DNA from: Chloroflexota bacterium | GTDB taxonomy: Bacteria; Chloroflexota; Dehalococcoidia; Tepidiformales; Tepidiformaceae | Length of the DNA stretch: 64,000 bases | Direction of reading: 5' to 3' | Assembly (NCBI GenBank): GCA_016234445.1 | Contig: JACRBT010000002.1 | Span: 62,001-126,000 of the forward strand | Shown: positions 1-64,000 of the stretch, piece by piece | How positions within the stretch are numbered: the stretch's first letter is position 1 | Layout of the letters: every line of letters starts with the position of its first letter | Notes under the pieces: generated by a model | Told to the model about the DNA's origin: nothing | Databases searched by the model: none | What the model saw: the letters and a program-made list of their open reading frames with translations, nothing else | Made by a program: the position numbers and the translations under genes

Positions 1-2112
1 GTCCAGCATGGGGAAGGCGCGGTCTTGATTGTCGCCGGGCCGGGAAGCGGCAAGACGCGCGTCATCACCCACCGGATCGCCCACCTTGTCCGCGAAGGGC
101 GGGTGGCGCCATGGCGGATCCTCGCGGTGACGTTCACGAACAAAGCGGCGCGAGAGATGCGGGAACGGGCCGCGGCGCTGCTCGGCGAAGACGCGGCGGC
201 GCTCCACCTCGGGACCTTCCACTCGATGTGCGCGCGATGGCTCCGGATCGACGGCGCCGCGATCGGGGTCGACCGCGACTTCGTCATCTACGACGACGCC
301 GACCAGATGGCGCTGATGAAGCGGGTCATCGAAGACCTGCACCTGGACCCCCGGCGGTTCTCCCCGCGGGCGGTGCTCGGGGCCGTTTCCACCGCGAAGA
401 GTGAGATGCTCACGCCCGCGGACGTCGAACGCAAGGCCCGGGGGTACTGGGACGAGGTGATCGGCCGGGCCTACCGGAAGTACCAGGAGGGCCTCCGCGC
501 AGCCGCGGCGCTCGACTTCGACGACCTTCTCGTCGAGGCAGTCAGGCTCTTCGAGGAGTCGGACGAGGTGCGCGAGAAGTACGCGGGGCGCTACCTCCAC
601 GTGCTGGTCGACGAATTCCAGGACACGAACCCGGCCCAGTACCGGCTGGCGCGGCAACTGTCGTCGATCCACGGGAACATCTGCGTCGTGGGCGACCCGG
701 ACCAGGGCATCTATTCCTGGCGGTCGGCGGACGTCCGGAACCTCCAGTACTTCGAGGCGGACTTCCCGGGCCGGGCAGTTTACCTGCTCGAGCAGAACTA
801 CCGATCGACGGCGCCGATCCTGGCAGCCGCGGGCGCGGTGATCAGCAAGAACCCGGGCAGGAAGCCGCTCGAACTCTGGACGGGACGAACGGGCGGCGAG
901 CCGATCGCCACCTACGAGGCCTACAACGACGAGGAAGAGGGCGAGTTCGCCGCGACCCAGGTGGGCAACCTGATCGCCGCCGGGACGAGCCCGGGCGACA
1001 TCGCCGTGATGTACCGCACCAACGCCCAGTCGCGGCCGGTGGAAGAGGCGATGGTGCGGCACCGGATTCCCTACCGGCTGGTGGGCGGCGTGCGGTTCTA
1101 CCAGCGGCGCGAGATCAAGGACCTCATTGCCTACCTGAGGCTGGTCCACAACCGCCACGACGAAGCCAGCCTGCTGCGGGTGATCAACGTGCCGGCGCGG
1201 GGGATCGGCACGACCACGGTGCAGCGGCTCCGGGAGGCAACGACCGCCGGGACCACCTTCTGGGACGCCTGCGAGGCCGTTGCGGAGGGCAGGAGCGTCT
1301 CCGGCGTCACGGGGCGGTCGGCGGCGGCGGTGCGGGCGTTCGTCCACGCCATCGAACAGCTGCGGGCCAGGCGCGACCAGCCGCTGACAAAGCTGCTCGA
1401 CTCGTTGCTCACGGTCACCGGGTATGTGCAGTACCTGAAGGACGGGGACCCGGAGTCGGAGGACCGGCTGGAGAACTTGCTCGAACTGCGCTCCGTGATG
1501 AGCCAGTACGAGGAGACGGCGAGCGAGGGCGGCGACCTCGCGACCTTCCTCCAGGACGTCGCCCTCGTCGCGGACGTGGACGAGATGCGGGAGGGTTCGG
1601 ACGCGGTGACGCTGATCACGCTCCACGCCGCCAAGGGCCTGGAGTTCCCGACGGTGTTCATCCTCGGGATGGAGGAGGGGGTGCTGCCCCACATCCGCTC
1701 GTTCGACGACCCCCGCCAGATGGAGGAAGAGCGGCGGCTGGCCTACGTGGGGATCACCCGGGCGAAGGACCGCCTCTACCTGACGCGGGCGTTCCGGCGC
1801 TACTCGATGGGCTCGGGGTCGGCGAACCCGGCCTCGCGCTTCCTGGCGGACATCCCGAAGCACCTGCTCCGCCCGGCGGGGTCGACGGCGCCACGGACGT
1901 TCGCCGAAGCCGTCGTCGCGCCGCCGAGGGAGGAGTTCCGGCCGGCTGAGGCCGACTGGAAGGCCGGGGACCGCGTCCGCCACCCGAAGTTCGGCGAGGG
2001 CATGGTCGTAAGCGTCCAGGCCGTGCGCGGCGACATCGAGCTCCAGGTGGCGTTCGAAGGCGCGGGCATCAAGCGGCTTGCCCAGAGCCTCGCGCCGTTG
2101 AGCCGGGCATGA
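1..2112 (+). CDS. pcrA: UvrD/PcrA-family ATP-dependent DNA helicase (5' end truncated by window start)
   Basis: Frame open from base 1 (VQHGEGAVLIVAGPGSGKT Walker A); DEFQDTNPAQY, VGDPDQGIYSWR, LEQNYRS and TLHAAKGLEFPTVF helicase motifs. Confidence 0.95.
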   Translation, partial: VQHGEGAVLIVAGPGSGKTRVITHRIAHLVREGRVAPWRILAVTFTNKAAREMRERAAALLGEDAAALHLGTFHSMCARWLRIDGAAIGVDRDFVIYDDADQMALMKRVIEDLHLDPRRFSPRAVLGAVSTAKSEMLTPADVERKARGYWDEVIGRAYRKYQEGLRAAAALDFDDLLVEAVRLFEESDEVREKYAGRYLHVLVDEFQDTNPAQYRLARQLSSIHGNICVVGDPDQGIYSWRSADVRNLQYFEADFPGRAVYLLEQNYRSTAPILAAAGAVISKNPGRKPLELWTGRTGGEPIATYEAYNDEEEGEFAATQVGNLIAAGTSPGDIAVMYRTNAQSRPVEEAMVRHRIPYRLVGGVRFYQRREIKDLIAYLRLVHNRHDEASLLRVINVPARGIGTTTVQRLREATTAGTTFWDACEAVAEGRSVSGVTGRSAAAVRAFVHAIEQLRARRDQPLTKLLDSLLTVTGYVQYLKDGDPESEDRLENLLELRSVMSQYEETASEGGDLATFLQDVALVADVDEMREGSDAVTLITLHAAKGLEFPTVFILGMEEGVLPHIRSFDDPRQMEEERRLAYVGITRAKDRLYLTRAFRRYSMGSGSANPASRFLADIPKHLLRPAGSTAPRTFAEAVVAPPREEFRPAEADWKAGDRVRHPKFGEGMVVSVQAVRGDIELQVAFEGAGIKRLAQSLAPLSRA

Positions 2113-2993
2113 AGACGCCGCTTTTCTTCGACTACTGGGCCGACGTCAAGGAGTGGCCCGTTTGGGACGCGGGGCACCTTGTCCAGCTGGTGATCATCCT
2201 CCTGGCGCTGGCGGTGCTGGCGGTGGTCTTCCGGATGGCGGTGAGCAGCGTCCTCAGCCACGCGCTGGTGCGAGCGACACGGTTCCGGTTCGAAGACCAG
2301 CCGGCGCTGAAGCGCCGGGCGGACACACTGGCGGCAGTGCTGAACTGGGGCTTCCGGGTGCTGCTCGGGTTCGTGGGCGTCGGGCTTGTGCTCAGCGAAC
2401 TCGGGCTCGACGTGACGGCGCTGGTCGCGAGCGTTGGCGTCGTGGGCGTGGCGCTCGGCCTTGGCGCCCAGATGCTCGTGCGCGACATCATCAACGGGCT
2501 TTTCATCCTCCTCGAAGACCAGTACGCGGTCGGGGACCAGGTGACGGTAGCCGGGGTGTCAGGCGAAGTCGTCGAGATCAACCCGCGCCGGACGGTGGTG
2601 CGCGATGGCGAGGGGAACGTGCACAGCATCCCGAACAGCGCCATCGTCGTTGCCACGAACCGGACGCCGGGGCTGAGCCGCTTCTTCGTCGAGGTGCGGG
2701 TGCCGTTCCGCGAGAGCGACGAGGCGGCGGCGTTGATGGCGACGGTGGCGGCCGAGGTGGCGAAGGAGAACCCGGGCGTGATGCCGGAGCCGCCGAGGAT
2801 CGTGGCGACGCGGGCGGAAGGGGCAAGCATGGCCATCTTCAGGATCGCCGGGGACGCAACGCCGGCCCGCCGCTGGAGCATCGAGGCTGACCTTCGCCGG
2901 CGGCTCAAGCGGCGGGCCGAGGGGGCCCGGCTGGACCTCGAGTTCGAGGATGGCGCGTCCGGGGCACGTCCGCCCGAGAAGCAGGGCCCTTAG
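2109..2993 (+). CDS. MscS-family mechanosensitive ion channel
   Basis: Multiple TM segments followed by MscS core (VASVGVVGVALGLGAQMLVRDIINGLFILLEDQYAVGDQV). Confidence 0.88.
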   Translation: MKTPLFFDYWADVKEWPVWDAGHLVQLVIILLALAVLAVVFRMAVSSVLSHALVRATRFRFEDQPALKRRADTLAAVLNWGFRVLLGFVGVGLVLSELGLDVTALVASVGVVGVALGLGAQMLVRDIINGLFILLEDQYAVGDQVTVAGVSGEVVEINPRRTVVRDGEGNVHSIPNSAIVVATNRTPGLSRFFVEVRVPFRESDEAAALMATVAAEVAKENPGVMPEPPRIVATRAEGASMAIFRIAGDATPARRWSIEADLRRRLKRRAEGARLDLEFEDGASGARPPEKQGP

Positions 2994-4252
2994 CCGACGA
3001 TCCCCTTCTGGCGGAGGTGGGCGATGTCGTCGCTTGAGAAGCCGATCGTGGCGAGGACCTCGTCTGTGTGCTCACCGAGGGCGGGCGAGGCGCGCTGGAT
3101 GCGGGTGGGGGTAGCCGTCATCTGGACGATCGGCATGGGGCCACGCATAGGCCCGAGAAGGGTGTGGTCGTAGTCGGTGATGTAGCCGTTGGCGACGACC
3201 TGAGGGTCTTCGTGGAGCTCTTCGATGAAGTTCAGGGGGCCGCAGGGGACGCCGTGGGCCATCATGTGGGAGACCCAATCCCCGGTGGTGCGCTGGAGGA
3301 AGATGGCCTCGCATGTCGCGGTGAGCTCGTTTCCGGCGGCGCGGAGGGCTTCGGGTGAGCGGTCGAAGCCCTCTTCGTAGCGGGGGTCGGTGATCTTCAC
3401 GGCCTTACGGAAGCGTTCGCGGGGGCCGGGACCGAGACAGCCGACAGCGACGTAACCGTCCTTCGTCTGGTAGAGGCGGTAGTAGATGTTGCCGACGAGC
3501 TCGGGGGTGTTGGCGCGCTTCTCCGCGTAGATCTCTTCGATGTTGGCGCCGCGCTGGCGGGCCGCCTGGAGCTTCGTCAGCCAGGTTTCGCGGGTTTCGA
3601 TGTCGAGGGCGGTGATTTCGCGGGAGCCCTGCTGGAGGAAAAGCGAGGTGAGGAGGAGGCTGGTGTTGATCGCCTGGCCCTCGCCCGTGCGCTGCCGGTG
3701 GTAGAGCGCGGCGGTCATGGCCCAGGCCATCGCCACGCCGGTGACGACGTCGCCCGGAGCGAAGGCGACAATCTGGGGCTGGCCGTCGCGGACGTTCGCG
3801 TTCGAGGTGGCGAGACCGCTGACGGCCTGGGCGATGATGTCGTAGCCGCGGAGGTCCGACATGGGACCTTCGGGGCCGAAGGCGGTGTTTTCGCAGTAGA
3901 TGATGTCGGGACGGATGGCGCGGACGGAGTCGTAGTCGATGCCGAGGGCGGCGGCGACGCCGGGCCGGTAGTTGGTAAGGACGATGTCGGCCCAGCGGAC
4001 GAGGGCGTCGCGGACGGCGATGGAGCGAGCGTCCTTGAAGTTGATGGCGATGCCGAGCTTGCCGCGGTTCTGGACGGTGAAGTTCCGGCTCTCCTTGGGG
4101 ATGAGCTCGGCCTGGAGCCGCCAGGGTTCGCCTTCGAGGGGCTCGACCTTGACGACGGTGGCGCCCATTTCTGAAAGCAGGGTGCCGGCCAGCGGCCCCG
4201 CGATGATCTGCGTGCAGTCGAGCACGCGCACCCCTTCCAGCGCTCCGGCCAT
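2990..4252 (-). CDS. CaiB/BaiF (class III) CoA-transferase family protein
   Basis: LEGVRVLDCTQIIAGPLAGTLLSEMGATVVKVEPLEGEPWR N-terminus and family layout. Confidence 0.93.
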   Translation of the reverse strand: MAGALEGVRVLDCTQIIAGPLAGTLLSEMGATVVKVEPLEGEPWRLQAELIPKESRNFTVQNRGKLGIAINFKDARSIAVRDALVRWADIVLTNYRPGVAAALGIDYDSVRAIRPDIIYCENTAFGPEGPMSDLRGYDIIAQAVSGLATSNANVRDGQPQIVAFAPGDVVTGVAMAWAMTAALYHRQRTGEGQAINTSLLLTSLFLQQGSREITALDIETRETWLTKLQAARQRGANIEEIYAEKRANTPELVGNIYYRLYQTKDGYVAVGCLGPGPRERFRKAVKITDPRYEEGFDRSPEALRAAGNELTATCEAIFLQRTTGDWVSHMMAHGVPCGPLNFIEELHEDPQVVANGYITDYDHTLLGPMRGPMPIVQMTATPTRIQRASPALGEHTDEVLATIGFSSDDIAHLRQKGIVG

Positions 4253-4311
4253 GCGTTCCCTCCTGCCGGCGGAGTCTACGCGACCGGTTGCTTCTTGGGT
4301 ACGAGCTGGGC

Positions 4312-4785
4312 CTACGGCCGCCTGGGTACGAGGACCTTGCGGCGGAAGTAGCAGACTTCTTCGCCGCGCTGGTTCACGCCGCGGGTCTCGACGGTGACGA
4401 CGCCGCGGTCGGGCTTGCTCTGGGATTCGACCTTCTCGAGGACGAGGGTCTCGGCGCGGATGGTGTCGCCGTGGAAGGTGGGCTTCGAGTGCTTGAGCGA
4501 CTCGATCTCCAGGTTGGCGATGGCCTTGCCCGAGACGTCCGGCACGCTCATGCCGAGGACGAGGGAGTAGACGAAGTTGCCGACGACCACGTTCTGCTTG
4601 AACTGGGTCTCCTCCTCGGCGTACCAGCGGTCGGAGTGAAGGGGGTGGTGGTTCATGGTGATGTCGCAGAAGAGATGGTCTTCCGCCTCGGTGATCGTCT
4701 TGCTGGGCCAGTGCTTGTAGACGTCGCCGACCTCGAAGTCTTCGAAGTAGCGGCCGAACCTGTCGCGACCGTCGTAAACCGTCAT
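4312..4785 (-). CDS. MaoC-like hotdog dehydratase/enoyl-CoA hydratase
   Basis: GRYFEDFEVGDVYKHWPSKTITEAEDHLFCDITMNHHPLHSD MaoC signature. Confidence 0.9.
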   Translation of the reverse strand: MTVYDGRDRFGRYFEDFEVGDVYKHWPSKTITEAEDHLFCDITMNHHPLHSDRWYAEEETQFKQNVVVGNFVYSLVLGMSVPDVSGKAIANLEIESLKHSKPTFHGDTIRAETLVLEKVESQSKPDRGVVTVETRGVNQRGEEVCYFRRKVLVPRRP

Positions 4786-4825
4786 CTTGTCACTCCTGAA
4801 TCCGGGATGAAGCTAACCTGAGCGG

Positions 4826-5998
4826 CTAAATCGGGTAGTCCTTCACGAGGCTGCGGGCGATCACGATCTTCTGGATGTCGCTCGTGCCCTCGGCGATGAT
4901 CATCAGCGGGGCGTCGCGGTAGTAGCGCTCCAGGGGCAGTTCCTTGCTGTAGGCGACGCCGCCGTGGATGCGGAGGGCGTCGAGGACGACTTCCTGGCAG
5001 ATCTCCGTCGAGAAGAGCTTGGCGATCCCGGCGTCGAGGTCGCTGCGGATGCCGGAGTCTTTCTTGCGGGCGGCGTCGAGCGTGAGGAGGCGGGCGGCGC
5101 GGATCTTCGTCGCCATCTCGGCAAGGCGGATCTGCTGGGCCTGGTGCTCGATGATCGGCTTGCCGAAGGCCTGGCGCTTCTGGGCGTAGCGGATGGCGTC
5201 ATCGAAGGCGGACTGGGCGAGGCCAACGCCGCGGGCGGAGACGTTGATCCGGCCGACTTCGAGCGCGCTCATGATGTGCTGGAAGCCGGAGCCTTCCTTG
5301 CCGCCGAGCACGGCGGTGGCGGGGACGCGGGCGTCGTCGAAGGCGAGTTCCGTGGTCTCGACGCCCTTGTAGCCGAGCTTCTCGAACTTCTTGCCCTTGA
5401 TGAAGCCGGGGACGTCGTGGTCCACGAGGAAGGCGGTGATGCCCTTGTGACGGGGCTCCGCGGCAGGGTCTGTCTTGGTCATCACCAGGTAGACGCCGGC
5501 CTTGTGGCCGTTGGTGACCCACATCTTCTGGCCGTTGATGACGTAGTCGTCGCCGTCGCGGCGGGCGGTGGTCTTGATTGCCTGGGCGTCGGAGCCGGCG
5601 TCGGGTTCGGTGATGCTGAGGGCGCAGCGGATCTCGGGCTCGACGAGGCGGGGGAGGTAGGCCTGCTTCTGGGCCTCGGTGCCGTACTCGCTGATCGCGT
5701 AGCCAACGAGGACGTGGGTGTTGATGATCCCGGCGAGGCTCATCCAACCGCGGGCAAGCTCGATGCAAACGCCGGCATAGCATTCGAAGCTGAGGTCGAG
5801 GCCACCGTACTTCTCGGGGATCTTGATCCCGAAGAGGCCCATGTCGGACATGCCCTTGACGAGGGGGTCCGGGTAGGTGTCGGCGTGTTCGAACTCGGAG
5901 GCCTGGGGCTTGACCTCCTTGTCCACCCAGGTGCCAACGTTGGAGACGATCTCCCGGGCGATGGGGTCGGCGATGTCGGCGGCGAAGTCGCGGGCCAT
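4826..5998 (-). CDS. Acyl-CoA dehydrogenase
   Basis: CALSITEPDAGSDAQAIKTTA, RINVSARGVGLAQSAFDDA, IHGGVAYSKELPLERYYRDAPLMIIAEGTSDIQ; start taken at MARDFAADIADP rather than the longer ORF start. Confidence 0.93.
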   Translation of the reverse strand: MARDFAADIADPIAREIVSNVGTWVDKEVKPQASEFEHADTYPDPLVKGMSDMGLFGIKIPEKYGGLDLSFECYAGVCIELARGWMSLAGIINTHVLVGYAISEYGTEAQKQAYLPRLVEPEIRCALSITEPDAGSDAQAIKTTARRDGDDYVINGQKMWVTNGHKAGVYLVMTKTDPAAEPRHKGITAFLVDHDVPGFIKGKKFEKLGYKGVETTELAFDDARVPATAVLGGKEGSGFQHIMSALEVGRINVSARGVGLAQSAFDDAIRYAQKRQAFGKPIIEHQAQQIRLAEMATKIRAARLLTLDAARKKDSGIRSDLDAGIAKLFSTEICQEVVLDALRIHGGVAYSKELPLERYYRDAPLMIIAEGTSDIQKIVIARSLVKDYPI

Positions 5999-6069
5999 GG
6001 GCGGCGGGCCTTTCGGGGAGTCTGGGTGGGCCGCCGTGGGCAAGAGCGCCGGCGGCCGGGGTGCGGAAC

Positions 6070-7326
6070 CTAACCGGGCGTCGTCATGCCGGGGCGGGGA
6101 GCACCGACGAGGATGGCCATGTTCCCGTCCGGGTGGCGGTTTTCGAACATGAGCTGGTGGCAGTCGCCGGTCTCGTCGAAGCGGAAGGTGCGCGAGAGGC
6201 AGGGGTCGATCTTCCCGGCGAGGACGAGTTCGTTGAAGGCGTAGGCCTGGTCGTCGTTGGCGAAGTGGGAGCCCTGGAGCCGCTTCTGGCGCATCCAGAG
6301 GTAGCGGAGGTCGACGTCGGCGTTGTAGCCGGTGGTGCCGGCGCAGATGACGACCATGCCACCGGTTTCGCAGACAAAGATGGAGGTCGGGATGGTGTCC
6401 TGGCCGGGGTGTTCGAAGACGATGCGGGGGTTCTTGCGTTCGCCGACGGCGTCCCAGAGGGCCTTGCCGAAGGCGCGGGCGCCGGCGGTGAAGGTGTTCA
6501 TCGAATCCGCGTCTTCCCAGTCGGGGAGGCGGCCCCAGTGGTGGAAGTCCTTGCGGTTGACGAGCCCGACGGCCCCGAGCTTGCGGCAGAAGTCGTACTT
6601 GGATTCGCTGGAGACGACGGCGACGGGGCGGGCGCCGAGGAGCGAGGCGATCTGGATGGCCATCGAGCCGAGCCCGCCGGCGCCACCCCAGATGAGGACG
6701 ACGTCGCCGTGGCGGACGTTGTGCGGCGGCCAGGCAGTGAGCATGCGGTAGGCGGTGGCCCCAACCAGCGATGGGGCGGCGGACGCCTCCCAGGTGAGGT
6801 GTTTCGCCCGCGGCATGCACTGGTGGGCCTGGACCTTGGTGAACTGGGCGAACGAGCCCCAGTTGGTTTCGTAACCCCAGATCTTGTAGCTCGGGCTGAA
6901 CATCGGGTCTTCGCCGGCGAGGACTTCGGGGGCGCGGATGTCCCAGGAGCCGCAATGGATGACGACTTCGTCGCCGACCTTCACGTTGGTGACGTTGTCG
7001 CCGACGGCGTAGACGATGCCGGAAGCGTCTGAGCCGCCGATGTGGAAGTCTTCGGGTTCGCCGCCCTTGTTGCGGGCGCCGATGACGTCGACGGGGCGGC
7101 CGAGGGCGGCCCAGACGTTGTTGTAGTTCACCCCCGCGGCCATGACGTAGACGAGCGCGTCGTCGGGGCCGATGGCGGGGGTAGGGACGACTTCGGGCTG
7201 GAAGGCGCTGTGGGGCTCGCCGAAGCGGGACTGGCGGATGACCTGGGCGTGCATTCGCGTGGGGATGTGCCCAAGAGGCGGGGCTTCGCCAAGTTCGTAG
7301 AGGTCTTTGAGCGTGTCGGTGGTCAT
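6070..7326 (-). CDS. ccr: Crotonyl-CoA carboxylase/reductase family (zinc-less MDR superfamily)
   Basis: [70 protein letters not shown]; typical Ccr N-terminus [19 protein letters not shown]. Confidence 0.92.
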
Positions 7327-7443
7327 GAAGCTCCTCAGGCGCGTGGAACGCATCCCTTCGCAGTGCGCGGTTGCGCGTCTTCGCAGTCTAAATGTGTCTT
7401 ATCGAGCGGTAAACCGCACAGCGGGTCCTGCCATAGCGAGCGG

Positions 7444-8526
7444 CTATGGCACGGGGGCTCCGAGCCTGACCTCGGCTCCATCGCTGGCGCTCCGGTAGCA
7501 GGCGTCGACGACTTCGTGGGCCACGAGGGCGGTGCGGAAGTCGGGGAACGAGGGCTTGCCTTCGGCGACGGCGCGAAGGAAGGCGTAGTCCTCCAGCATC
7601 CCCCGGCGGGCGAGATCGAATTCGACGTCGTCGAGGGCGGCGATGGCCCGGTACCGGGCGAGGACTTCGTCGGCGTCGAGGGTGACGGCGGCGCCGGTGC
7701 GGTACTGGCAGGTGATGGCGCCGATGAAGTCGGATTCGGTGGCAAACCAGCCGCCTTCGAAAAACACCTCCAGGCGCCGTGTCGAGGGCCGTTCGTCGAG
7801 GGCGTGCCAGACGGACGAGAGGCTGCTCTGGTGGCCGCCGGCGTGCTGGAAGGTGGCGAGGGCGACGTCTTCGACGCCTTCGTGGCCGCTGGTGACGCGG
7901 GTGTGGCAGCGGACGGCGATGATGTCGCCGAAGAGCCAGCGGAAGAGGTCGATGTCGTGGATTGAGTGTTCGATGAGGGTGCCGCCGCCGGCACGCTCGA
8001 AGCTGCCGCGCCACTGGCTGCCGTAGTGGCCGCGGATGGGGAAGAACTGGTCGTCGCGGAGGTGGGCGGTGAGGAGCGGGCCGAGGTCCGGTGCCGACAT
8101 GAGGTCCTTGATCACCGTGAAGACGGGCGAGTAGCGGAGGACGAGGCCGACCTGGTTGACGACGCCGGCGCGCTCGACCGCTTCGACCATCCCGCGGACG
8201 TCGTCGAGGGTCTTGGCGAGGGGCTTTTCGCAGAAAACAGCGAGTCCGCGGGCCGCCGCCGCCCGGACGATCGCGGGGTGTTCGGCGGTTTCAGTGCAGA
8301 CGTAGACGGCGGTGAGGCCGGGGGTGGCGAGGAGAGCGTCGGCGTCCGCCGTGACGACGCGTGCGCCGACAATCGAGGCGAATTCGCCGGCGCGTTCGAC
8401 GACGCGGTCGCAGACGGCGGAGTACTCGGCGGGGACGCGCTCGGTGCGGATGACGCCGCGGAGGTTGCGGGAGTGGAAGCGGCCGATGTGCCCGCACCCG
8501 ACCAGGCCGACGACAGGATTGGGCAC
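7444..8526 (-). CDS. Gfo/Idh/MocA family oxidoreductase
   Basis: VGLVGCGHIGRFHSRNL Rossmann motif and FCEKPLAKTLDD motif. Confidence 0.92.
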   Translation of the reverse strand: MPNPVVGLVGCGHIGRFHSRNLRGVIRTERVPAEYSAVCDRVVERAGEFASIVGARVVTADADALLATPGLTAVYVCTETAEHPAIVRAAAARGLAVFCEKPLAKTLDDVRGMVEAVERAGVVNQVGLVLRYSPVFTVIKDLMSAPDLGPLLTAHLRDDQFFPIRGHYGSQWRGSFERAGGGTLIEHSIHDIDLFRWLFGDIIAVRCHTRVTSGHEGVEDVALATFQHAGGHQSSLSSVWHALDERPSTRRLEVFFEGGWFATESDFIGAITCQYRTGAAVTLDADEVLARYRAIAALDDVEFDLARRGMLEDYAFLRAVAEGKPSFPDFRTALVAHEVVDACYRSASDGAEVRLGAPVP

Positions 8527-8662
8527 GAGCGCCTCGCTTCGAGATGGTTTACGGGCATTTTACGGTGAGGTTGCCGGTTGTGGGGGAAGGCCGGCCTGGG
8601 GGTGGCGATACTGAGGTTGTGGGTCCCGCACCCGCGCCCCCGCCCACCCGGACGGGGACTAC

Positions 8663-8722
8663 TGGCCGCTTACGGAAGACAATTCACCTGGGGGCGCAAG
8701 TGATGTCTTCCGTAGGCGGCCA
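8663..8722. repeat. Large near-perfect inverted repeat (19-bp arms) between divergent genes upstream of nuoA
   Basis: TGGCCGCTTACGGAAGACA (8663-8681) vs TGTCTTCCGTAGGCGGCCA (8704-8722), one mismatch; an additional inner TCAC/GTGA pairing. Confidence 0.85.
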
Positions 8723-8760
8723 TTCTCGTTCTGCGGGCGGGGTAGGGGGCGGTTTCGCTT

Positions 8761-8789
8761 TTGTCCGCGCGGGGGCGCCGTGCTATAGT
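8761..8789 (+). promoter_or_regulatory. Sigma70-like promoter of the nuo cluster
   Basis: TTGTCC, 17-bp spacer, TATAGT, about 40 bp upstream of nuoA start. Confidence 0.6.
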
Positions 8790-8830
8790 CCGGTCGTTCT
8801 TCGGGACGAATTTCACAAACGGCTCCGGGC

Positions 8831-9202
8831 GTGTACGAATTCGGGCACATCGGCATCCTCGTCATCATTGCCCTGGTCTTCCCGCTTGGCGCGGTGGTGA
8901 CGTCGTGGGCGCTGCGGTTCGTCCGGATCCGGCCGAACCCGGCCTCGAACTCGGTGATGGAAGACACCTACGAGTGCGGCCTTCGCACCGAGGGCCCGAG
9001 CCTCGTCCAGTTCAACTTCCGCTTCTACTACATCGCCCTGCTCTTCGTCCTCTTCGACGTGGAAATCATCTTCCTGTTCCCCTGGGCGCTGGTCTTCGAC
9101 AAGATCGGCTGGCAGGGCTACGTGGAAGGCCTCGGGTTCATCGGCATCCTCTGCCTGGGCATCCTCTACGCGTGGCGCAAGCGCGCCCTGGAGTGGCGCT
9201 GA
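8831..9202 (+). CDS. nuoA: NADH-quinone oxidoreductase subunit A
   Basis: YECGLRTEGPSLVQFNFRFYYIALLFVLFDVEIIFLFPWAL. Confidence 0.96.
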   Translation: MYEFGHIGILVIIALVFPLGAVVTSWALRFVRIRPNPASNSVMEDTYECGLRTEGPSLVQFNFRFYYIALLFVLFDVEIIFLFPWALVFDKIGWQGYVEGLGFIGILCLGILYAWRKRALEWR

Positions 9203-9729
9203 TGCCCACCCGCGAATGGACCGGCGAGGAGGTGGCTGCGGCCGCCGAGCGGCTCGTGCCCGGCTCTGTCGCCCGGACGACGGCCGGCGCCTGTTACCTG
9301 AAGGCCGAGAAGCTGGTCGAGGCGATCGAGGCGCTGCGCTCGTCGCCGGACACGGATTTCGTCCACCTGACGAACCTCTGCGGGGTGGACTACTGGGACC
9401 ATTTCGAGGTGGTCTACCATCTCCAGTCGTTCGTACGGAACCAGATCTGCTGCCTGAAGATCGAGGTCTGGGACCGCGAGAAGGCAGTGGCGCCAAGCGT
9501 CGTGCCGGTCTTCCACGGGGCCTGGATGCAGGAGTGCGAAGCCTATGACCTCCTGGGGATCCGGTTCGAGGGGCACCCGAACCTGCACCGGATCTTCCTC
9601 TGGGAGGGCTACCCTGGCTGGCCCCTGCGGAAGGACTTCCTTTCGATGCCGGGCGGTCTCCAGCCGGGCCTGAACGAGTTCGCGGGGACCGCGCGGCGGC
9701 CGGAGCCGGCGACGAGGCTGGTGCAATGA
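9202..9729 (+). CDS. nuoC: NADH-quinone oxidoreductase subunit C
   Basis: FVHLTNLCGVDYWDHFEVVYHLQS and HPNLHRIFLWEGYPGWPLRKDF; ATGA overlap with nuoA. Confidence 0.95.
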   Translation: MPTREWTGEEVAAAAERLVPGSVARTTAGACYLKAEKLVEAIEALRSSPDTDFVHLTNLCGVDYWDHFEVVYHLQSFVRNQICCLKIEVWDREKAVAPSVVPVFHGAWMQECEAYDLLGIRFEGHPNLHRIFLWEGYPGWPLRKDFLSMPGGLQPGLNEFAGTARRPEPATRLVQ

Positions 9730-10835
9730 CGGACGCGATCAAGACCGAACCGTTCGTCCTCAACATCGGGCCGCAGCACCCTTCGACGCACGGCGTCTTC
9801 CGGATCAAGGTGACCGTCGACGGCGAGAAGGTGCTCGACGCCGAGATGGTGATGGGCTACCTCCATCGGTCGATGGAGAAGCTGGCCGAAGAGCGCACTT
9901 ACACCCAGAACATCCCCTTTACCGACCGCACCGACTACCTGAGCTCGATGGCGAACAACCTGGGCTACTGCCTGGCGGTGGAGAAGCTGGCGGGCATCGG
10001 CGTCCCCGCCCGGGGCGACGCGATCCGCGTGATCATGGCGGAGCTGCAGCGCCTGGCGAGCCACTGCATGGCCGTGGGGGCGTTCACGAACGACACGGGC
10101 GCCTGGCAGACACCGGTCATGTGGGCCTTCCGTGAGCGCGAAAAGATCCTGGACATCTTCGAGATGACCTGCGGCGCCCGCCTCACCTGCAACTACATGC
10201 GCATCGGCGGCGTCGCCTTCGATCTCCCGGCGGCGTTCGAACCGGCGGTCCGGAAGCTGCTCAGGGAACTGGTGCCGTTCATCGACGAGATGGAAGGGCT
10301 CCTCGTCGGCAACGAGATCTTCCTCGCCCGGACGCGCGGGGTTGGCGTGCTGACGCCGGAGCAGGCGACGAACGCGAGCCTTTCGGGGCCGCTCCTGCGG
10401 GGCTCGGGCATCGCCTGGGACCTCCGCAAGGCCGACCCCTACTGCGGCTACGAGCAGTACGACTTCGACATCCCGATTGGGTACCAGGGCGACAGCTTCG
10501 ACCGCTTCATCGTGCGGATCGAAGAGATGCGCCAGAGCATCAAGATCATCAAGCAGGCGCTCGACGGGCTGCCGGGCGGGCCGCACAGCACGCAGGTGCC
10601 GCTGGCGCTGCGGCCGCCCCAGGGCGAGGCCTACGCCCGTGTCGAAGGCTCCCGCGGGGAACTTGGCTACTACCTCGTGAGCGACGACGGCCCTTCGCCC
10701 TATCGCTTCCACATCCGCGCCCCCAGCTTCATCAACCTCAGCGCGCTGAAGGAAATGACCGTGGGCGGCACGGTCGCAGACGCGATTGTCGTGCTCGGCT
10801 CGATCGACGTCGTCGTCGGGGAGATTGACCGCTGA
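9726..10835 (+). CDS. nuoD: NADH-quinone oxidoreductase subunit D
   Basis: LNIGPQHPSTHGVFRIKV, MEKLAEERTYTQNIPFTDRTDY, SEQ ending VVGEIDR. Confidence 0.97.
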   Translation: MTDAIKTEPFVLNIGPQHPSTHGVFRIKVTVDGEKVLDAEMVMGYLHRSMEKLAEERTYTQNIPFTDRTDYLSSMANNLGYCLAVEKLAGIGVPARGDAIRVIMAELQRLASHCMAVGAFTNDTGAWQTPVMWAFREREKILDIFEMTCGARLTCNYMRIGGVAFDLPAAFEPAVRKLLRELVPFIDEMEGLLVGNEIFLARTRGVGVLTPEQATNASLSGPLLRGSGIAWDLRKADPYCGYEQYDFDIPIGYQGDSFDRFIVRIEEMRQSIKIIKQALDGLPGGPHSTQVPLALRPPQGEAYARVEGSRGELGYYLVSDDGPSPYRFHIRAPSFINLSALKEMTVGGTVADAIVVLGSIDVVVGEIDR

Positions 10836-12103
10836 TGGCCCTCCCGACGCTGGTCACTGAACACTGGTACGACCTTCGCGACCTTTCGAACCTCTCGCGG
10901 GAGATCCTCGAAGGCGCCGACAAGATCCTCCCGCACGGGATTGTCTACGTGCTGGCGGCGCTCATCGGCTTCGTGGCGAGCTTCCTCATCTTCGTCCTGC
11001 CGTCGCAGCTGATCGTCGGCGTCTACGGCGAGCGCAAGCTCATCGGGCGGATGCAGTCGCGCTACGGGCCAAACCGGGTCGGCCCCTTCGGGCTGCTCCA
11101 GCCGATCGCGGACGCGATCAAGCTGATGCAGAAGGAAGCGCTGACGCCGAAGGGCGCGGACCGGGCGGTGATGTACCTGGCGCCGATCATCTTCGTGGCG
11201 CCGGCGGTGTTGTTGTTCGCGGTCATCCCCTTCGGGCCGAAGATGATCCTCGCCGACATCAACCCGGCGCTGCTCTATTTCCTCGCCGTGTCGTCGTTGC
11301 CGGTGCTGGCGGCGTTCATGGCCGGGTGGAGCGCGAACAACAAGTACAGCCTCTTCGGGGCGATGCGGATCGTGGCGATGTCGATCAGCTACGAGGTGCC
11401 GCTGGTGCTGGCGCTGCTCGGCGTGGTCCTCTTCACGGGGACCACGAGCCTGCAGGAGATGGTCCTCTGGCAGAAGCACTTCGACATCTGGATCGTCTTC
11501 CTCCAGCCACTGGCGCTGGCGATCTACTTCATCGCGGTGAGCGCGGAGCTGAACCGCACGCCCACCGACATCGCCGAGGCCGAGTCGGAGATCGTCGCCG
11601 GCTACCTGACCGAGTACTCGGGCATGAAGTGGGGCCTGTTCTACGGCATGGACATCGGCTACGCGCTGGCGGCCTCGGCCTTTGCGGCGACGGTCTTCCT
11701 CGGCGGCTGGTCGATGTTTGGGCTCGACAAATGGGTGCCGCCCTGGATGATCATCATCGGCAAGACCCACCTTTTCTACTTCGTCTTCATCTGGACACGG
11801 GGGACGCTCCCGCGGCTCCGGATCGACCAGCTGATGGCGTTCGCGTGGAAGTTCATGCTGCCGGTGGCGCTGCTGAACCTCGTGCTGGTGGCGACGGAGC
11901 GGATGCTCTGGGTGGAGCAGGAGCTCGACGACAGCTACCTCTACATCTTTGCGGTCGTGAACATCTGGGCGGCGCTGGGCGCGATCTGGGCGTGGTCGCG
12001 GTTCCTCGGCTACCGGCCGGAGCGCAACCCGGTCCGGGCGCGGCTGGTGAACGAAGCGGGCGGGTACGTCCCGGTCCCGGAAGCGGCGAAGGGGGGCAAG
12101 TGA
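10835..12103 (+). CDS. nuoH: NADH-quinone oxidoreductase subunit H
   Basis: ERKLIGRMQSRYGPNRVGPFGLLQPIADAIKLMQKE; RGTLPRLRIDQLMAFAWKFMLP. Confidence 0.97.
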   Translation: MALPTLVTEHWYDLRDLSNLSREILEGADKILPHGIVYVLAALIGFVASFLIFVLPSQLIVGVYGERKLIGRMQSRYGPNRVGPFGLLQPIADAIKLMQKEALTPKGADRAVMYLAPIIFVAPAVLLFAVIPFGPKMILADINPALLYFLAVSSLPVLAAFMAGWSANNKYSLFGAMRIVAMSISYEVPLVLALLGVVLFTGTTSLQEMVLWQKHFDIWIVFLQPLALAIYFIAVSAELNRTPTDIAEAESEIVAGYLTEYSGMKWGLFYGMDIGYALAASAFAATVFLGGWSMFGLDKWVPPWMIIIGKTHLFYFVFIWTRGTLPRLRIDQLMAFAWKFMLPVALLNLVLVATERMLWVEQELDDSYLYIFAVVNIWAALGAIWAWSRFLGYRPERNPVRARLVNEAGGYVPVPEAAKGGK

Positions 12104-12618
12104 TGGAGGGCTTCGGGGTCAACTTCGCCTTCTGGACGCTCTCGGCCGTGACGCTCGGCGCTGCTGGCGGGGTCGTCGTTTCGCGAAACCTGCTCCACGC
12201 GGTGCTGTTCCTCATCCTCGCGTTCATCGGCGTGGCTGGCTTCTTCGTGTTGCTCTCGGCCGAGTTCATCGCGATGGCGCAGGTGATCATCTACGTCGGG
12301 GCGATCTCGGTGCTGGTGCTCTTCGCGGTGCTGCTCACGCCGCGGGCGGGCCGCGACAACGGCGAGACGGCGATGGCCCTGCCAGCGTTGCTCCTCGCGA
12401 TCGCGGTGGCAACGGTGTTCATCTTCGTGGTCAACGACACCAACTGGACGACGGTGGCCAAGTCGCCGGAGCTGGCGACGGCCGAGCTCGGGACGGCATT
12501 GCTGTCGACCTGGGTGCTGCCGTTCGAACTCGCTTCCGTGCTGCTGACCGCTGCGCTGGTCGGGGCGATCATGCTGGTCCGGAGCCGCGAAGAGGAAGCG
12601 GAGGACGCGCTCGCATGA
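12103..12618 (+). CDS. nuoJ: NADH-quinone oxidoreductase subunit J
   Basis: NLLHAVLFLILAFIGVAGFFVLLSAEFIAMAQVIIYVGAISVLVLFAVLL. Confidence 0.95.
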   Translation: MEGFGVNFAFWTLSAVTLGAAGGVVVSRNLLHAVLFLILAFIGVAGFFVLLSAEFIAMAQVIIYVGAISVLVLFAVLLTPRAGRDNGETAMALPALLLAIAVATVFIFVVNDTNWTTVAKSPELATAELGTALLSTWVLPFELASVLLTAALVGAIMLVRSREEEAEDALA

Positions 12619-12929
12619 CGCTCGAACTCGAACACTTCCTCACTGTTGGCGCGCTCCTCTTCTCGCTGGGGCTCTTCGTGGCGCTGAGCAAGCGCAACGC
12701 CATCGGCGTGCTGATGGGCGTGGAACTGATGCTCAACGCGGTCAACCTGACGCTCCTGTCGTTCTCGCGGTTCTCCGTGAGCGAACGGCCGGTGGCGGGC
12801 CAAACCTTCGTCGTCTTCGTCATCACGGTTGCGGCGGCCGAAGCCGCGGTGGCGCTCGCGCTCGCCGTCTCGGTCTACCGCAACCGCCAAACGGTCGACA
12901 TCGACCGAATCAACCTGTTGAAGTCGTAA
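12615..12929 (+). CDS. nuoK: NADH-quinone oxidoreductase subunit K
   Basis: NAIGVLMGVELMLNAVNLTLLSFSRF; VVFVITVAAAEAAVALALAVSVYRN. Confidence 0.96.
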   Translation: MTLELEHFLTVGALLFSLGLFVALSKRNAIGVLMGVELMLNAVNLTLLSFSRFSVSERPVAGQTFVVFVITVAAAEAAVALALAVSVYRNRQTVDIDRINLLKS

Positions 12930-12933
12930 GCCT

Positions 12934-13131
12934 ATGTGGGTCGAATTCATGTCCGTCCGAAACGCCTACCTGGCAGAGACCTGGCGCGAGCTTTTCGCCG
13001 CCGAGGGTCTTTCCGTGCGCATCATCCCGCCGATCGGCCGGGGCGAGGCGGCGGCGATGACCGACCCGCGCACCCTTTACGTCCCCACGGGCAAGGCCCA
13101 CGTCGCCCGCGAAATCCTGAGGAAGATCTAG
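12934..13131 (+). CDS. Small conserved-looking protein embedded in nuo operon (DUF2007-like in pattern, tentative)
   Basis: 65-aa ORF filling the gap between nuoK and nuoL (4 bp after nuoK stop, 3 bp before nuoL start): MWVEFMSVRNAYLAETWRELFAAEGLSVRIIPPIGRGEA...YVPTGKAHVAREILRKI. Confidence 0.7.
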   Translation: MWVEFMSVRNAYLAETWRELFAAEGLSVRIIPPIGRGEAAAMTDPRTLYVPTGKAHVAREILRKI

Positions 13132-13134
13132 CCC

Positions 13135-15102
13135 ATGCCCTTCCTCCTGGCCGAAACCGTGACCGCAGCCCCCGACGTCGAAGAGTGGATGCTCTGGGCG
13201 ATCCTCCTGAGCCCGCTCATCGCCTGGGGACTGATCGTGCTTTATTTCCGGAAGCTGCCCGCGATCGCCGGATACCTCGCGATCGCGGGCGTTGGCGCCG
13301 CCTGCGTGATGTCGTTCGTGGCGTTCTTCGCGACGGTCGACGCCGACGGGGCGATCCTCCAGCACACGCACGAGTGGTTCACGGCGGGGCCGCTGACGGT
13401 GAACCTGGGCGTCCGGCTGGACGGCCTGACGGCGGTGATGCTGGTGGTGGTGACCACGGTCTCGCTGCTGGTGCAGGTGTATTCGAACGGGTACATGGCC
13501 GGCGACCCGGGCTACGGGCGCTACTTCGCGCACATGTGCCTGTTCACGACGTCGATGCTTGGCCTCGTCCTGGCGGACAACCTCTTCATGCTCTTCATCT
13601 TCTGGGAGCTGGTGGGCCTGAGCAGCTACCTGCTGATCGGTTTCTGGTTCCACAAGCCGAGTGCCGCCGCGGCCGCGAAGAAGGCGTTCATCGTCACGCG
13701 CATCGGCGACCTCGGGCTGCTTGCGGCGCTGCTGCTGGTGTGGACGCGGGCGGACACTTTCGACATCGCGGCCATCCAGGAATGGGCAGCGAGTGGCAGC
13801 CCCGAAGGCTACATCGTCACGCTCTTCGCCCTTGGCATCTTTGCGGGGGCGGCGGGCAAGAGCGCCCAGTTCCCGCTCCACGTCTGGCTGCCGGACGCGA
13901 TGGAGGGCCCGACGCCGGTCTCGGCCCTCATCCATGCGGCGACGATGGTGGCGGCGGGCGTCTACCTCGTGGCGCGGTTCTTCCCCGTCTTCGAAGCCTC
14001 GCACGACGCGGCGCAGACCGTCGCCTGGATTGGGGCGATCACGGCCATCGTGGCGGCGACGATTGCGCTGGTCCAGACGGACTTCAAGCGGGTGCTGGCC
14101 TATTCGACGGTGAGCCAGCTCGGCTACATGATGCTGGCCCTCGGCGCCTTCGGGTACGTGGCGGCGATCTTCCACCTCTTCACGCACGCCTTCTTCAAGG
14201 CGCTCCTCTTCCTCGGAAGCGGCTCCGTGAACCACTCCACGAACACCTTCGACATGCGGAAGATGGGCGGGCTCCGGAAGCACATGCCGATCACCTTCTG
14301 GACGTTCGTGATCGGCTCGCTCAGCCTCTCGGGCATCTTCCCGTTGGCGGGGTTCTGGTCGAAGGACGAGATCCTGCTGGACGCGTGGAGGGAGAACCGG
14401 GGACTCTGGGTCTGCGCCTTCGTCGTCGCCTTCCTGACGGCGTTCTACATGTTCCGGGCCATCTTCCTGACCTTCTTCGGGACGTATAAGGGCGGCGAGC
14501 CCGTGGACCACCACGACGAGGACTCGCACTTCCACGGCGACCCCGCCCACCCGCACGAGTCGCCGTGGGTGATGACGGCGCCGCTGCTGATCCTTGCGGT
14601 GCCGGCGATCGCGGCGGGCTGGCTCAACATCAGCGGGGGACCGATCGACAGCTGGTTCGCGGACCTGCTGAACGGCGCCCTTCCGCACGTCCACGAACAC
14701 GGGAGCGCCTTCGAGTGGGGGATCGCGCTGAGTTCCTCCGCGGTGGCCCTTGCCGGGATCGGGCTCGCGTGGGTCATCTACTACAAGCGCTGGGTCACCT
14801 CGAAGTCCATCCGCGACGTCGCCCTGCCTGTTTCCGTGGTCTTCGAAAACAAGTACTTCCTGGACCGGCTGTACGAGGACTTCTTCGTGCGGACGGTGCT
14901 GCAGCGCGGCTGGAACCGGCTGTTGGAGCTGAACGACAAGTACGTGGTGGACGGCGCCGTCAACGGGGCCGGGACCTCGGCCCGGTGGGTGAGCGGCCAG
15001 CTCCGCGCCATCCAGAACGGGCAAATGCAAACGTATGGCATCGGCATTGCTGCCGGCGTCGTCATCGTGGTCGTCGCGGTGTTCGCGGCGAACCCGCTGT
15101 AG
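13135..15102 (+). CDS. nuoL: NADH-quinone oxidoreductase subunit L
   Basis: ELVGLSSYLLIGFWF, LPDAMEGPTPVSALIHAATMVAAGVYLVARF. Confidence 0.97.
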   Translation: MPFLLAETVTAAPDVEEWMLWAILLSPLIAWGLIVLYFRKLPAIAGYLAIAGVGAACVMSFVAFFATVDADGAILQHTHEWFTAGPLTVNLGVRLDGLTAVMLVVVTTVSLLVQVYSNGYMAGDPGYGRYFAHMCLFTTSMLGLVLADNLFMLFIFWELVGLSSYLLIGFWFHKPSAAAAAKKAFIVTRIGDLGLLAALLLVWTRADTFDIAAIQEWAASGSPEGYIVTLFALGIFAGAAGKSAQFPLHVWLPDAMEGPTPVSALIHAATMVAAGVYLVARFFPVFEASHDAAQTVAWIGAITAIVAATIALVQTDFKRVLAYSTVSQLGYMMLALGAFGYVAAIFHLFTHAFFKALLFLGSGSVNHSTNTFDMRKMGGLRKHMPITFWTFVIGSLSLSGIFPLAGFWSKDEILLDAWRENRGLWVCAFVVAFLTAFYMFRAIFLTFFGTYKGGEPVDHHDEDSHFHGDPAHPHESPWVMTAPLLILAVPAIAAGWLNISGGPIDSWFADLLNGALPHVHEHGSAFEWGIALSSSAVALAGIGLAWVIYYKRWVTSKSIRDVALPVSVVFENKYFLDRLYEDFFVRTVLQRGWNRLLELNDKYVVDGAVNGAGTSARWVSGQLRAIQNGQMQTYGIGIAAGVVIVVVAVFAANPL

Positions 15103-15112
15103 GAGGGGCGCG

Positions 15113-16576
15113 GTGGAACTGACGATCCTTGTCTTCCTGCCCGCCGCCGCCGGCGTCCTGGCGTTGCTCCTGCCGAAGCAGTACGAGGGCTACGCGAAGT
15201 ACATCGCCTTGCTCGGGAGCCTGGCGGCCCTCGCGCTCTCCATCTACCTCTTCTTCGACTTCGACAGTGGCGCCGGCGGCTTCCAGTACGTCGTCAACGA
15301 GGACTGGGTCGACGTCGGCGCCTTCAACCTCCGCTACCACCTCGGCGTCGACGGGCTGAGCATGCCGCTCGTCGTCCTGACCACCTGCCTGACGCTGGCC
15401 TCGGTGCTGGTCTCGTTCAGCGTGACCCAGCGGCAGCGGGCCTACTACGCCTGCCTGATGATCCTGAGCACGTCGGTCCTGGGCGTGTTCACGGCCCTGG
15501 ACTTCATGCTCTTCTTTCTTTTCTGGGAGCTGGAACTCTTCCCGATGTTCCTCCTCATCGCCGTCTGGGGGTCCGGGCGGAAGGAGTACTCGGCGACGAA
15601 GTTCGTGCTCTACACAATCGCCGGCTCCGCCTTCATGCTCGTCGGCATCCTGACGCTGGCGTTCAGCGCGAACACCTTCGACATCGTCCAGCTGGGGCAG
15701 CAGGCGTCGTTCGAGAACCCGGTGATCCCCCTGGGGCTGGCGTTCTTCTTCCTGCTCGTGGGCTTCGCGGTGAAGCTACCTATCGTACCGCTGCACACCT
15801 GGCTCCCGGACGCCCACAGCGACGCCCCGACCGCGGTCTCGGTGATGCTGGCAGGCGTGCTCCTGAAGATGGGCGGCTACGGCATCCTCCGGATGTGCGT
15901 CACGATCCTTCCCGAGCAGGCCGACGACTACAGCATCTGGTTCGCCGCGGTGGGCGCGGTGAGCGTGCTCTACGGGGCGTTCATCACGCTGCGGCAGACG
16001 GACGTGAAGCGGCTGATCGCCTACTCCTCGGTGAGCCACATGGGGCTGGTGCTCCTCGGGATCGGCGCGCTCGGGCAGACGGGAATGGTCGGCGCGACCT
16101 ACCAGATGCTCGCGCACGGCGTCGTGACGGGCCTCCTCTTCGTGATGGTGGGCCTGATGTACGAACGGACCCACACGCGCGAAATCAGCCGCCTCGGCGG
16201 GCTCGCGCGGCAGATGCCCCTGATCACGACCGGGTTGGTGTTCGCGGGCTTCGCCAGCCTCGGGCTGCCGGCCCTGGCCGGGTTCGTGGCCGAGGTCACG
16301 GTCTTCCTGGGGACGTTCCAGCGCTACGAATGGGCGGTGCTGATGTCGATCTTCGGCGTCGTGCTCTCGGCCGGGTACATCCTCTGGACGCTCCAGCGGG
16401 TGGTCTTCGGGCCGGTGCGGCATGAATGGGACGGCGTGACCGACCAGAAGCAGTGGTGGGAGCACTCCGTGGTCCTGGGGCTGGCCTCGCTCGTGGTCCT
16501 GCTCGGGGTGTATCCCGCGATCGTGATGGACATGCTGAACCCGGCGATCCAGGGCATCGTGGAGAGGGTGGGCTGA
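15113..16576 (+). CDS. nuoM: NADH-quinone oxidoreductase subunit M
   Basis: AGGAGG RBS; FWELELFPMFLLIAVWG, LHTWLPDAHSDAPTAVSVMLAGVLLKMGGYGILR. Confidence 0.97.
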   Translation: MELTILVFLPAAAGVLALLLPKQYEGYAKYIALLGSLAALALSIYLFFDFDSGAGGFQYVVNEDWVDVGAFNLRYHLGVDGLSMPLVVLTTCLTLASVLVSFSVTQRQRAYYACLMILSTSVLGVFTALDFMLFFLFWELELFPMFLLIAVWGSGRKEYSATKFVLYTIAGSAFMLVGILTLAFSANTFDIVQLGQQASFENPVIPLGLAFFFLLVGFAVKLPIVPLHTWLPDAHSDAPTAVSVMLAGVLLKMGGYGILRMCVTILPEQADDYSIWFAAVGAVSVLYGAFITLRQTDVKRLIAYSSVSHMGLVLLGIGALGQTGMVGATYQMLAHGVVTGLLFVMVGLMYERTHTREISRLGGLARQMPLITTGLVFAGFASLGLPALAGFVAEVTVFLGTFQRYEWAVLMSIFGVVLSAGYILWTLQRVVFGPVRHEWDGVTDQKQWWEHSVVLGLASLVVLLGVYPAIVMDMLNPAIQGIVERVG

Positions 16577-18039
16577 TGGACGGCATCGACATCGTTGGCC
16601 CGCAGGTAGCCGTCCTCGGAGGCGCCGGCCTCATCCTCCTCGTCGACGCACTCTTCCCGCAGCAACGAAAGCTGCTTCCGTACATTGCGCTCGTCGCGCT
16701 GGCGGCTTCTGCCCTCTGGACGACGTCGTGGGTGAGCCGGGACGAGTACGGTGCGGCCTTCGACGGCACGCTCATGCTCGACAAGTACGCGGTCTTCTTC
16801 TACTACCTCTTCGCCGGGATCACGGCGACGGTGGTGCTTGCCTCGATTGACTGGGTCGACCGCGAAGGGCGCGGGCAGGGCGAGTATTATGCCCTCGTCC
16901 TCACCACCTGCTCGGGGCTGATGTTCCTCTCGGCTTCACGCGACCTGATCACGATCTTCGTGTCGCTGGAGTTGTCGTCGATCCCGCAGTACATCCTCGC
17001 CGGGTGGGGGAAAGACCAGCGTTCGAGCGAAGCGGGCTTGAAGTACCTTCTCCTCGGGGCGGTCGCTTCGTCGCTCCTGCTGTACGGGATGGCGCTGCTC
17101 TACGGTTTCAGCGGGAGCACGTTGCTGCCGGAGATCGCGACAGCTATCCGCGACGGCGGCGAGGCGAACCGGTCGCTGCTGATCCTCGCGTCGGTCCTCC
17201 TGATCGCGGGTTTCGGCTTCAAGATGGCGATCGTACCGTTCCAGATGTGGGTGCCGGACGTCTACCAGGGGGCGCCCACGCCGGTGGCCGCGTTCCTCTC
17301 GGTCGGCTCCAAGGCGGCGGCGTTCGCGGTGATCACGCGCGTCTTCATGGAAGGGCTCGCGCCGAAGTTCCTGAGCGACGACTGGTCGATGATCTTCGCG
17401 GTGATCGCGGCGGTCTCCATGACCGTGGGGAACGTGATGGCGATCGTCCAGACCGACATCAAGCGGATGCTGGGGTATTCGTCCGTGGCGCAGGCGGGCA
17501 CGTTCCTGATCGGGCTGGCCGCGATCTCGGCCGGTGGCGCGGACGAGTTCACCCTCGGCGCCAGCGGCGTGCTCCTCTTCCTCGCGGCTTATGCGTTCAC
17601 GAACCTCGGGGCGTTCATCGCGATCATCGCCATCTCCCAGAAACTGGGAAGCGACCAGATCAAGGACTACGCCGGGATGTGGAGGCGGTCGCCCCTGCTC
17701 ACGCTGGCGCTCGGCATCTGCCTGGTGTCGTTGACCGGCATCCCGCCGACGGTCGGGTTCTGGGGGAAGATGTACATCTTCAACGCCGGTATCCACGCGG
17801 ACCTCGCCTGGCTGGTCGTCATCGGTGTGCTGAACAGCGTCGTCTCCGGCTACTACTACCTGAGCGTTGCGCGGCAGATGTTCCTCGGCGACCCCGAAAG
17901 CGAGGAACCTGTGGGCGCCTCGCCGGCCCTGATGCTGGCCCTGACCGCGGCGACGGCCGGGGTGCTGGTGTTCGGCGTCATCCCGATGCCGCTGATCGAT
18001 GCGGCCCGGGACGCTGTGGCTACCCTGGCTATCGGGTAG
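16576..18039 (+). CDS. nuoN: NADH-quinone oxidoreductase subunit N
   Basis: SLELSSIPQYILAGW, FQMWVPDVYQGAPTPVAAFLSVGSKAAAFAV; ATGA overlap with nuoM. Confidence 0.97.
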   Translation: MDGIDIVGPQVAVLGGAGLILLVDALFPQQRKLLPYIALVALAASALWTTSWVSRDEYGAAFDGTLMLDKYAVFFYYLFAGITATVVLASIDWVDREGRGQGEYYALVLTTCSGLMFLSASRDLITIFVSLELSSIPQYILAGWGKDQRSSEAGLKYLLLGAVASSLLLYGMALLYGFSGSTLLPEIATAIRDGGEANRSLLILASVLLIAGFGFKMAIVPFQMWVPDVYQGAPTPVAAFLSVGSKAAAFAVITRVFMEGLAPKFLSDDWSMIFAVIAAVSMTVGNVMAIVQTDIKRMLGYSSVAQAGTFLIGLAAISAGGADEFTLGASGVLLFLAAYAFTNLGAFIAIIAISQKLGSDQIKDYAGMWRRSPLLTLALGICLVSLTGIPPTVGFWGKMYIFNAGIHADLAWLVVIGVLNSVVSGYYYLSVARQMFLGDPESEEPVGASPALMLALTAATAGVLVFGVIPMPLIDAARDAVATLAIG

Positions 18040-18042
18040 GCT

Positions 18043-18516
18043 GTGGCTGTGCCCCCGTATGACATCTCGCTCGAAGTAACAGAGGATTCGCCCGCCATCG
18101 ACGGCGGCGCCCTCACGGCCCTGGCCGAGCGCGTGATGGCCGGTGAGTCCGTCGCGGCTCAGACGGCGCTCGCGATCCTCGTGACGGACGACGACGAGGT
18201 CCGGGAGATGAACCGCCGCTTCCTGGGCGTGGACGAACCGACGGACGTGCTGTCGTTCCCGGACGAGGCGGACGACTTCGTCCAGGGGATCGCCGACCAG
18301 ACGCTGCTTGGCGACATCGCGATTTCGCTGCCCACGGCGGCGCGACAGGCCGAACAGATTGGCCACCCGCTCGACGCGGAGCTGGCGCACCTGCTGGTGC
18401 ACGGGATCCTGCACCTGTGCGGGTACGACCACGTTGGCAGCCCGGAGGAAGAGGCGCGCATGCGGTCGCGCGAAGAGCACTACCTGGGGGACCTGGGGCA
18501 CGTCCACCAGCACTGA
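18043..18516 (+). CDS. ybeY: Endoribonuclease YbeY (rRNA maturation)
   Basis: MNRRFLGVDEPTDVLSFP and HLLVHGILHLCGYDH zinc motif. Confidence 0.95.
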   Translation: MAVPPYDISLEVTEDSPAIDGGALTALAERVMAGESVAAQTALAILVTDDDEVREMNRRFLGVDEPTDVLSFPDEADDFVQGIADQTLLGDIAISLPTAARQAEQIGHPLDAELAHLLVHGILHLCGYDHVGSPEEEARMRSREEHYLGDLGHVHQH

Positions 18517-18587
18517 GCCGGGAGCGCGGGAACTCTCTCTTGCTCGGCACATGTGTTCTATACTGAGGTCAACCAGCCCGGAAAGAG

Positions 18588-20117
18588 GTGCCCGTGCTCT
18601 ACGGCAAGTGGCGGCCGCGCGGCTTCGACGAGGTCGTCGGACAGGACCATATCGTCACGACGCTGCGAAACGCGCTCGCCACCGGGCAGGTCGCACACGC
18701 GTACCTCTTCAGCGGGCCGCGGGGCACGGGCAAGACCACGACCGCCCGGATCCTCGCGCGCGCGCTCAACTGCGTGAACCTGAAAGACGGCGAACCCTGC
18801 AACGCCTGCCCGTCGTGCGAGGCGATCGCGCGCGGCAACGCCCTCGACCTCGTGGAGATGGACGCCGCCAGCAACCGTGGGATCGAGGACATCCGGGAAC
18901 TCCGCGACCGGATCGCCTTCGCCCCGAGCGACCTCGCCCGCAAGGTCTACCTCCTCGACGAAGTCCACATGCTGACCACGGGGGCGTTCAACGCGCTCCT
19001 GAAGACGCTGGAAGAGCCGCCGCCGCACGCGTTTTTCATCCTCGCCACCACGGAACTTCATCTCGTGCCGGCGACCGTGATGTCGCGCTGCCAGCGCTAC
19101 GACTTCCACCGCGTCCCGAACGAGGCGATCATCGACCGGCTCGGCTACATCGCCGGCCAGGAGGGGTTCAAGGTCCCCCACGAGGGCATGCTGGCAATCG
19201 CCGTGCAGTCCCGGGGCGGCCTCCGCGACGCGATCACGTTGCTGGAACAGGTGGTGGCCCGCTACGGCGAAGAGCCATCGACGGACGACGTGCTCGCGGC
19301 GCTTGGGCTGGTGCACGACGAGCGCAGCGAACTGCTCGCGGCGGCGCTGGTCGACGAAGACCTGGCGGCGGCGCTCGAAATCGCCCGGGCGGTCGCGGAC
19401 GACGGGCTCGACATAGAACGGTTCACACGGGACACGATCAACGTGCTCCGCGAAGTCCTGCCGCACATCGTCCGGGGGACGCCGGCCGCGGACCTGGCCG
19501 GGCACCGCTACCTGGGGATGCTGGAGCGGCTGCGGGAACGGCGGGGGAACGTCCGGGCTATCGCGGCGGCCATCGCGGAGCTGGCGAAGGCGGACTTCAG
19601 GCTCGACCCGGCGAGCCCGGTCCCGCTGGAGGTAGCCTGCGCGAGCGCGATCCTCGGGCCTCTCGAGGCGCCTGTGGCCGCCGTCGCGGCGGGTGGCGGC
19701 GGCGCGGCCGAGCGCCAGGCCGTGCGCGTCCCCCGGAACCAGGCGGCAACGGCGCCAGCGGCCGAATCGCGGGCGAACATGACCCCGGAGCAGGCGTTTC
19801 TGCGCGACCTCTACCAGCACTGCCGTGACACGGACATCAAGATCGCCGGCATGCTCAACGGCTCCTGCGAGGTCGTGGAGATGAACGGCGACGTGCTCGA
19901 ACTTGGCTTCTACTACCCCTTCCACATGGACACGGTCGCCAACAAGGGCCGGGCGCTGGTGGAGGAGCAGGCGGGGAAGATCCTGGGCCACCCGGTGACG
20001 CTGAGGGTGCGGCAGCTCGAGCGCAGCCAGTCATCGTCACGGCAGGGGCCGAAGGGCGGCCACCTGGCCGAGGCGGCGAAGGCGATGGGGGCGACCCCGG
20101 TGAAGAAGGAGAACTGA
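18588..20117 (+). CDS. dnaX: DNA polymerase III subunit gamma/tau
   Basis: YGKWRPRGFDEVVGQDHIVTTLRNAL, FSGPRGTGKTTTARILARALNC, LLDEVHMLTTGAFNALLKTLEEPP. Confidence 0.97.
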   Translation: MPVLYGKWRPRGFDEVVGQDHIVTTLRNALATGQVAHAYLFSGPRGTGKTTTARILARALNCVNLKDGEPCNACPSCEAIARGNALDLVEMDAASNRGIEDIRELRDRIAFAPSDLARKVYLLDEVHMLTTGAFNALLKTLEEPPPHAFFILATTELHLVPATVMSRCQRYDFHRVPNEAIIDRLGYIAGQEGFKVPHEGMLAIAVQSRGGLRDAITLLEQVVARYGEEPSTDDVLAALGLVHDERSELLAAALVDEDLAAALEIARAVADDGLDIERFTRDTINVLREVLPHIVRGTPAADLAGHRYLGMLERLRERRGNVRAIAAAIAELAKADFRLDPASPVPLEVACASAILGPLEAPVAAVAAGGGGAAERQAVRVPRNQAATAPAAESRANMTPEQAFLRDLYQHCRDTDIKIAGMLNGSCEVVEMNGDVLELGFYYPFHMDTVANKGRALVEEQAGKILGHPVTLRVRQLERSQSSSRQGPKGGHLAEAAKAMGATPVKKEN

Positions 20118-20120
20118 TCG

Positions 20121-20504
20121 ATGGCGAAAAGCAGCGGCCGGAACCGCTACATGAGGCGCGGTGGCGCTTCGCTCCCGGGAATGGGTGGTGGTGGCGGCGG
20201 CGGGGCAAATCCGCTGGCGAGTGCCCAGGCGATGCTCGCGAAGGCACAGGAAGAGCTGGCCGCGGCTTCGGTCGAGGGGACGGCCGGCGGCGGCGCCGTG
20301 CGCATCCAGATGTCCGGCGAACAGAAGATTACCGGCATCGCCATCCAGCCCGAGGTGGTGGACCCGGACGACGTCGAGATGCTCCAGGACCTGATCATGG
20401 CCGCGATCGCCGACGCCTCGGAGAAGGCGAACGAACTCCAGGCGAAGTCGTTTGGCGCGATCACCGGCGGTCTGAACATCCCCGGCCTCGGGCCCGGCCT
20501 CTAG
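20121..20504 (+). CDS. YbaB/EbfC nucleoid-associated protein (with N-terminal Gly-rich extension)
   Basis: AQAMLAKAQEELAAASVEG...MSGEQKITGIAIQPEVVDPDDVEMLQDLIMAAIADASEKA; between dnaX and recR. Confidence 0.93.
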   Translation: MAKSSGRNRYMRRGGASLPGMGGGGGGGANPLASAQAMLAKAQEELAAASVEGTAGGGAVRIQMSGEQKITGIAIQPEVVDPDDVEMLQDLIMAAIADASEKANELQAKSFGAITGGLNIPGLGPGL

Positions 20505-20506
20505 GG

Positions 20507-21112
20507 ATGGCCGGCGGGCAGGGAGGGACGCCGGAGCCGATCACCCGCCTGATCGAGGCCTTCCACCGGCTGCCGGGAGTGGGGCCGAAATCGGCGCAGC
20601 GCCTCGCGTACCACATCCTCCGGGTGCCGGAGCAGGAAGCGGCCGCGCTGGCGACGGCGATCGTCGACGTGAAGCAGAGGATCAAGCTCTGTTCGCGCTG
20701 CCTCAACATCACCGAATCCGACCCCTGCGCCATCTGCACCGACGCGCGCCGCGACCAGTCAGTGATCTGCGTTGTCGAACAGCCGCTGGACATCCTCGCC
20801 ATCGAACGGACGGGCTTCCGGGGGCTCTACCACGTCCTCCACGGCGTCCTCAATCCCATGGAGGGCATCGGCCCTGAAGACCTTCGGCTGCGCGAGCTGG
20901 TCGTCCGGCTGAAGGAAGAGGTGACTGAAGTGATCATGGCCACCAACCCCAGCCTGGAAGGGGAAGCGACGGCGATGTACGTGCAGCGCCTGGCGGGGCC
21001 ACTTGGCGTCCGGGTGACGCGGCTGGCCCGGGGGCTGCCAAGCGGCGCGGACCTGGAATACACCGACGACGTCACCCTGTCCCGCGCTTTCGAGGGGCGC
21101 CAGGAGATCTAG
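20507..21112 (+). CDS. recR: Recombination mediator RecR
   Basis: FHRLPGVGPKSAQRLAYHIL, zinc-finger C-x2-C...C-x2-C, TOPRIM VVEQPLDILAIE. Confidence 0.97.
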   Translation: MAGGQGGTPEPITRLIEAFHRLPGVGPKSAQRLAYHILRVPEQEAAALATAIVDVKQRIKLCSRCLNITESDPCAICTDARRDQSVICVVEQPLDILAIERTGFRGLYHVLHGVLNPMEGIGPEDLRLRELVVRLKEEVTEVIMATNPSLEGEATAMYVQRLAGPLGVRVTRLARGLPSGADLEYTDDVTLSRAFEGRQEI

Positions 21113-21114
21113 TC

Positions 21115-21879
21115 ATGGCCGAACGGCCGCGGGTGTACAAGACCGAGGGCGTCATCCTCAAGCGCCGCAACATCGGCGAAGCGGACACCATCTTCACGGT
21201 GCTGAGCGAACGCGAGGGCAAGTTCGACGCGGTCGCGCGGGGGGTGCGAAAGGCGCGGAGCCGGATGCGCGGTCACCTGGAACCCCTGACACGAAGCCGG
21301 CTGATGCTCGCCCAGGGCCGTTCGCTGGACGTGTTCACCCAGGCCGAGACGGTGGACCCCTATCGCAATGTCCGGGAGGACCTGGAGCGCACGGCTGTGG
21401 CGCTCTCCTGCGTCGAACTGGTGGACCGTTTCACCATCGAGCACGCCGAGGCGGGGGCGATCTACCACCTCCTGGTGGCCCTCCTGGAGGCGCTGGACGA
21501 GGGGCTCCAGGCCACGGTGTCGCGCCACTTCGAACTCGACCTCCTTGCGGCGGCGGGCTATGAACTGCAACTGGGGGCCTGCACCCTCTGCGGCGGGCGG
21601 CTCCCGGCGGAAGAGACGCTGCTCGCTCCTGCCGCGGGCGGACTCGTGTGCGCGAACTGCCGCCCGGTGGCGGGCGAGGGCAGGCTCGTGAGCGTCGCGG
21701 TGATCAAGGTGCTGCGCCACGCCCGGTCGGTCGAGATACGCGAGTTCGGCGCCCTGCGGATGCCGCCCGAGGTGGAGGCGGAGCTGCGGGCCGCGCTCGG
21801 GGCCGTCGTGCGCTACCACCTCGACCGCGAACTGAACGTCCCCCGGTACCTCCGCGACGTCGAGGCGCTGCCGGGGTAA
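21115..21879 (+). CDS. recO: DNA repair protein RecO
   Basis: KTEGVILKRRNIGEADTIFTVLSEREGKFDAVARGVRKARSRMRGHLEP; LGACTLCGG. Confidence 0.94.
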   Translation: MAERPRVYKTEGVILKRRNIGEADTIFTVLSEREGKFDAVARGVRKARSRMRGHLEPLTRSRLMLAQGRSLDVFTQAETVDPYRNVREDLERTAVALSCVELVDRFTIEHAEAGAIYHLLVALLEALDEGLQATVSRHFELDLLAAAGYELQLGACTLCGGRLPAEETLLAPAAGGLVCANCRPVAGEGRLVSVAVIKVLRHARSVEIREFGALRMPPEVEAELRAALGAVVRYHLDRELNVPRYLRDVEALPG

Positions 21880-21915
21880 GCGGGCCTAGCAGCACGGACT
21901 CCAGCGGCCCGCGCG

Positions 21916-21944
21916 ATTCCTACGCTATTCCTATGGCGATTCCT
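21916..21944. repeat. Three ATTCCT direct repeats at 11-12 bp spacing (iteron/operator-like)
   Basis: ATTCCT at 21916-21921, 21927-21932 and 21939-21944. Confidence 0.5.
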
Positions 21945-21993
21945 CGCTCGCGGACCCCCGGGCGGACAACTAAGGGATTACCCTATCGATCAA

Positions 21994-22043
21994 CCGGTCA
22001 TCCACCTGCGGGGCGATCCCGTGAACGGGCGGTGGATGACCGG
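21994..22043. repeat. Perfect 13-bp inverted repeat
   Basis: CCGGTCATCCACC (21994-22006) / GGTGGATGACCGG (22031-22043). Confidence 0.85.
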
Positions 22044-22069
22044 AATCGAACGCAGGGGATGCGCCAGGG

Positions 22070-22690
22070 ATGGCCGCAGAGCACGCCAATAACGACCCAC
22101 GCTCCGGCCCCCGGGCGCTCCTCGCCGGGTTCGCCCTCACGGTCGCGACGGCCCTGGTGGTCCTGTTCGCGGCGCTAACCATCGACGCCCGTGCCTACGA
22201 ACTCCACGGGTTTCGCTGGGAGACGGCGGTGGTGGGGTACGAGGCCGACGCGTCGCTCCAGCCCTATGCCGACTCCGCCGCCGGCCGCTGGGGGGCCGTG
22301 AGCGGGTTGGGGTTCCGCGCTGGGCCGGAGATCGGGGTCGTTTTCGCGCCGCTGCTCCCACCGATTGACCATCCTGGCCAGGCCGCCCAGGCGAACGTCG
22401 TCCAGTCTGGCGGCCGGCTGACGTCGTGCGAGATCCGGGTGGACCAGTCCGTATTCGAACAGCTGTCCGAAGCGGCGAGGGAGACGGTGGTGGCCCACGA
22501 GTTCGGTCACTGCATCGGTGTGAACCACTCGACGAAGCCCGGGATCATGAAGAACCCGATGCTTTACGCGTTCAGCGAGGACGACGCGGAGGCCGCGCGG
22601 GCGATCTACGGCGGCCCCCAGGCGACGGCCGCGAGCCATGGCGAGGGGCGGTATCGGACGATAGCGGCGGGCGTAGCTTCGGCGCGGTAA
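22070..22690 (+). CDS. Membrane-anchored/secreted metzincin-type zinc metalloprotease (matrixin-like)
   Basis: N-terminal TM segment; VVAHEFGHCIGVNHS (HExxHxxGxxH) followed by possible Met-turn MKNPMLY. Confidence 0.8.
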   Translation: MAAEHANNDPRSGPRALLAGFALTVATALVVLFAALTIDARAYELHGFRWETAVVGYEADASLQPYADSAAGRWGAVSGLGFRAGPEIGVVFAPLLPPIDHPGQAAQANVVQSGGRLTSCEIRVDQSVFEQLSEAARETVVAHEFGHCIGVNHSTKPGIMKNPMLYAFSEDDAEAARAIYGGPQATAASHGEGRYRTIAAGVASAR

Positions 22691-22775
22691 CGCCAGGGCA
22701 AGAAAACCGGCCCGGAGACTGGCGAACTGGGGCGTTCCGCGCGAAGATGGGCGATACGAGAGGTAACCGGAACCC

Positions 22776-23225
22776 ATGCCCCTGTACGAGTACTTTTGCC
22801 AGTCCTGCAACGGAATCTTCGAAGAACTTCGGCCCATCCGCGAAGCGCGGGAGCCGGTCCCCTGCCCCGAGTGCTACAAGGACGCGGCCCGGATCATGCC
22901 GACGTCGTTCGCGGCGTTCACCTTCCGCGACGGCTACCCCCGCCGCATCCCCGACGACGGGAAGTTCTACCACCTGGAGAAGAAGGTCTCGCGCCTGGTG
23001 AGTTCGGGACGGCCGAACGAGCACCCCGAGATCAACAAGCCGGAACCCAAGAAGAAGCGCAGCAAGGGCGAACTTGAGGAGCTGAAGGATCTGCGCTCCG
23101 CGGCCCGGCGTGGCGAGCTGAGCGACCTCTACGGGAACGCGGTGCGGGCCACGCAGGTCACGCAGATGTACGACAACGGCCGCGTCCTGAAAGTGTCGAC
23201 CCCGGTCAACCCGCCGATCGGCTAG
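22776..23225 (+). CDS. FmdB family zinc-ribbon protein
   Basis: MPLYEYFCQSCNGIFEE...PVPCPECYKDAARI. Confidence 0.88.
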   Translation: MPLYEYFCQSCNGIFEELRPIREAREPVPCPECYKDAARIMPTSFAAFTFRDGYPRRIPDDGKFYHLEKKVSRLVSSGRPNEHPEINKPEPKKKRSKGELEELKDLRSAARRGELSDLYGNAVRATQVTQMYDNGRVLKVSTPVNPPIG

Positions 23226-24199
23226 CTCCGGCGACGGAGGACGTACTCGCCGATCTCTTCGAGACTGCGGCGGCCTTCACTCGCGGGGAGCCGGGAGAGG
23301 GCGTCCGTGCCCCGGCGGACGTATTCCCGCGCCATGTCCATCGACTCGTCGAGGACCGTGGATTCGCGGATCCGGCTGATGGCGTCCTGGAGGTACTCCT
23401 CGCGGCCGCGGCGGGCCGTGAAGAACTTCTTGATTGGGTTCTCGCGCGGGAAGCGCTCCATGAAGAGCAGAGCGGGCAGGGTGATGGTGCCCTCGCGAAG
23501 GTCGCTGCCGACGGGTTTGCCCATCTCCGCCTCGTCGCCGTTGAAGTCGAGGATGTCGTCGACGATCTGGAAGGCCATGCCCAGGCTCCAGCCATAGGTG
23601 CGGAGGGCTTCGACCGTGGATTCGGGGCAGCCACCGAGCATGGCGCCGCCTTCGGTCGCCGTCGCGATTAAGGCCGCCGTCTTGCCACCGATGCGCCAGA
23701 GGTAGTTCTGGATGTCCTTGCTGACGTCGAAGGCAGCTGCATCCTGGTCGAGCTCGCCGCTGGTCATCTTCATAAGGGCGAGGGCAAAGAGGCGAGTGAC
23801 GGGGAGGCTGCCGGTGCGGGTCACCATCTCGGCGGCGTTGGCGAACATGTAGTCGCCGAGGAGGACGGTGAGGGCGTTGTCGAAGATGCTGTTGGCGGTG
23901 GGGCGCCCACGGCGGCTGGCGGCGCCGTCGACGACGTCGTCGTGGACGAGGCTGGCCGTGTGGAGGAGCTCGATCGCGGTCCCGAGGGGGACAAGCCGGT
24001 TGAGGTTGTATTCGCCGAAGGTGCCGGCGAGGAGGACGAGGGCGGGCCGCAGGCGCTTCCCCTTCGCGTCGAGGGCGTGGTCGAGCATCTTCTTGAGCGC
24101 CGGGATTTCGACCTGTTTCGTTGATTCGAGGAGGTCTTCGACGAGGATCATGTCCTCGGCGACGGGGCCGTAGAGCGTCGACAGCGTGGCCTGGATCAT
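23222..24199 (-). CDS. Polyprenyl synthetase (trans-isoprenyl diphosphate synthase)
   Basis: LLHTASLVHDDVVDGAASRRGRPTAN first Asp-rich motif; FQIVDDILDFNGD second Asp-rich motif. Confidence 0.95.
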   Translation of the reverse strand: MIQATLSTLYGPVAEDMILVEDLLESTKQVEIPALKKMLDHALDAKGKRLRPALVLLAGTFGEYNLNRLVPLGTAIELLHTASLVHDDVVDGAASRRGRPTANSIFDNALTVLLGDYMFANAAEMVTRTGSLPVTRLFALALMKMTSGELDQDAAAFDVSKDIQNYLWRIGGKTAALIATATEGGAMLGGCPESTVEALRTYGWSLGMAFQIVDDILDFNGDEAEMGKPVGSDLREGTITLPALLFMERFPRENPIKKFFTARRGREEYLQDAISRIRESTVLDESMDMAREYVRRGTDALSRLPASEGRRSLEEIGEYVLRRRS

Positions 24200-25011
24200 G
24201 CGGCCACCGCCACGGGGACGGCGACAGCGAAGATGCGGGCGGCGGTCGCGGTTGTCGCGGCCGCGACTTCATCGAAGGTCAGACCGCGGAGCGCCGCCAC
24301 GGCCTCGACGGCATGGCGAAGGTGCATCGGTTCGTTGCGCTTGCCGCGGAACGCTTGCGGCGGCAGGTAAGGGCTATCGGTTTCGACCACAAGGGACCCC
24401 AGGGGGAGTGAGGCCGCCAGGAGGCGTCCTTCGCGATTGTTCGGGTAGGTGACCGTGCAGGCAAGGGAGATCGCGAATCCGAGCGCGGTGTAGCGCCGCG
24501 CCTGTTCGAAGTTGCCGCCGAAGCAGTGCATGACCCCGGGTGGACGGCCCTCTGCGGGCAGCGGCGACTGGCGGGCATACGCTTCCAGGTGGCTGAAGAT
24601 CGCGTCCTCGGCGCCGCGGCTGTGGACGCTGACCGGCTTCCCCGTGCGGACGGCGATCTCCAACTGGGCGTCGAGGATCCGGCGCTGATCGTCCTGGGGC
24701 GAATGGTCGCGGAAGAAGTCGAGCCCGATTTCGCCAACGCAGACGACTTCAGGGAGGGAGGCGAGGGATTCGAGTTCAGCCAGCATGGCCGGGGTGACGG
24801 TGCGGGCTTCGTGAGGGTGGAAGCCGACGGCCGGGAAGACGCCCCGGTGGGCCGCCCCGAGTTCGAGCGCGGCGGTGTTGGATGGGCCATCCCAGCCGCA
24901 GACGAGCATGGCGGCGACACCTGCGTCGTTGGCACGGCCGACCGCCTCCGATTCGCTGCCGGCGAAGCCCGGGTCCTGGAGGTGGCAGTGGGTGTCGAAG
25001 AGGGCGGTCAT
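24196..25011 (-). CDS. tatD: TatD family metal-dependent hydrolase/DNase
   Basis: LFDTHCHLQDP, CVGEIGLDFFRDHSPQDDQRRILDAQLEIA, HSRGAEDA, VETDSPYLPP. Confidence 0.95.
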   Translation of the reverse strand: MTALFDTHCHLQDPGFAGSESEAVGRANDAGVAAMLVCGWDGPSNTAALELGAAHRGVFPAVGFHPHEARTVTPAMLAELESLASLPEVVCVGEIGLDFFRDHSPQDDQRRILDAQLEIAVRTGKPVSVHSRGAEDAIFSHLEAYARQSPLPAEGRPPGVMHCFGGNFEQARRYTALGFAISLACTVTYPNNREGRLLAASLPLGSLVVETDSPYLPPQAFRGKRNEPMHLRHAVEAVAALRGLTFDEVAAATTATAARIFAVAVPVAVAA

Positions 25012-26657
25012 GCGCGGACTGCCGCCTCGGTCTCGATCTTCGTATAGAGCGCGCGCTGGGGCTGGAGGACGGTGCCTGCGGCGATCGGCTGGTACTGCCA
25101 GCCGGCATCGAGGATGGTGCCGGGCTGCGAGAGGTCGCCGTGGAGCCGGGCGGTCGAGAACGGGATGATCGGGTGGAGGAGCGTCTTGAGCGCGTTGATG
25201 ACGTTCAGGGTCGTGGCAAGCGTCTCCGCAGCGTGGGCGGTGTCGGTCTTCACGGCCTTCCATGGGGCGCGTTCGTCGAGGTAGCGGTTGGCGGACTGGG
25301 CGAGCTTCAAGGCTTCGCCGAGAGCGCCGCGGAAGTGGCAGTGGTGAAATTCGGAGCCGACGGTTTCGAAGGCCTGGCGGGCTTCGGCGATGAGGGCGGC
25401 GCTTTCGGGCGCGAGTTCGCCGGCGGCCGGGACCACCCCGCCGAAGTTGCGGTGGACCATGGCAATCACGCGGTTTGCGAGGTTGCCCCAGGTCGCGATG
25501 AGGACGTCGTTGTTCGTGCGGATGAGTTCCTCTTCGCGGAACTCGGAGTCGCTGGTCTCGGGCATGATGTGGGTGAGATAGAAGCGGACGACGTCGGCGT
25601 CGTAAGTGTCGAGCAGGTTGAGGACCCAGGTGCCGGTGCCCTTCGACTTGCTCTGCTTTTGGCCGGCCGAGAAGTTCACATACTGGTTGGCGGGCACGTC
25701 GAAGGGGAGATTCATGCTTTCATAGCCGAGGAGCATGGCGGGCCAGATGATCGTGTGGAAGGGGATGTTGTCCTTGCCGATGAAGTAGTAGGACTTCGCG
25801 GCGGGGTCGAGCCAGAAGCGCTTCCAGTCGTCGGGTTTGCCGGCGCGCTGGGCCCACTCGCGGGTCGCCGAAAGGTAGCCGATCACGGCGTCGAACCAGA
25901 CGTAGATTCGCTTCGAGTCGTAGCCTTCGACCGGGACCGGGACGCCCCAGCTGATGTCGCGGGTGATTGCACGATCCTTGAGCCCTTCGTTGAGCGCCCC
26001 CAGCGTAAAGTTCAGGACGTTCCGCCTCCAGTGCGCCTGCTTACCGACCCACTCCTTCAACTCGCTTTCGAGGGCGGTCAGCTTCAGGAAGAAGTGCTCG
26101 GAGGGCCGGACGATGGGCGTGGCCCCGGTGATCCGGCTGCGGGGATTGATGAGGTCGACGGCGTCGAGTTGGGAGCCGCAATTGTCGCACTGGTCGCCGC
26201 GGGCCTCTTCGTAGCCGCAGTGGGGGCACTTGCCTTCGACGTAGCGGTCAGGGAGGAAGCGGTCGGCCTGCTCGTCATAAAGCTGGTCCTGGGTATGGCG
26301 GTAGAGGAGGCCAGCCTGGAGCAGGCGAAGGAAGACTTCCTGGGTCGTGCGGTAGTGGTTCTCGGTGAGTGTCGTCGTGTAGCAGTCGAAGCTGATGCCA
26401 AGGCGGTCCCAGACTTCGAGGATCTTCTCGTGGTAGCGGTCGACGATGACGCGGGGCTCGACGCCCTCCTTGTCGGCGGTCACGGTGATCGGCGTGCCGT
26501 GGCAGTCGGAGCCTGAGACCATGACGACTTCGTTGCCGGACAGGCGTTCATAGCGCGCGAAGATGTCGGCGGGGAGATAGGCGCCAGCCGCCTGCCCGAC
26601 ATGCAGGAAGTAATTGGCGTAGGGCCAGGCCACGCAAACGAGAATCCTGTCGGGCAC
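25008..26657 (-). CDS. metG: Methionyl-tRNA synthetase
   Basis: ILVCVAWPYANYFLHVGQAAGAYLPADIFARYERL, zinc-binding CPHCGYEEARGDQCDNCG, FSAGQKQSKSKGTGTW; start GTG chosen at VPDRILVCVAWPY. Confidence 0.94.
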   Translation of the reverse strand: MPDRILVCVAWPYANYFLHVGQAAGAYLPADIFARYERLSGNEVVMVSGSDCHGTPITVTADKEGVEPRVIVDRYHEKILEVWDRLGISFDCYTTTLTENHYRTTQEVFLRLLQAGLLYRHTQDQLYDEQADRFLPDRYVEGKCPHCGYEEARGDQCDNCGSQLDAVDLINPRSRITGATPIVRPSEHFFLKLTALESELKEWVGKQAHWRRNVLNFTLGALNEGLKDRAITRDISWGVPVPVEGYDSKRIYVWFDAVIGYLSATREWAQRAGKPDDWKRFWLDPAAKSYYFIGKDNIPFHTIIWPAMLLGYESMNLPFDVPANQYVNFSAGQKQSKSKGTGTWVLNLLDTYDADVVRFYLTHIMPETSDSEFREEELIRTNNDVLIATWGNLANRVIAMVHRNFGGVVPAAGELAPESAALIAEARQAFETVGSEFHHCHFRGALGEALKLAQSANRYLDERAPWKAVKTDTAHAAETLATTLNVINALKTLLHPIIPFSTARLHGDLSQPGTILDAGWQYQPIAAGTVLQPQRALYTKIETEAAVRA

Positions 26658-26784
26658 CGGGCGGGTTACCTCAGATGGTGGGGTCTCCCGAAGTCTAACA
26701 TAGGGCCCGGTCAGGAACCCGGCGGGCGGGCGTGGCGCCACGGCCGCGGCCGCCGTAGTCTCTGGGCATAACCGCTCCCGGAGA

Positions 26785-27624
26785 TTGCCCGTGACCTCCC
26801 CCCAGATTGAGATCCCGCCCCCGTCGCCGGACGACGTGCTGTACGAGAAGCGCGAGGGGTACGCCCTTATCACGCTCAACCGGCCGGTGGTGCTGAACGC
26901 CATCAACTGGTCGATCCTGCGGCGGCTGAAGGTGGCCCTGGACCAGGCCGAAGGCGACGACGAGGTGAAGGCGGTCATCCTCACCGGGGCCGGGCGAGCG
27001 TTCTCCGCCGGCGGCGACATCCAGTCCACACCGCCGCCCGACAGCGACCCCACGCCGAGCGGCATGGACGTCAACATGCAGATTTGGGAGATGCCGAAGC
27101 CAGTGATCGCGGCGGTGCGGGGATATGCCGTCGGGCAGGGGACGCAGCTGGCGGGCATGTGCGACATGACCATCGCCGCGGACGACGCGGTGTTCGGGGA
27201 ACTCCAGATCCGGCACGGGTTCGGGCCGCCGGTGCTGGTCACGCCGTTCCTCGTGGGGATGAAGCAGGCGAAGGAGATGCTGCTGCTGGGTGAACGGATC
27301 AACGCTGCTGAAGCGCTGCGCCTGGGCCTGGTGAACCGGGTGGTGCCCGGCGAGCGGCTGATGGACGAAGCGATCGAGGTGGCGAAGAAGCTGGCGGCGC
27401 TGCCGGAGAAGACGGTGCGGCTGAACAAGGTGCTCGTGAACCGGGCCTACGAACTGGCGGGATTCCGGGAAGCGCTGGCCTACCGCGACGACCCCGGCGT
27501 GGCGGCGCTGGCGGCGCCGGGCAGCCGTGATGCCGACCCGCACCTCCGCGTGCTGCGGGAGCAAGGTTGGGAGGCGTTCCGGAAGTCGCGCGACGAACTC
27601 TACCGCGGCGAGGAAAAGAAGTAG
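26785..27624 (+). CDS. Enoyl-CoA hydratase/isomerase family protein
   Basis: YALITLNRPVVLNAINWSILRRL, ILTGAGRAFSAGGDI, VRGYAVGQGTQLAGMCDMTIAADDAVFGELQIRHGF. Confidence 0.93.
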   Translation: MPVTSPQIEIPPPSPDDVLYEKREGYALITLNRPVVLNAINWSILRRLKVALDQAEGDDEVKAVILTGAGRAFSAGGDIQSTPPPDSDPTPSGMDVNMQIWEMPKPVIAAVRGYAVGQGTQLAGMCDMTIAADDAVFGELQIRHGFGPPVLVTPFLVGMKQAKEMLLLGERINAAEALRLGLVNRVVPGERLMDEAIEVAKKLAALPEKTVRLNKVLVNRAYELAGFREALAYRDDPGVAALAAPGSRDADPHLRVLREQGWEAFRKSRDELYRGEEKK

Positions 27625-27628
27625 CGGC

Positions 27629-27844
27629 TCATGCGACGATGCGGCGGGGAGACCGGCGGCGAGCCTGATACTGGCTGATCTGGCTCGGTTCGCTGGCGCG
27701 GCGATAGTCGCGGCCGGTGCGTGGCCGTGAGCCCACGGCGGGGAGGCGGTTTGCCCGGTATTCGTAGACCATGCCGGCGATGATGGCGAGGGCGGAGCCG
27801 ATGAGGAAGGCGTCGAAGAGGATGGTGAGGACTGGATTGACCAC
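27629..27844 (-). CDS. Small single-pass membrane protein (71 aa, uncharacterised)
   Basis: MVNPVLTILFDAFLIGSALAIIAGMVYEYRANRL with basic C-terminal tail; near-consensus promoter upstream (27877-27905). Confidence 0.6.
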   Translation of the reverse strand: MVNPVLTILFDAFLIGSALAIIAGMVYEYRANRLPAVGSRPRTGRDYRRASEPSQISQYQARRRSPRRIVA

Positions 27845-27876
27845 GGTAGCAGCACATCCGTTCGTATGGTGCGGAG

Positions 27877-27905
27877 AGCATAAAGAACGGTTGTTCGCAT
27901 GTCAA
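27877..27905 (-). promoter_or_regulatory. Promoter TTGACA-17-TATGCT with GAACGGTTGTTC palindrome (27885-27896) inside the spacer; LexA/Cheo-box-like
   Basis: On the minus strand: TTGACA TGC GAACAACCGTTC TT TATGCT. Confidence 0.6.
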
Positions 27906-27922
27906 CACAAATGTTCTGTTTC

Positions 27923-27953
27923 TTGTTCGAGGCCGGGTGGCGAGGCGTATACT
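27923..27953 (+). promoter_or_regulatory. Putative promoter for the divergent 27995 gene (TTGTTC, 19 bp, TATACT)
   Basis: -10 TATACT at 27948-27953; suboptimal spacer. Confidence 0.35.
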
Positions 27954-27994
27954 CCCGGCGGGAGGGCTGATCCGATGCGTGATACCCCTGCTGG

Positions 27995-28285
27995 ATGGTG
28001 GCGTTCGTGACCGCCCCGCGCGGTTTTTACGGGCCTTCGGAGCGCGCCCTGGCGTTCGGGGCGCAGTACGCCGAAGTCCTGGCGCGCTGGGGGGAGATGT
28101 TCTCCGCCGCCAGCGCCCTCGTCGCGGCGAACGTGACCCTGGGGCAGATGACGGCGGACGCTTCGAAAGAGTTCGAACAGTGGCTCACGGAGACCGCGAG
28201 CGCGCCCTGGAACTGGCTCAACCCGGAGACGATGCAGCGCTTCATGCGGGGGATGACGGGCACGGCGGGCGCTTCGAAGGAGTAG
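27995..28285 (+). CDS. Small phasin-like/hypothetical protein
   Basis: 96-aa ORF, amphipathic helix-rich sequence (ERALAFGAQYAEVLARWGEMFSAASALVAANVTLGQMTADASKEFEQWL). Confidence 0.55.
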   Translation: MVAFVTAPRGFYGPSERALAFGAQYAEVLARWGEMFSAASALVAANVTLGQMTADASKEFEQWLTETASAPWNWLNPETMQRFMRGMTGTAGASKE

Positions 28286-28294
28286 CCTGGCGGG

Positions 28295-30103
28295 CTACAC
28301 GCCGGCGGCGCTGATGTCCTGGTCCTTGTACTGCAGTTCGAAGAGACGGCGGTAGAAGCCGCCCCGCGCCATCAGTTCCGCGTGTGACCCGGATTCGATC
28401 AGCTGGCCGTGCTGGAGCACGAGGATGCGGTCGGCGAGACGCACCGTGTTCAGGCGGTGGGCGATGATGATCGACGTCCGGCCGGTGGTCACCTGACGGA
28501 TGCTGCGCTGAAGCATCGCTTCGGTCTCGGGGTCAATGCTGGCGGTGGCTTCGTCCATGACGAGGACGATTTCGGGGTCGAAGGCGGCAACGCGGGCGAG
28601 CGAGAGCAGCTGTTTCTGGCCGGTCGAGAGGTTGGCGCCGCGCTCGGCGAGGACGGCCTGGTAGCCGTCCGGGAGGCGTTCGATGAATGTGCTCGCTCCC
28701 ACGAGTTCGGCGGCAGCGACAACCTGTGCCGTCGAGATCGCCGGGTCGCGCAGGCGGATGTTCTCCTCGACGGTGCCCGTGAAGATGAAAGGGTCCTGGA
28801 GGACCATGCCGACGTGGCGCCGGAGTTCGCGCTGGGGGACTTCGGTCACCGGGACGCCGTCGACAAGGATGGCACCCCGCTGGACGTCGTAGAGGCGGTT
28901 GAGGAGGTTCATCATCGTCGACTTGCCGGCGCCGGTGGCGCCGACGATGGCGATGCGCTGGCCCGGCTCGATCGTGAACGACATGTCCTGGAGCACCCAG
29001 TTCTCCTCGTCGTAGGCGAACCAGACGTTGCGGAACTCGATCCGGCCCTCGATCTCGGCGAGGTGGCGGGGATTGGGGGTGTCGGTCACCTCCTCCTCTT
29101 CGTCGAGCACCTGGAAGATGCGTTCCGACGAGGCCATCGCGGACTGGAGCGTCGTGTAGCGGTCGGAGAGGTCGCGGATGGGGTGGTAGAAGCGCTGCAT
29201 GTACTGGGTGAAGGCGACGAGCGTGCCGAGGGTGAGGGATTCGTCGAGGGCGCGGCCGCCGCCGTACCAGATGATGGCGGCCGTGGTCATGGCGCCGAAG
29301 AGGACCACGGTGGGTTCGAAGATCGCGTACCAGGTGAGGACCATCATGTTGGCGCGGAGAAGGCCCTGGTTGCGGCGGTCGAAGCGGCGGAGGTTCTCCT
29401 CTTCGCGCCCGAAGAGCTGGATGACCTGCATGCCGGAGATGTTCTCATTGAGGTCGGCGTTGATCCGGGCGAGCCAGGCGCGCTGCTGGCGGTAGCCTTC
29501 GCGCTGGGTCCAGGCGAAGTAACGGACGGCGATGATGAGCGGCGGGAGGAAGGCGTACATCAGGAGCGCCAGCTTCCAGTCGAGCCAGAGCATGACGACC
29601 ATGATCGCCCCGACGGTGAGGAGGCTGGCGAGGATCTGGACGACGCCCTGGGAGATGACCTGTTCCAGCGTCGAGATGTCGTTGGTGAGGCGGGTGACCA
29701 GGCGGCCGACGGGGTTTCGGTCGAAGAAGGCGATGGACATGCGCTGGAGGTGGGCGAAGAGCTCCATGCGCAGGTCCATCATCACGCGTTGGCCGACGTA
29801 GTTCATGAGGACCGACTGGATGTAGCGCAGGGTGAAGATGCCACCAAGGGCGCCCAGGTAGAGGAACGAGAGCATCGCCAGGCGGTCGGTGCGTTTCTCC
29901 GAGATTTGCCCGTCGATGGCTTCGCGGAGGATGAGGGGGCTGACGACTTCGAGGACGGCGAGGACGACAAGGAGGAACACGCCCACGCCCACGAGGAGCG
30001 CGTAGGGGCGGAGGTAGCGGCCGAGGCGGCCGGCAACGCGGCCGTCGTAGACCTTGCCGCCGACCTGGTGTTCGAGGTCGATGTCGTCGAAGTCCATCAC
30101 CAT
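28295..30103 (-). CDS. ABC transporter, fused TM/ATP-binding (exporter type)
   Basis: IVGATGAGKSTMMNLLNRLYD Walker A, LSTGQKQLLSLARVAAFDPEIVLVMDEATASID. Confidence 0.95.
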   Translation of the reverse strand: MVMDFDDIDLEHQVGGKVYDGRVAGRLGRYLRPYALLVGVGVFLLVVLAVLEVVSPLILREAIDGQISEKRTDRLAMLSFLYLGALGGIFTLRYIQSVLMNYVGQRVMMDLRMELFAHLQRMSIAFFDRNPVGRLVTRLTNDISTLEQVISQGVVQILASLLTVGAIMVVMLWLDWKLALLMYAFLPPLIIAVRYFAWTQREGYRQQRAWLARINADLNENISGMQVIQLFGREEENLRRFDRRNQGLLRANMMVLTWYAIFEPTVVLFGAMTTAAIIWYGGGRALDESLTLGTLVAFTQYMQRFYHPIRDLSDRYTTLQSAMASSERIFQVLDEEEEVTDTPNPRHLAEIEGRIEFRNVWFAYDEENWVLQDMSFTIEPGQRIAIVGATGAGKSTMMNLLNRLYDVQRGAILVDGVPVTEVPQRELRRHVGMVLQDPFIFTGTVEENIRLRDPAISTAQVVAAAELVGASTFIERLPDGYQAVLAERGANLSTGQKQLLSLARVAAFDPEIVLVMDEATASIDPETEAMLQRSIRQVTTGRTSIIIAHRLNTVRLADRILVLQHGQLIESGSHAELMARGGFYRRLFELQYKDQDISAAGV

Positions 30104-30104
30104 C

Positions 30105-31877
30105 TCAGGGCACGTCCAGGAGTTCTTCGGGGGCGCCTTCGTCTTCGGCGACCTGTTCGGCGAGGAGCTGGCGCGTGTAGAGGCGCCAGTAGACACCCTG
30201 TTTCGCGAGGAGTTCGTCGTGGGTGCCGGTTTCGACGATGTGGCCGTCTTCGAGGGCGACGATGACGTCGGCGGAGGACACGGTTGAGGTGCGGTGGGCG
30301 ACGATGATGGTCGTGCGGGTGGCCATGAACTCCCGCAGGCGGCGGAGGATCTCCTCTTCGGTGTGGGTGTCGACGTGGGAGAGGGCGTCGTCGAGGACGA
30401 GGATGGGCGGGTCCTTGATGATTGCGCGGGCGAGGGCCGAGCGCTGCTTCTGGCCGCCGGAAAGGGTGACGCCGCGTTCGCCGATGACGGTTTCGAGGCC
30501 GTGCGTGAGCTGGGGGAGGTCGTTCACCAGTTGCGACGTCGACAACGCGAAGTCCATCTCGGCCGCCTGGGGGTTGGCGCGGCCGTAGGCGATGTTGTCG
30601 ATGAGGGAGTCCGAGAAGAGGAAGGTCTCCTGGGGGACGAAGCCGATGGCGCCGCGCACCTGTTCGAGGGGAAGTTCGCGGACGTCGACGCCGTCGAGGA
30701 GGACCTGGCCCTCGTCCGGGTCCCAGAGCCGGGCGAGGAGGTTGACGAGGGTGGTCTTGCCCGCACCCGTGCTGCCGACGATGGCGACAGTCGTGCCAGC
30801 AGGGATGCCGAGGTCCAGGTCGCGAAGGACGGGTTCGCCGGTGTAGGAAAAGCTGACGTGGCGGAACTCGACTTCGCCGCGGATTCGTTCGAGCGCGCGG
30901 GGGCTGGCAGGCCCGGTGATGGTGGGCTCGGTGAAGAGCACTTCGCCGATGCGCTTGAGGGAGGCGGTGCCCTGCTGGAGCGAGGTGACGGTCCAGCCGA
31001 GCGACATCAGCGGGGCCGCGAGGAGGATGAGGTAGGTGTTGAACTGGACGAACTGCCCCAGCGACATCTTCCCGGAGGCGACGTCGTGGCCGCCGAACCA
31101 GAGCACGAGGACCGTGGAGGCGCCGGTACCGATGACCATCAGCGGCCAGAGCGCGGCCGTGTAGTAGGCCCAGTTCATCGAGCGGCGCATCATTTCGCGG
31201 TTCTCGCGGGCGAAGCCCTCGGTCTCAACGTCTTCCTGGGCGTAGGCCTTGATCGTCCGCATGCCGGAGATGTTCTCCTGGACGCGGGTCGAAAGCGTGC
31301 CGAACTGGTCCTGGACGGCGCGGTAGCGGTTTTCGACGACCGTGCTGAAGGCGGAGATGACGATCGCGACGACCGGGAAGTAGGCGAAGGCGATGAGGGC
31401 GAGGCGCACGTTCACCGTGAGGAGGAAGACGAAGCCGACGGCGAGCATGGCGCCGACGCGGCAGAGGTCGATCAGCGTCGGCCCCATGAGGTCGCGGACC
31501 ATCTGGAGGTCGTTGGTGCAGCGGGCCATGAGGTCGCCGGTCTGGGAGCGGAGGAAAAAGCCCTGGTCCATCTTCATGAAGTGGCCGGCGAGTTCGGTGC
31601 GAAGCTGGTATTCAAGCTTGCGGGAGGTGCCGGAGACCAGGAGCCGGGCGCTGAAGCGGAGGAAGCCTTCGACACAGGCGAGCGCGAGGATGACGCCGCC
31701 GTAGGCCGCGAGGTTCCAGCGGGAGGGGCTTTCGTCGCGGATGGCGTCGATCGCGCGGCCGAGGATCAGCGGCGGGAGCATGACGATGACGGAGGCGCCG
31801 AGGAGCGTGAAGAAGCCAAGCAGGTACCGCCCACGGTACCTGCCGAGGTAACGAAACAGGAGGCGGATGGTGGTCAC
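30105..31877 (-). CDS. ABC transporter, fused TM/ATP-binding (exporter type, heterodimer partner)
   Basis: IVGSTGAGKTTLVNLLARLWD, LSGGQKQRSALARAIIKDPPILVLDDALSHVD; adjacent to the second half-transporter. Confidence 0.95.
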   Translation of the reverse strand: MTTIRLLFRYLGRYRGRYLLGFFTLLGASVIVMLPPLILGRAIDAIRDESPSRWNLAAYGGVILALACVEGFLRFSARLLVSGTSRKLEYQLRTELAGHFMKMDQGFFLRSQTGDLMARCTNDLQMVRDLMGPTLIDLCRVGAMLAVGFVFLLTVNVRLALIAFAYFPVVAIVISAFSTVVENRYRAVQDQFGTLSTRVQENISGMRTIKAYAQEDVETEGFARENREMMRRSMNWAYYTAALWPLMVIGTGASTVLVLWFGGHDVASGKMSLGQFVQFNTYLILLAAPLMSLGWTVTSLQQGTASLKRIGEVLFTEPTITGPASPRALERIRGEVEFRHVSFSYTGEPVLRDLDLGIPAGTTVAIVGSTGAGKTTLVNLLARLWDPDEGQVLLDGVDVRELPLEQVRGAIGFVPQETFLFSDSLIDNIAYGRANPQAAEMDFALSTSQLVNDLPQLTHGLETVIGERGVTLSGGQKQRSALARAIIKDPPILVLDDALSHVDTHTEEEILRRLREFMATRTTIIVAHRTSTVSSADVIVALEDGHIVETGTHDELLAKQGVYWRLYTRQLLAEQVAEDEGAPEELLDVP

Positions 31878-31968
31878 CGGCGGCTCCGCTCGAATCCCGG
31901 GCGGGAACCCCCGGGGCGCCTCCGAACGATGGCATCTTCCGGGCTTGCCGACAACGGCGGGATGGTCG

Positions 31969-33078
31969 TCAGCGAGACAGCGCCTCCAGGCGGTTGCGTC
32001 CGGCGACTCCCCGGAGGTACGGCAGGTCGATCACGGTAACGGTGGCATCCTTGAGATTGATGATGGCCGGGAGCATGCGGGTGCTCGTTGACACGTCGCC
32101 GTCGTTCACGCTGGTCAGCAGGGTTTGGGACGTGTGCAGCTTGATGGGCACACTCTCACCGGACAATTCGAACAGCCGCTCGACGGAGCCGTCCGGGCGA
32201 AAGACGCCAATCATGGTCCCGGTGATCGCGGAGGTCTGCTGGTCGCGAGCAGCCCAGGACAGGAACCAGCGGTCCTCGAGCCGGTCGACCAGCTGCAGGT
32301 CCGCCGCTTCCTGGGCGGTGAGTCGCGGCTCGAACAACAACCGGCCGCTTGCGTCGAAGACCTGCCGCTGATTGGCGGTGCGCCAGACAAGCTCCCCGCT
32401 ATCACGAAGCAGCTGACCGTAGGGCCGCTCCCCGGCCGATGCGGGAGGGCTCACCGTGGCCGCCCCGCCGGGTCCGAGCAGCAGCCACTCCGGCGCGGCA
32501 CTGTCGCTCGCCGTGACTCTGACCAACATCTGCGTCCGTCCCTGCCTGCGGTCGACTCCGAAGAGGACAGCGCTGGAGCCGGTGAACTCGTGGATGCGCT
32601 GCCAACTCGCCCCCTCATCGACCGACACCAGGATGCCCCAGCTCGGGACCAGCGGGCGGTCTTTGCCGGGGGAGCCCACGCATTGGACGCAGGCGACGGC
32701 CCCCAACACGGAACCGTCGGGTGCGGCTAAGAACTGCCAGGGATGCCAATCGAGACTGCTGGAAGCGTCGAACACGGGCTTGCTTGCGGTGTTCCCAGAA
32801 GAATCGGTGACGTGCCGGATCAGCGCTTCGTCCGGTCCGTCGCACTGCACACAACCAGAAGCCGTGTAAAGCACCGACCCGGGGATGCCCAGCGCCGAGG
32901 TCCCTCGCACGAGCTCAGTCACTGACGGGCCGGGTGGCGTCGGTGTGGCATCGCCAACTTGCGGAGCCCGGTCGCAGGCCGCGGCCAGCAGCAGGACGGC
33001 GGCGCCAAGGAGGGTGCCGCGCAGAGTGCCCGGGATCCTTGGTCCGGATCGCCGCCGGGAAGATCTCGAAGCCGTCAT
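31969..33078 (-). CDS. Lipoprotein with Asp-box/BNR-like motif and two CVQC motifs
   Basis: Signal/lipobox LLGAAVLLLAAAC; VSVDEGASWQRI Asp-box; CVQCDG and CVQCVG. Confidence 0.65.
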   Translation of the reverse strand: MTASRSSRRRSGPRIPGTLRGTLLGAAVLLLAAACDRAPQVGDATPTPPGPSVTELVRGTSALGIPGSVLYTASGCVQCDGPDEALIRHVTDSSGNTASKPVFDASSSLDWHPWQFLAAPDGSVLGAVACVQCVGSPGKDRPLVPSWGILVSVDEGASWQRIHEFTGSSAVLFGVDRRQGRTQMLVRVTASDSAAPEWLLLGPGGAATVSPPASAGERPYGQLLRDSGELVWRTANQRQVFDASGRLLFEPRLTAQEAADLQLVDRLEDRWFLSWAARDQQTSAITGTMIGVFRPDGSVERLFELSGESVPIKLHTSQTLLTSVNDGDVSTSTRMLPAIINLKDATVTVIDLPYLRGVAGRNRLEALSR

Positions 33079-33292
33079 CGGTTCGACTCCATCGGGGGCA
33101 TCTTCGGCTCACCCGGGATCGAGCGTGACCTGTCCCTGGCGGCCTCCCCAACGGCCCAAAGGCTCGATTTCGTTGCCCCACCGGGCCATCAGTCGATCCA
33201 GCGGACTCGCTGGCACACCTTCGGCGGGCACGTTGACGGCGGGGGTGAGGGCTGCGTACGGTTCGGCCATCCAGCCGGCGAGGAGTGAGGGC

Positions 33293-34666
33293 ATGAGTTC
33301 GAACGCGGAAGCGGTGATCACGGGGCTTGGCAGGCGGCTGGAGGAGTTGGCTCCCCACTACCGGGTGCCCGGGGCCGTGCTGGGGATTCTCCACAACGGG
33401 GCAGAGACCGTTTTCGCGACCGGCGTCGTCAATGTCGCGACCGGTGTCGAGACCACGCCCGAAGCTGTCTTCCAGATCGGTTCGAACACGAAGCTGTTCA
33501 CGGCGACGCTCGTCATGCAGCTCGTGGACGAGGGGAAGCTGGACCTGGACACCCCGGTGCAGCGCTACCTCCCAGAGTTCACGACTGCATCGCACGAACT
33601 GGAGGGGGAGGTGACGCTCCGCCACCTGCTGACGCACACGAGCGGCATCGACGGCGACTTCTTCCTCGACACCGGCCGTGGCGACGACTGCCTGGAGCGC
33701 TACTTGATCGCCTGTTCGGTGCTGCCGCAGTACTTCAAGCCGGGGACGCACCACTCCTACTGCAATGCCGGGTTTTCGATCGCGGGACGCGTCATCGAAC
33801 GGGCCACGGGGATGACCTGGGACCGGGCGTTGCGAGAGCGCCTGCTCTTGCCGGTGGGGGCCATCACCATGGGGACGTTGCCGGAAGAGGCGATCGTCCA
33901 CCGGGCGGCGGCCGGCCACGTCATGGGACCGGACGGCTTAGCGCGGGTGGCGCCGATCTGGGCGCTGCCGCGGTCGAACGCCCCGGCGGGTGCGACCCCC
34001 TTCGCGCGGGCGAGCGACGTGCTCCGCTTCGCCCAGATGCACATGGACGGCGGCACGGCCACGAACGGCGAGCGGGTGCTGTCGGGCGCTTCGGTGGCGG
34101 CGATGCAGGCCCCCCAGCACCGCTTCGACCGGCCCGGCGATCCGGCGGCCTGGGGCCTTGGCTGGATGCTGTTCAATTGGGACGGCCACCGCGTGATCGG
34201 GCACGACGGCGGGACACTGGGGCAGTTCTCGGCTGTCCGGGTGGCCCCGGACGACGGCGTCGCGGTCGTGCTGCTGACGAACGGGGGGAACATGCCGGCG
34301 CTCGCCCGGAAGCTGGTCGGCGAGGCGTTCGAAGGGCTCACCGGGTTCACGATGCCGCCGCTCCCGGAGCCGCCGGGCGGCGTCGAGGTCGACCGTGCCG
34401 CCTACGTCGGCCACTACCAGAAGCTGAGCGCCGCGGTGGAAGTCAGGGAAGAGGCTGAGACACTGACGGCGACGGTCCACCAGCGGCGCTCACTCATTCC
34501 CGGGACGCCGGACGAGAGTTACAGCCTGGAACCGTTCGACGACCGCTACTTCCTGGCCTCGCCAAAGAGTGGTGGGGCGAAGCAAGTCTGGTCGTTCGTC
34601 GACTTCGACGCGGCTGGCCGCCCGGCCGGGGTCATCGCGGGGCGGTACTTCCGGCGCGTGGGGTAA
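33293..34666 (+). CDS. Serine beta-lactamase-like / class C-type serine hydrolase
   Basis: SNTK (SxxK), HHSYCNAGFSIAG (YxN), HDGGTLGQFSA (HxG). Confidence 0.92.
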   Translation: MSSNAEAVITGLGRRLEELAPHYRVPGAVLGILHNGAETVFATGVVNVATGVETTPEAVFQIGSNTKLFTATLVMQLVDEGKLDLDTPVQRYLPEFTTASHELEGEVTLRHLLTHTSGIDGDFFLDTGRGDDCLERYLIACSVLPQYFKPGTHHSYCNAGFSIAGRVIERATGMTWDRALRERLLLPVGAITMGTLPEEAIVHRAAAGHVMGPDGLARVAPIWALPRSNAPAGATPFARASDVLRFAQMHMDGGTATNGERVLSGASVAAMQAPQHRFDRPGDPAAWGLGWMLFNWDGHRVIGHDGGTLGQFSAVRVAPDDGVAVVLLTNGGNMPALARKLVGEAFEGLTGFTMPPLPEPPGGVEVDRAAYVGHYQKLSAAVEVREEAETLTATVHQRRSLIPGTPDESYSLEPFDDRYFLASPKSGGAKQVWSFVDFDAAGRPAGVIAGRYFRRVG

Positions 34667-34672
34667 GCGGCG

Positions 34673-35230
34673 TCAGTTCTGGCTGGGGTCGTCGGGGAAG
34701 TAGGCGAAGATGGCGAGCTTTCCGGGCTGGCGGCGAAGGACGGCGCGCCAGAGTCCCTCGGGGTCGGGCGTGAAAGGGTCGCCGGGGAGACTGTCGACCA
34801 CGAACCAGGCTTCTTCCTTGATCTCGTCTTCAAGTTGCCCGGCCGACCAGCCGGCGTAGCCCGCGAAAATGCGGCAGCCGGCGAGCAGCGCCGCGTCCCC
34901 GGCGGGCGGCTGACTGAGGTCGACGAGTCCGAGGTCCCGGGTGACCCGCTGGAAGCCCGTAGGCTCGGGGCCGTCCGGCGGGGGTTGGCCGAGACCGATG
35001 CCGACGGTCGGTTCCACGGGGCCGCCGATGAAGACGCAGGGCGGGGCGGAGACGTGCTCGGCCCATCCCGCCAGGTGGTCGACGACGTGGACGTCCGGGC
35101 GCGGACGGTTGAGGACGACGCCCATCGCCCCGTCGCCGTTGTGGCGGCAGATGATGACGACCGTGCGCCGGAAGTTGGGGTCGACGAGACTCGGCGCGGC
35201 GACGAGCAGCTTGCCCGTGAGTGATTCCAT
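34673..35230 (-). CDS. YqgE/AlgH family protein (DUF179)
   Basis: LTGKLLVAAPSLVDPNFRRTVVIICRHNGDGAMGVVLNRP; FAGYAGWSAGQLEDEI. Confidence 0.95.
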   Translation of the reverse strand: MESLTGKLLVAAPSLVDPNFRRTVVIICRHNGDGAMGVVLNRPRPDVHVVDHLAGWAEHVSAPPCVFIGGPVEPTVGIGLGQPPPDGPEPTGFQRVTRDLGLVDLSQPPAGDAALLAGCRIFAGYAGWSAGQLEDEIKEEAWFVVDSLPGDPFTPDPEGLWRAVLRRQPGKLAIFAYFPDDPSQN

Positions 35231-35270
35231 CAGCGCGATGCTCCCGCCCTCCGGCGGCGGAGGACGGTGC

Positions 35271-36173
35271 TCACATGCCGATGAGGTCGGCGCGGGCGGT
35301 GATGTTTCGCATCAGCCGTGCGGAGGCGGCGTCGATCATGACGCCATCGACAGCGACGGCGCCGAGCCCCTTCGCCTCTGCTTCGTCCATCGCGGCGATC
35401 ATCTTGCGGGCGCGGGCGACCTGCTTCTCGGACGGCGAGAAGACCTCGTTCGCGATGCCGATCTGGGAGGGATGGATGCACCACTTCCCGGTGAAGCCGA
35501 GGACGCTGGCGCGAGTGCATTCGCGGCGGTAGCCGTCGGCGTCGCGGAAGTCGGCGAAGGGGCCGTCGATCGCTTCGATCCCCGCGGCGCGGGCGGCGAT
35601 GATGACCTGGTTGCGGGCGTAGTGCCAGACGTCGCCGGGGTAGTCGTTGCTGACGCCGCCGGTGGCGTCGGGGCGCACCCCCTGCGAGGCCGAAAAGTCG
35701 CCGGGACCGAAAATAATCGCTTCGAGGCGAGGCGTCGAGGCGGCGATCGGAGCGGCGTTGATCATCGCCTGGACCTCTTCGATAAGGACCTCGATGCCGA
35801 TCCGTCGCTGCCAGCGGTGCTTGGCCTCGATCTGCGTGAGGAGCGTGTCCACCCAGCGGACGTCCTCGGCGGTCTTCACATTGGGGACGATGATGACGTC
35901 GAGGCAGTCACCGGCCTCCTCGACGACATGGATGATGTCCTCGTAGCACCACTCGGTTTCGAGGTTGTTTACGCGGACGGCGCGCGTCTTGCGGCCCCAG
36001 TCGTGGGTGCGAAGGGCGTGGACCACCTTCGCCCGGGAGGCGACCTTCTCGTTCGGGGCGACGGCGTCTTCGAGGTCGAGGAAGACGAAGTCGGCGGCGC
36101 CGGCGGCGGCCTTCGCCATCATCTCCTCGCTGCTGCCGGGGGTGGAAAGCTCGGACCGGCGGATTCGTTGCAT
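35271..36173 (-). CDS. HpcH/HpaI aldolase / CitE-like CoA lyase (malyl-/citramalyl-CoA lyase family)
   Basis: RSELSTPGSSEEMMAKAAAGAADFVFLDLEDAVAPNEK; FGPGDFSASQG; GFTGKWCIHPSQI. Confidence 0.92.
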   Translation of the reverse strand: MQRIRRSELSTPGSSEEMMAKAAAGAADFVFLDLEDAVAPNEKVASRAKVVHALRTHDWGRKTRAVRVNNLETEWCYEDIIHVVEEAGDCLDVIIVPNVKTAEDVRWVDTLLTQIEAKHRWQRRIGIEVLIEEVQAMINAAPIAASTPRLEAIIFGPGDFSASQGVRPDATGGVSNDYPGDVWHYARNQVIIAARAAGIEAIDGPFADFRDADGYRRECTRASVLGFTGKWCIHPSQIGIANEVFSPSEKQVARARKMIAAMDEAEAKGLGAVAVDGVMIDAASARLMRNITARADLIGM

Positions 36174-36191
36174 GTGGTGTCTCCTTTTCTG

Positions 36192-37427
36192 TCAGCGGAT
36201 GGCGTGGCCGGCGCGGAAGGCGGCCACCTCCGCGGGTGTGAATCCCGCTTCGGCGAGGACGGCGTCGGTGTGTTCGCCGAGCAACGGCCCGCGGCCACGG
36301 GGGCCGGCGGGTGTTTCCGTCATCTTGATGGGACTGCCGGGAACGCGCACGGGGTGGTCCAGCCCGGGCTGTCCGATCTCGGGGAGCATGCCCCGGATGG
36401 CGACGTGCGGGTCGGCGATGATGTCGAGGATGTTGTTAGCGGGGCCGCAGGGGATCTTGCCGCCGAGTACAGCGACGACTTCGGCCTTGGTCCGGGTGGA
36501 GGTCCAGCGGGTGAGCTCTTCGCGGACGCGGGGGGCGTTGCGCACGCGGCTGGCGGCGCGGGCGAGGCTGTCGTCCCCGGCGAGGTCGGGCCGGTCGATG
36601 AGGAGACAGAGGCGGTGCCAGAGGTGGTCCAGCGGGGCGGCGATAGTGACCGCGCCATCGGAGGTGGGAAAGACGTCGAACGGGCAGAGGAAGGGATGGG
36701 CGTTGCCGGAGGGTTCGGTGACTTCGCCGAGGTAGTAGTAGCGATAGACAATCTGCTCGCAGAGCGCGAGGACGGTGTCGTACATGGCGACGTCGAGGAA
36801 CTGGCCCCGGCCGGTGCGGGAGGCCGAGTATACGGCGGCGACGATCCCGAGCGCGGTCATCATCCCGGGGACGATGTCGCCGAGGGCGGGGCCGGCGCGC
36901 ATGGGCTCGCCGGGGCGCCCGGTCATGCTCATGATCCCGCCCATCGCCTGGGCGACGACGTCGAAGGCGGGCCATTCGGCGTAGGGGCTCTCGCCGGTGC
37001 GGGGGTCCCCGAAGCCGCGAATGCAGGCGTAAACGATGCGGGGGTTCGCGGTCTGGACGGCCTCGTAGGAGAGCCCGAAGCGCTCCATCACGCCGACCTT
37101 GTAGTTCTCGACGATCACGTCGGCGTCGCGCGCCAGGCGGAGGACGATGTCGCGCCCGGCCGCGGTCTTCAGGTCGATGGCGACGCTGCGCTTGCCGCGG
37201 TTGATGCTCTGGAAATAGCCGCCGTAGGAACGGACGGTGTCGCCCGGGGCAAGGGCGTTCGCGCGCGTGGGGTCACCATCAAGGGGCTCGACCTTGACGA
37301 CGTCGGCGCCGAGGTCGCGGAGGAGCATGGTGCAGTAAGGCCCCGAGAGCATCTGCGTGAGGTCAATCACGCGGACGCCGTCGAGCGCGCCTGGAGGAAG
37401 CCCGGCAGAGTTCACCGGTCGCCCCAA
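36192..37427 (-). CDS. CaiB/BaiF CoA-transferase family protein
   Basis: LDGVRVIDLTQMLSGPYCTMLLRDLGADVVKVEPLDGDPTR. Confidence 0.94.
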   Translation of the reverse strand: MGRPVNSAGLPPGALDGVRVIDLTQMLSGPYCTMLLRDLGADVVKVEPLDGDPTRANALAPGDTVRSYGGYFQSINRGKRSVAIDLKTAAGRDIVLRLARDADVIVENYKVGVMERFGLSYEAVQTANPRIVYACIRGFGDPRTGESPYAEWPAFDVVAQAMGGIMSMTGRPGEPMRAGPALGDIVPGMMTALGIVAAVYSASRTGRGQFLDVAMYDTVLALCEQIVYRYYYLGEVTEPSGNAHPFLCPFDVFPTSDGAVTIAAPLDHLWHRLCLLIDRPDLAGDDSLARAASRVRNAPRVREELTRWTSTRTKAEVVAVLGGKIPCGPANNILDIIADPHVAIRGMLPEIGQPGLDHPVRVPGSPIKMTETPAGPRGRGPLLGEHTDAVLAEAGFTPAEVAAFRAGHAIR

Positions 37428-37897
37428 TGGCTCCGGCGCTTCACAAGCACGTCACGGACGCCTTCGAAGACGACCTTGCCGTCCTGGTTGAGCCCGACGT
37501 GGCGGAAGCGGACGACGCCGGCGTCGGGGCGGTCGCTTTCGCTGGTCTCGACCACCTCCGTATAGGCGTAGAGGGTGTCGCCGTGGAAGACGGGCGAGCG
37601 GAAGCGGATGCCGTCGAGGCGAAGTTCGCGGAGGGCGTTCTCGGCCGTGTCCTGCATGGCGAGGCCGATGACCATCGAGGCCGTGATGCCGCCGAAGACG
37701 ATGCGGCGCTTGAGCGGGCCTTTCGCCATCTGGTCTTCGTTGAAGTGGCCCTGGGCGGTGTTCATCACCAGGTTCGTGATGAGGACGTTGTCCATCTCGG
37801 TGATGGTCTTGCCGCGGGCGTGGCGGAAGGCGTCGCCGGGCTTGAAGTCCTCGAAGAAGTTGTTGGCGCCGGTGAGGCTGGTCAGCGGGCCGGGCAT
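37412..37897 (-). CDS. MaoC-like dehydratase/hydratase
   Basis: NFFEDFKPGDAFRHARGKTITEMDNVLITNLVMNTAQGHFNED; overlaps upstream ACD start. Confidence 0.9.
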   Translation of the reverse strand: MPGPLTSLTGANNFFEDFKPGDAFRHARGKTITEMDNVLITNLVMNTAQGHFNEDQMAKGPLKRRIVFGGITASMVIGLAMQDTAENALRELRLDGIRFRSPVFHGDTLYAYTEVVETSESDRPDAGVVRFRHVGLNQDGKVVFEGVRDVLVKRRSHWGDR

Positions 37898-39054
37898 CAA
37901 CGGTCCCCGATGATGCGGTCGGAGATGATCCGCAGCTGGATCTCGGAGGTGCCTTCGAAGATCTTCGTGAGGCGGGCGTCGCGCCAGTAGCGCTCGACGG
38001 GGAGGTCGGTGGTGTAGCCGTAACCGCCGTGGATCTGGAGGGCGTTGCTGGTGACGCGCTCCGACATCTCGCTGGCGAACCACTTGGCCATCGACGACTC
38101 CTTGTCGCAGCGGCGGCCGGTGTCGATGGCGTCGCAGACGAAGTAGTTGAGCTGGCGGGCGGCTTCGATTTCGGCGGCCATTTCGGCAAGCTTGAAGCGG
38201 ATGGCCTGGAAGCTGGCGATGGGCTTGCCGAACTGCACACGCTGCTTTGCATAATTCGTGGCGTCTTCGAGGCCGCCACGGGCAAGACCGATGGAGCGCG
38301 CGGCGGTGTGGGCGCGCGCTGTTTCGAGGAAGCCCATGGCTGACTTGAAGCCGCTGTCGTCGGCCCGGTCGGCGCCAAGGTGGCCGGAAAGGGGGACGCG
38401 GAAGTTGTCGAAGTGGAGTTCCCAGGTCTTCCAGCCGTGGTAGCCGATCTTGTTGATGGGGCTGCCGTTGATCCCGGGGGGCAGGCCGCCGCGCTCCTTT
38501 TCGAAGAAGAACATGGACGTCCCGGCGTGGCGGCGGGCAGGGTCGACCTCGCCGATGCGGCAGAGGACGGTCATGAAGTCGGCGCCGTCGGCGAAGGTGC
38601 ACCACATCTTGCTGCCGTTGAGGACCCACTCGTCGCCGTCGCGGGTGGCCCTGCAGCTGACGTTCGCGAGGTCGGAGCCGGCTTCGGGCTCGGAAAGGGC
38701 GACCGCGCCGAGGAATTCGCCGCGGGCCATGCGGGGGAGGTACTTCTGGCGCTGTTCTTCGCTGTAGCCGCCGCCGAGGCCGTTGCCGCGGGCGATGATG
38801 CTGGCGACGCTCATCCAGCCGCGGGCGAGCTCTTCGGCGACGATGATGTATTCGAAGGCGCCAAGCGCGAGCCCGCCGTACTTCTCGGGGATGCGCATCC
38901 CGAAGTAGCCGAGTTCGCCCATCTTGTCGCGGAGCGACATGGGGATGTCGCCCTTCACCTTGTCGAGTTCGTTGGCGACAGGGAGGACTTCCTTCATGGA
39001 GAAGTCGCGGGCGGTCTTCTGGATGAGGAGCCGTTCCTCGGTCATGTAGCTCAT
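37897..39054 (-). CDS. Acyl-CoA dehydrogenase
   Basis: AVALSEPEAGSDLANVSC, RAHTAARSIGLARGGLEDA, QIHGGYGYTTDLPVERYWRDARLTKIFEGTSEIQ. Confidence 0.94.
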   Translation of the reverse strand: MSYMTEERLLIQKTARDFSMKEVLPVANELDKVKGDIPMSLRDKMGELGYFGMRIPEKYGGLALGAFEYIIVAEELARGWMSVASIIARGNGLGGGYSEEQRQKYLPRMARGEFLGAVALSEPEAGSDLANVSCRATRDGDEWVLNGSKMWCTFADGADFMTVLCRIGEVDPARRHAGTSMFFFEKERGGLPPGINGSPINKIGYHGWKTWELHFDNFRVPLSGHLGADRADDSGFKSAMGFLETARAHTAARSIGLARGGLEDATNYAKQRVQFGKPIASFQAIRFKLAEMAAEIEAARQLNYFVCDAIDTGRRCDKESSMAKWFASEMSERVTSNALQIHGGYGYTTDLPVERYWRDARLTKIFEGTSEIQLRIISDRIIGDR

Positions 39055-39542
39055 GATGGGCGCCTCCGGCGGGCAATCAGGTTGGTGCGGTGGAAGTCGA
39101 CGACGAGTTCGCCACGCTGGTTGTGGCCCTCGGTGTGCCAGGTGACGATGCCCTGGTCGGGGCGGCTTTCGGACTCGCGCATGTCGATGACGGTGCTGCG
39201 GGCGGTGAGGGTGTCGCCGGGGTAGCAGTCGCGGTGGAAGGTGAGGCCGTCGACGCCGAGGAAGAGCCCGCCCGCTTCGCTGAGGTCTTCGACAGAGAGC
39301 CCGAAGACCGTGAGGAAGACGAGGTTGGCGTTGAGGACGATGCCCGGGTGGCCGTGGTCGCGGGCGAGTTCGGCGTTGAAGTAGAGCGGGTTATAGCTGA
39401 GTGTGAGGCTGCTGAAGAGGCTGTTGTCGCCTTCGTTCAGGGTGCGGCCCCAGTGGTGTTTGAAGGCCTGGCCGAGTTCGAAGTCTTCGTAGGCGTGGCC
39501 TTTGGGCCAAAACCTGGCGCGGGTGGTGAGGTCTTCGGTCAC
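39051..39542 (-). CDS. MaoC-like dehydratase/hydratase (second copy in operon)
   Basis: HAYEDFELGQAFKHHWGRTLNEGDNSLFSSLTLSYNPLYFNAE. Confidence 0.9.
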   Translation of the reverse strand: MTEDLTTRARFWPKGHAYEDFELGQAFKHHWGRTLNEGDNSLFSSLTLSYNPLYFNAELARDHGHPGIVLNANLVFLTVFGLSVEDLSEAGGLFLGVDGLTFHRDCYPGDTLTARSTVIDMRESESRPDQGIVTWHTEGHNQRGELVVDFHRTNLIARRRRPS

Positions 39543-40924
39543 GCTGGCGCCCTTTCCCGGCCGGGCACGGCGAGGGCGGCCAATTCGGCGACGTCGCGGG
39601 CGCGGTCAAGGTCACGGACGGCGGAAAGCAGGGCTGCGGCGCCGTCGCGGCCAAGGACCGGCGTGGCGAGCGAGCGGAACTTCGCGGCAAGGCGGTCCCA
39701 CTGGCGGTCGAGGTCGGTGGCGGGGACGTCGAGGTTCACGCGCTCGACGAATTCGGCGCCGGTGCTGGTGGTCAGGCGCACTTCGGTGCCGGCGCCGATG
39801 CCCCCCGGCGCCGTGCTGGAGGCGGCGGCGACGGACACGCGGTCCCGGAGGGCGACGAGGTCGGCGCGGCGGACGGCGGCGTCGGTGAAGGCTTGCTCGC
39901 TGGTGTCGCCGGTGGCGAGGGCGAGGGCGGCGGTGAAGCGCAGGCTGAACTTCCCTTCGAGGGCGGTGGCGGGCTTCTGGATGTTGCACATCGAGAGGTG
40001 GCCGGGCGGGACCGTCAGCTGGATGGCGGCAACGTCACGGGGCTGGATGCCGTGGCTCTCCTTGAGGCGGAGGACGCCTTCGATGGTTTCGTGGGTGCCG
40101 TAGCAGGCGGCGTGGTACTTGAAGAGGACGCCGCGGATGGCGTAGTCGTCGCCGAGGCCGCGGAGGGCGCGCTCCGCATTTGGCGTTGTAGTTTGGGTGG
40201 CGCCGAATCCCTGGTGGGCTTCGAAGACATCGGGGGCGCTGGTGAATCCACGTGCGGCGAGGGTGGCGGCGAGGAGTCCGTTGGCGGCGGCTTTGCCCGC
40301 ATGGAGGGGCTTGCACATGGTCCCGAACATCGCTTTCAGGCCCGCGGCCTGGGCGCCGGCGATCCCCAACGCGTTCAGCCAGGCAGCTTCGTCGAGGCCC
40401 AAGAGGTGGGCGCAGGCGGCGGCGGAGCCGAACGTCCCGAGCGTGGCGGTGGCGTGGAAGCCGGTCGCGTAGTGCCCGGGCATGACGTAGGCGCCGGCGC
40501 GGCATTCGGTCTCAAAGCCGGCGACGAAGGCGGCGATAAGGTCGCGGCCCGTCGCGTGGCGGCCCTCGGCGAGGGCGAGGACGGCGGGGAAGACGGGCAC
40601 CGTCGGGTGGCCGCTCATCATCATCTGGACGTCGTCGAAGTCGAGGGCGTGGGAGGCGGCGCCGTTCACCAACGCCGCCTGGGCGAGGGTGACGCGCTCC
40701 GGGCGGCCCACCAGGCTCGCCCGCGGGGTGCCGCCTTCGTCCAGGGCCTGCTCCCGGAGGATGCGAGCCAAGGGCTCATCCGCGCCGGCGAGGGTGACGC
40801 CGAACCAGTCGAGGGCGCACTGTTTCGCGAGGAAGACGGCGTCGGCGGGGAGGGCTTCGTAGCTGATGCCGCGGACGGACCGGGCGATGTTCCGAGTGAG
40901 GCCGTTGGCCGCGCTTGCGTCCAT
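39539..40924 (-). CDS. MmgE/PrpD family protein
   Basis: ALDWFGVTLAGADEPLARIL, VNGAASHALDFDDVQMMMSGHPTVPVFPAVLALAE; start placed at MDASAANGLTR. Confidence 0.93.
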   Translation of the reverse strand: MDASAANGLTRNIARSVRGISYEALPADAVFLAKQCALDWFGVTLAGADEPLARILREQALDEGGTPRASLVGRPERVTLAQAALVNGAASHALDFDDVQMMMSGHPTVPVFPAVLALAEGRHATGRDLIAAFVAGFETECRAGAYVMPGHYATGFHATATLGTFGSAAACAHLLGLDEAAWLNALGIAGAQAAGLKAMFGTMCKPLHAGKAAANGLLAATLAARGFTSAPDVFEAHQGFGATQTTTPNAERALRGLGDDYAIRGVLFKYHAACYGTHETIEGVLRLKESHGIQPRDVAAIQLTVPPGHLSMCNIQKPATALEGKFSLRFTAALALATGDTSEQAFTDAAVRRADLVALRDRVSVAAASSTAPGGIGAGTEVRLTTSTGAEFVERVNLDVPATDLDRQWDRLAAKFRSLATPVLGRDGAAALLSAVRDLDRARDVAELAALAVPGRERAPA

Positions 40925-40980
40925 GTTGGGCACCCCGGGGGAGGAATCAGGCGGCCGTTTCGTCGCCCCGCCTACTCTAG

Positions 40981-41017
40981 CGCCGGGCGGGCAAGCCATC
41001 CAGTGCCGCCACCGGGG
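40981..41017 (+). repeat. 37-bp direct repeat copy 1
   Basis: CGCCGGGCGGGCAAGCCATCCAGTGCCGCCACCGGGG; 36/37 identical to 42151-42187. Confidence 0.9.
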
Positions 41018-41061
41018 CTCACTCATGCCCGGTTGCCGGGCCGCGTTCACGTCCACTTCTG

Positions 41062-41838
41062 TCAGGTCCGCGGCGGCTTAAAGGGGAAGGGGGCGGCCGG
41101 GATCGCGCAGCCATCGGGGTAGATCCAGATCTCGATCGAGACGTTGACGTTCTCTGCCTCCCCGCTGTACGAACCATAGTGGCTGACGCACGGCCGCCCG
41201 ACCACAAGGGCGAGCGGCGTGTCGAAGACGAAGTAGTTCCCTCCCTGGCTCAGGTGATCGGGGAACACTGCCTTCATGTACTCGTCCAGGCTGCGCTTCT
41301 GGGTCGAAATCGGGTTCGCCAGGTCCCTGCAACCGCTGATCTGGTAAGACCACTCTGGGCCTCCAACCTCGATGACCACCAGCGGCGCTTCACCGTAATT
41401 CCAGATATCGTCGGTCCCCCCGATCCGAATGCCGCCGAGAGAGGCCTGCTGGCGCCTCCACTTGCAGCCTTCGTAGTCCTCACCGGCGCGGTCAGGCCAC
41501 GGATCGGTCCACCGGTAGATCTGGATACCGGAGTCCCTCGTCCCCCGGGGCAGAAAGTCCCCGGCGTCGAGCTGAAACTGGGTCCAGCGGTCCAGGCAGC
41601 AGGCCTCCGGCTCCGCGTCTCGTGCCTCTGCGCGGATGATGACGGTGTACCTGAGTGCCAGGGTCGGCTCGCCAACGTCCAGGTCCAGTTTGGCAATCGC
41701 CGGCACGTAAACCCGGATCGGGAGCAGCGTGATCTGCGAGCCGACGTCCGATCGGTCGGTAGTGAGCGATGCAACTGCCACCGCCCCGAGAAGCAGCACG
41801 AGCGCGGTCAGGGTCCGCACGTGGCCGACTCCTCCCAA
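41062..41838 (-). CDS. Hypothetical secreted/membrane-anchored Cys-containing protein
   Basis: N-terminal hydrophobic segment (VRTLTALVLLLGAVAVASL), no recognised domain. Confidence 0.65.
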   Translation of the reverse strand: MGGVGHVRTLTALVLLLGAVAVASLTTDRSDVGSQITLLPIRVYVPAIAKLDLDVGEPTLALRYTVIIRAEARDAEPEACCLDRWTQFQLDAGDFLPRGTRDSGIQIYRWTDPWPDRAGEDYEGCKWRRQQASLGGIRIGGTDDIWNYGEAPLVVIEVGGPEWSYQISGCRDLANPISTQKRSLDEYMKAVFPDHLSQGGNYFVFDTPLALVVGRPCVSHYGSYSGEAENVNVSIEIWIYPDGCAIPAAPFPFKPPRT

Positions 41839-42150
41839 TGGGAGAAGAGGTCCAACCGGCTTAGCGCCCGTTGGGCCAGTACGCCGTGCTGCATACCCGA
41901 ACCTCCGCTGCGGGCTTCGCTGTGCCAGGGCAAGTGTAGGCGGTCTGTCAAGCGGGTCAGCTCCTGGGCCAGCCCCTCGCGGACCTTTCAGGAGGCGGCG
42001 TGGTCCCGCCGGAGCGAGAGGCGGACAGCCAAGGAAGGATCTGCGTCAACGGAACTCAACAGGCCGTCGCCGAGTATGGCCTCGCGTTCCGTCGCCGCTA
42101 CGAGGCGGCGGGACCGGTCGAGAAGGCGCGGACCCTGGATGAGTTCTGTG

Positions 42151-42187
42151 CGCCGGGCGGGCAAGCCATCCAGTGTCGCCACCGGGG
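42151..42187 (+). repeat. 37-bp direct repeat copy 2
   Basis: CGCCGGGCGGGCAAGCCATCCAGTGTCGCCACCGGGG. Confidence 0.9.
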
Positions 42188-42240
42188 ACGTATTCCCCTA
42201 TGAACGGTCGTCCGGGGATGACCGGGAAGGGCGCTGCGGC

Positions 42241-42888
42241 GTGGGTGCGAAGCACCGCCTGTTCGTGTTGGTCCTGGCGGCAACGGGCGCCCTGGTACTC
42301 GCTGCCCTCATGCTGGACGTACCGTTCGCTGGGCGCCCCGGGGCTGAGAGCCCGGGCGCACCGGCAGTGAGCGACGGTCAGCCGAGTGAGTACCCCTTCG
42401 AAGTGCACTGGTACTCGCAGGAGTTTGGCGTCTCCCTGGCGGAGGCGGCCCGCCGAATCGACCTCCAGCAGGCCTCCCACACCGTCAAGCAGCAGCTGCG
42501 GGCACTGGCGCCGGACCGGCTTTCCGCGGTCTGGCTCGAACACGAGCCCGAATTCCGGCTCGTGGCCTGGTACACGGGTAATCTGAATTCGTTGCCAGAT
42601 GCGTCGGACATCATCAAGGCAGCACCCTTGAAAGTGGAGCTGCGAGGGGGCGCGCCCTACGCCGAGTCAGAAGCCGGCAAGCGGGTCGAGTTGGTAGCTG
42701 CCGCGCTGCCGGCCGGGATCGACGCCGCGGGCTTGTACATGGATGAGACCACGGGCGTCATTCACGTTGAACTGCAACCGGGGGACCGTGGCCGTGGCGC
42801 GGAAGCCGCCCTGGCGGCCATGCTTTCCGCCAAAGTAGGAGGACCGGTGACAGTCGAAACACTCTCGGAGCGAGCCGGTGACGACTGA
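42241..42888 (+). CDS. Hypothetical membrane-anchored extracytoplasmic protein
   Basis: GTG start, TM segment LFVLVLAATGALVLAALML, then soluble domain EYPFEVHWYSQEFGVSLAEAARRI. Confidence 0.6.
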   Translation: MGAKHRLFVLVLAATGALVLAALMLDVPFAGRPGAESPGAPAVSDGQPSEYPFEVHWYSQEFGVSLAEAARRIDLQQASHTVKQQLRALAPDRLSAVWLEHEPEFRLVAWYTGNLNSLPDASDIIKAAPLKVELRGGAPYAESEAGKRVELVAAALPAGIDAAGLYMDETTGVIHVELQPGDRGRGAEAALAAMLSAKVGGPVTVETLSERAGDD

Positions 42889-42993
42889 GGTCATGCGGCT
42901 ATGAGCGCCCGCGAACGCTGTCCCGGGATCGTTTTCGCGCTTGCGGCGATGGAGATCAAGGTGCGGCTGGCGTTCAGGGGCGAGTGACCGCCC

Positions 42994-44529
42994 TCACTCC
43001 GTGCGCTCGCGGTACTGGATGGCTTCGGCGAGGTGGGGGGCGTCGATGGCGTCGCTCCCGGCGAGGTCGGCGACGGTGCGGGCGACCTTGAGGACGCGAT
43101 GGAAGCCGCGGGCGGAGAGGTTCAGGCGGTCGACGGCGAGGCGCATCACGGTCTCCGCGGCGGGGGTCATCTGCGTCTGGGCGAACTCGCGCACCTGGGC
43201 GGGGGCCATGTCGGCGTTCGTGCGCTCGGCGCGGCCGTCGGCGGTGGCGAAGCGCGCGTACTGGACCTCGCGGGCGGCCGCGACCCGGGCGGCGACAGCG
43301 GCCGAGGGCTCGCCCCGCGTCGCCGTCGAGAGCTTTTCGTAGGGCACGCGGCGCACGTCGACGAAGAGGTCGATGCGGTCCATCAGGGGGCCGGAGATGC
43401 GCCGCTGGTAGCGGGAGACGAGCTGGGGAGGGCAGGTGCAATCGGTGTCGGGGTCGCCGTAGAAACCACATTGGCAGGGGTTCATCGAGCCGATGAGGGC
43501 GAAGTTGGCGGGGAAGGTGACGGAGAGCTTCGCCCGGCTGATGGTCACGATCCGGTCCTCCATCGGCTGGCGCATGACTTCGAGGACACGGGGGTCGAAC
43601 TCGGGTAACTCGTCGAGGAAGAGGACGCCGCGATGGGCGAGGGTGATCTCGCCCGGGCGCGGCATCGACCCGCCCCCAACGAGGCCGGCGTTCGAGACCG
43701 TGTGGTGGGGCGACCGGAACGGCCTCCGGGTGATGAGCCCGGCGCCGGAGGGAAGCAGCCCGGCGACGCTGTAGATGCGCGTGACCTCCATCGACTCGGC
43801 GGCGGTCATTGGCGGGAGGATCGAGGGGATGGCGCGGGCGAGGAGCGTTTTCCCGCTGCCGGGAGGCCCACGCATGATCAGGTTGTGCCCGCCCGCGGCG
43901 GCGACTTCGATGGCGCGCTTGGCGTGCTCCTGGCCGACGACGTCCGCGAAGTCGGTGATGGTGTCGGGGAGGTCGGTGGTCCGGGATTCTGACGGGACGG
44001 CGGCTGGCAACGGCACCGAGCCGAGGAGGTGGGCGGCAAGGCTGGCCAGCCCTTCGACCGGGAAGACCTCGATGCCCCGCACGAGCGCGGCCTCTCCCGC
44101 GTTCGCGGCCGGGACGAAGGCGCGCTTCATGCCGCGGTCGCGGGCGAGGGCGACCATCGGGAGGACGCCGCGGACCGGCCGGACGTCGCCGGTGAGCGCG
44201 AGTTCGCCGAGGAATACGGCGTCTTCGACGTCGGCGACGACCTGGCCGCTGGCGAGGAGCATCCCGGCGGCGATGGGGAGGTCGTAGGCGGGGCCTTCCT
44301 TGCGAAGGTCGGCGGGGGCGAGGGAGATGGTGATGCGGCTGTTGAAGGGGTAGGTGAGGCCGCTGTTGCGAATCGCCGCGCGGACGCGTTCGCGGGATTC
44401 CTGGACGGCGGTGTCGGGGAGGCCGACGACGGTGGTGGTGGGGTTTTGGGCGCGGCTGATGTCGACCTCGACCTCAACCAGCTCGCCATCGAGCCCGATC
44501 ACGGCACAGCTGAGGACCCGGGCGAGCAT
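42994..44529 (-). CDS. YifB/ComM family Mg-chelatase-like AAA+ ATPase
   Basis: FADVVGQEHAKRAIEVAAAGGHNLIMRGPPGSGKTLLARAIPSILPP; GVLFLDELPEF; NPCQCGFYGD. Confidence 0.96.
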   Translation of the reverse strand: MLARVLSCAVIGLDGELVEVEVDISRAQNPTTTVVGLPDTAVQESRERVRAAIRNSGLTYPFNSRITISLAPADLRKEGPAYDLPIAAGMLLASGQVVADVEDAVFLGELALTGDVRPVRGVLPMVALARDRGMKRAFVPAANAGEAALVRGIEVFPVEGLASLAAHLLGSVPLPAAVPSESRTTDLPDTITDFADVVGQEHAKRAIEVAAAGGHNLIMRGPPGSGKTLLARAIPSILPPMTAAESMEVTRIYSVAGLLPSGAGLITRRPFRSPHHTVSNAGLVGGGSMPRPGEITLAHRGVLFLDELPEFDPRVLEVMRQPMEDRIVTISRAKLSVTFPANFALIGSMNPCQCGFYGDPDTDCTCPPQLVSRYQRRISGPLMDRIDLFVDVRRVPYEKLSTATRGEPSAAVAARVAAAREVQYARFATADGRAERTNADMAPAQVREFAQTQMTPAAETVMRLAVDRLNLSARGFHRVLKVARTVADLAGSDAIDAPHLAEAIQYRERTE

Positions 44530-44622
44530 TGGGCCGGATTGTGGGTCCGGGCGGGCGGCGGGTCAAACGTAGGGAGCGGCGCGCGATGCGGATAGCGGGG
44601 GGCCGCGATAGGATAAGGGCAG

Positions 44623-44697
44623 GCCCCCGTAGCTCAGCGGATAGAGTGTCGGCCTCCGGAGCCGAAGGCACAGGTTCGAGTCCTGTCGGGGGTACCA
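44623..44697 (+). tRNA. tRNA-Arg (anticodon CCG), CCA encoded
   Basis: GCCCCCG...TCGGC-CTCCGGA-GCCGA anticodon arm...CAGGTTCGAGTCCTG...CGGGGGTACCA cloverleaf. Confidence 0.95.
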
Positions 44698-44739
44698 GAG
44701 TTGCCTGCACCGCGACACAATCTCGGCCCAACGTCAGCC

Positions 44740-45957
44740 TCACGGAAGCGGGTACCGGGCCGGGCAGGCAGGCAGAAGCAGGTCTGCGGTTGGAAGTGGG
44801 TAGGCAGTGCTTTTGCAGAACCCGACAACGTCCGGGAAGCCTATGACTGTCCCGTCCGATCCGAATGACACCCTGAATCGAAGCACGTAGCCAGGGGCGC
44901 CGCCACAGGCTGCGTACGGGCCCCAGAGCCCGTGCTGAAAGACGAACTCTTGGCCGGTCGCCGAGGAAGCTGCCGACTCAAGTACTTCGGACGGACCCCC
45001 ACAGCGGTCCGTAAACACCTTCGGGAAGGCGGCGGTGAGCAGATTGTGCTGGCTCTTCACCTCGCCGTCGGTGGACGCTGTCTGCAGGCCTTGCAGGCAC
45101 CCCCAGCAAGGAGTCGGAACAACACGCAGGGGTGCCCCATTCAGAAGCACCAAGAGTCCTGGGCCGGCGTCCGCAGGGTTGGTGGCCTCGACCCCCACGT
45201 CCACGGTGCCGAAGTGCCAGTATTTCCAGAGGAAGTTGCCGGTGAACCTGTAATAGTCGATGGCCGCCTGGGGAGCGCCCATCTGCGTCAGGGCATCGGA
45301 GGACAATGGTTCGAATCTGGGCACTGGCCGCGCGGGGCGGAGGAAGATCATTGCACCGTCGGGACTTTCATTCATTCGCGCCACGAAGGCCGGCCAAAGG
45401 GCATCGGCACCGAAACGGATGCGTTGCGGCGGTGGCGGAGTGCCGGTGGGTGAGGGGTTCTGGCCGGGGGTCGCTGCCGGCGGCGTCGCGGATGCGGGGT
45501 CTTGCGTGGACGTCGCGATCGGCGGCAGCGCTACCTGTTCGGACTGGCTTGGAGGAGCAACGCCAGCCCTCTTCGTCTCTTCCGCCCACGGCGCCCCGAA
45601 GGAGGGCCAAATCGCGAGCACGACCAGAACAGCTGCGGCTACAAGGTGCAGGCCTAGCAGGCTGGTCCTAAGGAACGGACTCGCCGCGCATGGGGGCTTT
45701 GGAGGCAAGATCTCCGGAGCGGGCCGACTTGTCGCCGAGGAACGGGCGGGAAGAGGTTGAGTGATAGCGTGGTGACTCTCGACGGCCGCCATAAATCCTT
45801 GTGCGTCGCGGTTCCCGGGATCAAGGTTGAGCGCGGCCTGCGCGCGCGCTTTGACCGTGGTCCAGTCCCCTGCTGCCGCTGCCTGCTTCGCCTCGTCGAG
45901 CAGTTGGTCGACCATCCGCTGTGCCCGTTCGCCCGGCATCCCGCCGCTCCTTCCCAA
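44740..45957 (-). CDS. Membrane protein with N-terminal TPR-like domain and extracytoplasmic Cys-rich domain
   Basis: ERAQRMVDQLLDEAKQAAAAGDWTTVKARAQAALNLDPGNRDAQ shared with next two genes; TM LLGLHLVAAAVLVVLAIWP; Pro/Thr-rich linker. Confidence 0.7.
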   Translation of the reverse strand: MGRSGGMPGERAQRMVDQLLDEAKQAAAAGDWTTVKARAQAALNLDPGNRDAQGFMAAVESHHAITQPLPARSSATSRPAPEILPPKPPCAASPFLRTSLLGLHLVAAAVLVVLAIWPSFGAPWAEETKRAGVAPPSQSEQVALPPIATSTQDPASATPPAATPGQNPSPTGTPPPPQRIRFGADALWPAFVARMNESPDGAMIFLRPARPVPRFEPLSSDALTQMGAPQAAIDYYRFTGNFLWKYWHFGTVDVGVEATNPADAGPGLLVLLNGAPLRVVPTPCWGCLQGLQTASTDGEVKSQHNLLTAAFPKVFTDRCGGPSEVLESAASSATGQEFVFQHGLWGPYAACGGAPGYVLRFRVSFGSDGTVIGFPDVVGFCKSTAYPLPTADLLLPACPARYPLP

Positions 45958-46011
45958 CCAGGAGTGTGACCCTCTCAGGCCCGCGCTGCTCGGCTTTCCC
46001 TGGCGGCCTCA

Positions 46012-47469
46012 GTGTACGCCCCGTTGGCCATCTCGCCACACGATGATGGAATCCCGGAGATTCTGCCGCAGGTGTACAATCCCTGCACATTGGCCGGTGA
46101 ACGCATTCAACGGGCGATCGGTCGGCTCCTCGACGAGGCCGAGGCTGCTGCGCTCCTCGGCGACTGGGCCACCGTAGCGGAGCGATGCCACGCGGTCCTC
46201 AACCTTGACCCAGATCACGGGGATGCCCAGGAGCTCTTTGACGCATCCCTGAGAGCAGGTGCCTCGCTCCCTACAAGCACCCCTGCCCCAACGGTTCTCT
46301 ATCGAGCCGGGTCCGGCTTTGCACCGCAATTGAGGCACCGCAACCCCCGAGAGGCTGCGCAGCGATCTGCGTCGAAGGGAGGCCTCCGCGTCACCAGCGC
46401 GACGGTGATGCTCGGAGCGGGGGTCTCCGTGTTGACCGTCGCACTCGCAGTATTGCTGACGGTGTTAGTCCGGCAGATGACCTCGTCTACCGCGCCGGCC
46501 AGTGTGGCATCCTCGTCCGAGAATGGCATAGTTTCCTCAGGTCTGTCGCCGACCTCGCGGGCAAGCGCGACGTCCGTCGAAACAAGCACCGTCCGGCCCC
46601 CATCACCGAGTCCGGCGTCGGCCGCCACACTACCGCCGACGCCCGCGGCCACGCCTATGGTGACTCCCTCCGCCGCGGCACCCCGGACCCAGTTCACGTC
46701 TGTGAGCGCGGGCGCGCTTCAAACCTGCGGTGTAACGGCGGGCGGCACTCTGGCCTGCTGGGGGAACAACGACTACGGTCAAACGACGACGCCAGCAGGG
46801 CAGTTCAGGTCGGTGAGCGCGGGCTATGATCATATCTGTGGGGTGAAGGCGGACGGCACCGTGGCCTGCTGGGGGTTCACGAGATTCGGCCAGGCGACAC
46901 CCCCCGGAGGCCAGTTCAGCGCCGTGAGCGCGGGCTCCGGCTACAGCTGCGGGCTGAAGGCGGACGGAACCGTGGCCTGCTGGGGGAACAACGACTACGG
47001 TCAGGCGACACCGCCGGCCGACCTGTTCAGCAGTGTGGACGCGGGCGATGGCTACGCGTGCGGGGTGAAGACGGACGGCGCGGTGGCCTGTTGGGGGGGC
47101 AACGCATATGGCATCGGCTCGACAACGCCGCCAAAAGGCCAGGTTAGCGCCCTGAGCGCGGGCACGTCTCACACCTGTGGACTCAGGACCGACGGCGCGG
47201 TGGCCTGCTGGGGGCCCAACGGCTTCGGACCGGCAACTCCGCCCACAGGCCAGTTCCAGTCGGTGAGCACCGGCGGCGGCCATGCCTGCGGGGTGAAGAT
47301 GGACGGCACCGTGGCCTGCTGGGGCTACGACGGGGACGGTCGGGCCTCAGCGCCGGCGGGCCAGTTCAGCTCCGTGAGCGCAGGTTACGGCCATACGTGT
47401 GGGGTGAGGACAGACGGCACCGTGGCGTGCTGGGGGGACAACCGGCAAGGCCAGGCGACGCCGCCATAA
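46012..47469 (+). CDS. TPR-like N-domain + TM + seven RCC1-like repeats
   Basis: GERIQRAIGRLLDEAEAAALLGDWATVAERCHAVLNLDPD; TM; seven ~37-aa repeats of SVSAGxxHxCGVKxDGTVACWGxNxxGQATPPxGQF. Start could also be TTG near 46084. Confidence 0.85.
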   Translation: MYAPLAISPHDDGIPEILPQVYNPCTLAGERIQRAIGRLLDEAEAAALLGDWATVAERCHAVLNLDPDHGDAQELFDASLRAGASLPTSTPAPTVLYRAGSGFAPQLRHRNPREAAQRSASKGGLRVTSATVMLGAGVSVLTVALAVLLTVLVRQMTSSTAPASVASSSENGIVSSGLSPTSRASATSVETSTVRPPSPSPASAATLPPTPAATPMVTPSAAAPRTQFTSVSAGALQTCGVTAGGTLACWGNNDYGQTTTPAGQFRSVSAGYDHICGVKADGTVACWGFTRFGQATPPGGQFSAVSAGSGYSCGLKADGTVACWGNNDYGQATPPADLFSSVDAGDGYACGVKTDGAVACWGGNAYGIGSTTPPKGQVSALSAGTSHTCGLRTDGAVACWGPNGFGPATPPTGQFQSVSTGGGHACGVKMDGTVACWGYDGDGRASAPAGQFSSVSAGYGHTCGVRTDGTVACWGDNRQGQATPP

Positions 47470-47563
47470 CCGTACAGGCTTCGGAATCTGCGCCAGTTCT
47501 CCACGTGTACAGCTGGTCCCTTCCCGACTAGGAAGTCGACACTCTCAAGACCGACGCTGTCCG

Positions 47564-48901
47564 TTGTTTGGGCTTGACTCTACCCCCGGCGACCTTCCCG
47601 CCACACAGGACGAAATCCCGGACGTGCCCTCTGCGGCGTACGATGCCCTCGGCATGGCGAGCGAGCGCATTCAACGGATGATCGGTCAGCTGCTCGAAGA
47701 GGCAGAGGCCGCTGCGCTCCTCGGGGACTGGGCGAACGTAGAAGACAGATGTCGCGCTATCCTTAATCTGGACCCGGACGACGAGGATGCGCAGGCGCTG
47801 CTCGCCGCCTCCCTGAGGGGCGCCGCTTCTCTCCCGACCCGCTCGGCACTGCCATCGAGGCGCCGCAACCGCCGGGACGCTGAGCCGCGATCCGGGCCGA
47901 AGGCAGGCTTCCGTGTCACTCGGGCGACCATGCTGCGGGGAGCGGGGGTTGCCATGGGGGCCATCGCCATCGGGGTGCTGGTGACGGTGTTCGTCCTCCG
48001 TCTGACCGAGTCCAGCACGCCAGCGCCAGCGGGGCGCTCGTCCGGGAACGGCGCGGTTTCCGCGGGCCCAGCGGCGGCAGCGACGCTACTGGCAACGCCC
48101 CCACCCACGCCGACCCCCGTGGTCAAGACCATGAAAGCCGTGAGCGCGGGCGCCTATCACACCTGCGGGGTGAAGACGGACGGCACCCTGACTTGCTGGG
48201 GGGACAACCAAGTCGGTCAGGCGACCCCGCCGGGAGGCCAGTTCACCGCCGTGAGCGCCGGCGGGAATCACACCTGCGGGGTGAGGACAGACGGCACGCT
48301 GGCCTGTTGGGGGTGGAACGAGCACGGTCAGGCAACACCGCCCGGAGGCCGGTTCCGCTCCGTGAGCGCCGGCTTCCTTCACACGTGCGGAGTCAAGGCC
48401 GACGAAACCGTGGCCTGTTGGGGGGCCAACAATGCGAGGGAGGCGACGCCGCCGACGGGCCAATTCAGCACGGTGAGCGCCGGTAACCGCTACAGCTGCG
48501 GGGTGAAGGCGGACGGCACCATTGCATGCTGGGGGAACCCCGATTCCGGCCAGGCAACACCGCCGGGGGGGCAGTTCATCTCTGTGAGCGCGGGTTACGG
48601 CCCTACCTGCGGGGTGCTGACGGACGGCACCCTGGCATGCTGGGGGAACAACAACTACGGACAGGCCACACCGCCCGGAGGCCGGTTCCGCTCCGTGAGC
48701 GCGGGCACCTATCACACCTGCGGCCTGACGACGGATGGAATCGTGAGATGCTGGGGAAACCACTACTCGGGCCAGACGACACCGCCCGGACGCTACTTCA
48801 GCTCAGTGGCCGTGGGATCGCTTCACACCTGCGGGGTGAGGACGGACAGCATTGTGGTCTGCTGGGGGCATGACGGCTTCGGCCAGGCGACAGTGCCGTA
48901 G
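47564..48901 (+). CDS. TPR-like N-domain + TM + seven RCC1-like repeats (tandem paralogue)
   Basis: MASERIQRMIGQLLEEAEAAALLGDWANVEDRCRAILNLDPD; seven repeats of the same 37-aa unit; alternative start ATG near 47654. Confidence 0.85.
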   Translation: MFGLDSTPGDLPATQDEIPDVPSAAYDALGMASERIQRMIGQLLEEAEAAALLGDWANVEDRCRAILNLDPDDEDAQALLAASLRGAASLPTRSALPSRRRNRRDAEPRSGPKAGFRVTRATMLRGAGVAMGAIAIGVLVTVFVLRLTESSTPAPAGRSSGNGAVSAGPAAAATLLATPPPTPTPVVKTMKAVSAGAYHTCGVKTDGTLTCWGDNQVGQATPPGGQFTAVSAGGNHTCGVRTDGTLACWGWNEHGQATPPGGRFRSVSAGFLHTCGVKADETVACWGANNAREATPPTGQFSTVSAGNRYSCGVKADGTIACWGNPDSGQATPPGGQFISVSAGYGPTCGVLTDGTLACWGNNNYGQATPPGGRFRSVSAGTYHTCGLTTDGIVRCWGNHYSGQTTPPGRYFSSVAVGSLHTCGVRTDSIVVCWGHDGFGQATVP

Positions 48902-49116
48902 CCGCGCAGGGCTCGACCTTGTGCCCGCTCAGCGTGAACGCGGACGGCAGACAGCATGGTCTGGCTCCGGTGATCATCAAAGGGAGGGAGCGTAGCTGTC
49001 GCTTCCTACAGTCCGGGTTCTGGACACCCTAGATCGACTCGGCCCTGGGTGACGCCACGTGGCGCTCGTGACTAAAGTCGCGGAAACGGCGCGGTGGGGG
49101 GCCGCAGAGTGGGGCC

Positions 49117-49338
49117 ATGGCACAGGTGGAACTGGATAACCGCGGGCTCATGCCGCCGGAGCCGATGGTGCGGATTCTCTCGGCGTTGGCGACGCTTGGG
49201 GACGATGACGATCTCGTCGCCCTGATGGACCGCGAGCCGATGCTGCTCTACCCGGAACTGGAGCGCCGCGGGTTCGTTTGGACGTTCGCCGAGGCCGGCG
49301 ACGGCTATGTCCTGACGATCCGCAAGGCAAGCCCATGA
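49117..49338 (+). CDS. DUF2249 domain protein
   Basis: VELDNRGLMPPEPMVRILSALATLGDDDDLVALMDREPMLLYPELERRGFVWTF. Confidence 0.8.
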   Translation: MAQVELDNRGLMPPEPMVRILSALATLGDDDDLVALMDREPMLLYPELERRGFVWTFAEAGDGYVLTIRKASP

Positions 49339-50651
49339 GCGCGCGGGTCACGCCGGCGGAAAGCCCTCCGCTCTGGCTGGTGGCCCCGTTCTTCCTCGCG
49401 GCGCCGGCTGGGCTCGCGGCGGCGGGGGTGATCATTGCCGGGGCGAACAGCGATTCATTCGCGGGCGTGAACCTGCCCCGCAATTTGGCGATTGTCCACG
49501 CGCTAGTGGTCGGCTGGGTGACGACGACGATGATGGGGGCCACCTACCAACTGATCCCGGCGGTGCTTGGCGGACGGCTGTTCTCGGCGTGGCTGGTCCG
49601 GCTGCAGTTCGCGCTCCATGTCTGCGCCGTGCCGGTCTTCGTCTGGGCGTTCTACCACTGGGACCTCCCCCTGCTCGAAATCGGCGGGATGATGGTCTGC
49701 GGGTCGCTGGTCCTCTACCTGGCCAACGCGGTGCTTGGGTTGGCGCGAGGGAGCAGGCCCGGCGTGACGCGGTGGTATGTGATGGCGGCGCTTTCGTTCC
49801 TGTTGGCGACGGGCGGGTTCGGCTTGCTCTGGGTGATGGCGATGCGGCACGCGCTCTTCCCAATCACGTTCGACCGGATCGCCGCGCACGCCCACCTCGG
49901 GCTCCTCGGGTGGCTCGGCCTGACGGTGATGGGCGTCTCCTATCAACTGGTGCCGATGTTCAACGTCGTCCGGGGGACCGAACCGCGATTCAGCCGGGTC
50001 GCGCTGGTGGTGACGGTCGCGGCGCTTATCGCGTTCGCTGGGGTGATGCTGCTGGCGCCGCCGAGGCCGGTGCGGGTGGTCTTCGCCATCGGCCTCGCGG
50101 CCGGCCCCATCCTCTGGGGACTCGACCTCCTGCGGCTGATGCACCATCGTTCGCGGCGGAACCTCGACGTCCAGGGCCGGGCGACGTACCTCTCGCTGAC
50201 GATGCTGGCCGTCACTATCGCGCTCGGGTTCACCGTGCTGGCGATGCAGGTGGTGTCGCCGGAGCGCAATAACACCCACGTCGTCGTTGCCTACGCGATG
50301 GCCGGCGTGCTCGGCTGGATGGGGACGATGCTCATCGGGAACACCTACAAAATCCTGCCGTTCCTGCTCTGGTATCACCGTTACCGGCCGCTTGTGGGGC
50401 GGGCGCCCGTGCCGGTGACGGCCGACATCTACAACGACCGCGCGGCGACGGCGGTGCTCGCCTCGCATGCGGCGGGGGTGGCGGTGCTCGTATTGGCGGC
50501 GCTCCTGGAGAACACCTGGCTGCTCCGGGCGAGCGGGGGGATCTTCGCGGCAGTGGCCGTGGCCCACCTGGGGACGATGCTCCACATGTTCCTGCCGAAG
50601 ACTTCGAGCAGGCCGATGGCGCCGGCCACGCGGCCGCTGGTGGCGCGATGA
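49335..50651 (+). CDS. Polytopic membrane protein, NnrS/heme-copper-oxidase-subunit-I-like
   Basis: Repeated motif HALVVGWVTTTMMGATYQLIP, HAHLGLLGWLGLTVMGVSYQLVP, THVVVAYAMAGVLGWMGTMLIGNTYKILP. Confidence 0.75.
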   Translation: MSARVTPAESPPLWLVAPFFLAAPAGLAAAGVIIAGANSDSFAGVNLPRNLAIVHALVVGWVTTTMMGATYQLIPAVLGGRLFSAWLVRLQFALHVCAVPVFVWAFYHWDLPLLEIGGMMVCGSLVLYLANAVLGLARGSRPGVTRWYVMAALSFLLATGGFGLLWVMAMRHALFPITFDRIAAHAHLGLLGWLGLTVMGVSYQLVPMFNVVRGTEPRFSRVALVVTVAALIAFAGVMLLAPPRPVRVVFAIGLAAGPILWGLDLLRLMHHRSRRNLDVQGRATYLSLTMLAVTIALGFTVLAMQVVSPERNNTHVVVAYAMAGVLGWMGTMLIGNTYKILPFLLWYHRYRPLVGRAPVPVTADIYNDRAATAVLASHAAGVAVLVLAALLENTWLLRASGGIFAAVAVAHLGTMLHMFLPKTSSRPMAPATRPLVAR

Positions 50652-50980
50652 AGCCTTCGGTGGTGGCCGGGATCCTTCGCCACGTCTACGACCCGGAACT
50701 GGGGATCGACCTCGTGGCCCTGGGGCTCGTGTACGGGATCGACGCGGACGACGAACACGTGGCGGTGCGGATCGCGATGACATCCGCCGGCTGCCCGATG
50801 AGCGACGCCCTCCTGGGTTCGGCCGAAGCGGCGCTGTCTTACGCCTTCCCGGGGGCAGCGGTCGAAGTGATGGAGGCGACGGACCCGCCGTGGGACCCGG
50901 CGATGCTGGACGAACTGGCCCGGGAGCGGATGGGGATGCCGCCTAGAACAGCTTCTGGAGCGCGCCGAGGTCCCGGATGA
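50648..50980 (+). CDS. MIP18/DUF59 family metal-sulfur cluster assembly factor
   Basis: ILRHVYDPELGIDLVALGLVYGI...AMTSAGCPMSD. Confidence 0.9.
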   Translation: MKPSVVAGILRHVYDPELGIDLVALGLVYGIDADDEHVAVRIAMTSAGCPMSDALLGSAEAALSYAFPGAAVEVMEATDPPWDPAMLDELARERMGMPPRTASGARRGPG

Positions 50981-51629
50981 GGATCTCCTTGCGGCCCACT
51001 TCGACGATCCCATCCTCTTCCATCACCCGGAGCGAGCGGCTGACGACTTCGCGCACCGACCCGACGAGGGAGGCCAGGTCCTGCTGGGTGATCTCACGGG
51101 GGACGACGATGCCGTCGGGTGTCTGGCGGCCTTCTTCGCGGGCGAGTTGGTAGAGGTAGCGGGCGATGCGCCCGGGCACCGTCTGGAGGCTGATCTGCTC
51201 GACAAGGCCGGTGAAGGCGCGAATCCGGGCGGCGAAGTGGCGGAGCAGCTCGGCGGCAACCTGGGGGTAGCGCTCGATGAGGACGAGCATGGCCCGGGCC
51301 GGGATGAGGATCGCCTCGCTGGCTTCGAGCGCTTCGACGGTCGCGGGGTTCGGCCCGTGGTCGAACACGGGGACTTCGCTGAAGGTGTCGCCGGGGGCGA
51401 CAAGCCGGAAGGTCTGCTCGCGGCCGTCGGAGCCTGTCCGGAAGATGCGGGCTTTGCCAGAGCGCAGCAACCAGAAACCGTGGCAGGGTTCGCCTTCGCG
51501 GACGATGACTTCGCGGGTGTGGAACGATCTCGCGACCATGACGGCGGCCACCGCTTCCATCTCCGGTTCGGTCAGGGATTTGAAATAGGGGACCAGCCGG
51601 ACGTCGTCGGCGGTGGGAGGCGCAACCAT
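50943..51629 (-). CDS. Crp/Fnr family transcriptional regulator
   Basis: Cyclic-nucleotide-type fold VIVREGEPCHGFWLLRSGKARIF and HTH TQQDLASLVGSVREVVSRSLRVMEEDGIVE. Confidence 0.93.
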   Translation of the reverse strand: MVAPPTADDVRLVPYFKSLTEPEMEAVAAVMVARSFHTREVIVREGEPCHGFWLLRSGKARIFRTGSDGREQTFRLVAPGDTFSEVPVFDHGPNPATVEALEASEAILIPARAMLVLIERYPQVAAELLRHFAARIRAFTGLVEQISLQTVPGRIARYLYQLAREEGRQTPDGIVVPREITQQDLASLVGSVREVVSRSLRVMEEDGIVEVGRKEILIRDLGALQKLF

Positions 51630-51792
51630 TCGGGACAGTATGCTCCACGCCTCTCGCAACGGCGACGACGGCCGCCAGGGGAGCTACGGGGCGGCCAGCG
51701 CCGGTGCGGTTCGGTGCTTGCGGCTGTCCCGGAGTGGGAGCAAACTTCTAGAAACTGAGCGGTGAGACGAACGAATTGGAGAAAAGATAGTT

Positions 51793-52797
51793 GTGAGAAG
51801 TTTCAAGCGATACCTGCTGGCGTTGACGGCCGTCGCCGTGCTCGGCGCTGTGTTCTCTGCCGCGTGCGGCGGCGATGACGACGACGGAGGGAGCGCGACC
51901 ACTGCCGCCAGCCCAACATCGGCGGCATCCCCGGCGGCGTCGGCCACGGCGGCGGCCTACCCGGTGAAGGTCACCGACCTGTTCGGCCGGAGCGTCGAGA
52001 TCAAGGCGCGGCCGGCGGCGGTCGTCGCCCTCAGCCCGAGCGCGGTTGAGTTCGTCTACGCGGCAGGCGGGACCGTTATTGGCCGCCCCACTTCCGCGAA
52101 CTTCCCCGCCGAGGCCAAGAGCGCGAAGGAAGTCGGCACCTCGTACCAGCCGAACTTCGAGACGATCCTTTCCCTCAAGCCGGACCTCCTTGTCGCCGAC
52201 TCGGTCATTCACGCGGACCCGCAGGTGCGGAAGTCGATCGAGTCGCTCGGGATCGCGGTGGTGTTCGTCGGGGCCGACAGCTACAGCCAGGTGACGGCGG
52301 GGCTCAAGCTCATGGGCCAGGTCTTCGACTCGACGAAGACCACGGACGCGGTCGTCGCGAAGATCACGAAGGCGCGGGATGACGCGAAGGCACGGATCGC
52401 GAAGGCGCCCCGCTCGGCGGTCGTGCTCATCGGTGACAAGGACCAGACCCTGTACGCGGCAAAGCCTTCCGGGTACGTCGGCAGCATCCTCGCCGAACTC
52501 GGCGTCACGAACCCTGCGTCGGCGCTCCCGGACAGCGGACCCTTCCCCGGCTACGCCACCATCGCGCCGGAGAAGCTGATCCAGTTCAACCCCGACTACA
52601 TCCTCACGATCACTCCCGCGCCGGCGCCCGCGCCGAGGCTGAGCGCGCTGGTCCCGCAGGTTCCCCCGTTCAAGGGACTGAAAGCGGTGACATCCAGCCA
52701 TGTGGTCGAAATCGACGTCGAGATCTTCCTCCAGGCGCCGGGGCCGCGGCTCGAAAAGGCCCTGACCGCAATCGCCGACGCGGTCGGGGCGCCCTGA
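51793..52797 (+). CDS. ABC transporter substrate-binding lipoprotein (FecB/BtuF-like; iron/heme/cobamide)
   Basis: Lipobox FSAACGG; VTDLFGRSVEIKARPAAVVALSPSAVEFVYAAG; PDLLVADS. Confidence 0.9.
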   Translation: MRSFKRYLLALTAVAVLGAVFSAACGGDDDDGGSATTAASPTSAASPAASATAAAYPVKVTDLFGRSVEIKARPAAVVALSPSAVEFVYAAGGTVIGRPTSANFPAEAKSAKEVGTSYQPNFETILSLKPDLLVADSVIHADPQVRKSIESLGIAVVFVGADSYSQVTAGLKLMGQVFDSTKTTDAVVAKITKARDDAKARIAKAPRSAVVLIGDKDQTLYAAKPSGYVGSILAELGVTNPASALPDSGPFPGYATIAPEKLIQFNPDYILTITPAPAPAPRLSALVPQVPPFKGLKAVTSSHVVEIDVEIFLQAPGPRLEKALTAIADAVGAP

Positions 52798-52801
52798 GCG
52801 A

Positions 52802-53779
52802 ATGCCGCAGCGCCCGCTCGCCGTTGCTTCAGCCGCCACCGGGACGTTGTTCCTGGTGGCGGTCGCGAGCCTGGCGCTGGGCGCTATCAACCTCTCCCTC
52901 GGGGATGTCTGGCAGGGGCTGACCTCCGATTCGACGGCCTTTTCGCACACGGTCGTGTGGGAGATACGCCTCCCGCGGCTGCTCGACGCGATGGTCGCGG
53001 GCGCGGCCCTCGCCGTCGCGGGGGCGCTCATCCAGGATGCCACCCGGAACCCCCTCGCTGACCCGACGCTCCTTGGAGTCACGCCGGCGGCAGGGCTCGT
53101 GGGGGCGGCGGTGGCGGTCTGGTACCCGGACTCGCCGCAGTGGGCACTGGCGCTGGCGAGCGTCGCCGGGGGGCTCGCGGGCGCCGGGATCATGCTCGCG
53201 GCGGCCTCGCGCGGGGACGACTCGCCGGTCCAGCTGGTGCTCGTCGGCGTCGGGCTCTCGGCGTTCCTCAGCGCAATCATCGTGGCCCTGCTTTCGAGTT
53301 CGCGGACGTTCCTCCAGACCAGCCTCGGCTTCCTCGCCGGGGGCCTCTACGGCGCGGAGTGGAAGGAACTGAGCACCGCGGCGCCGTATGCGATCGTGGC
53401 TCTCGGCGGGGCCTTCGTCCTCGCCGGGCGGCTGAACGTCCTCGTCCTTGGGGATGACGTCGCCCGCGGCCTTGGCGTGAATCCCGGCCGGACCCGGGCC
53501 GCGGCGCTGGGGCTCTGCGGGCTCCTCACCGGGGCCGCGGTGGCGATCGCGGGGCTGGTGAGTTTCGTCGGGCTGGTCTGCCCGCACATCGCCCGGTTCC
53601 TCGGCGGCAACGACAACCGCCTGGTGATCCCGCTGACGGGCCTGCTCGGCGCTGTCCTCGTCGCCTCGGCGGACCTCGTCGCCCGCCTCGTGATCCGGCC
53701 ATCCGAGATCCCGATGGGCATCTGCACGGCGATCATCGGGGCGCCCTTCCTCGTGTACCTTGTGAGGCGCCGCGCATGA
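52802..53779 (+). CDS. FecCD-family ABC transporter permease
   Basis: EIRLPRLLDAMVAGAALAVAGALIQDATRNPLADPTLLGVTPAAGL; GLVSFVGLVCPHIARFL. Confidence 0.95.
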   Translation: MPQRPLAVASAATGTLFLVAVASLALGAINLSLGDVWQGLTSDSTAFSHTVVWEIRLPRLLDAMVAGAALAVAGALIQDATRNPLADPTLLGVTPAAGLVGAAVAVWYPDSPQWALALASVAGGLAGAGIMLAAASRGDDSPVQLVLVGVGLSAFLSAIIVALLSSSRTFLQTSLGFLAGGLYGAEWKELSTAAPYAIVALGGAFVLAGRLNVLVLGDDVARGLGVNPGRTRAAALGLCGLLTGAAVAIAGLVSFVGLVCPHIARFLGGNDNRLVIPLTGLLGAVLVASADLVARLVIRPSEIPMGICTAIIGAPFLVYLVRRRA

Positions 53780-54615
53780 AACTGGTCGCCGAATCGCTCT
53801 CGCTCTCCTACCACGGCCGCCCTGTCGTCGAGGGTGCGTCTTTCGCGCTCGCGGCGGGGGAACTGGTGGCGATTGTGGGGGCCAACGGAAGCGGCAAGTC
53901 GACGCTCCTCAGCGGGCTTGCGGCCTTGAAGACGCCCGACCACGGCCGCGTCCTCCTCGATGGCCGCGATGTGCGGTGCATGGACCGGCGCGACCTCGCC
54001 CGCCACCTGGCTGTCCTCCACCAGTTCGCGACCGGGGGGCTCGACCTGACCGTGCGCGACCTCGCTTCGCGTGGCCGGTACCCACACAGGGGGCCGTTCC
54101 ACCGCGAGACAGCGGAAGATCGCCTCGCGGTGGAACGGGCGCTGACGCTGGCGAACGCATCGGTGCTGGCGGACCGGAAGCTGGGAAGCCTGTCGGGCGG
54201 TGAGCGCCAGCGAGCCTGGATAGCGCTGGCGCTGGCGCAGGAGCCCGAAGTGCTGGTCCTCGACGAGCCGGCGGCATGGCTGGATTTGAAGCACGAGTCC
54301 GAGCTGATGCACCTGCTCCGCCAGCTCTGCAACCGGGGGGTGCTGGTGGTGGCGGTGATGCACGAACTGCTGCTCGCGACCCGGTTCGCGGACCGCGTCA
54401 TCGCCCTGGCCGGCGGGCGAATCGTCTTCGACGGGCGGCCGGCGGAGTTCCTTGACCCGGCATTCCTCGAACGTGTCTTCGGGGTGCCGATGACCATCGT
54501 CCGCGGGCCTGACGGCCTGCCCATGCCCGTGATGGCGACCGGACCGGCGTGCGAAGCCCCGGCGCTCGACGGGGAGGCGGCGGGGCCGCTCGGAGTCGCA
54601 GCCTCCGGCCTGTGA
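53776..54615 (+). CDS. ABC transporter ATP-binding protein (FecE/BtuD-like)
   Basis: IVGANGSGKSTLLSGLAALK, LSGGERQRAWIALALAQEPEVLVLDEPAAWLD. Confidence 0.95.
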   Translation: MKLVAESLSLSYHGRPVVEGASFALAAGELVAIVGANGSGKSTLLSGLAALKTPDHGRVLLDGRDVRCMDRRDLARHLAVLHQFATGGLDLTVRDLASRGRYPHRGPFHRETAEDRLAVERALTLANASVLADRKLGSLSGGERQRAWIALALAQEPEVLVLDEPAAWLDLKHESELMHLLRQLCNRGVLVVAVMHELLLATRFADRVIALAGGRIVFDGRPAEFLDPAFLERVFGVPMTIVRGPDGLPMPVMATGPACEAPALDGEAAGPLGVAASGL

Positions 54616-54660
54616 CCTTCGTCCTGTTGACTGACCACCCCCGGCTGCCATGCTGGTGGC

Positions 54661-55974
54661 ATGGAGCGACCGGCCGGCGACGTCCCCCTCGAGATCGTGC
54701 AGGTCAGGATGCGGCAGCCGTCGCCGCCTCCGATCGGGATGCGCTGGCTGTTCGCGGCGGCGATGGCCGTGTCATTGCTCGTCGCCGCCTTCGGGGGACT
54801 GCTGCTCGGCGTCCTGGCGGCGTTCGAAATGGGGCCAGCAGCGGACAACTGGTCGCGGGTCGTGCAGGCGCACGGGCACCTGCAGCTCTTCGGCTGGGTC
54901 GCGGTCTTCGTTGGGGCGCTGGCGATGGAGTTCATCTTCCGGCTGAACCAGCGGACGGCGTTGCCGGCGTCGGTTCGCCTTGCGGCCGTAACGGGGCTCG
55001 CGGCCGGCGGGATCGCGGGCGCCCTCGGCCAACTCGCGGGCTGGGAGTGGCTGTGGGTGGCCGGGACGATCGTTGGGCTGGGCGGCGCGCTCGTGCTGGC
55101 GGGGGCCATCTTCTCTGTGAGGCCGGCGCGGCCATGGAACGACGACCCACACTGGCTCTTCTTCCGCGCGGCGATGTCCTGGCTGGTTGTGGCCGCGATC
55201 GTGAGTGTGGCGGCGGCGCTTCGGGCGACGGACGGGGTGGCGAGGCTCGACGACGCCCAGGCCGCGAACGAGTTGATGGTCCGCGGCTTCGTGACGCTGA
55301 TGATCGTCGGGGTGGGACTGCGCGCCTTCCCGGGCCACCTCGGGACGGGCCCGGCGAACACGAAGGCGACGCTCGTGTCGTTCGCGCTGATGAACGGCGG
55401 ACTGGTGGCGTGGTCCCTGGGGAGCGGCGCCGTCGAGATGCCGGAGGCGTGGGGTCTGCGGCTGGCGGGCGACCTCGCGCACGCGGCCGGGTTCGTCACC
55501 GTCGCCGTGGCGCTGGGGATCCCCCGGGTATTCGGGCGGATCTTGCGGGGGGAACTGTTCGTGACGCTCGTCGGGCTGTCGTGGGTTGGCGCCGGAGCGT
55601 ACGTGGTCCTGCTGGTGGGTCAGGCCATTTCATCGCCGGCGACGGACCCGGGCCTCTACGCCGCGGGCGCCACGCGGCATGCGTTCTTGGCCGGGTTCAT
55701 GGCGCCGCTGATGCTGGCGATGGCCCACATCGTCCTGGCGCGGTTCGGGACCGGCCGGGTGGCACTGGGTAAGGTGCTGACGGCCGCGTTCGGGCTGGTG
55801 ATGATCGCCTGGCCGCTGCGCGTGGGGGCGGCGCTGGCCAACGACGCGCCCGGCACCGCCGCGAAGGCCGTCCTCGGCGGCGCCGGAGTGGCGACGATGG
55901 CGGCGTTCGGGCTGGCGGCGGTGGTCTGCGCCGTTAACGCGCGGGCCATTTTCGAGGCCCAGCGCCGAGCATGA
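54661..55974 (+). CDS. NnrS family membrane protein
   Basis: VVQAHGHLQLFGWVAVFVGALAMEFIFRL plus multi-TM layout. Confidence 0.85.
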   Translation: MERPAGDVPLEIVQVRMRQPSPPPIGMRWLFAAAMAVSLLVAAFGGLLLGVLAAFEMGPAADNWSRVVQAHGHLQLFGWVAVFVGALAMEFIFRLNQRTALPASVRLAAVTGLAAGGIAGALGQLAGWEWLWVAGTIVGLGGALVLAGAIFSVRPARPWNDDPHWLFFRAAMSWLVVAAIVSVAAALRATDGVARLDDAQAANELMVRGFVTLMIVGVGLRAFPGHLGTGPANTKATLVSFALMNGGLVAWSLGSGAVEMPEAWGLRLAGDLAHAAGFVTVAVALGIPRVFGRILRGELFVTLVGLSWVGAGAYVVLLVGQAISSPATDPGLYAAGATRHAFLAGFMAPLMLAMAHIVLARFGTGRVALGKVLTAAFGLVMIAWPLRVGAALANDAPGTAAKAVLGGAGVATMAAFGLAAVVCAVNARAIFEAQRRA

Positions 55975-55983
55975 TCCCGGGCG

Positions 55984-56724
55984 CTAGGACCGCAGGGTGA
56001 GGCCGCCGTCGATGACGAGCCCGGTCCCGGTGACGTAGGCGGAGTCGTCGGAGGCGAGGAAGAGGGCGCCGCGGGCGATGTCGATCGGCTGGCCCAGGCG
56101 GCGAATCGCGGTCTTCTTCTCCCAGACCTGGCGGATGTGGTCCTGGTCGAAGTTCTGGCGGGTCATGCCGGTGTAGATCGGTCCGGGTTCGATGTAGTTC
56201 GCGGTGATGCCGAACTTGCCCAGTTCGAGCGCGAGGGTGCGCGTCAGGCCGGCGACGCCCGCCTTGGCGGCGCAGTAGGCGGCGAGGCCGTAGTCGGTAT
56301 GGCGCGCCATGACGGAGGCGACGTTGATGATCCGGCCGCCACCACGGGCGCGGAGTTCGGGGATGGCCTGCTGGCAGAGGAGGAACTGGGCGCGGATGTT
56401 GACCGAGAAGACACGGTCCCATTCGTGGACGGGCATCACCTCGACCAGGTAGTTCGAGCCGACGCCCGCGTTGTTCATGAGGATGTCCAGCCCACCGAAG
56501 CGGACGACGGCCGTACGGACGATGTCCTCGGGGGAACCCTCGGCGGCAACGTCGGCCGCGAACGGGACGATCCGCTCGACGCCCGCGTGGACCTCGTCGA
56601 TCGCGGAGCCGGGGAGGTCCACGGCGAGGACCCGGGCGCCTTCCTCCGCGAAGAGCCGGGCCGTCGCCTGGCCGATGCCGGACGCCGCGCCGGTGACGAT
56701 TGCCGCCTTGCCTTCAAGTCTCAC
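55984..56724 (-). CDS. SDR family oxidoreductase
   Basis: GKAAIVTGAASGIGQATARLFAEEGARVLAVD; NNAGVGSN; YCAAKAGVAGLTRTLALEL. Confidence 0.95.
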   Translation of the reverse strand: MRLEGKAAIVTGAASGIGQATARLFAEEGARVLAVDLPGSAIDEVHAGVERIVPFAADVAAEGSPEDIVRTAVVRFGGLDILMNNAGVGSNYLVEVMPVHEWDRVFSVNIRAQFLLCQQAIPELRARGGGRIINVASVMARHTDYGLAAYCAAKAGVAGLTRTLALELGKFGITANYIEPGPIYTGMTRQNFDQDHIRQVWEKKTAIRRLGQPIDIARGALFLASDDSAYVTGTGLVIDGGLTLRS

Positions 56725-56755
56725 AGTAGGCCTCCGAGAATGGTGTGCCCCGAGT

Positions 56756-57724
56756 CTACGTGGGCACAGCCCCGGAAAGGAATTCGAGGAGCAGGCGGTT
56801 CACGTCGTCGGGGCGCTCCTGCTGGGTCCAATGGCCGCAGCCGGGAAGGAGATGGTTCCCGCGCAGGTTCGGCATCCGGCGTTCGAGCTGTTCGATAGCC
56901 GCCGGGTTGCGGGCGGGGTCGCGCGAACCGGTGATGAAGAATGCGGGCTGCTGGACGACGGCCCCGGCCAGGTTCACGGAGTTGCGCCAGTTCCGGTCGA
57001 CGTTGCGGTACCAGTTGAGGCCACCGGTGAAGCCGGAACGCTGGAAAGCATCCACGTAGACATCCAGGTCAGCCTCGGTCAGCCAGGAAGGGAGCCGCGA
57101 CGGGACGGTGATGGAGTCGATGAAACGCCCGCCGCGGGGGATGGGCCGGAACCGTTCTTCGCGGGGCGCGTCGCCGGAGATCGACCACATGAAGCCGAGG
57201 ATGCTCGCGCGAACGTCGGCGGCGAGTTCGGCGTCGGCAGCCCCCGGCGCCTGGAAGTAGTCGATGTAGAAGACCTGGTCCGGCCCGGCCGCTTCGCGCA
57301 TCGTCTCCAGCGGAGGCCGCGACGCGCGGGCGCTATAAGGCACGCTAAGCGACGCCACGGCGGCCACGCGCGCGGGGTACGCCAGTGCTGCGTGCCAGAC
57401 GACGGGGCTGCCCCAGTCGTGCCCGATGACCACCGCCTTTTCCTCGCCGATCGCGTGGAGGAGCCCGACGAGGTCGCCTGCGAGGGAATCGAGGTCGTAG
57501 GCTTCGACCGTCGCCGGGCGGGACGACTCGCCGTAGCCGCGCTGGTCCGGGGCGAGCACGTGGTAGCCCGCCGCGGCGAGGACCGGGATCTGGTGGCGCC
57601 ACGAATAGGAGAGTTCGGGGAAGCCGTGGCAGAGGATCACCGGGAACCCGGTCCCGGCCTCCGCCACGTGGAGGCGGACGCCGTTCGTCTCGATGAATCG
57701 GGTTGTCCAGGGGAGGTCAGGCAC
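56756..57724 (-). CDS. Alpha/beta hydrolase (epoxide hydrolase-like)
   Basis: VILCHGFPELSYSWRHQIPVLAAAGYHVLAPDQRGYGESSRP; VIGHDWGSPVVW; GTG start inferred. Confidence 0.93.
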   Translation of the reverse strand: MPDLPWTTRFIETNGVRLHVAEAGTGFPVILCHGFPELSYSWRHQIPVLAAAGYHVLAPDQRGYGESSRPATVEAYDLDSLAGDLVGLLHAIGEEKAVVIGHDWGSPVVWHAALAYPARVAAVASLSVPYSARASRPPLETMREAAGPDQVFYIDYFQAPGAADAELAADVRASILGFMWSISGDAPREERFRPIPRGGRFIDSITVPSRLPSWLTEADLDVYVDAFQRSGFTGGLNWYRNVDRNWRNSVNLAGAVVQQPAFFITGSRDPARNPAAIEQLERRMPNLRGNHLLPGCGHWTQQERPDDVNRLLLEFLSGAVPT

Positions 57725-59033
57725 GGGCGACCATCTCCGGGTCGTAGGTGTCGGCGATGTGGCCGGATTCGCGGAACTTCGCGACTTCTTCGTCGCGCAG
57801 GCCGAGGAGGTCGCGGTAGACGTAGTCGTTGTGCTGGCCGAAGAGCGCGGGTTCGGTGCGGATGCCGACGTCCGACTTCGAGAAGCGGTAAGCCGGGCGG
57901 GCGAAGGGCGTCTCGGGGTAGTCCGCCGTGGCAGGCAGCGTCTGCCAGGAGCCAACAGCGAGGTGGGGGTCCTCGGCGGCGTCCTTCGCGCTCAACACGG
58001 GCCCGGCGGTGACGCCCGCGCGTTGGAGGGCGTGGAAGAGCTCCTGCTGGTCGTGCCGGGAGGTCCATTCCGCCAGCCGTTCTTCGATCTCCTCCTCGTG
58101 GGCGGCGCGCCCGGAGGCGGTCTCGAAGCCGTTGCGGGCGGCCCAGGCGGGCGAGCCCATGAACGCCACAAGCGCGGCCCATTCGGCCTCGTCGCGGCAG
58201 CTGATGGCGATCCAGCGGTCGTCGCCGCGGGCGGGGAAGACGCCGTTGGGGACGAAGCCTTCGATGCTGCGGTTGCCGATGCTGGCCTGGGCGCGGCCGT
58301 TCCAGGCGGCGTCCATGGCGGCCTGGGGAAACATCTGGGAAGAGGCTTCGAGCTGGGCGACTTCGACCACCTGCCCTTCGCCCGTGCGGCGGCGGTGGCG
58401 AAGGGCGGCAAGCGTGGCGATGGCGCCGTGCATGCCGGCGAAATAGTCCCCGGCGAAGATCTGGACGTTCGTGAGCGGCGAGGAGTCGCGGTAGCCGCGG
58501 AGAATCGTGGAGCCGGCGACAGCGTCGATGTGCGCGCCGTAGCCGCGACCCTGGACGTAGTCGCCGGTGCGGCCGAAGGCGGGCATGTGGAGGATGATGA
58601 TGTCCGGGCGCTCGGCGCGGATGGCGTCGTCGTCGAGCCCGAGCTTCTCCAGTGTCCCTATGGCCAGGTTCTCGGCGAGGACGTCGCTGACGCGGATGAG
58701 CGCCTTGACGATGGCAAGCCCCTCCGGGCGGCGGCTGTCGACCGTGAACGACTTCTTGTTGCGCATCACGTGGATGAAGGCCGGGCTGTTGTTCCAGGGA
58801 CGCGGCCCAGGGTCGCCGTTCGGGTGGCCGCCGAGCCAGGGCGGGATGAAGCTCGCCGTGATCTTGTTGATCCGCGGCGAGGCGGCGCGCGTCATCGGGC
58901 TCCAGATGAACGGGTTCTCGACCTTGATGCACTCGGCGCCCATGTCGGCGAGGTACATGGTCGCGGTCTGGCCGGCCCAGACGGCGCTGAAGTCGCAGAT
59001 GCGGACGCCGGCGAGGGGGAGGTATTGGTTCAC
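57717..59033 (-). CDS. CaiB/BaiF CoA-transferase family protein
   Basis: LAGVRICDFSAVWAGQTATMYLADMGAECIKVENPF; HRRRTGEGQVVEVAQLEA. Confidence 0.92.
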   Translation of the reverse strand: MNQYLPLAGVRICDFSAVWAGQTATMYLADMGAECIKVENPFIWSPMTRAASPRINKITASFIPPWLGGHPNGDPGPRPWNNSPAFIHVMRNKKSFTVDSRRPEGLAIVKALIRVSDVLAENLAIGTLEKLGLDDDAIRAERPDIIILHMPAFGRTGDYVQGRGYGAHIDAVAGSTILRGYRDSSPLTNVQIFAGDYFAGMHGAIATLAALRHRRRTGEGQVVEVAQLEASSQMFPQAAMDAAWNGRAQASIGNRSIEGFVPNGVFPARGDDRWIAISCRDEAEWAALVAFMGSPAWAARNGFETASGRAAHEEEIEERLAEWTSRHDQQELFHALQRAGVTAGPVLSAKDAAEDPHLAVGSWQTLPATADYPETPFARPAYRFSKSDVGIRTEPALFGQHNDYVYRDLLGLRDEEVAKFRESGHIADTYDPEMVARA

Positions 59034-60238
59034 GCGACAGCTCCTTCGTCGTAGAGGCTGGCGGCCTCGGCGGGCGTATAGCCGAGGCTGGCGAGGATGG
59101 CGCGCGTGTGCTCGCCGAGCATCGGCGCGGGCTGGCGGAGGCGCCAGGGCGTCTTCTCGAGCGTGTAGGGCCGCCCCAGCATCGGCAGGCGCCCAAGAAG
59201 GCTGTGCTCGATTTCTGTCCAGAGCCCGCGTTCGCGGAGGACGGGATCGTTCGCCAGGTCCACGCCGGTGAAGAGCGGGGCGACCATGGCGCGGGCCCGG
59301 CGGGCTTCGGCCCAGACCTCCTGGCGGGTGCGGGTGAGCATCCAGGGATAGACGATCCCGTCGACCTCTTCCTTCGCGGTGGGGTCCATGAGGGTGGCGG
59401 GTTCGGACCAGCGGGGGCCGCGAAGGTGGTCGTCGTCGATCATCTCGACGAAGCGGCTCCAGTACTCGCCGGAGGCGGCGGTCACCTCGACGTAGCCGTC
59501 GGCCACGGCGTAGATGCCACCGGCGATGCCCGCGCCCGCGCCCGGCGCCCGTTCCTGGACGCGGCCGGAGAAGCGGTAGGCCATGATCGTGGAGCTGCGG
59601 CGGTCGACGGAGCAGATCTGGGCGTCGAAGAGGGAGACGTCGACCTGCTGGCCGACACGGTGGACCTCCCAGGCGTGAAGCGCGCCGAGCGCGGCGATCG
59701 CGCCCATGGCGCCGCCCTGGAGGAGGGCCGCGGTGCCGCCGAGCTTGAGCGGTTCGCGCCCCGCCAGCCCGTGGCTGAACATCTCGCCGCCCATCGCGTA
59801 GAGCGTGGTGTCCGAGAGGCGGTAGTCGCGGTAGGGGCCGGACTGGCCGAAGTTCGTGATGGAGAGAACGGGGACGTCGGCGACCGCGCGGACGGACTCG
59901 TAGTCGATGCCCAACCGCCGGGCCACCGCGGGCGGGCGGCTCGAAACCACGAGGTCCGCGATTGGCAGCAAGCGGTGGAGCACCTCCCTGCCACGCGGCT
60001 CCTTGAGGTTGAGGACCAGGGATTCCTTATTCGTGTTGAGGAAGTGGAAGGTCCCGCTGCGTTCGAGCCCAGGTTCGTCGCCGAGGAAGGGGCCGAGCCG
60101 GCGCGACGGGTCGCCGCCGGGGCGTTCGACTTTGATAACGCGGGCACCCAGGTCGGCCAGCACCTTTGTCGCGTAGGGCCCCGCGATGTGGCTGGTGAGG
60201 TCGACGACCGTCAGGCCTTCAAGCGCGTCCATCCCCAC
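59030..60238 (-). CDS. CaiB/BaiF CoA-transferase family protein
   Basis: LEGLTVVDLTSHIAGPYATKVLADLGARVIKVERPGGDPSRR; 4-bp overlap with downstream paralogue. Confidence 0.93.
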   Translation of the reverse strand: MGMDALEGLTVVDLTSHIAGPYATKVLADLGARVIKVERPGGDPSRRLGPFLGDEPGLERSGTFHFLNTNKESLVLNLKEPRGREVLHRLLPIADLVVSSRPPAVARRLGIDYESVRAVADVPVLSITNFGQSGPYRDYRLSDTTLYAMGGEMFSHGLAGREPLKLGGTAALLQGGAMGAIAALGALHAWEVHRVGQQVDVSLFDAQICSVDRRSSTIMAYRFSGRVQERAPGAGAGIAGGIYAVADGYVEVTAASGEYWSRFVEMIDDDHLRGPRWSEPATLMDPTAKEEVDGIVYPWMLTRTRQEVWAEARRARAMVAPLFTGVDLANDPVLRERGLWTEIEHSLLGRLPMLGRPYTLEKTPWRLRQPAPMLGEHTRAILASLGYTPAEAASLYDEGAVA

Positions 60239-60329
60239 CCCCAGCGTGACATCCCCGGAACTTTACGGGAGCGCGCTGTTGGTGTCAGCCGAGGTTGCCC
60301 CGAGACGGGGAGGCGCATATGTTTCCGCC

Positions 60330-61439
60330 ATGCCACAGACCCTCATCAGCGGCGACCGGACGACGGTGCTGGCGGGCGCCACGTCCGAAGGTGACGCGCT
60401 CTGGGTCCCCGTGGGGGACCTTGAACCTGCGTCGGGTTGGACCCTGAAACCGGAAGGCGCCTGCCGGGGCGAGGAGTGCGTGCCAATCCCCCGCGGGCAG
60501 GAGTCGCTGTTCGTGCGGCCGGGGCTGTTCAACCTGGCGGCTCTCGCCGGGTACCTCGGGCAGCCGGTGGTGCACGACGCCCGGCGTAACGCGTGGGTCA
60601 TCGGTGAGAGCGCCGGGCGGCGGGCGGCCGGGCTGGATTCGCTCGAAGCGCCGGATTTCACCCTGCCCGACCTCCAGGGAAACCTCCACTCCCTCCACGA
60701 CTACCGCGGGAAGAAGGTGTTCCTCGTCTCGTGGGCGAGCTGGTGAGGGTGCCGGTTCGACCTGCCCGTGTGGCAGGCGCTGTACCAGGAGCTCGAAGGC
60801 AAGGGCTTCGTCGTCATCGCTGTGGCGCTTGAGTCGCGTGGCGCGGAAGCGGCGCGGCCCTGGATCGAGGCCGCGAAAGCGACCTACCCCTGCCTGGTCG
60901 ACGCGACACACATCGTCGCTGAACGCTACGGGATGGTGAACGTTCCGATCGGCGTGTGGATCGACGAAGCCGGAACGATCGTCCGGCCGCCCGAGCCGGC
61001 CGGCACGACCGACTCCTTCCGGGCGATGGATCGCCAGACGTTCGCCCTCTCGGCGGAGGCCCGTGCCGACCTGCGAAACGCGCGGGCCTCCTACGTTGCG
61101 GCGCTGCGCGACTGGGCGGAACGGGGAGCAGCCTCGAAGTTCGCGCTGTCCCCTGAGGAAGTCCGCCGGCGGATGGCGCCGCCCGACGAGGCCAAGGCAC
61201 GCGCCACAGCCTGCTTCCGCATGGGAGAATACCTCCACGCGGTGGGCTTCGAAGGCGACGCTCGCGCATACTTCGACGAGGCAACCCGCCTGCACCCACA
61301 GAACTGGGCGTTTCGCAGGCAGGCGTGGAACCTGGAGGATCCGATGAAGGCAGGCGGCAAGGAGTTCTGGGCCGCGGTCGACGCCCTCGGCGACGGCCAC
61401 TACTACGATCCCGTCGAGATGCCGGCGGTGCAGCCATAG
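60330..61439 (+). CDS. Thioredoxin-fold (TlpA/redoxin-like) protein read through in-frame UGA (60744-60746): candidate selenoprotein
   Basis: 60330-60746 and the downstream ORF are in the same frame; translation ...DFTLPDLQGNLHSLHDYRGKKVFLVSWASW[TGA]GCRFDLPVWQALYQELEGKGFVVIAVALESRGAEAARPWIEAAKATYPCLVDATHIVAERYGMVNVPIGVWIDEAGTIVRP...; TGA occupies the catalytic Cys position. Confidence 0.85.
60754..60786 (+). promoter_or_regulatory. Candidate bacterial SECIS element
   Basis: CCTGCC(60761-60766)-CGTGT loop-GGCAGG(60772-60777), 6-bp perfect stem, loop starts 20 nt after the UGA with G at second loop position; possible lower GGT/ACC stem. Confidence 0.65.
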
Positions 61440-61981
61440 CCGCGCCGGGAGAGAGCGGCGACCGGGTTGTCGGGCCGCTGCGGGAAGCGCGGCAGCCGCT
61501 CTACGACGGCCTGAAGCAGTTGCAGCTGGCGGCGCAGGCCGTTTCGTCGGCGGAACCACGGGTTGCGGCGGCGGCGATCGACGCGGCCCGAACCTACCTG
61601 GACGAGGTCCTGCTCCCGGCCCTCAACGCGGAGGAGTTCACGCTCTTCATCGCCGTGAACAGCGTGTTCTCCCACCCGGAGGGCTGCGAAGTGATGTCGG
61701 TGCAACACCGGCGGATCCGGGCGATGGTGAGCGACCTGGGCAAGGTCGCCGACGCGGCCCGAAAGGCCGACGACCTGAAAGCCTACGAGCGCTACCTTCA
61801 GCCGCTGCTCTACGGCCTCTACGCGCTGATCCGGACCCACCTGGAGAGCGAGGACGAAGCGTATCTCCCGCTCCTCGACGAACAGCTTTCCGAGTCGCAG
61901 GTCCAGGTGATCGTGACGAACATTGGCCGCGTCTCCGCGAGTTCGATGCCGGGCGCGGAACCCGGCAAGGCGGCACACTAG
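61325..61981 (+). CDS. Hemerythrin/HHE-like four-helix protein (start uncertain, overlaps selenoprotein 3' end)
   Basis: EEFTLFIAVNSVFSHPEGCEVMSVQHRRIRAMVSDL...IRTHLESEDEAYLPLLDEQL pattern. Confidence 0.6.
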   Translation: MEPGGSDEGRRQGVLGRGRRPRRRPLLRSRRDAGGAAIAAPGESGDRVVGPLREARQPLYDGLKQLQLAAQAVSSAEPRVAAAAIDAARTYLDEVLLPALNAEEFTLFIAVNSVFSHPEGCEVMSVQHRRIRAMVSDLGKVADAARKADDLKAYERYLQPLLYGLYALIRTHLESEDEAYLPLLDEQLSESQVQVIVTNIGRVSASSMPGAEPGKAAH

Positions 61982-61985
61982 CAGC

Positions 61986-63215
61986 GTGAATGGCATTTCG
62001 CGGACGCTGAGGATCGCGGCGGTCGCCGTCCAGGGCGGCATCCTTGCGCTCTCCCTCTACCAGTCGTTCATCACGGTCGCCGGGCGTGCCCGTGCCAGCC
62101 GGCCAGCGAAGCCGCGAGAAGAGGACGCCGGGCGGCCGCTGCCTTCGATCGCCGCCATCATCTGCGCCCGGAACGAAGAGGTAGCCATTACCGATGCCGT
62201 GGCGGGGCTGCTCGGCCAGGACTACCCCGCGCACCTCTCGCGCGTGGCCGTGATGGCGCACAACTGCACGGACAAGACGGCGGAGCTGGCGCGGGAAGCG
62301 GGCGCAACCGTGGTCGAAGTGCTAACCGAAGCGCCGGGCAAGGTCCACGGGCTCCGCGCCGGGCTCCAGCTCTACGGCGACCATTGCGACCTCATCGGGG
62401 TATTCGACGCCGACACGCGGGTGAAGCCGAGCCTGTTCCACCAGATCGCGGCGGCAAGCGCCGGGGAAGACTGCCTGCAGGCCGAGACGATCCCGCACGA
62501 CGTCCATGCCGTGGTCGCGAGCGGGTATGGGCTTGGGCGAAAGGCCCGGAACCTCCTCTGGTGGCAACCGCGGGCGGCGCTCGGGCTTGGGTCGACGATC
62601 AACGGGACCGGGTTCTTCATCCGGCCGGCGGTCCTGGCGGCGATGCTGGGCGAGTCCCACACGCTGACGGAGGACCTGGAGTTGACCGCGCGACTCTACG
62701 CGAGCGGCCGGCGCGTCGCCTACCTCCCGGGCGTCCAGGTGGTGGTGGAGGAACCGGAGCAGTTCTCGTCGTCGATGAAGCAACGGCTTCGGTGGGTGCG
62801 GGGCCACCTGGGGGTGGTGCGATTCACCTGGCCGGCGCTTGCCCGGCGGGCGGCCACGGGCGACGCCCGCGCCTTCGACATGGCCGTCTACCTGTTGACG
62901 CCCACCCGGCTCATCACCCGCGTGGGGGTGAGCGGGATGGCGGCGGCGACAGTCCTCCGGGCGCCGTTCGCGTTCCCGGTGTGGGTCGTGGGGCCTTCGG
63001 TGGCGCTGGAATGGGTGCTACCGTTCGGGGTGCTCGTGCGCGAGCGTGTGGTCGAACCTTCGCTGGAGGGTGCGCGGACGACGCTGACGCACGCGCTCCT
63101 GAGCCTCTGCTGGTTCCCGCTGGGGGTGGCGGCGCTGTTCACCGCCAGGGTCAAGGCGTGGGACCTCACACCGCGCGCCGCCGCAGGAGACCGCGATGCC
63201 GTCCCGACGCGATAG
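61986..63215 (+). CDS. Glycosyltransferase family 2 protein
   Basis: PSIAAIICARNEEVAITDAVAGLLGQDYP, VFDADTRVKPSLF, LTEDLELTARLY, QRLRWVRG. Confidence 0.93.
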   Translation: MNGISRTLRIAAVAVQGGILALSLYQSFITVAGRARASRPAKPREEDAGRPLPSIAAIICARNEEVAITDAVAGLLGQDYPAHLSRVAVMAHNCTDKTAELAREAGATVVEVLTEAPGKVHGLRAGLQLYGDHCDLIGVFDADTRVKPSLFHQIAAASAGEDCLQAETIPHDVHAVVASGYGLGRKARNLLWWQPRAALGLGSTINGTGFFIRPAVLAAMLGESHTLTEDLELTARLYASGRRVAYLPGVQVVVEEPEQFSSSMKQRLRWVRGHLGVVRFTWPALARRAATGDARAFDMAVYLLTPTRLITRVGVSGMAAATVLRAPFAFPVWVVGPSVALEWVLPFGVLVRERVVEPSLEGARTTLTHALLSLCWFPLGVAALFTARVKAWDLTPRAAAGDRDAVPTR

Positions 63216-64000
63216 CCTGCTCGTGCCGGGCCGCCGGGCGGCAACCGTCTATGCCGCCGGTGTGGCCGTGATCTCCGCGACCTGGTTGTTCGGGTTTGCA
63301 CTGCGCGTGCCGGTCTGGTCGGCGGACATCCGGATGTTCCAGCGGCCCTTTATGAGCGCGACCGCCGCCCCGGCCGGGTGGGTTGGGAGCTTCGACGGCG
63401 GCATCCAGGCGCTGGTGAACTGCACACTCCTGGTGGCGCTGGCGTCGGCCGCCTACATCGTCTGCCTCCTGGCGCTGCGGCGAGGGTTCGCCCACAGCTA
63501 CGCGGCCGCTGTGGCGGGGACCGCGATCGCCGCACTCGCCATCCTCCCGATGGTGCCGCAGGTATCGCCGGACGCCACGCACCTCGCCGCCGATGTGCGC
63601 ACGCTCTGGCTGCACGGCAAGTACCCGACGGACCGGGACGCCGCCCCGGCAAGCATCGACGACCCGGTGGCGCAGCAGGTGGGCAACTTCAAGGACTCCT
63701 GGAGCGGCTATGGGCCGGTTGCCTACGCGATCGGCGGCGCGCCGCTACCGTTTGTCGGCGACAACTTGCGAGCGAACGTGCTGGGGCAGAAGGCGGTGTC
63801 GGGCGTCTTCCTCGTGCTCCTTGCCGCCGCCTCGGGGTTCGCCGCCAGGAGGCTGGGGCGCGATCCGGGCCTGGTCGCGGGCATGGTCGGGCTGAACCCC
63901 CTGATGCTCTTCGTCTTCCCCGGAGATGGACATAACGACACGATCATGATGGCTTTCGCGGTGGCAGGGCTGCCGTTCGTGCTTGCGCTGCCATGGCGGT
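63196..64000 (+). CDS. Polytopic membrane glycosyltransferase (GT-C type, GT87-like), 3' truncated by window end
   Basis: Own translation from ATG 63196 stays open to 64000: multiple TMs, GLNPLMLFVFPGDGHNDTIMMAFAVAGL; not in the ORF list because it has no stop in the window. Confidence 0.75.
   Translation, partial: MPSRRDSLLVPGRRAATVYAAGVAVISATWLFGFALRVPVWSADIRMFQRPFMSATAAPAGWVGSFDGGIQALVNCTLLVALASAAYIVCLLALRRGFAHSYAAAVAGTAIAALAILPMVPQVSPDATHLAADVRTLWLHGKYPTDRDAAPASIDDPVAQQVGNFKDSWSGYGPVAYAIGGAPLPFVGDNLRANVLGQKAVSGVFLVLLAAASGFAARRLGRDPGLVAGMVGLNPLMLFVFPGDGHNDTIMMAFAVAGLPFVLALPWR

Follow-up and report, generated by a model that had tools for sequence, protein, structure and literature searches.

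The small gene and its locus

The window, which is the whole 64-kb stretch of DNA that was analyzed, carries on its minus strand a small gene with a promoter and three putative LexA operators. The features of this locus are the following:

27629..27844, minus strand: gene of the 71-aa small membrane protein, GTG start; homologs in 33/38 genomes of the Tepidiformaceae
27629..27649, minus strand: C-terminal PRRIVA and stop codon, ClpX C-motif-2-like (basic pair, V/A and A)
27852..27863, minus strand: LexA box 3, GAACGGATGTGC, in the predicted 5' leader; rank 4 in the window by the weight matrix described below
27854..27859, minus strand: GGATGT within box 3, resembling a Shine-Dalgarno sequence (one mismatch to GGAGGT) and located 9 nt ahead of the GTG start
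27877..27882, minus strand: -10 hexamer TATGCT, separated from the -35 hexamer by a 17-bp spacer
27885..27896, minus strand: LexA box 2, GAACAACCGTTC, in the promoter spacer; rank 1 by the matrix
27900..27905, minus strand: -35 hexamer TTGACA, read directly; TTGAC is present in all homolog promoters
27905..27916, minus strand: LexA box 1, GAACATTTGTGT; rank 3 by the matrix

Judged from the presence of homologs in 33 of the 38 family genomes and from low pN/pS values, the small gene is a real gene. In the closest homolog pairs pN/pS is approximately 0.1-0.25, indicating that the small ORF is under selection at the protein level, and in more distant pairs it is approximately 1 or above because the tail of the protein drifts. 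The homologs were collected with a single-sequence search that was extended by a profile and include those of Tepidiforma flava YIM 72310 and Tepidiforma sp. KatS3mg062/064, named members by which the family is recognized as the Tepidiformaceae (Dehalococcoidia). Several of the five family genomes without a clear copy are incomplete. Outside the family, matches in 8 of 355 other genomes of the class had E values of 0.001-0.01, which is about chance level, and were not counted. Within the class, the small gene thus far appears to be specific to the Tepidiformaceae. In one genome (G016), the small gene is present twice, both times with a full promoter (G016:C24:13272-13484 and G016:C47:3527-3736).

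A 96-aa ORF (window 27995-28285, plus strand) lies divergently to the small gene; its product is helical and phasin-like by eye, and no Pfam family was found for it. In roughly half of the loci with a homolog, this ORF adjoins the small gene, and in others it is absent. Therefore, the conserved unit consists of the small gene and its own promoter, and predicting a function from the neighboring genes was rejected. In this genome (window 18588-27844) and in several other genera (G006:C27, G019:C9, G009:C3, G028:C158, G025:C2 and G035:C68), the small gene is located approximately 9-17 kb from dnaX. This proximity across genera suggests that the locus is inherited vertically.

The promoter and its three operators

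The initial annotation described a TTGACA-N17-TATGCT promoter on the minus strand (27877-27905), and direct reading of the letters gives the same hexamers with a spacer of 17. The palindrome that it placed in this spacer is also confirmed and is the best-scoring site of the window when a matrix of lexA and recA sites is used. That box is real, but two further boxes, one on either side of it, were missed. Box 1 overlaps the first base of the -35 hexamer at its upstream end and is 20 bp from box 2, and box 3 is 33 bp from box 2.

As a bare 12-mer, GAACN4GTTC is found once in the 64-kb window where 0.89 occurrences are expected; this is chance level, and the motif by itself was rejected as evidence. 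A weight matrix trained only on the lexA and recA sites of the family and then applied to the window places the three boxes of this promoter 1st, 3rd and 4th among approximately 64,000 positions. The promoter is also the only place in the window where three boxes cluster within 70 bp, and of 17 further promoter loci that were inspected in this genome, none has the three-box arrangement.

The arrangement is conserved with the gene. All three boxes are present in 23 of 25 homolog promoters and two boxes in the other two, with a spacing of 19-21 bp between boxes 1 and 2 and about 32-36 bp between boxes 2 and 3. A composite pattern of two boxes and the -35 region (GAACN4GTGTTGACN3-5RNACN4GTNC) occurs in 25 of the 38 family genomes, once in each except for two occurrences in G016, and precedes the small gene in every case. 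The same pattern was found neither in the control orientation nor in the 355 other genomes of the class. In one genus, it revealed divergent homologs that had been missed by the single-sequence search, so the promoter is distinctive enough to find divergent members.

The centers of boxes 1 and 2 vary among homologs, whereas the center of box 3, CGGATGT, is invariant (25/25). Since this center contains GGATGT, which resembles GGAGGT and lies 9 nt before the GTG start, box 3 is most simply interpreted as also serving as the ribosome-binding site, with operator and ribosome site overlapping.

The LexA motif and regulon of the genome

The genome encodes one LexA, in which the usual Ala-Gly cleavage site and the C-terminal Ser and Lys residues can be recognized by eye. 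Its gene is located on contig C5 and the small gene on contig C20. The initial annotation took GAACN4GTTC to be the LexA operator and had set a check beforehand, namely whether the lexA and recA promoters of the genome use another motif. When this was examined, the same motif was found: exact or with one mismatch, it is present upstream of 29 of the 31 lexA loci and of every one of the 30 recA loci that were scanned across the family. The box of recA in this genome is GAACATTTGTTT. In the whole genome GAACN4GTTC occurs 72 times, compared with 26 times for a reversed control pattern, indicating that a real subset of these sites exists.

Perfect boxes in this genome precede lexA, uvrA, uvrB, two Y-family polymerase genes, a PHP/PolIII-alpha (dnaE2-like) gene and a radical SAM gene, in a regulon list that is based on pattern matches. 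A perfect LexA-type box is also found upstream of a class II ribonucleotide reductase gene and a DUF5131 (gp37/68-like) gene (L120:1562-1573, L005:1501-1512). The protein families of these regulon genes were confirmed. Within the window, dnaX (DNA polymerase III gamma/tau; 18588-20117, plus strand) has a LexA-like box, GCACATGTGTTC, at 18547-18558. This box has the second-best matrix score in the window and is located directly before the TATACT -10 hexamer of dnaX, and a box with a score of 10 or more is present in 28 of the 30 dnaX promoters of the family. Such regulation of dnaX by LexA would appear to be unusual.

The promoter of the small gene carries the operator motif of the genome's own lexA and recA, and the position of the operators is kept in the orthologs. 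On these grounds, the small gene is almost certainly under LexA control, and its product is very probably a DNA damage-induced effector.

The small membrane protein

The homologs are 66-99 aa long and share the consensus MVNPxLTILFDLFLIGSAxxIxxAMxxExxxxRxPxVG, which is followed by a basic, variable tail. The initial annotation as a single-TM protein with a basic tail agrees with the AlphaFold2 model of the 71-aa product, in which residues 4-31 form one high-confidence N-terminal TM helix and the poorly conserved tail, ending in PRRIVA, is of low confidence. All 26 homologs have a net basic tail, and none of them has a Lys or Arg in the first ten residues. Following the positive-inside rule, the predicted topology is N-out/C-in. 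Residues T7, D11 and L14 are conserved in the helix; T7 is invariant, and D11, despite its position inside a hydrophobic helix, is present in 22 of 26 homologs, the others having Gln or Glu instead. The periodicity of conservation along the helix peaks at 100 degrees, which is not significant (p ~0.08), and the helical-face analysis is suggestive only.

In most homologs, the tail contains 21-31% Lys and Arg and has a net charge of +9 to +15. Its sequence varies rapidly while its charge is constant, and only the very end is kept, with RRKAA, RRLAA, RRVA and RRAS as recurring ends. A terminal [AVI][AS] with a basic residue just ahead of it is found in 21 of 26 homologs against 0.7 expected from shuffled tails, a comparison that is descriptive since the homologs are not independent. 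Known C-motifs of ClpX include LAA, RRKKAI, RAKKVA and HIKKAS (PMC9775585). The homolog ends resemble such tags, either as C-motif 1 (xAA) or as C-motif 2 (a basic pair, then V/A and A/S/I). In sequence searches against Pfam, NCBIfam, PHROGs, PADLOC and the PDB, nothing above chance was found for the small protein.

Proposed function

The small gene would belong to the core of the LexA (SOS) regulon in the Tepidiformaceae and be tightly repressed. In undamaged cells, LexA would occupy the three operators over the -35 hexamer, the spacer and the leader with the ribosome-binding site, so that almost no product would be made. Upon DNA damage, RecA-stimulated self-cleavage of LexA would free the near-consensus promoter. 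The protein is predicted to insert its single helix into the membrane with the N-terminus outside and the Arg-rich tail in the cytoplasm. A helix face that includes T7, D11, L14 and E28 would most likely bind a membrane protein of the divisome, such as FtsW, and septation would be held back. Once LexA returns, the basic-Val/Ala-Ala tag at the C-terminus could lead to removal of the protein by a ClpX-type protease.

The best inference, with a probability of roughly 0.55, is that the protein is an SOS division inhibitor comparable to YneA or SidA, as the initial annotation already suggested by analogy. As in the class of YneA, ChiZ, SosA and SidA, a small protein with a predicted single N-terminal TM helix is combined with a LexA operator at the promoter, and the genome has FtsZ and three genes of the FtsW/RodA family. 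Sequence searches detected no homology to known division inhibitors. A more specific form of this reading is put forward tentatively: a lineage-specific SOS checkpoint protein of inverted topology, whose TM helix with its buried Asp would contact a divisome membrane protein inside the bilayer and whose cytoplasmic Arg-rich tail would contact the nucleoid or the FtsZ side, with operator and ribosome-binding site fused for its control and a built-in ClpX tag for its removal.

Other functions can be considered for an SOS-induced protein of this shape. A membrane toxin or dormancy peptide, with an effect like that of TisB, would multimerize through its helix, lower the proton-motive force and slow growth during repair. 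The hydrophobic helix is small and contains a conserved charged residue, which would suit such a role, as would the very tight predicted repression, in which the triple operators would reflect toxicity. TisB of Escherichia coli is a small LexA-controlled membrane peptide of about 29 aa, without a basic tail, and is paired with an antisense RNA. The Tepidiformaceae protein, in contrast, is longer (66-99 aa) and has a long basic tail, the specific conservation of an Asp and a Thr suggests that it has a defined partner and does not form a pore, and its divergent neighbor is read as a protein gene, which makes this role rather unlikely.

The charge of the tail, constant despite sequence change, would also be expected of a membrane anchor with an Arg-rich cytoplasmic part through which nucleoid DNA or ribosomes would be bound and kept at the membrane while repair proceeds. 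However, basic residues that follow a TM helix also serve as the ordinary topology signal, and the tail has no DNA-binding motif and is unconserved in sequence except for its very end, so an anchor is considered unlikely. Still less probable is an SOS-controlled protein with a housekeeping role in the membrane, such as an accessory subunit or an adaptor for a protease or transporter, that is needed more after damage. The function cannot be read from the sequence and weak matches are at chance level, which would suit such a role, but with three operators, one of them over the ribosome site, basal expression is predicted to be near zero, which fits a conditional effector better. Finally, it is highly improbable that the boxes are due to chance or bind another repressor, with the small gene outside the SOS regulon: a single GAACN4GTTC is expected ~0.9 times in 64 kb, but the triple arrangement is conserved in the family, the boxes rank high by the matrix and the motif is identical to the lexA and recA operators.

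Comparison with known systems

A literature search turned up no work on the LexA regulon or on SOS effectors of this lineage, and no described DNA damage checkpoint effector in Chloroflexota. The small protein is apparently undescribed and outside every known family tested, and it apparently works like a known kind of effector. As an SOS division inhibitor, it would be a specific checkpoint-effector candidate for Chloroflexota, with Tepidiforma flava YIM 72310 as a named strain carrying the gene. It would also be a further independent case in which bacteria, as they have done repeatedly, evolved an unrelated small membrane protein as an SOS effector.

Multiple unrelated small single-TM proteins of the SOS response halt cell division at a late stage, several of them through FtsW (PMC13396833; PMC4211646). 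YneA of Bacillus, ChiZ of Mycobacterium and SosA of Staphylococcus are likewise small, single-TM and DNA damage-induced, as is presumed here, and no sequence similarity to the small protein was found for any of them. They act with an extracytoplasmic C-terminal part, which contains LysM in YneA and ChiZ, whereas the basic tail of the Tepidiformaceae protein is predicted to be cytoplasmic. YneA binds FtsW (TM7) via its own TM helix (PMC13396833) and needs its extracellular LysM domain for activity, and the C-in topology predicted here is the reverse. Neither LysM nor any other Pfam family was found above the cut-off in the small protein, and the homology to YneA and the location beside lexA that mark the YneA family were likewise not found.

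SidA and DidA of Caulobacter are very small single-TM, damage-induced division inhibitors as well, and DidA also has 71 aa (PMC4211646); no sequence similarity to the small protein was found for either. The LexA box of Caulobacter is GTTCN7GTTC, compared with GAACN4GTTC in the Tepidiformaceae. DidA does not depend on the SOS response, and its target is the periplasmic part of FtsN, whereas the small gene described here has LexA boxes.

The control logic is matched by recN of E. coli, in which three SOS boxes are combined with C-terminal recognition by ClpXP (PMC10714372). RecN, for which up to three sites have been described (PMC3323433), is present only in damaged cells (PMC10714372). It is a large cytoplasmic SMC-like repair protein and unrelated to the small membrane protein. 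In the Tepidiformaceae, the same logic of a triple operator and a putative degradation tag would thus be found on a membrane micro-protein.
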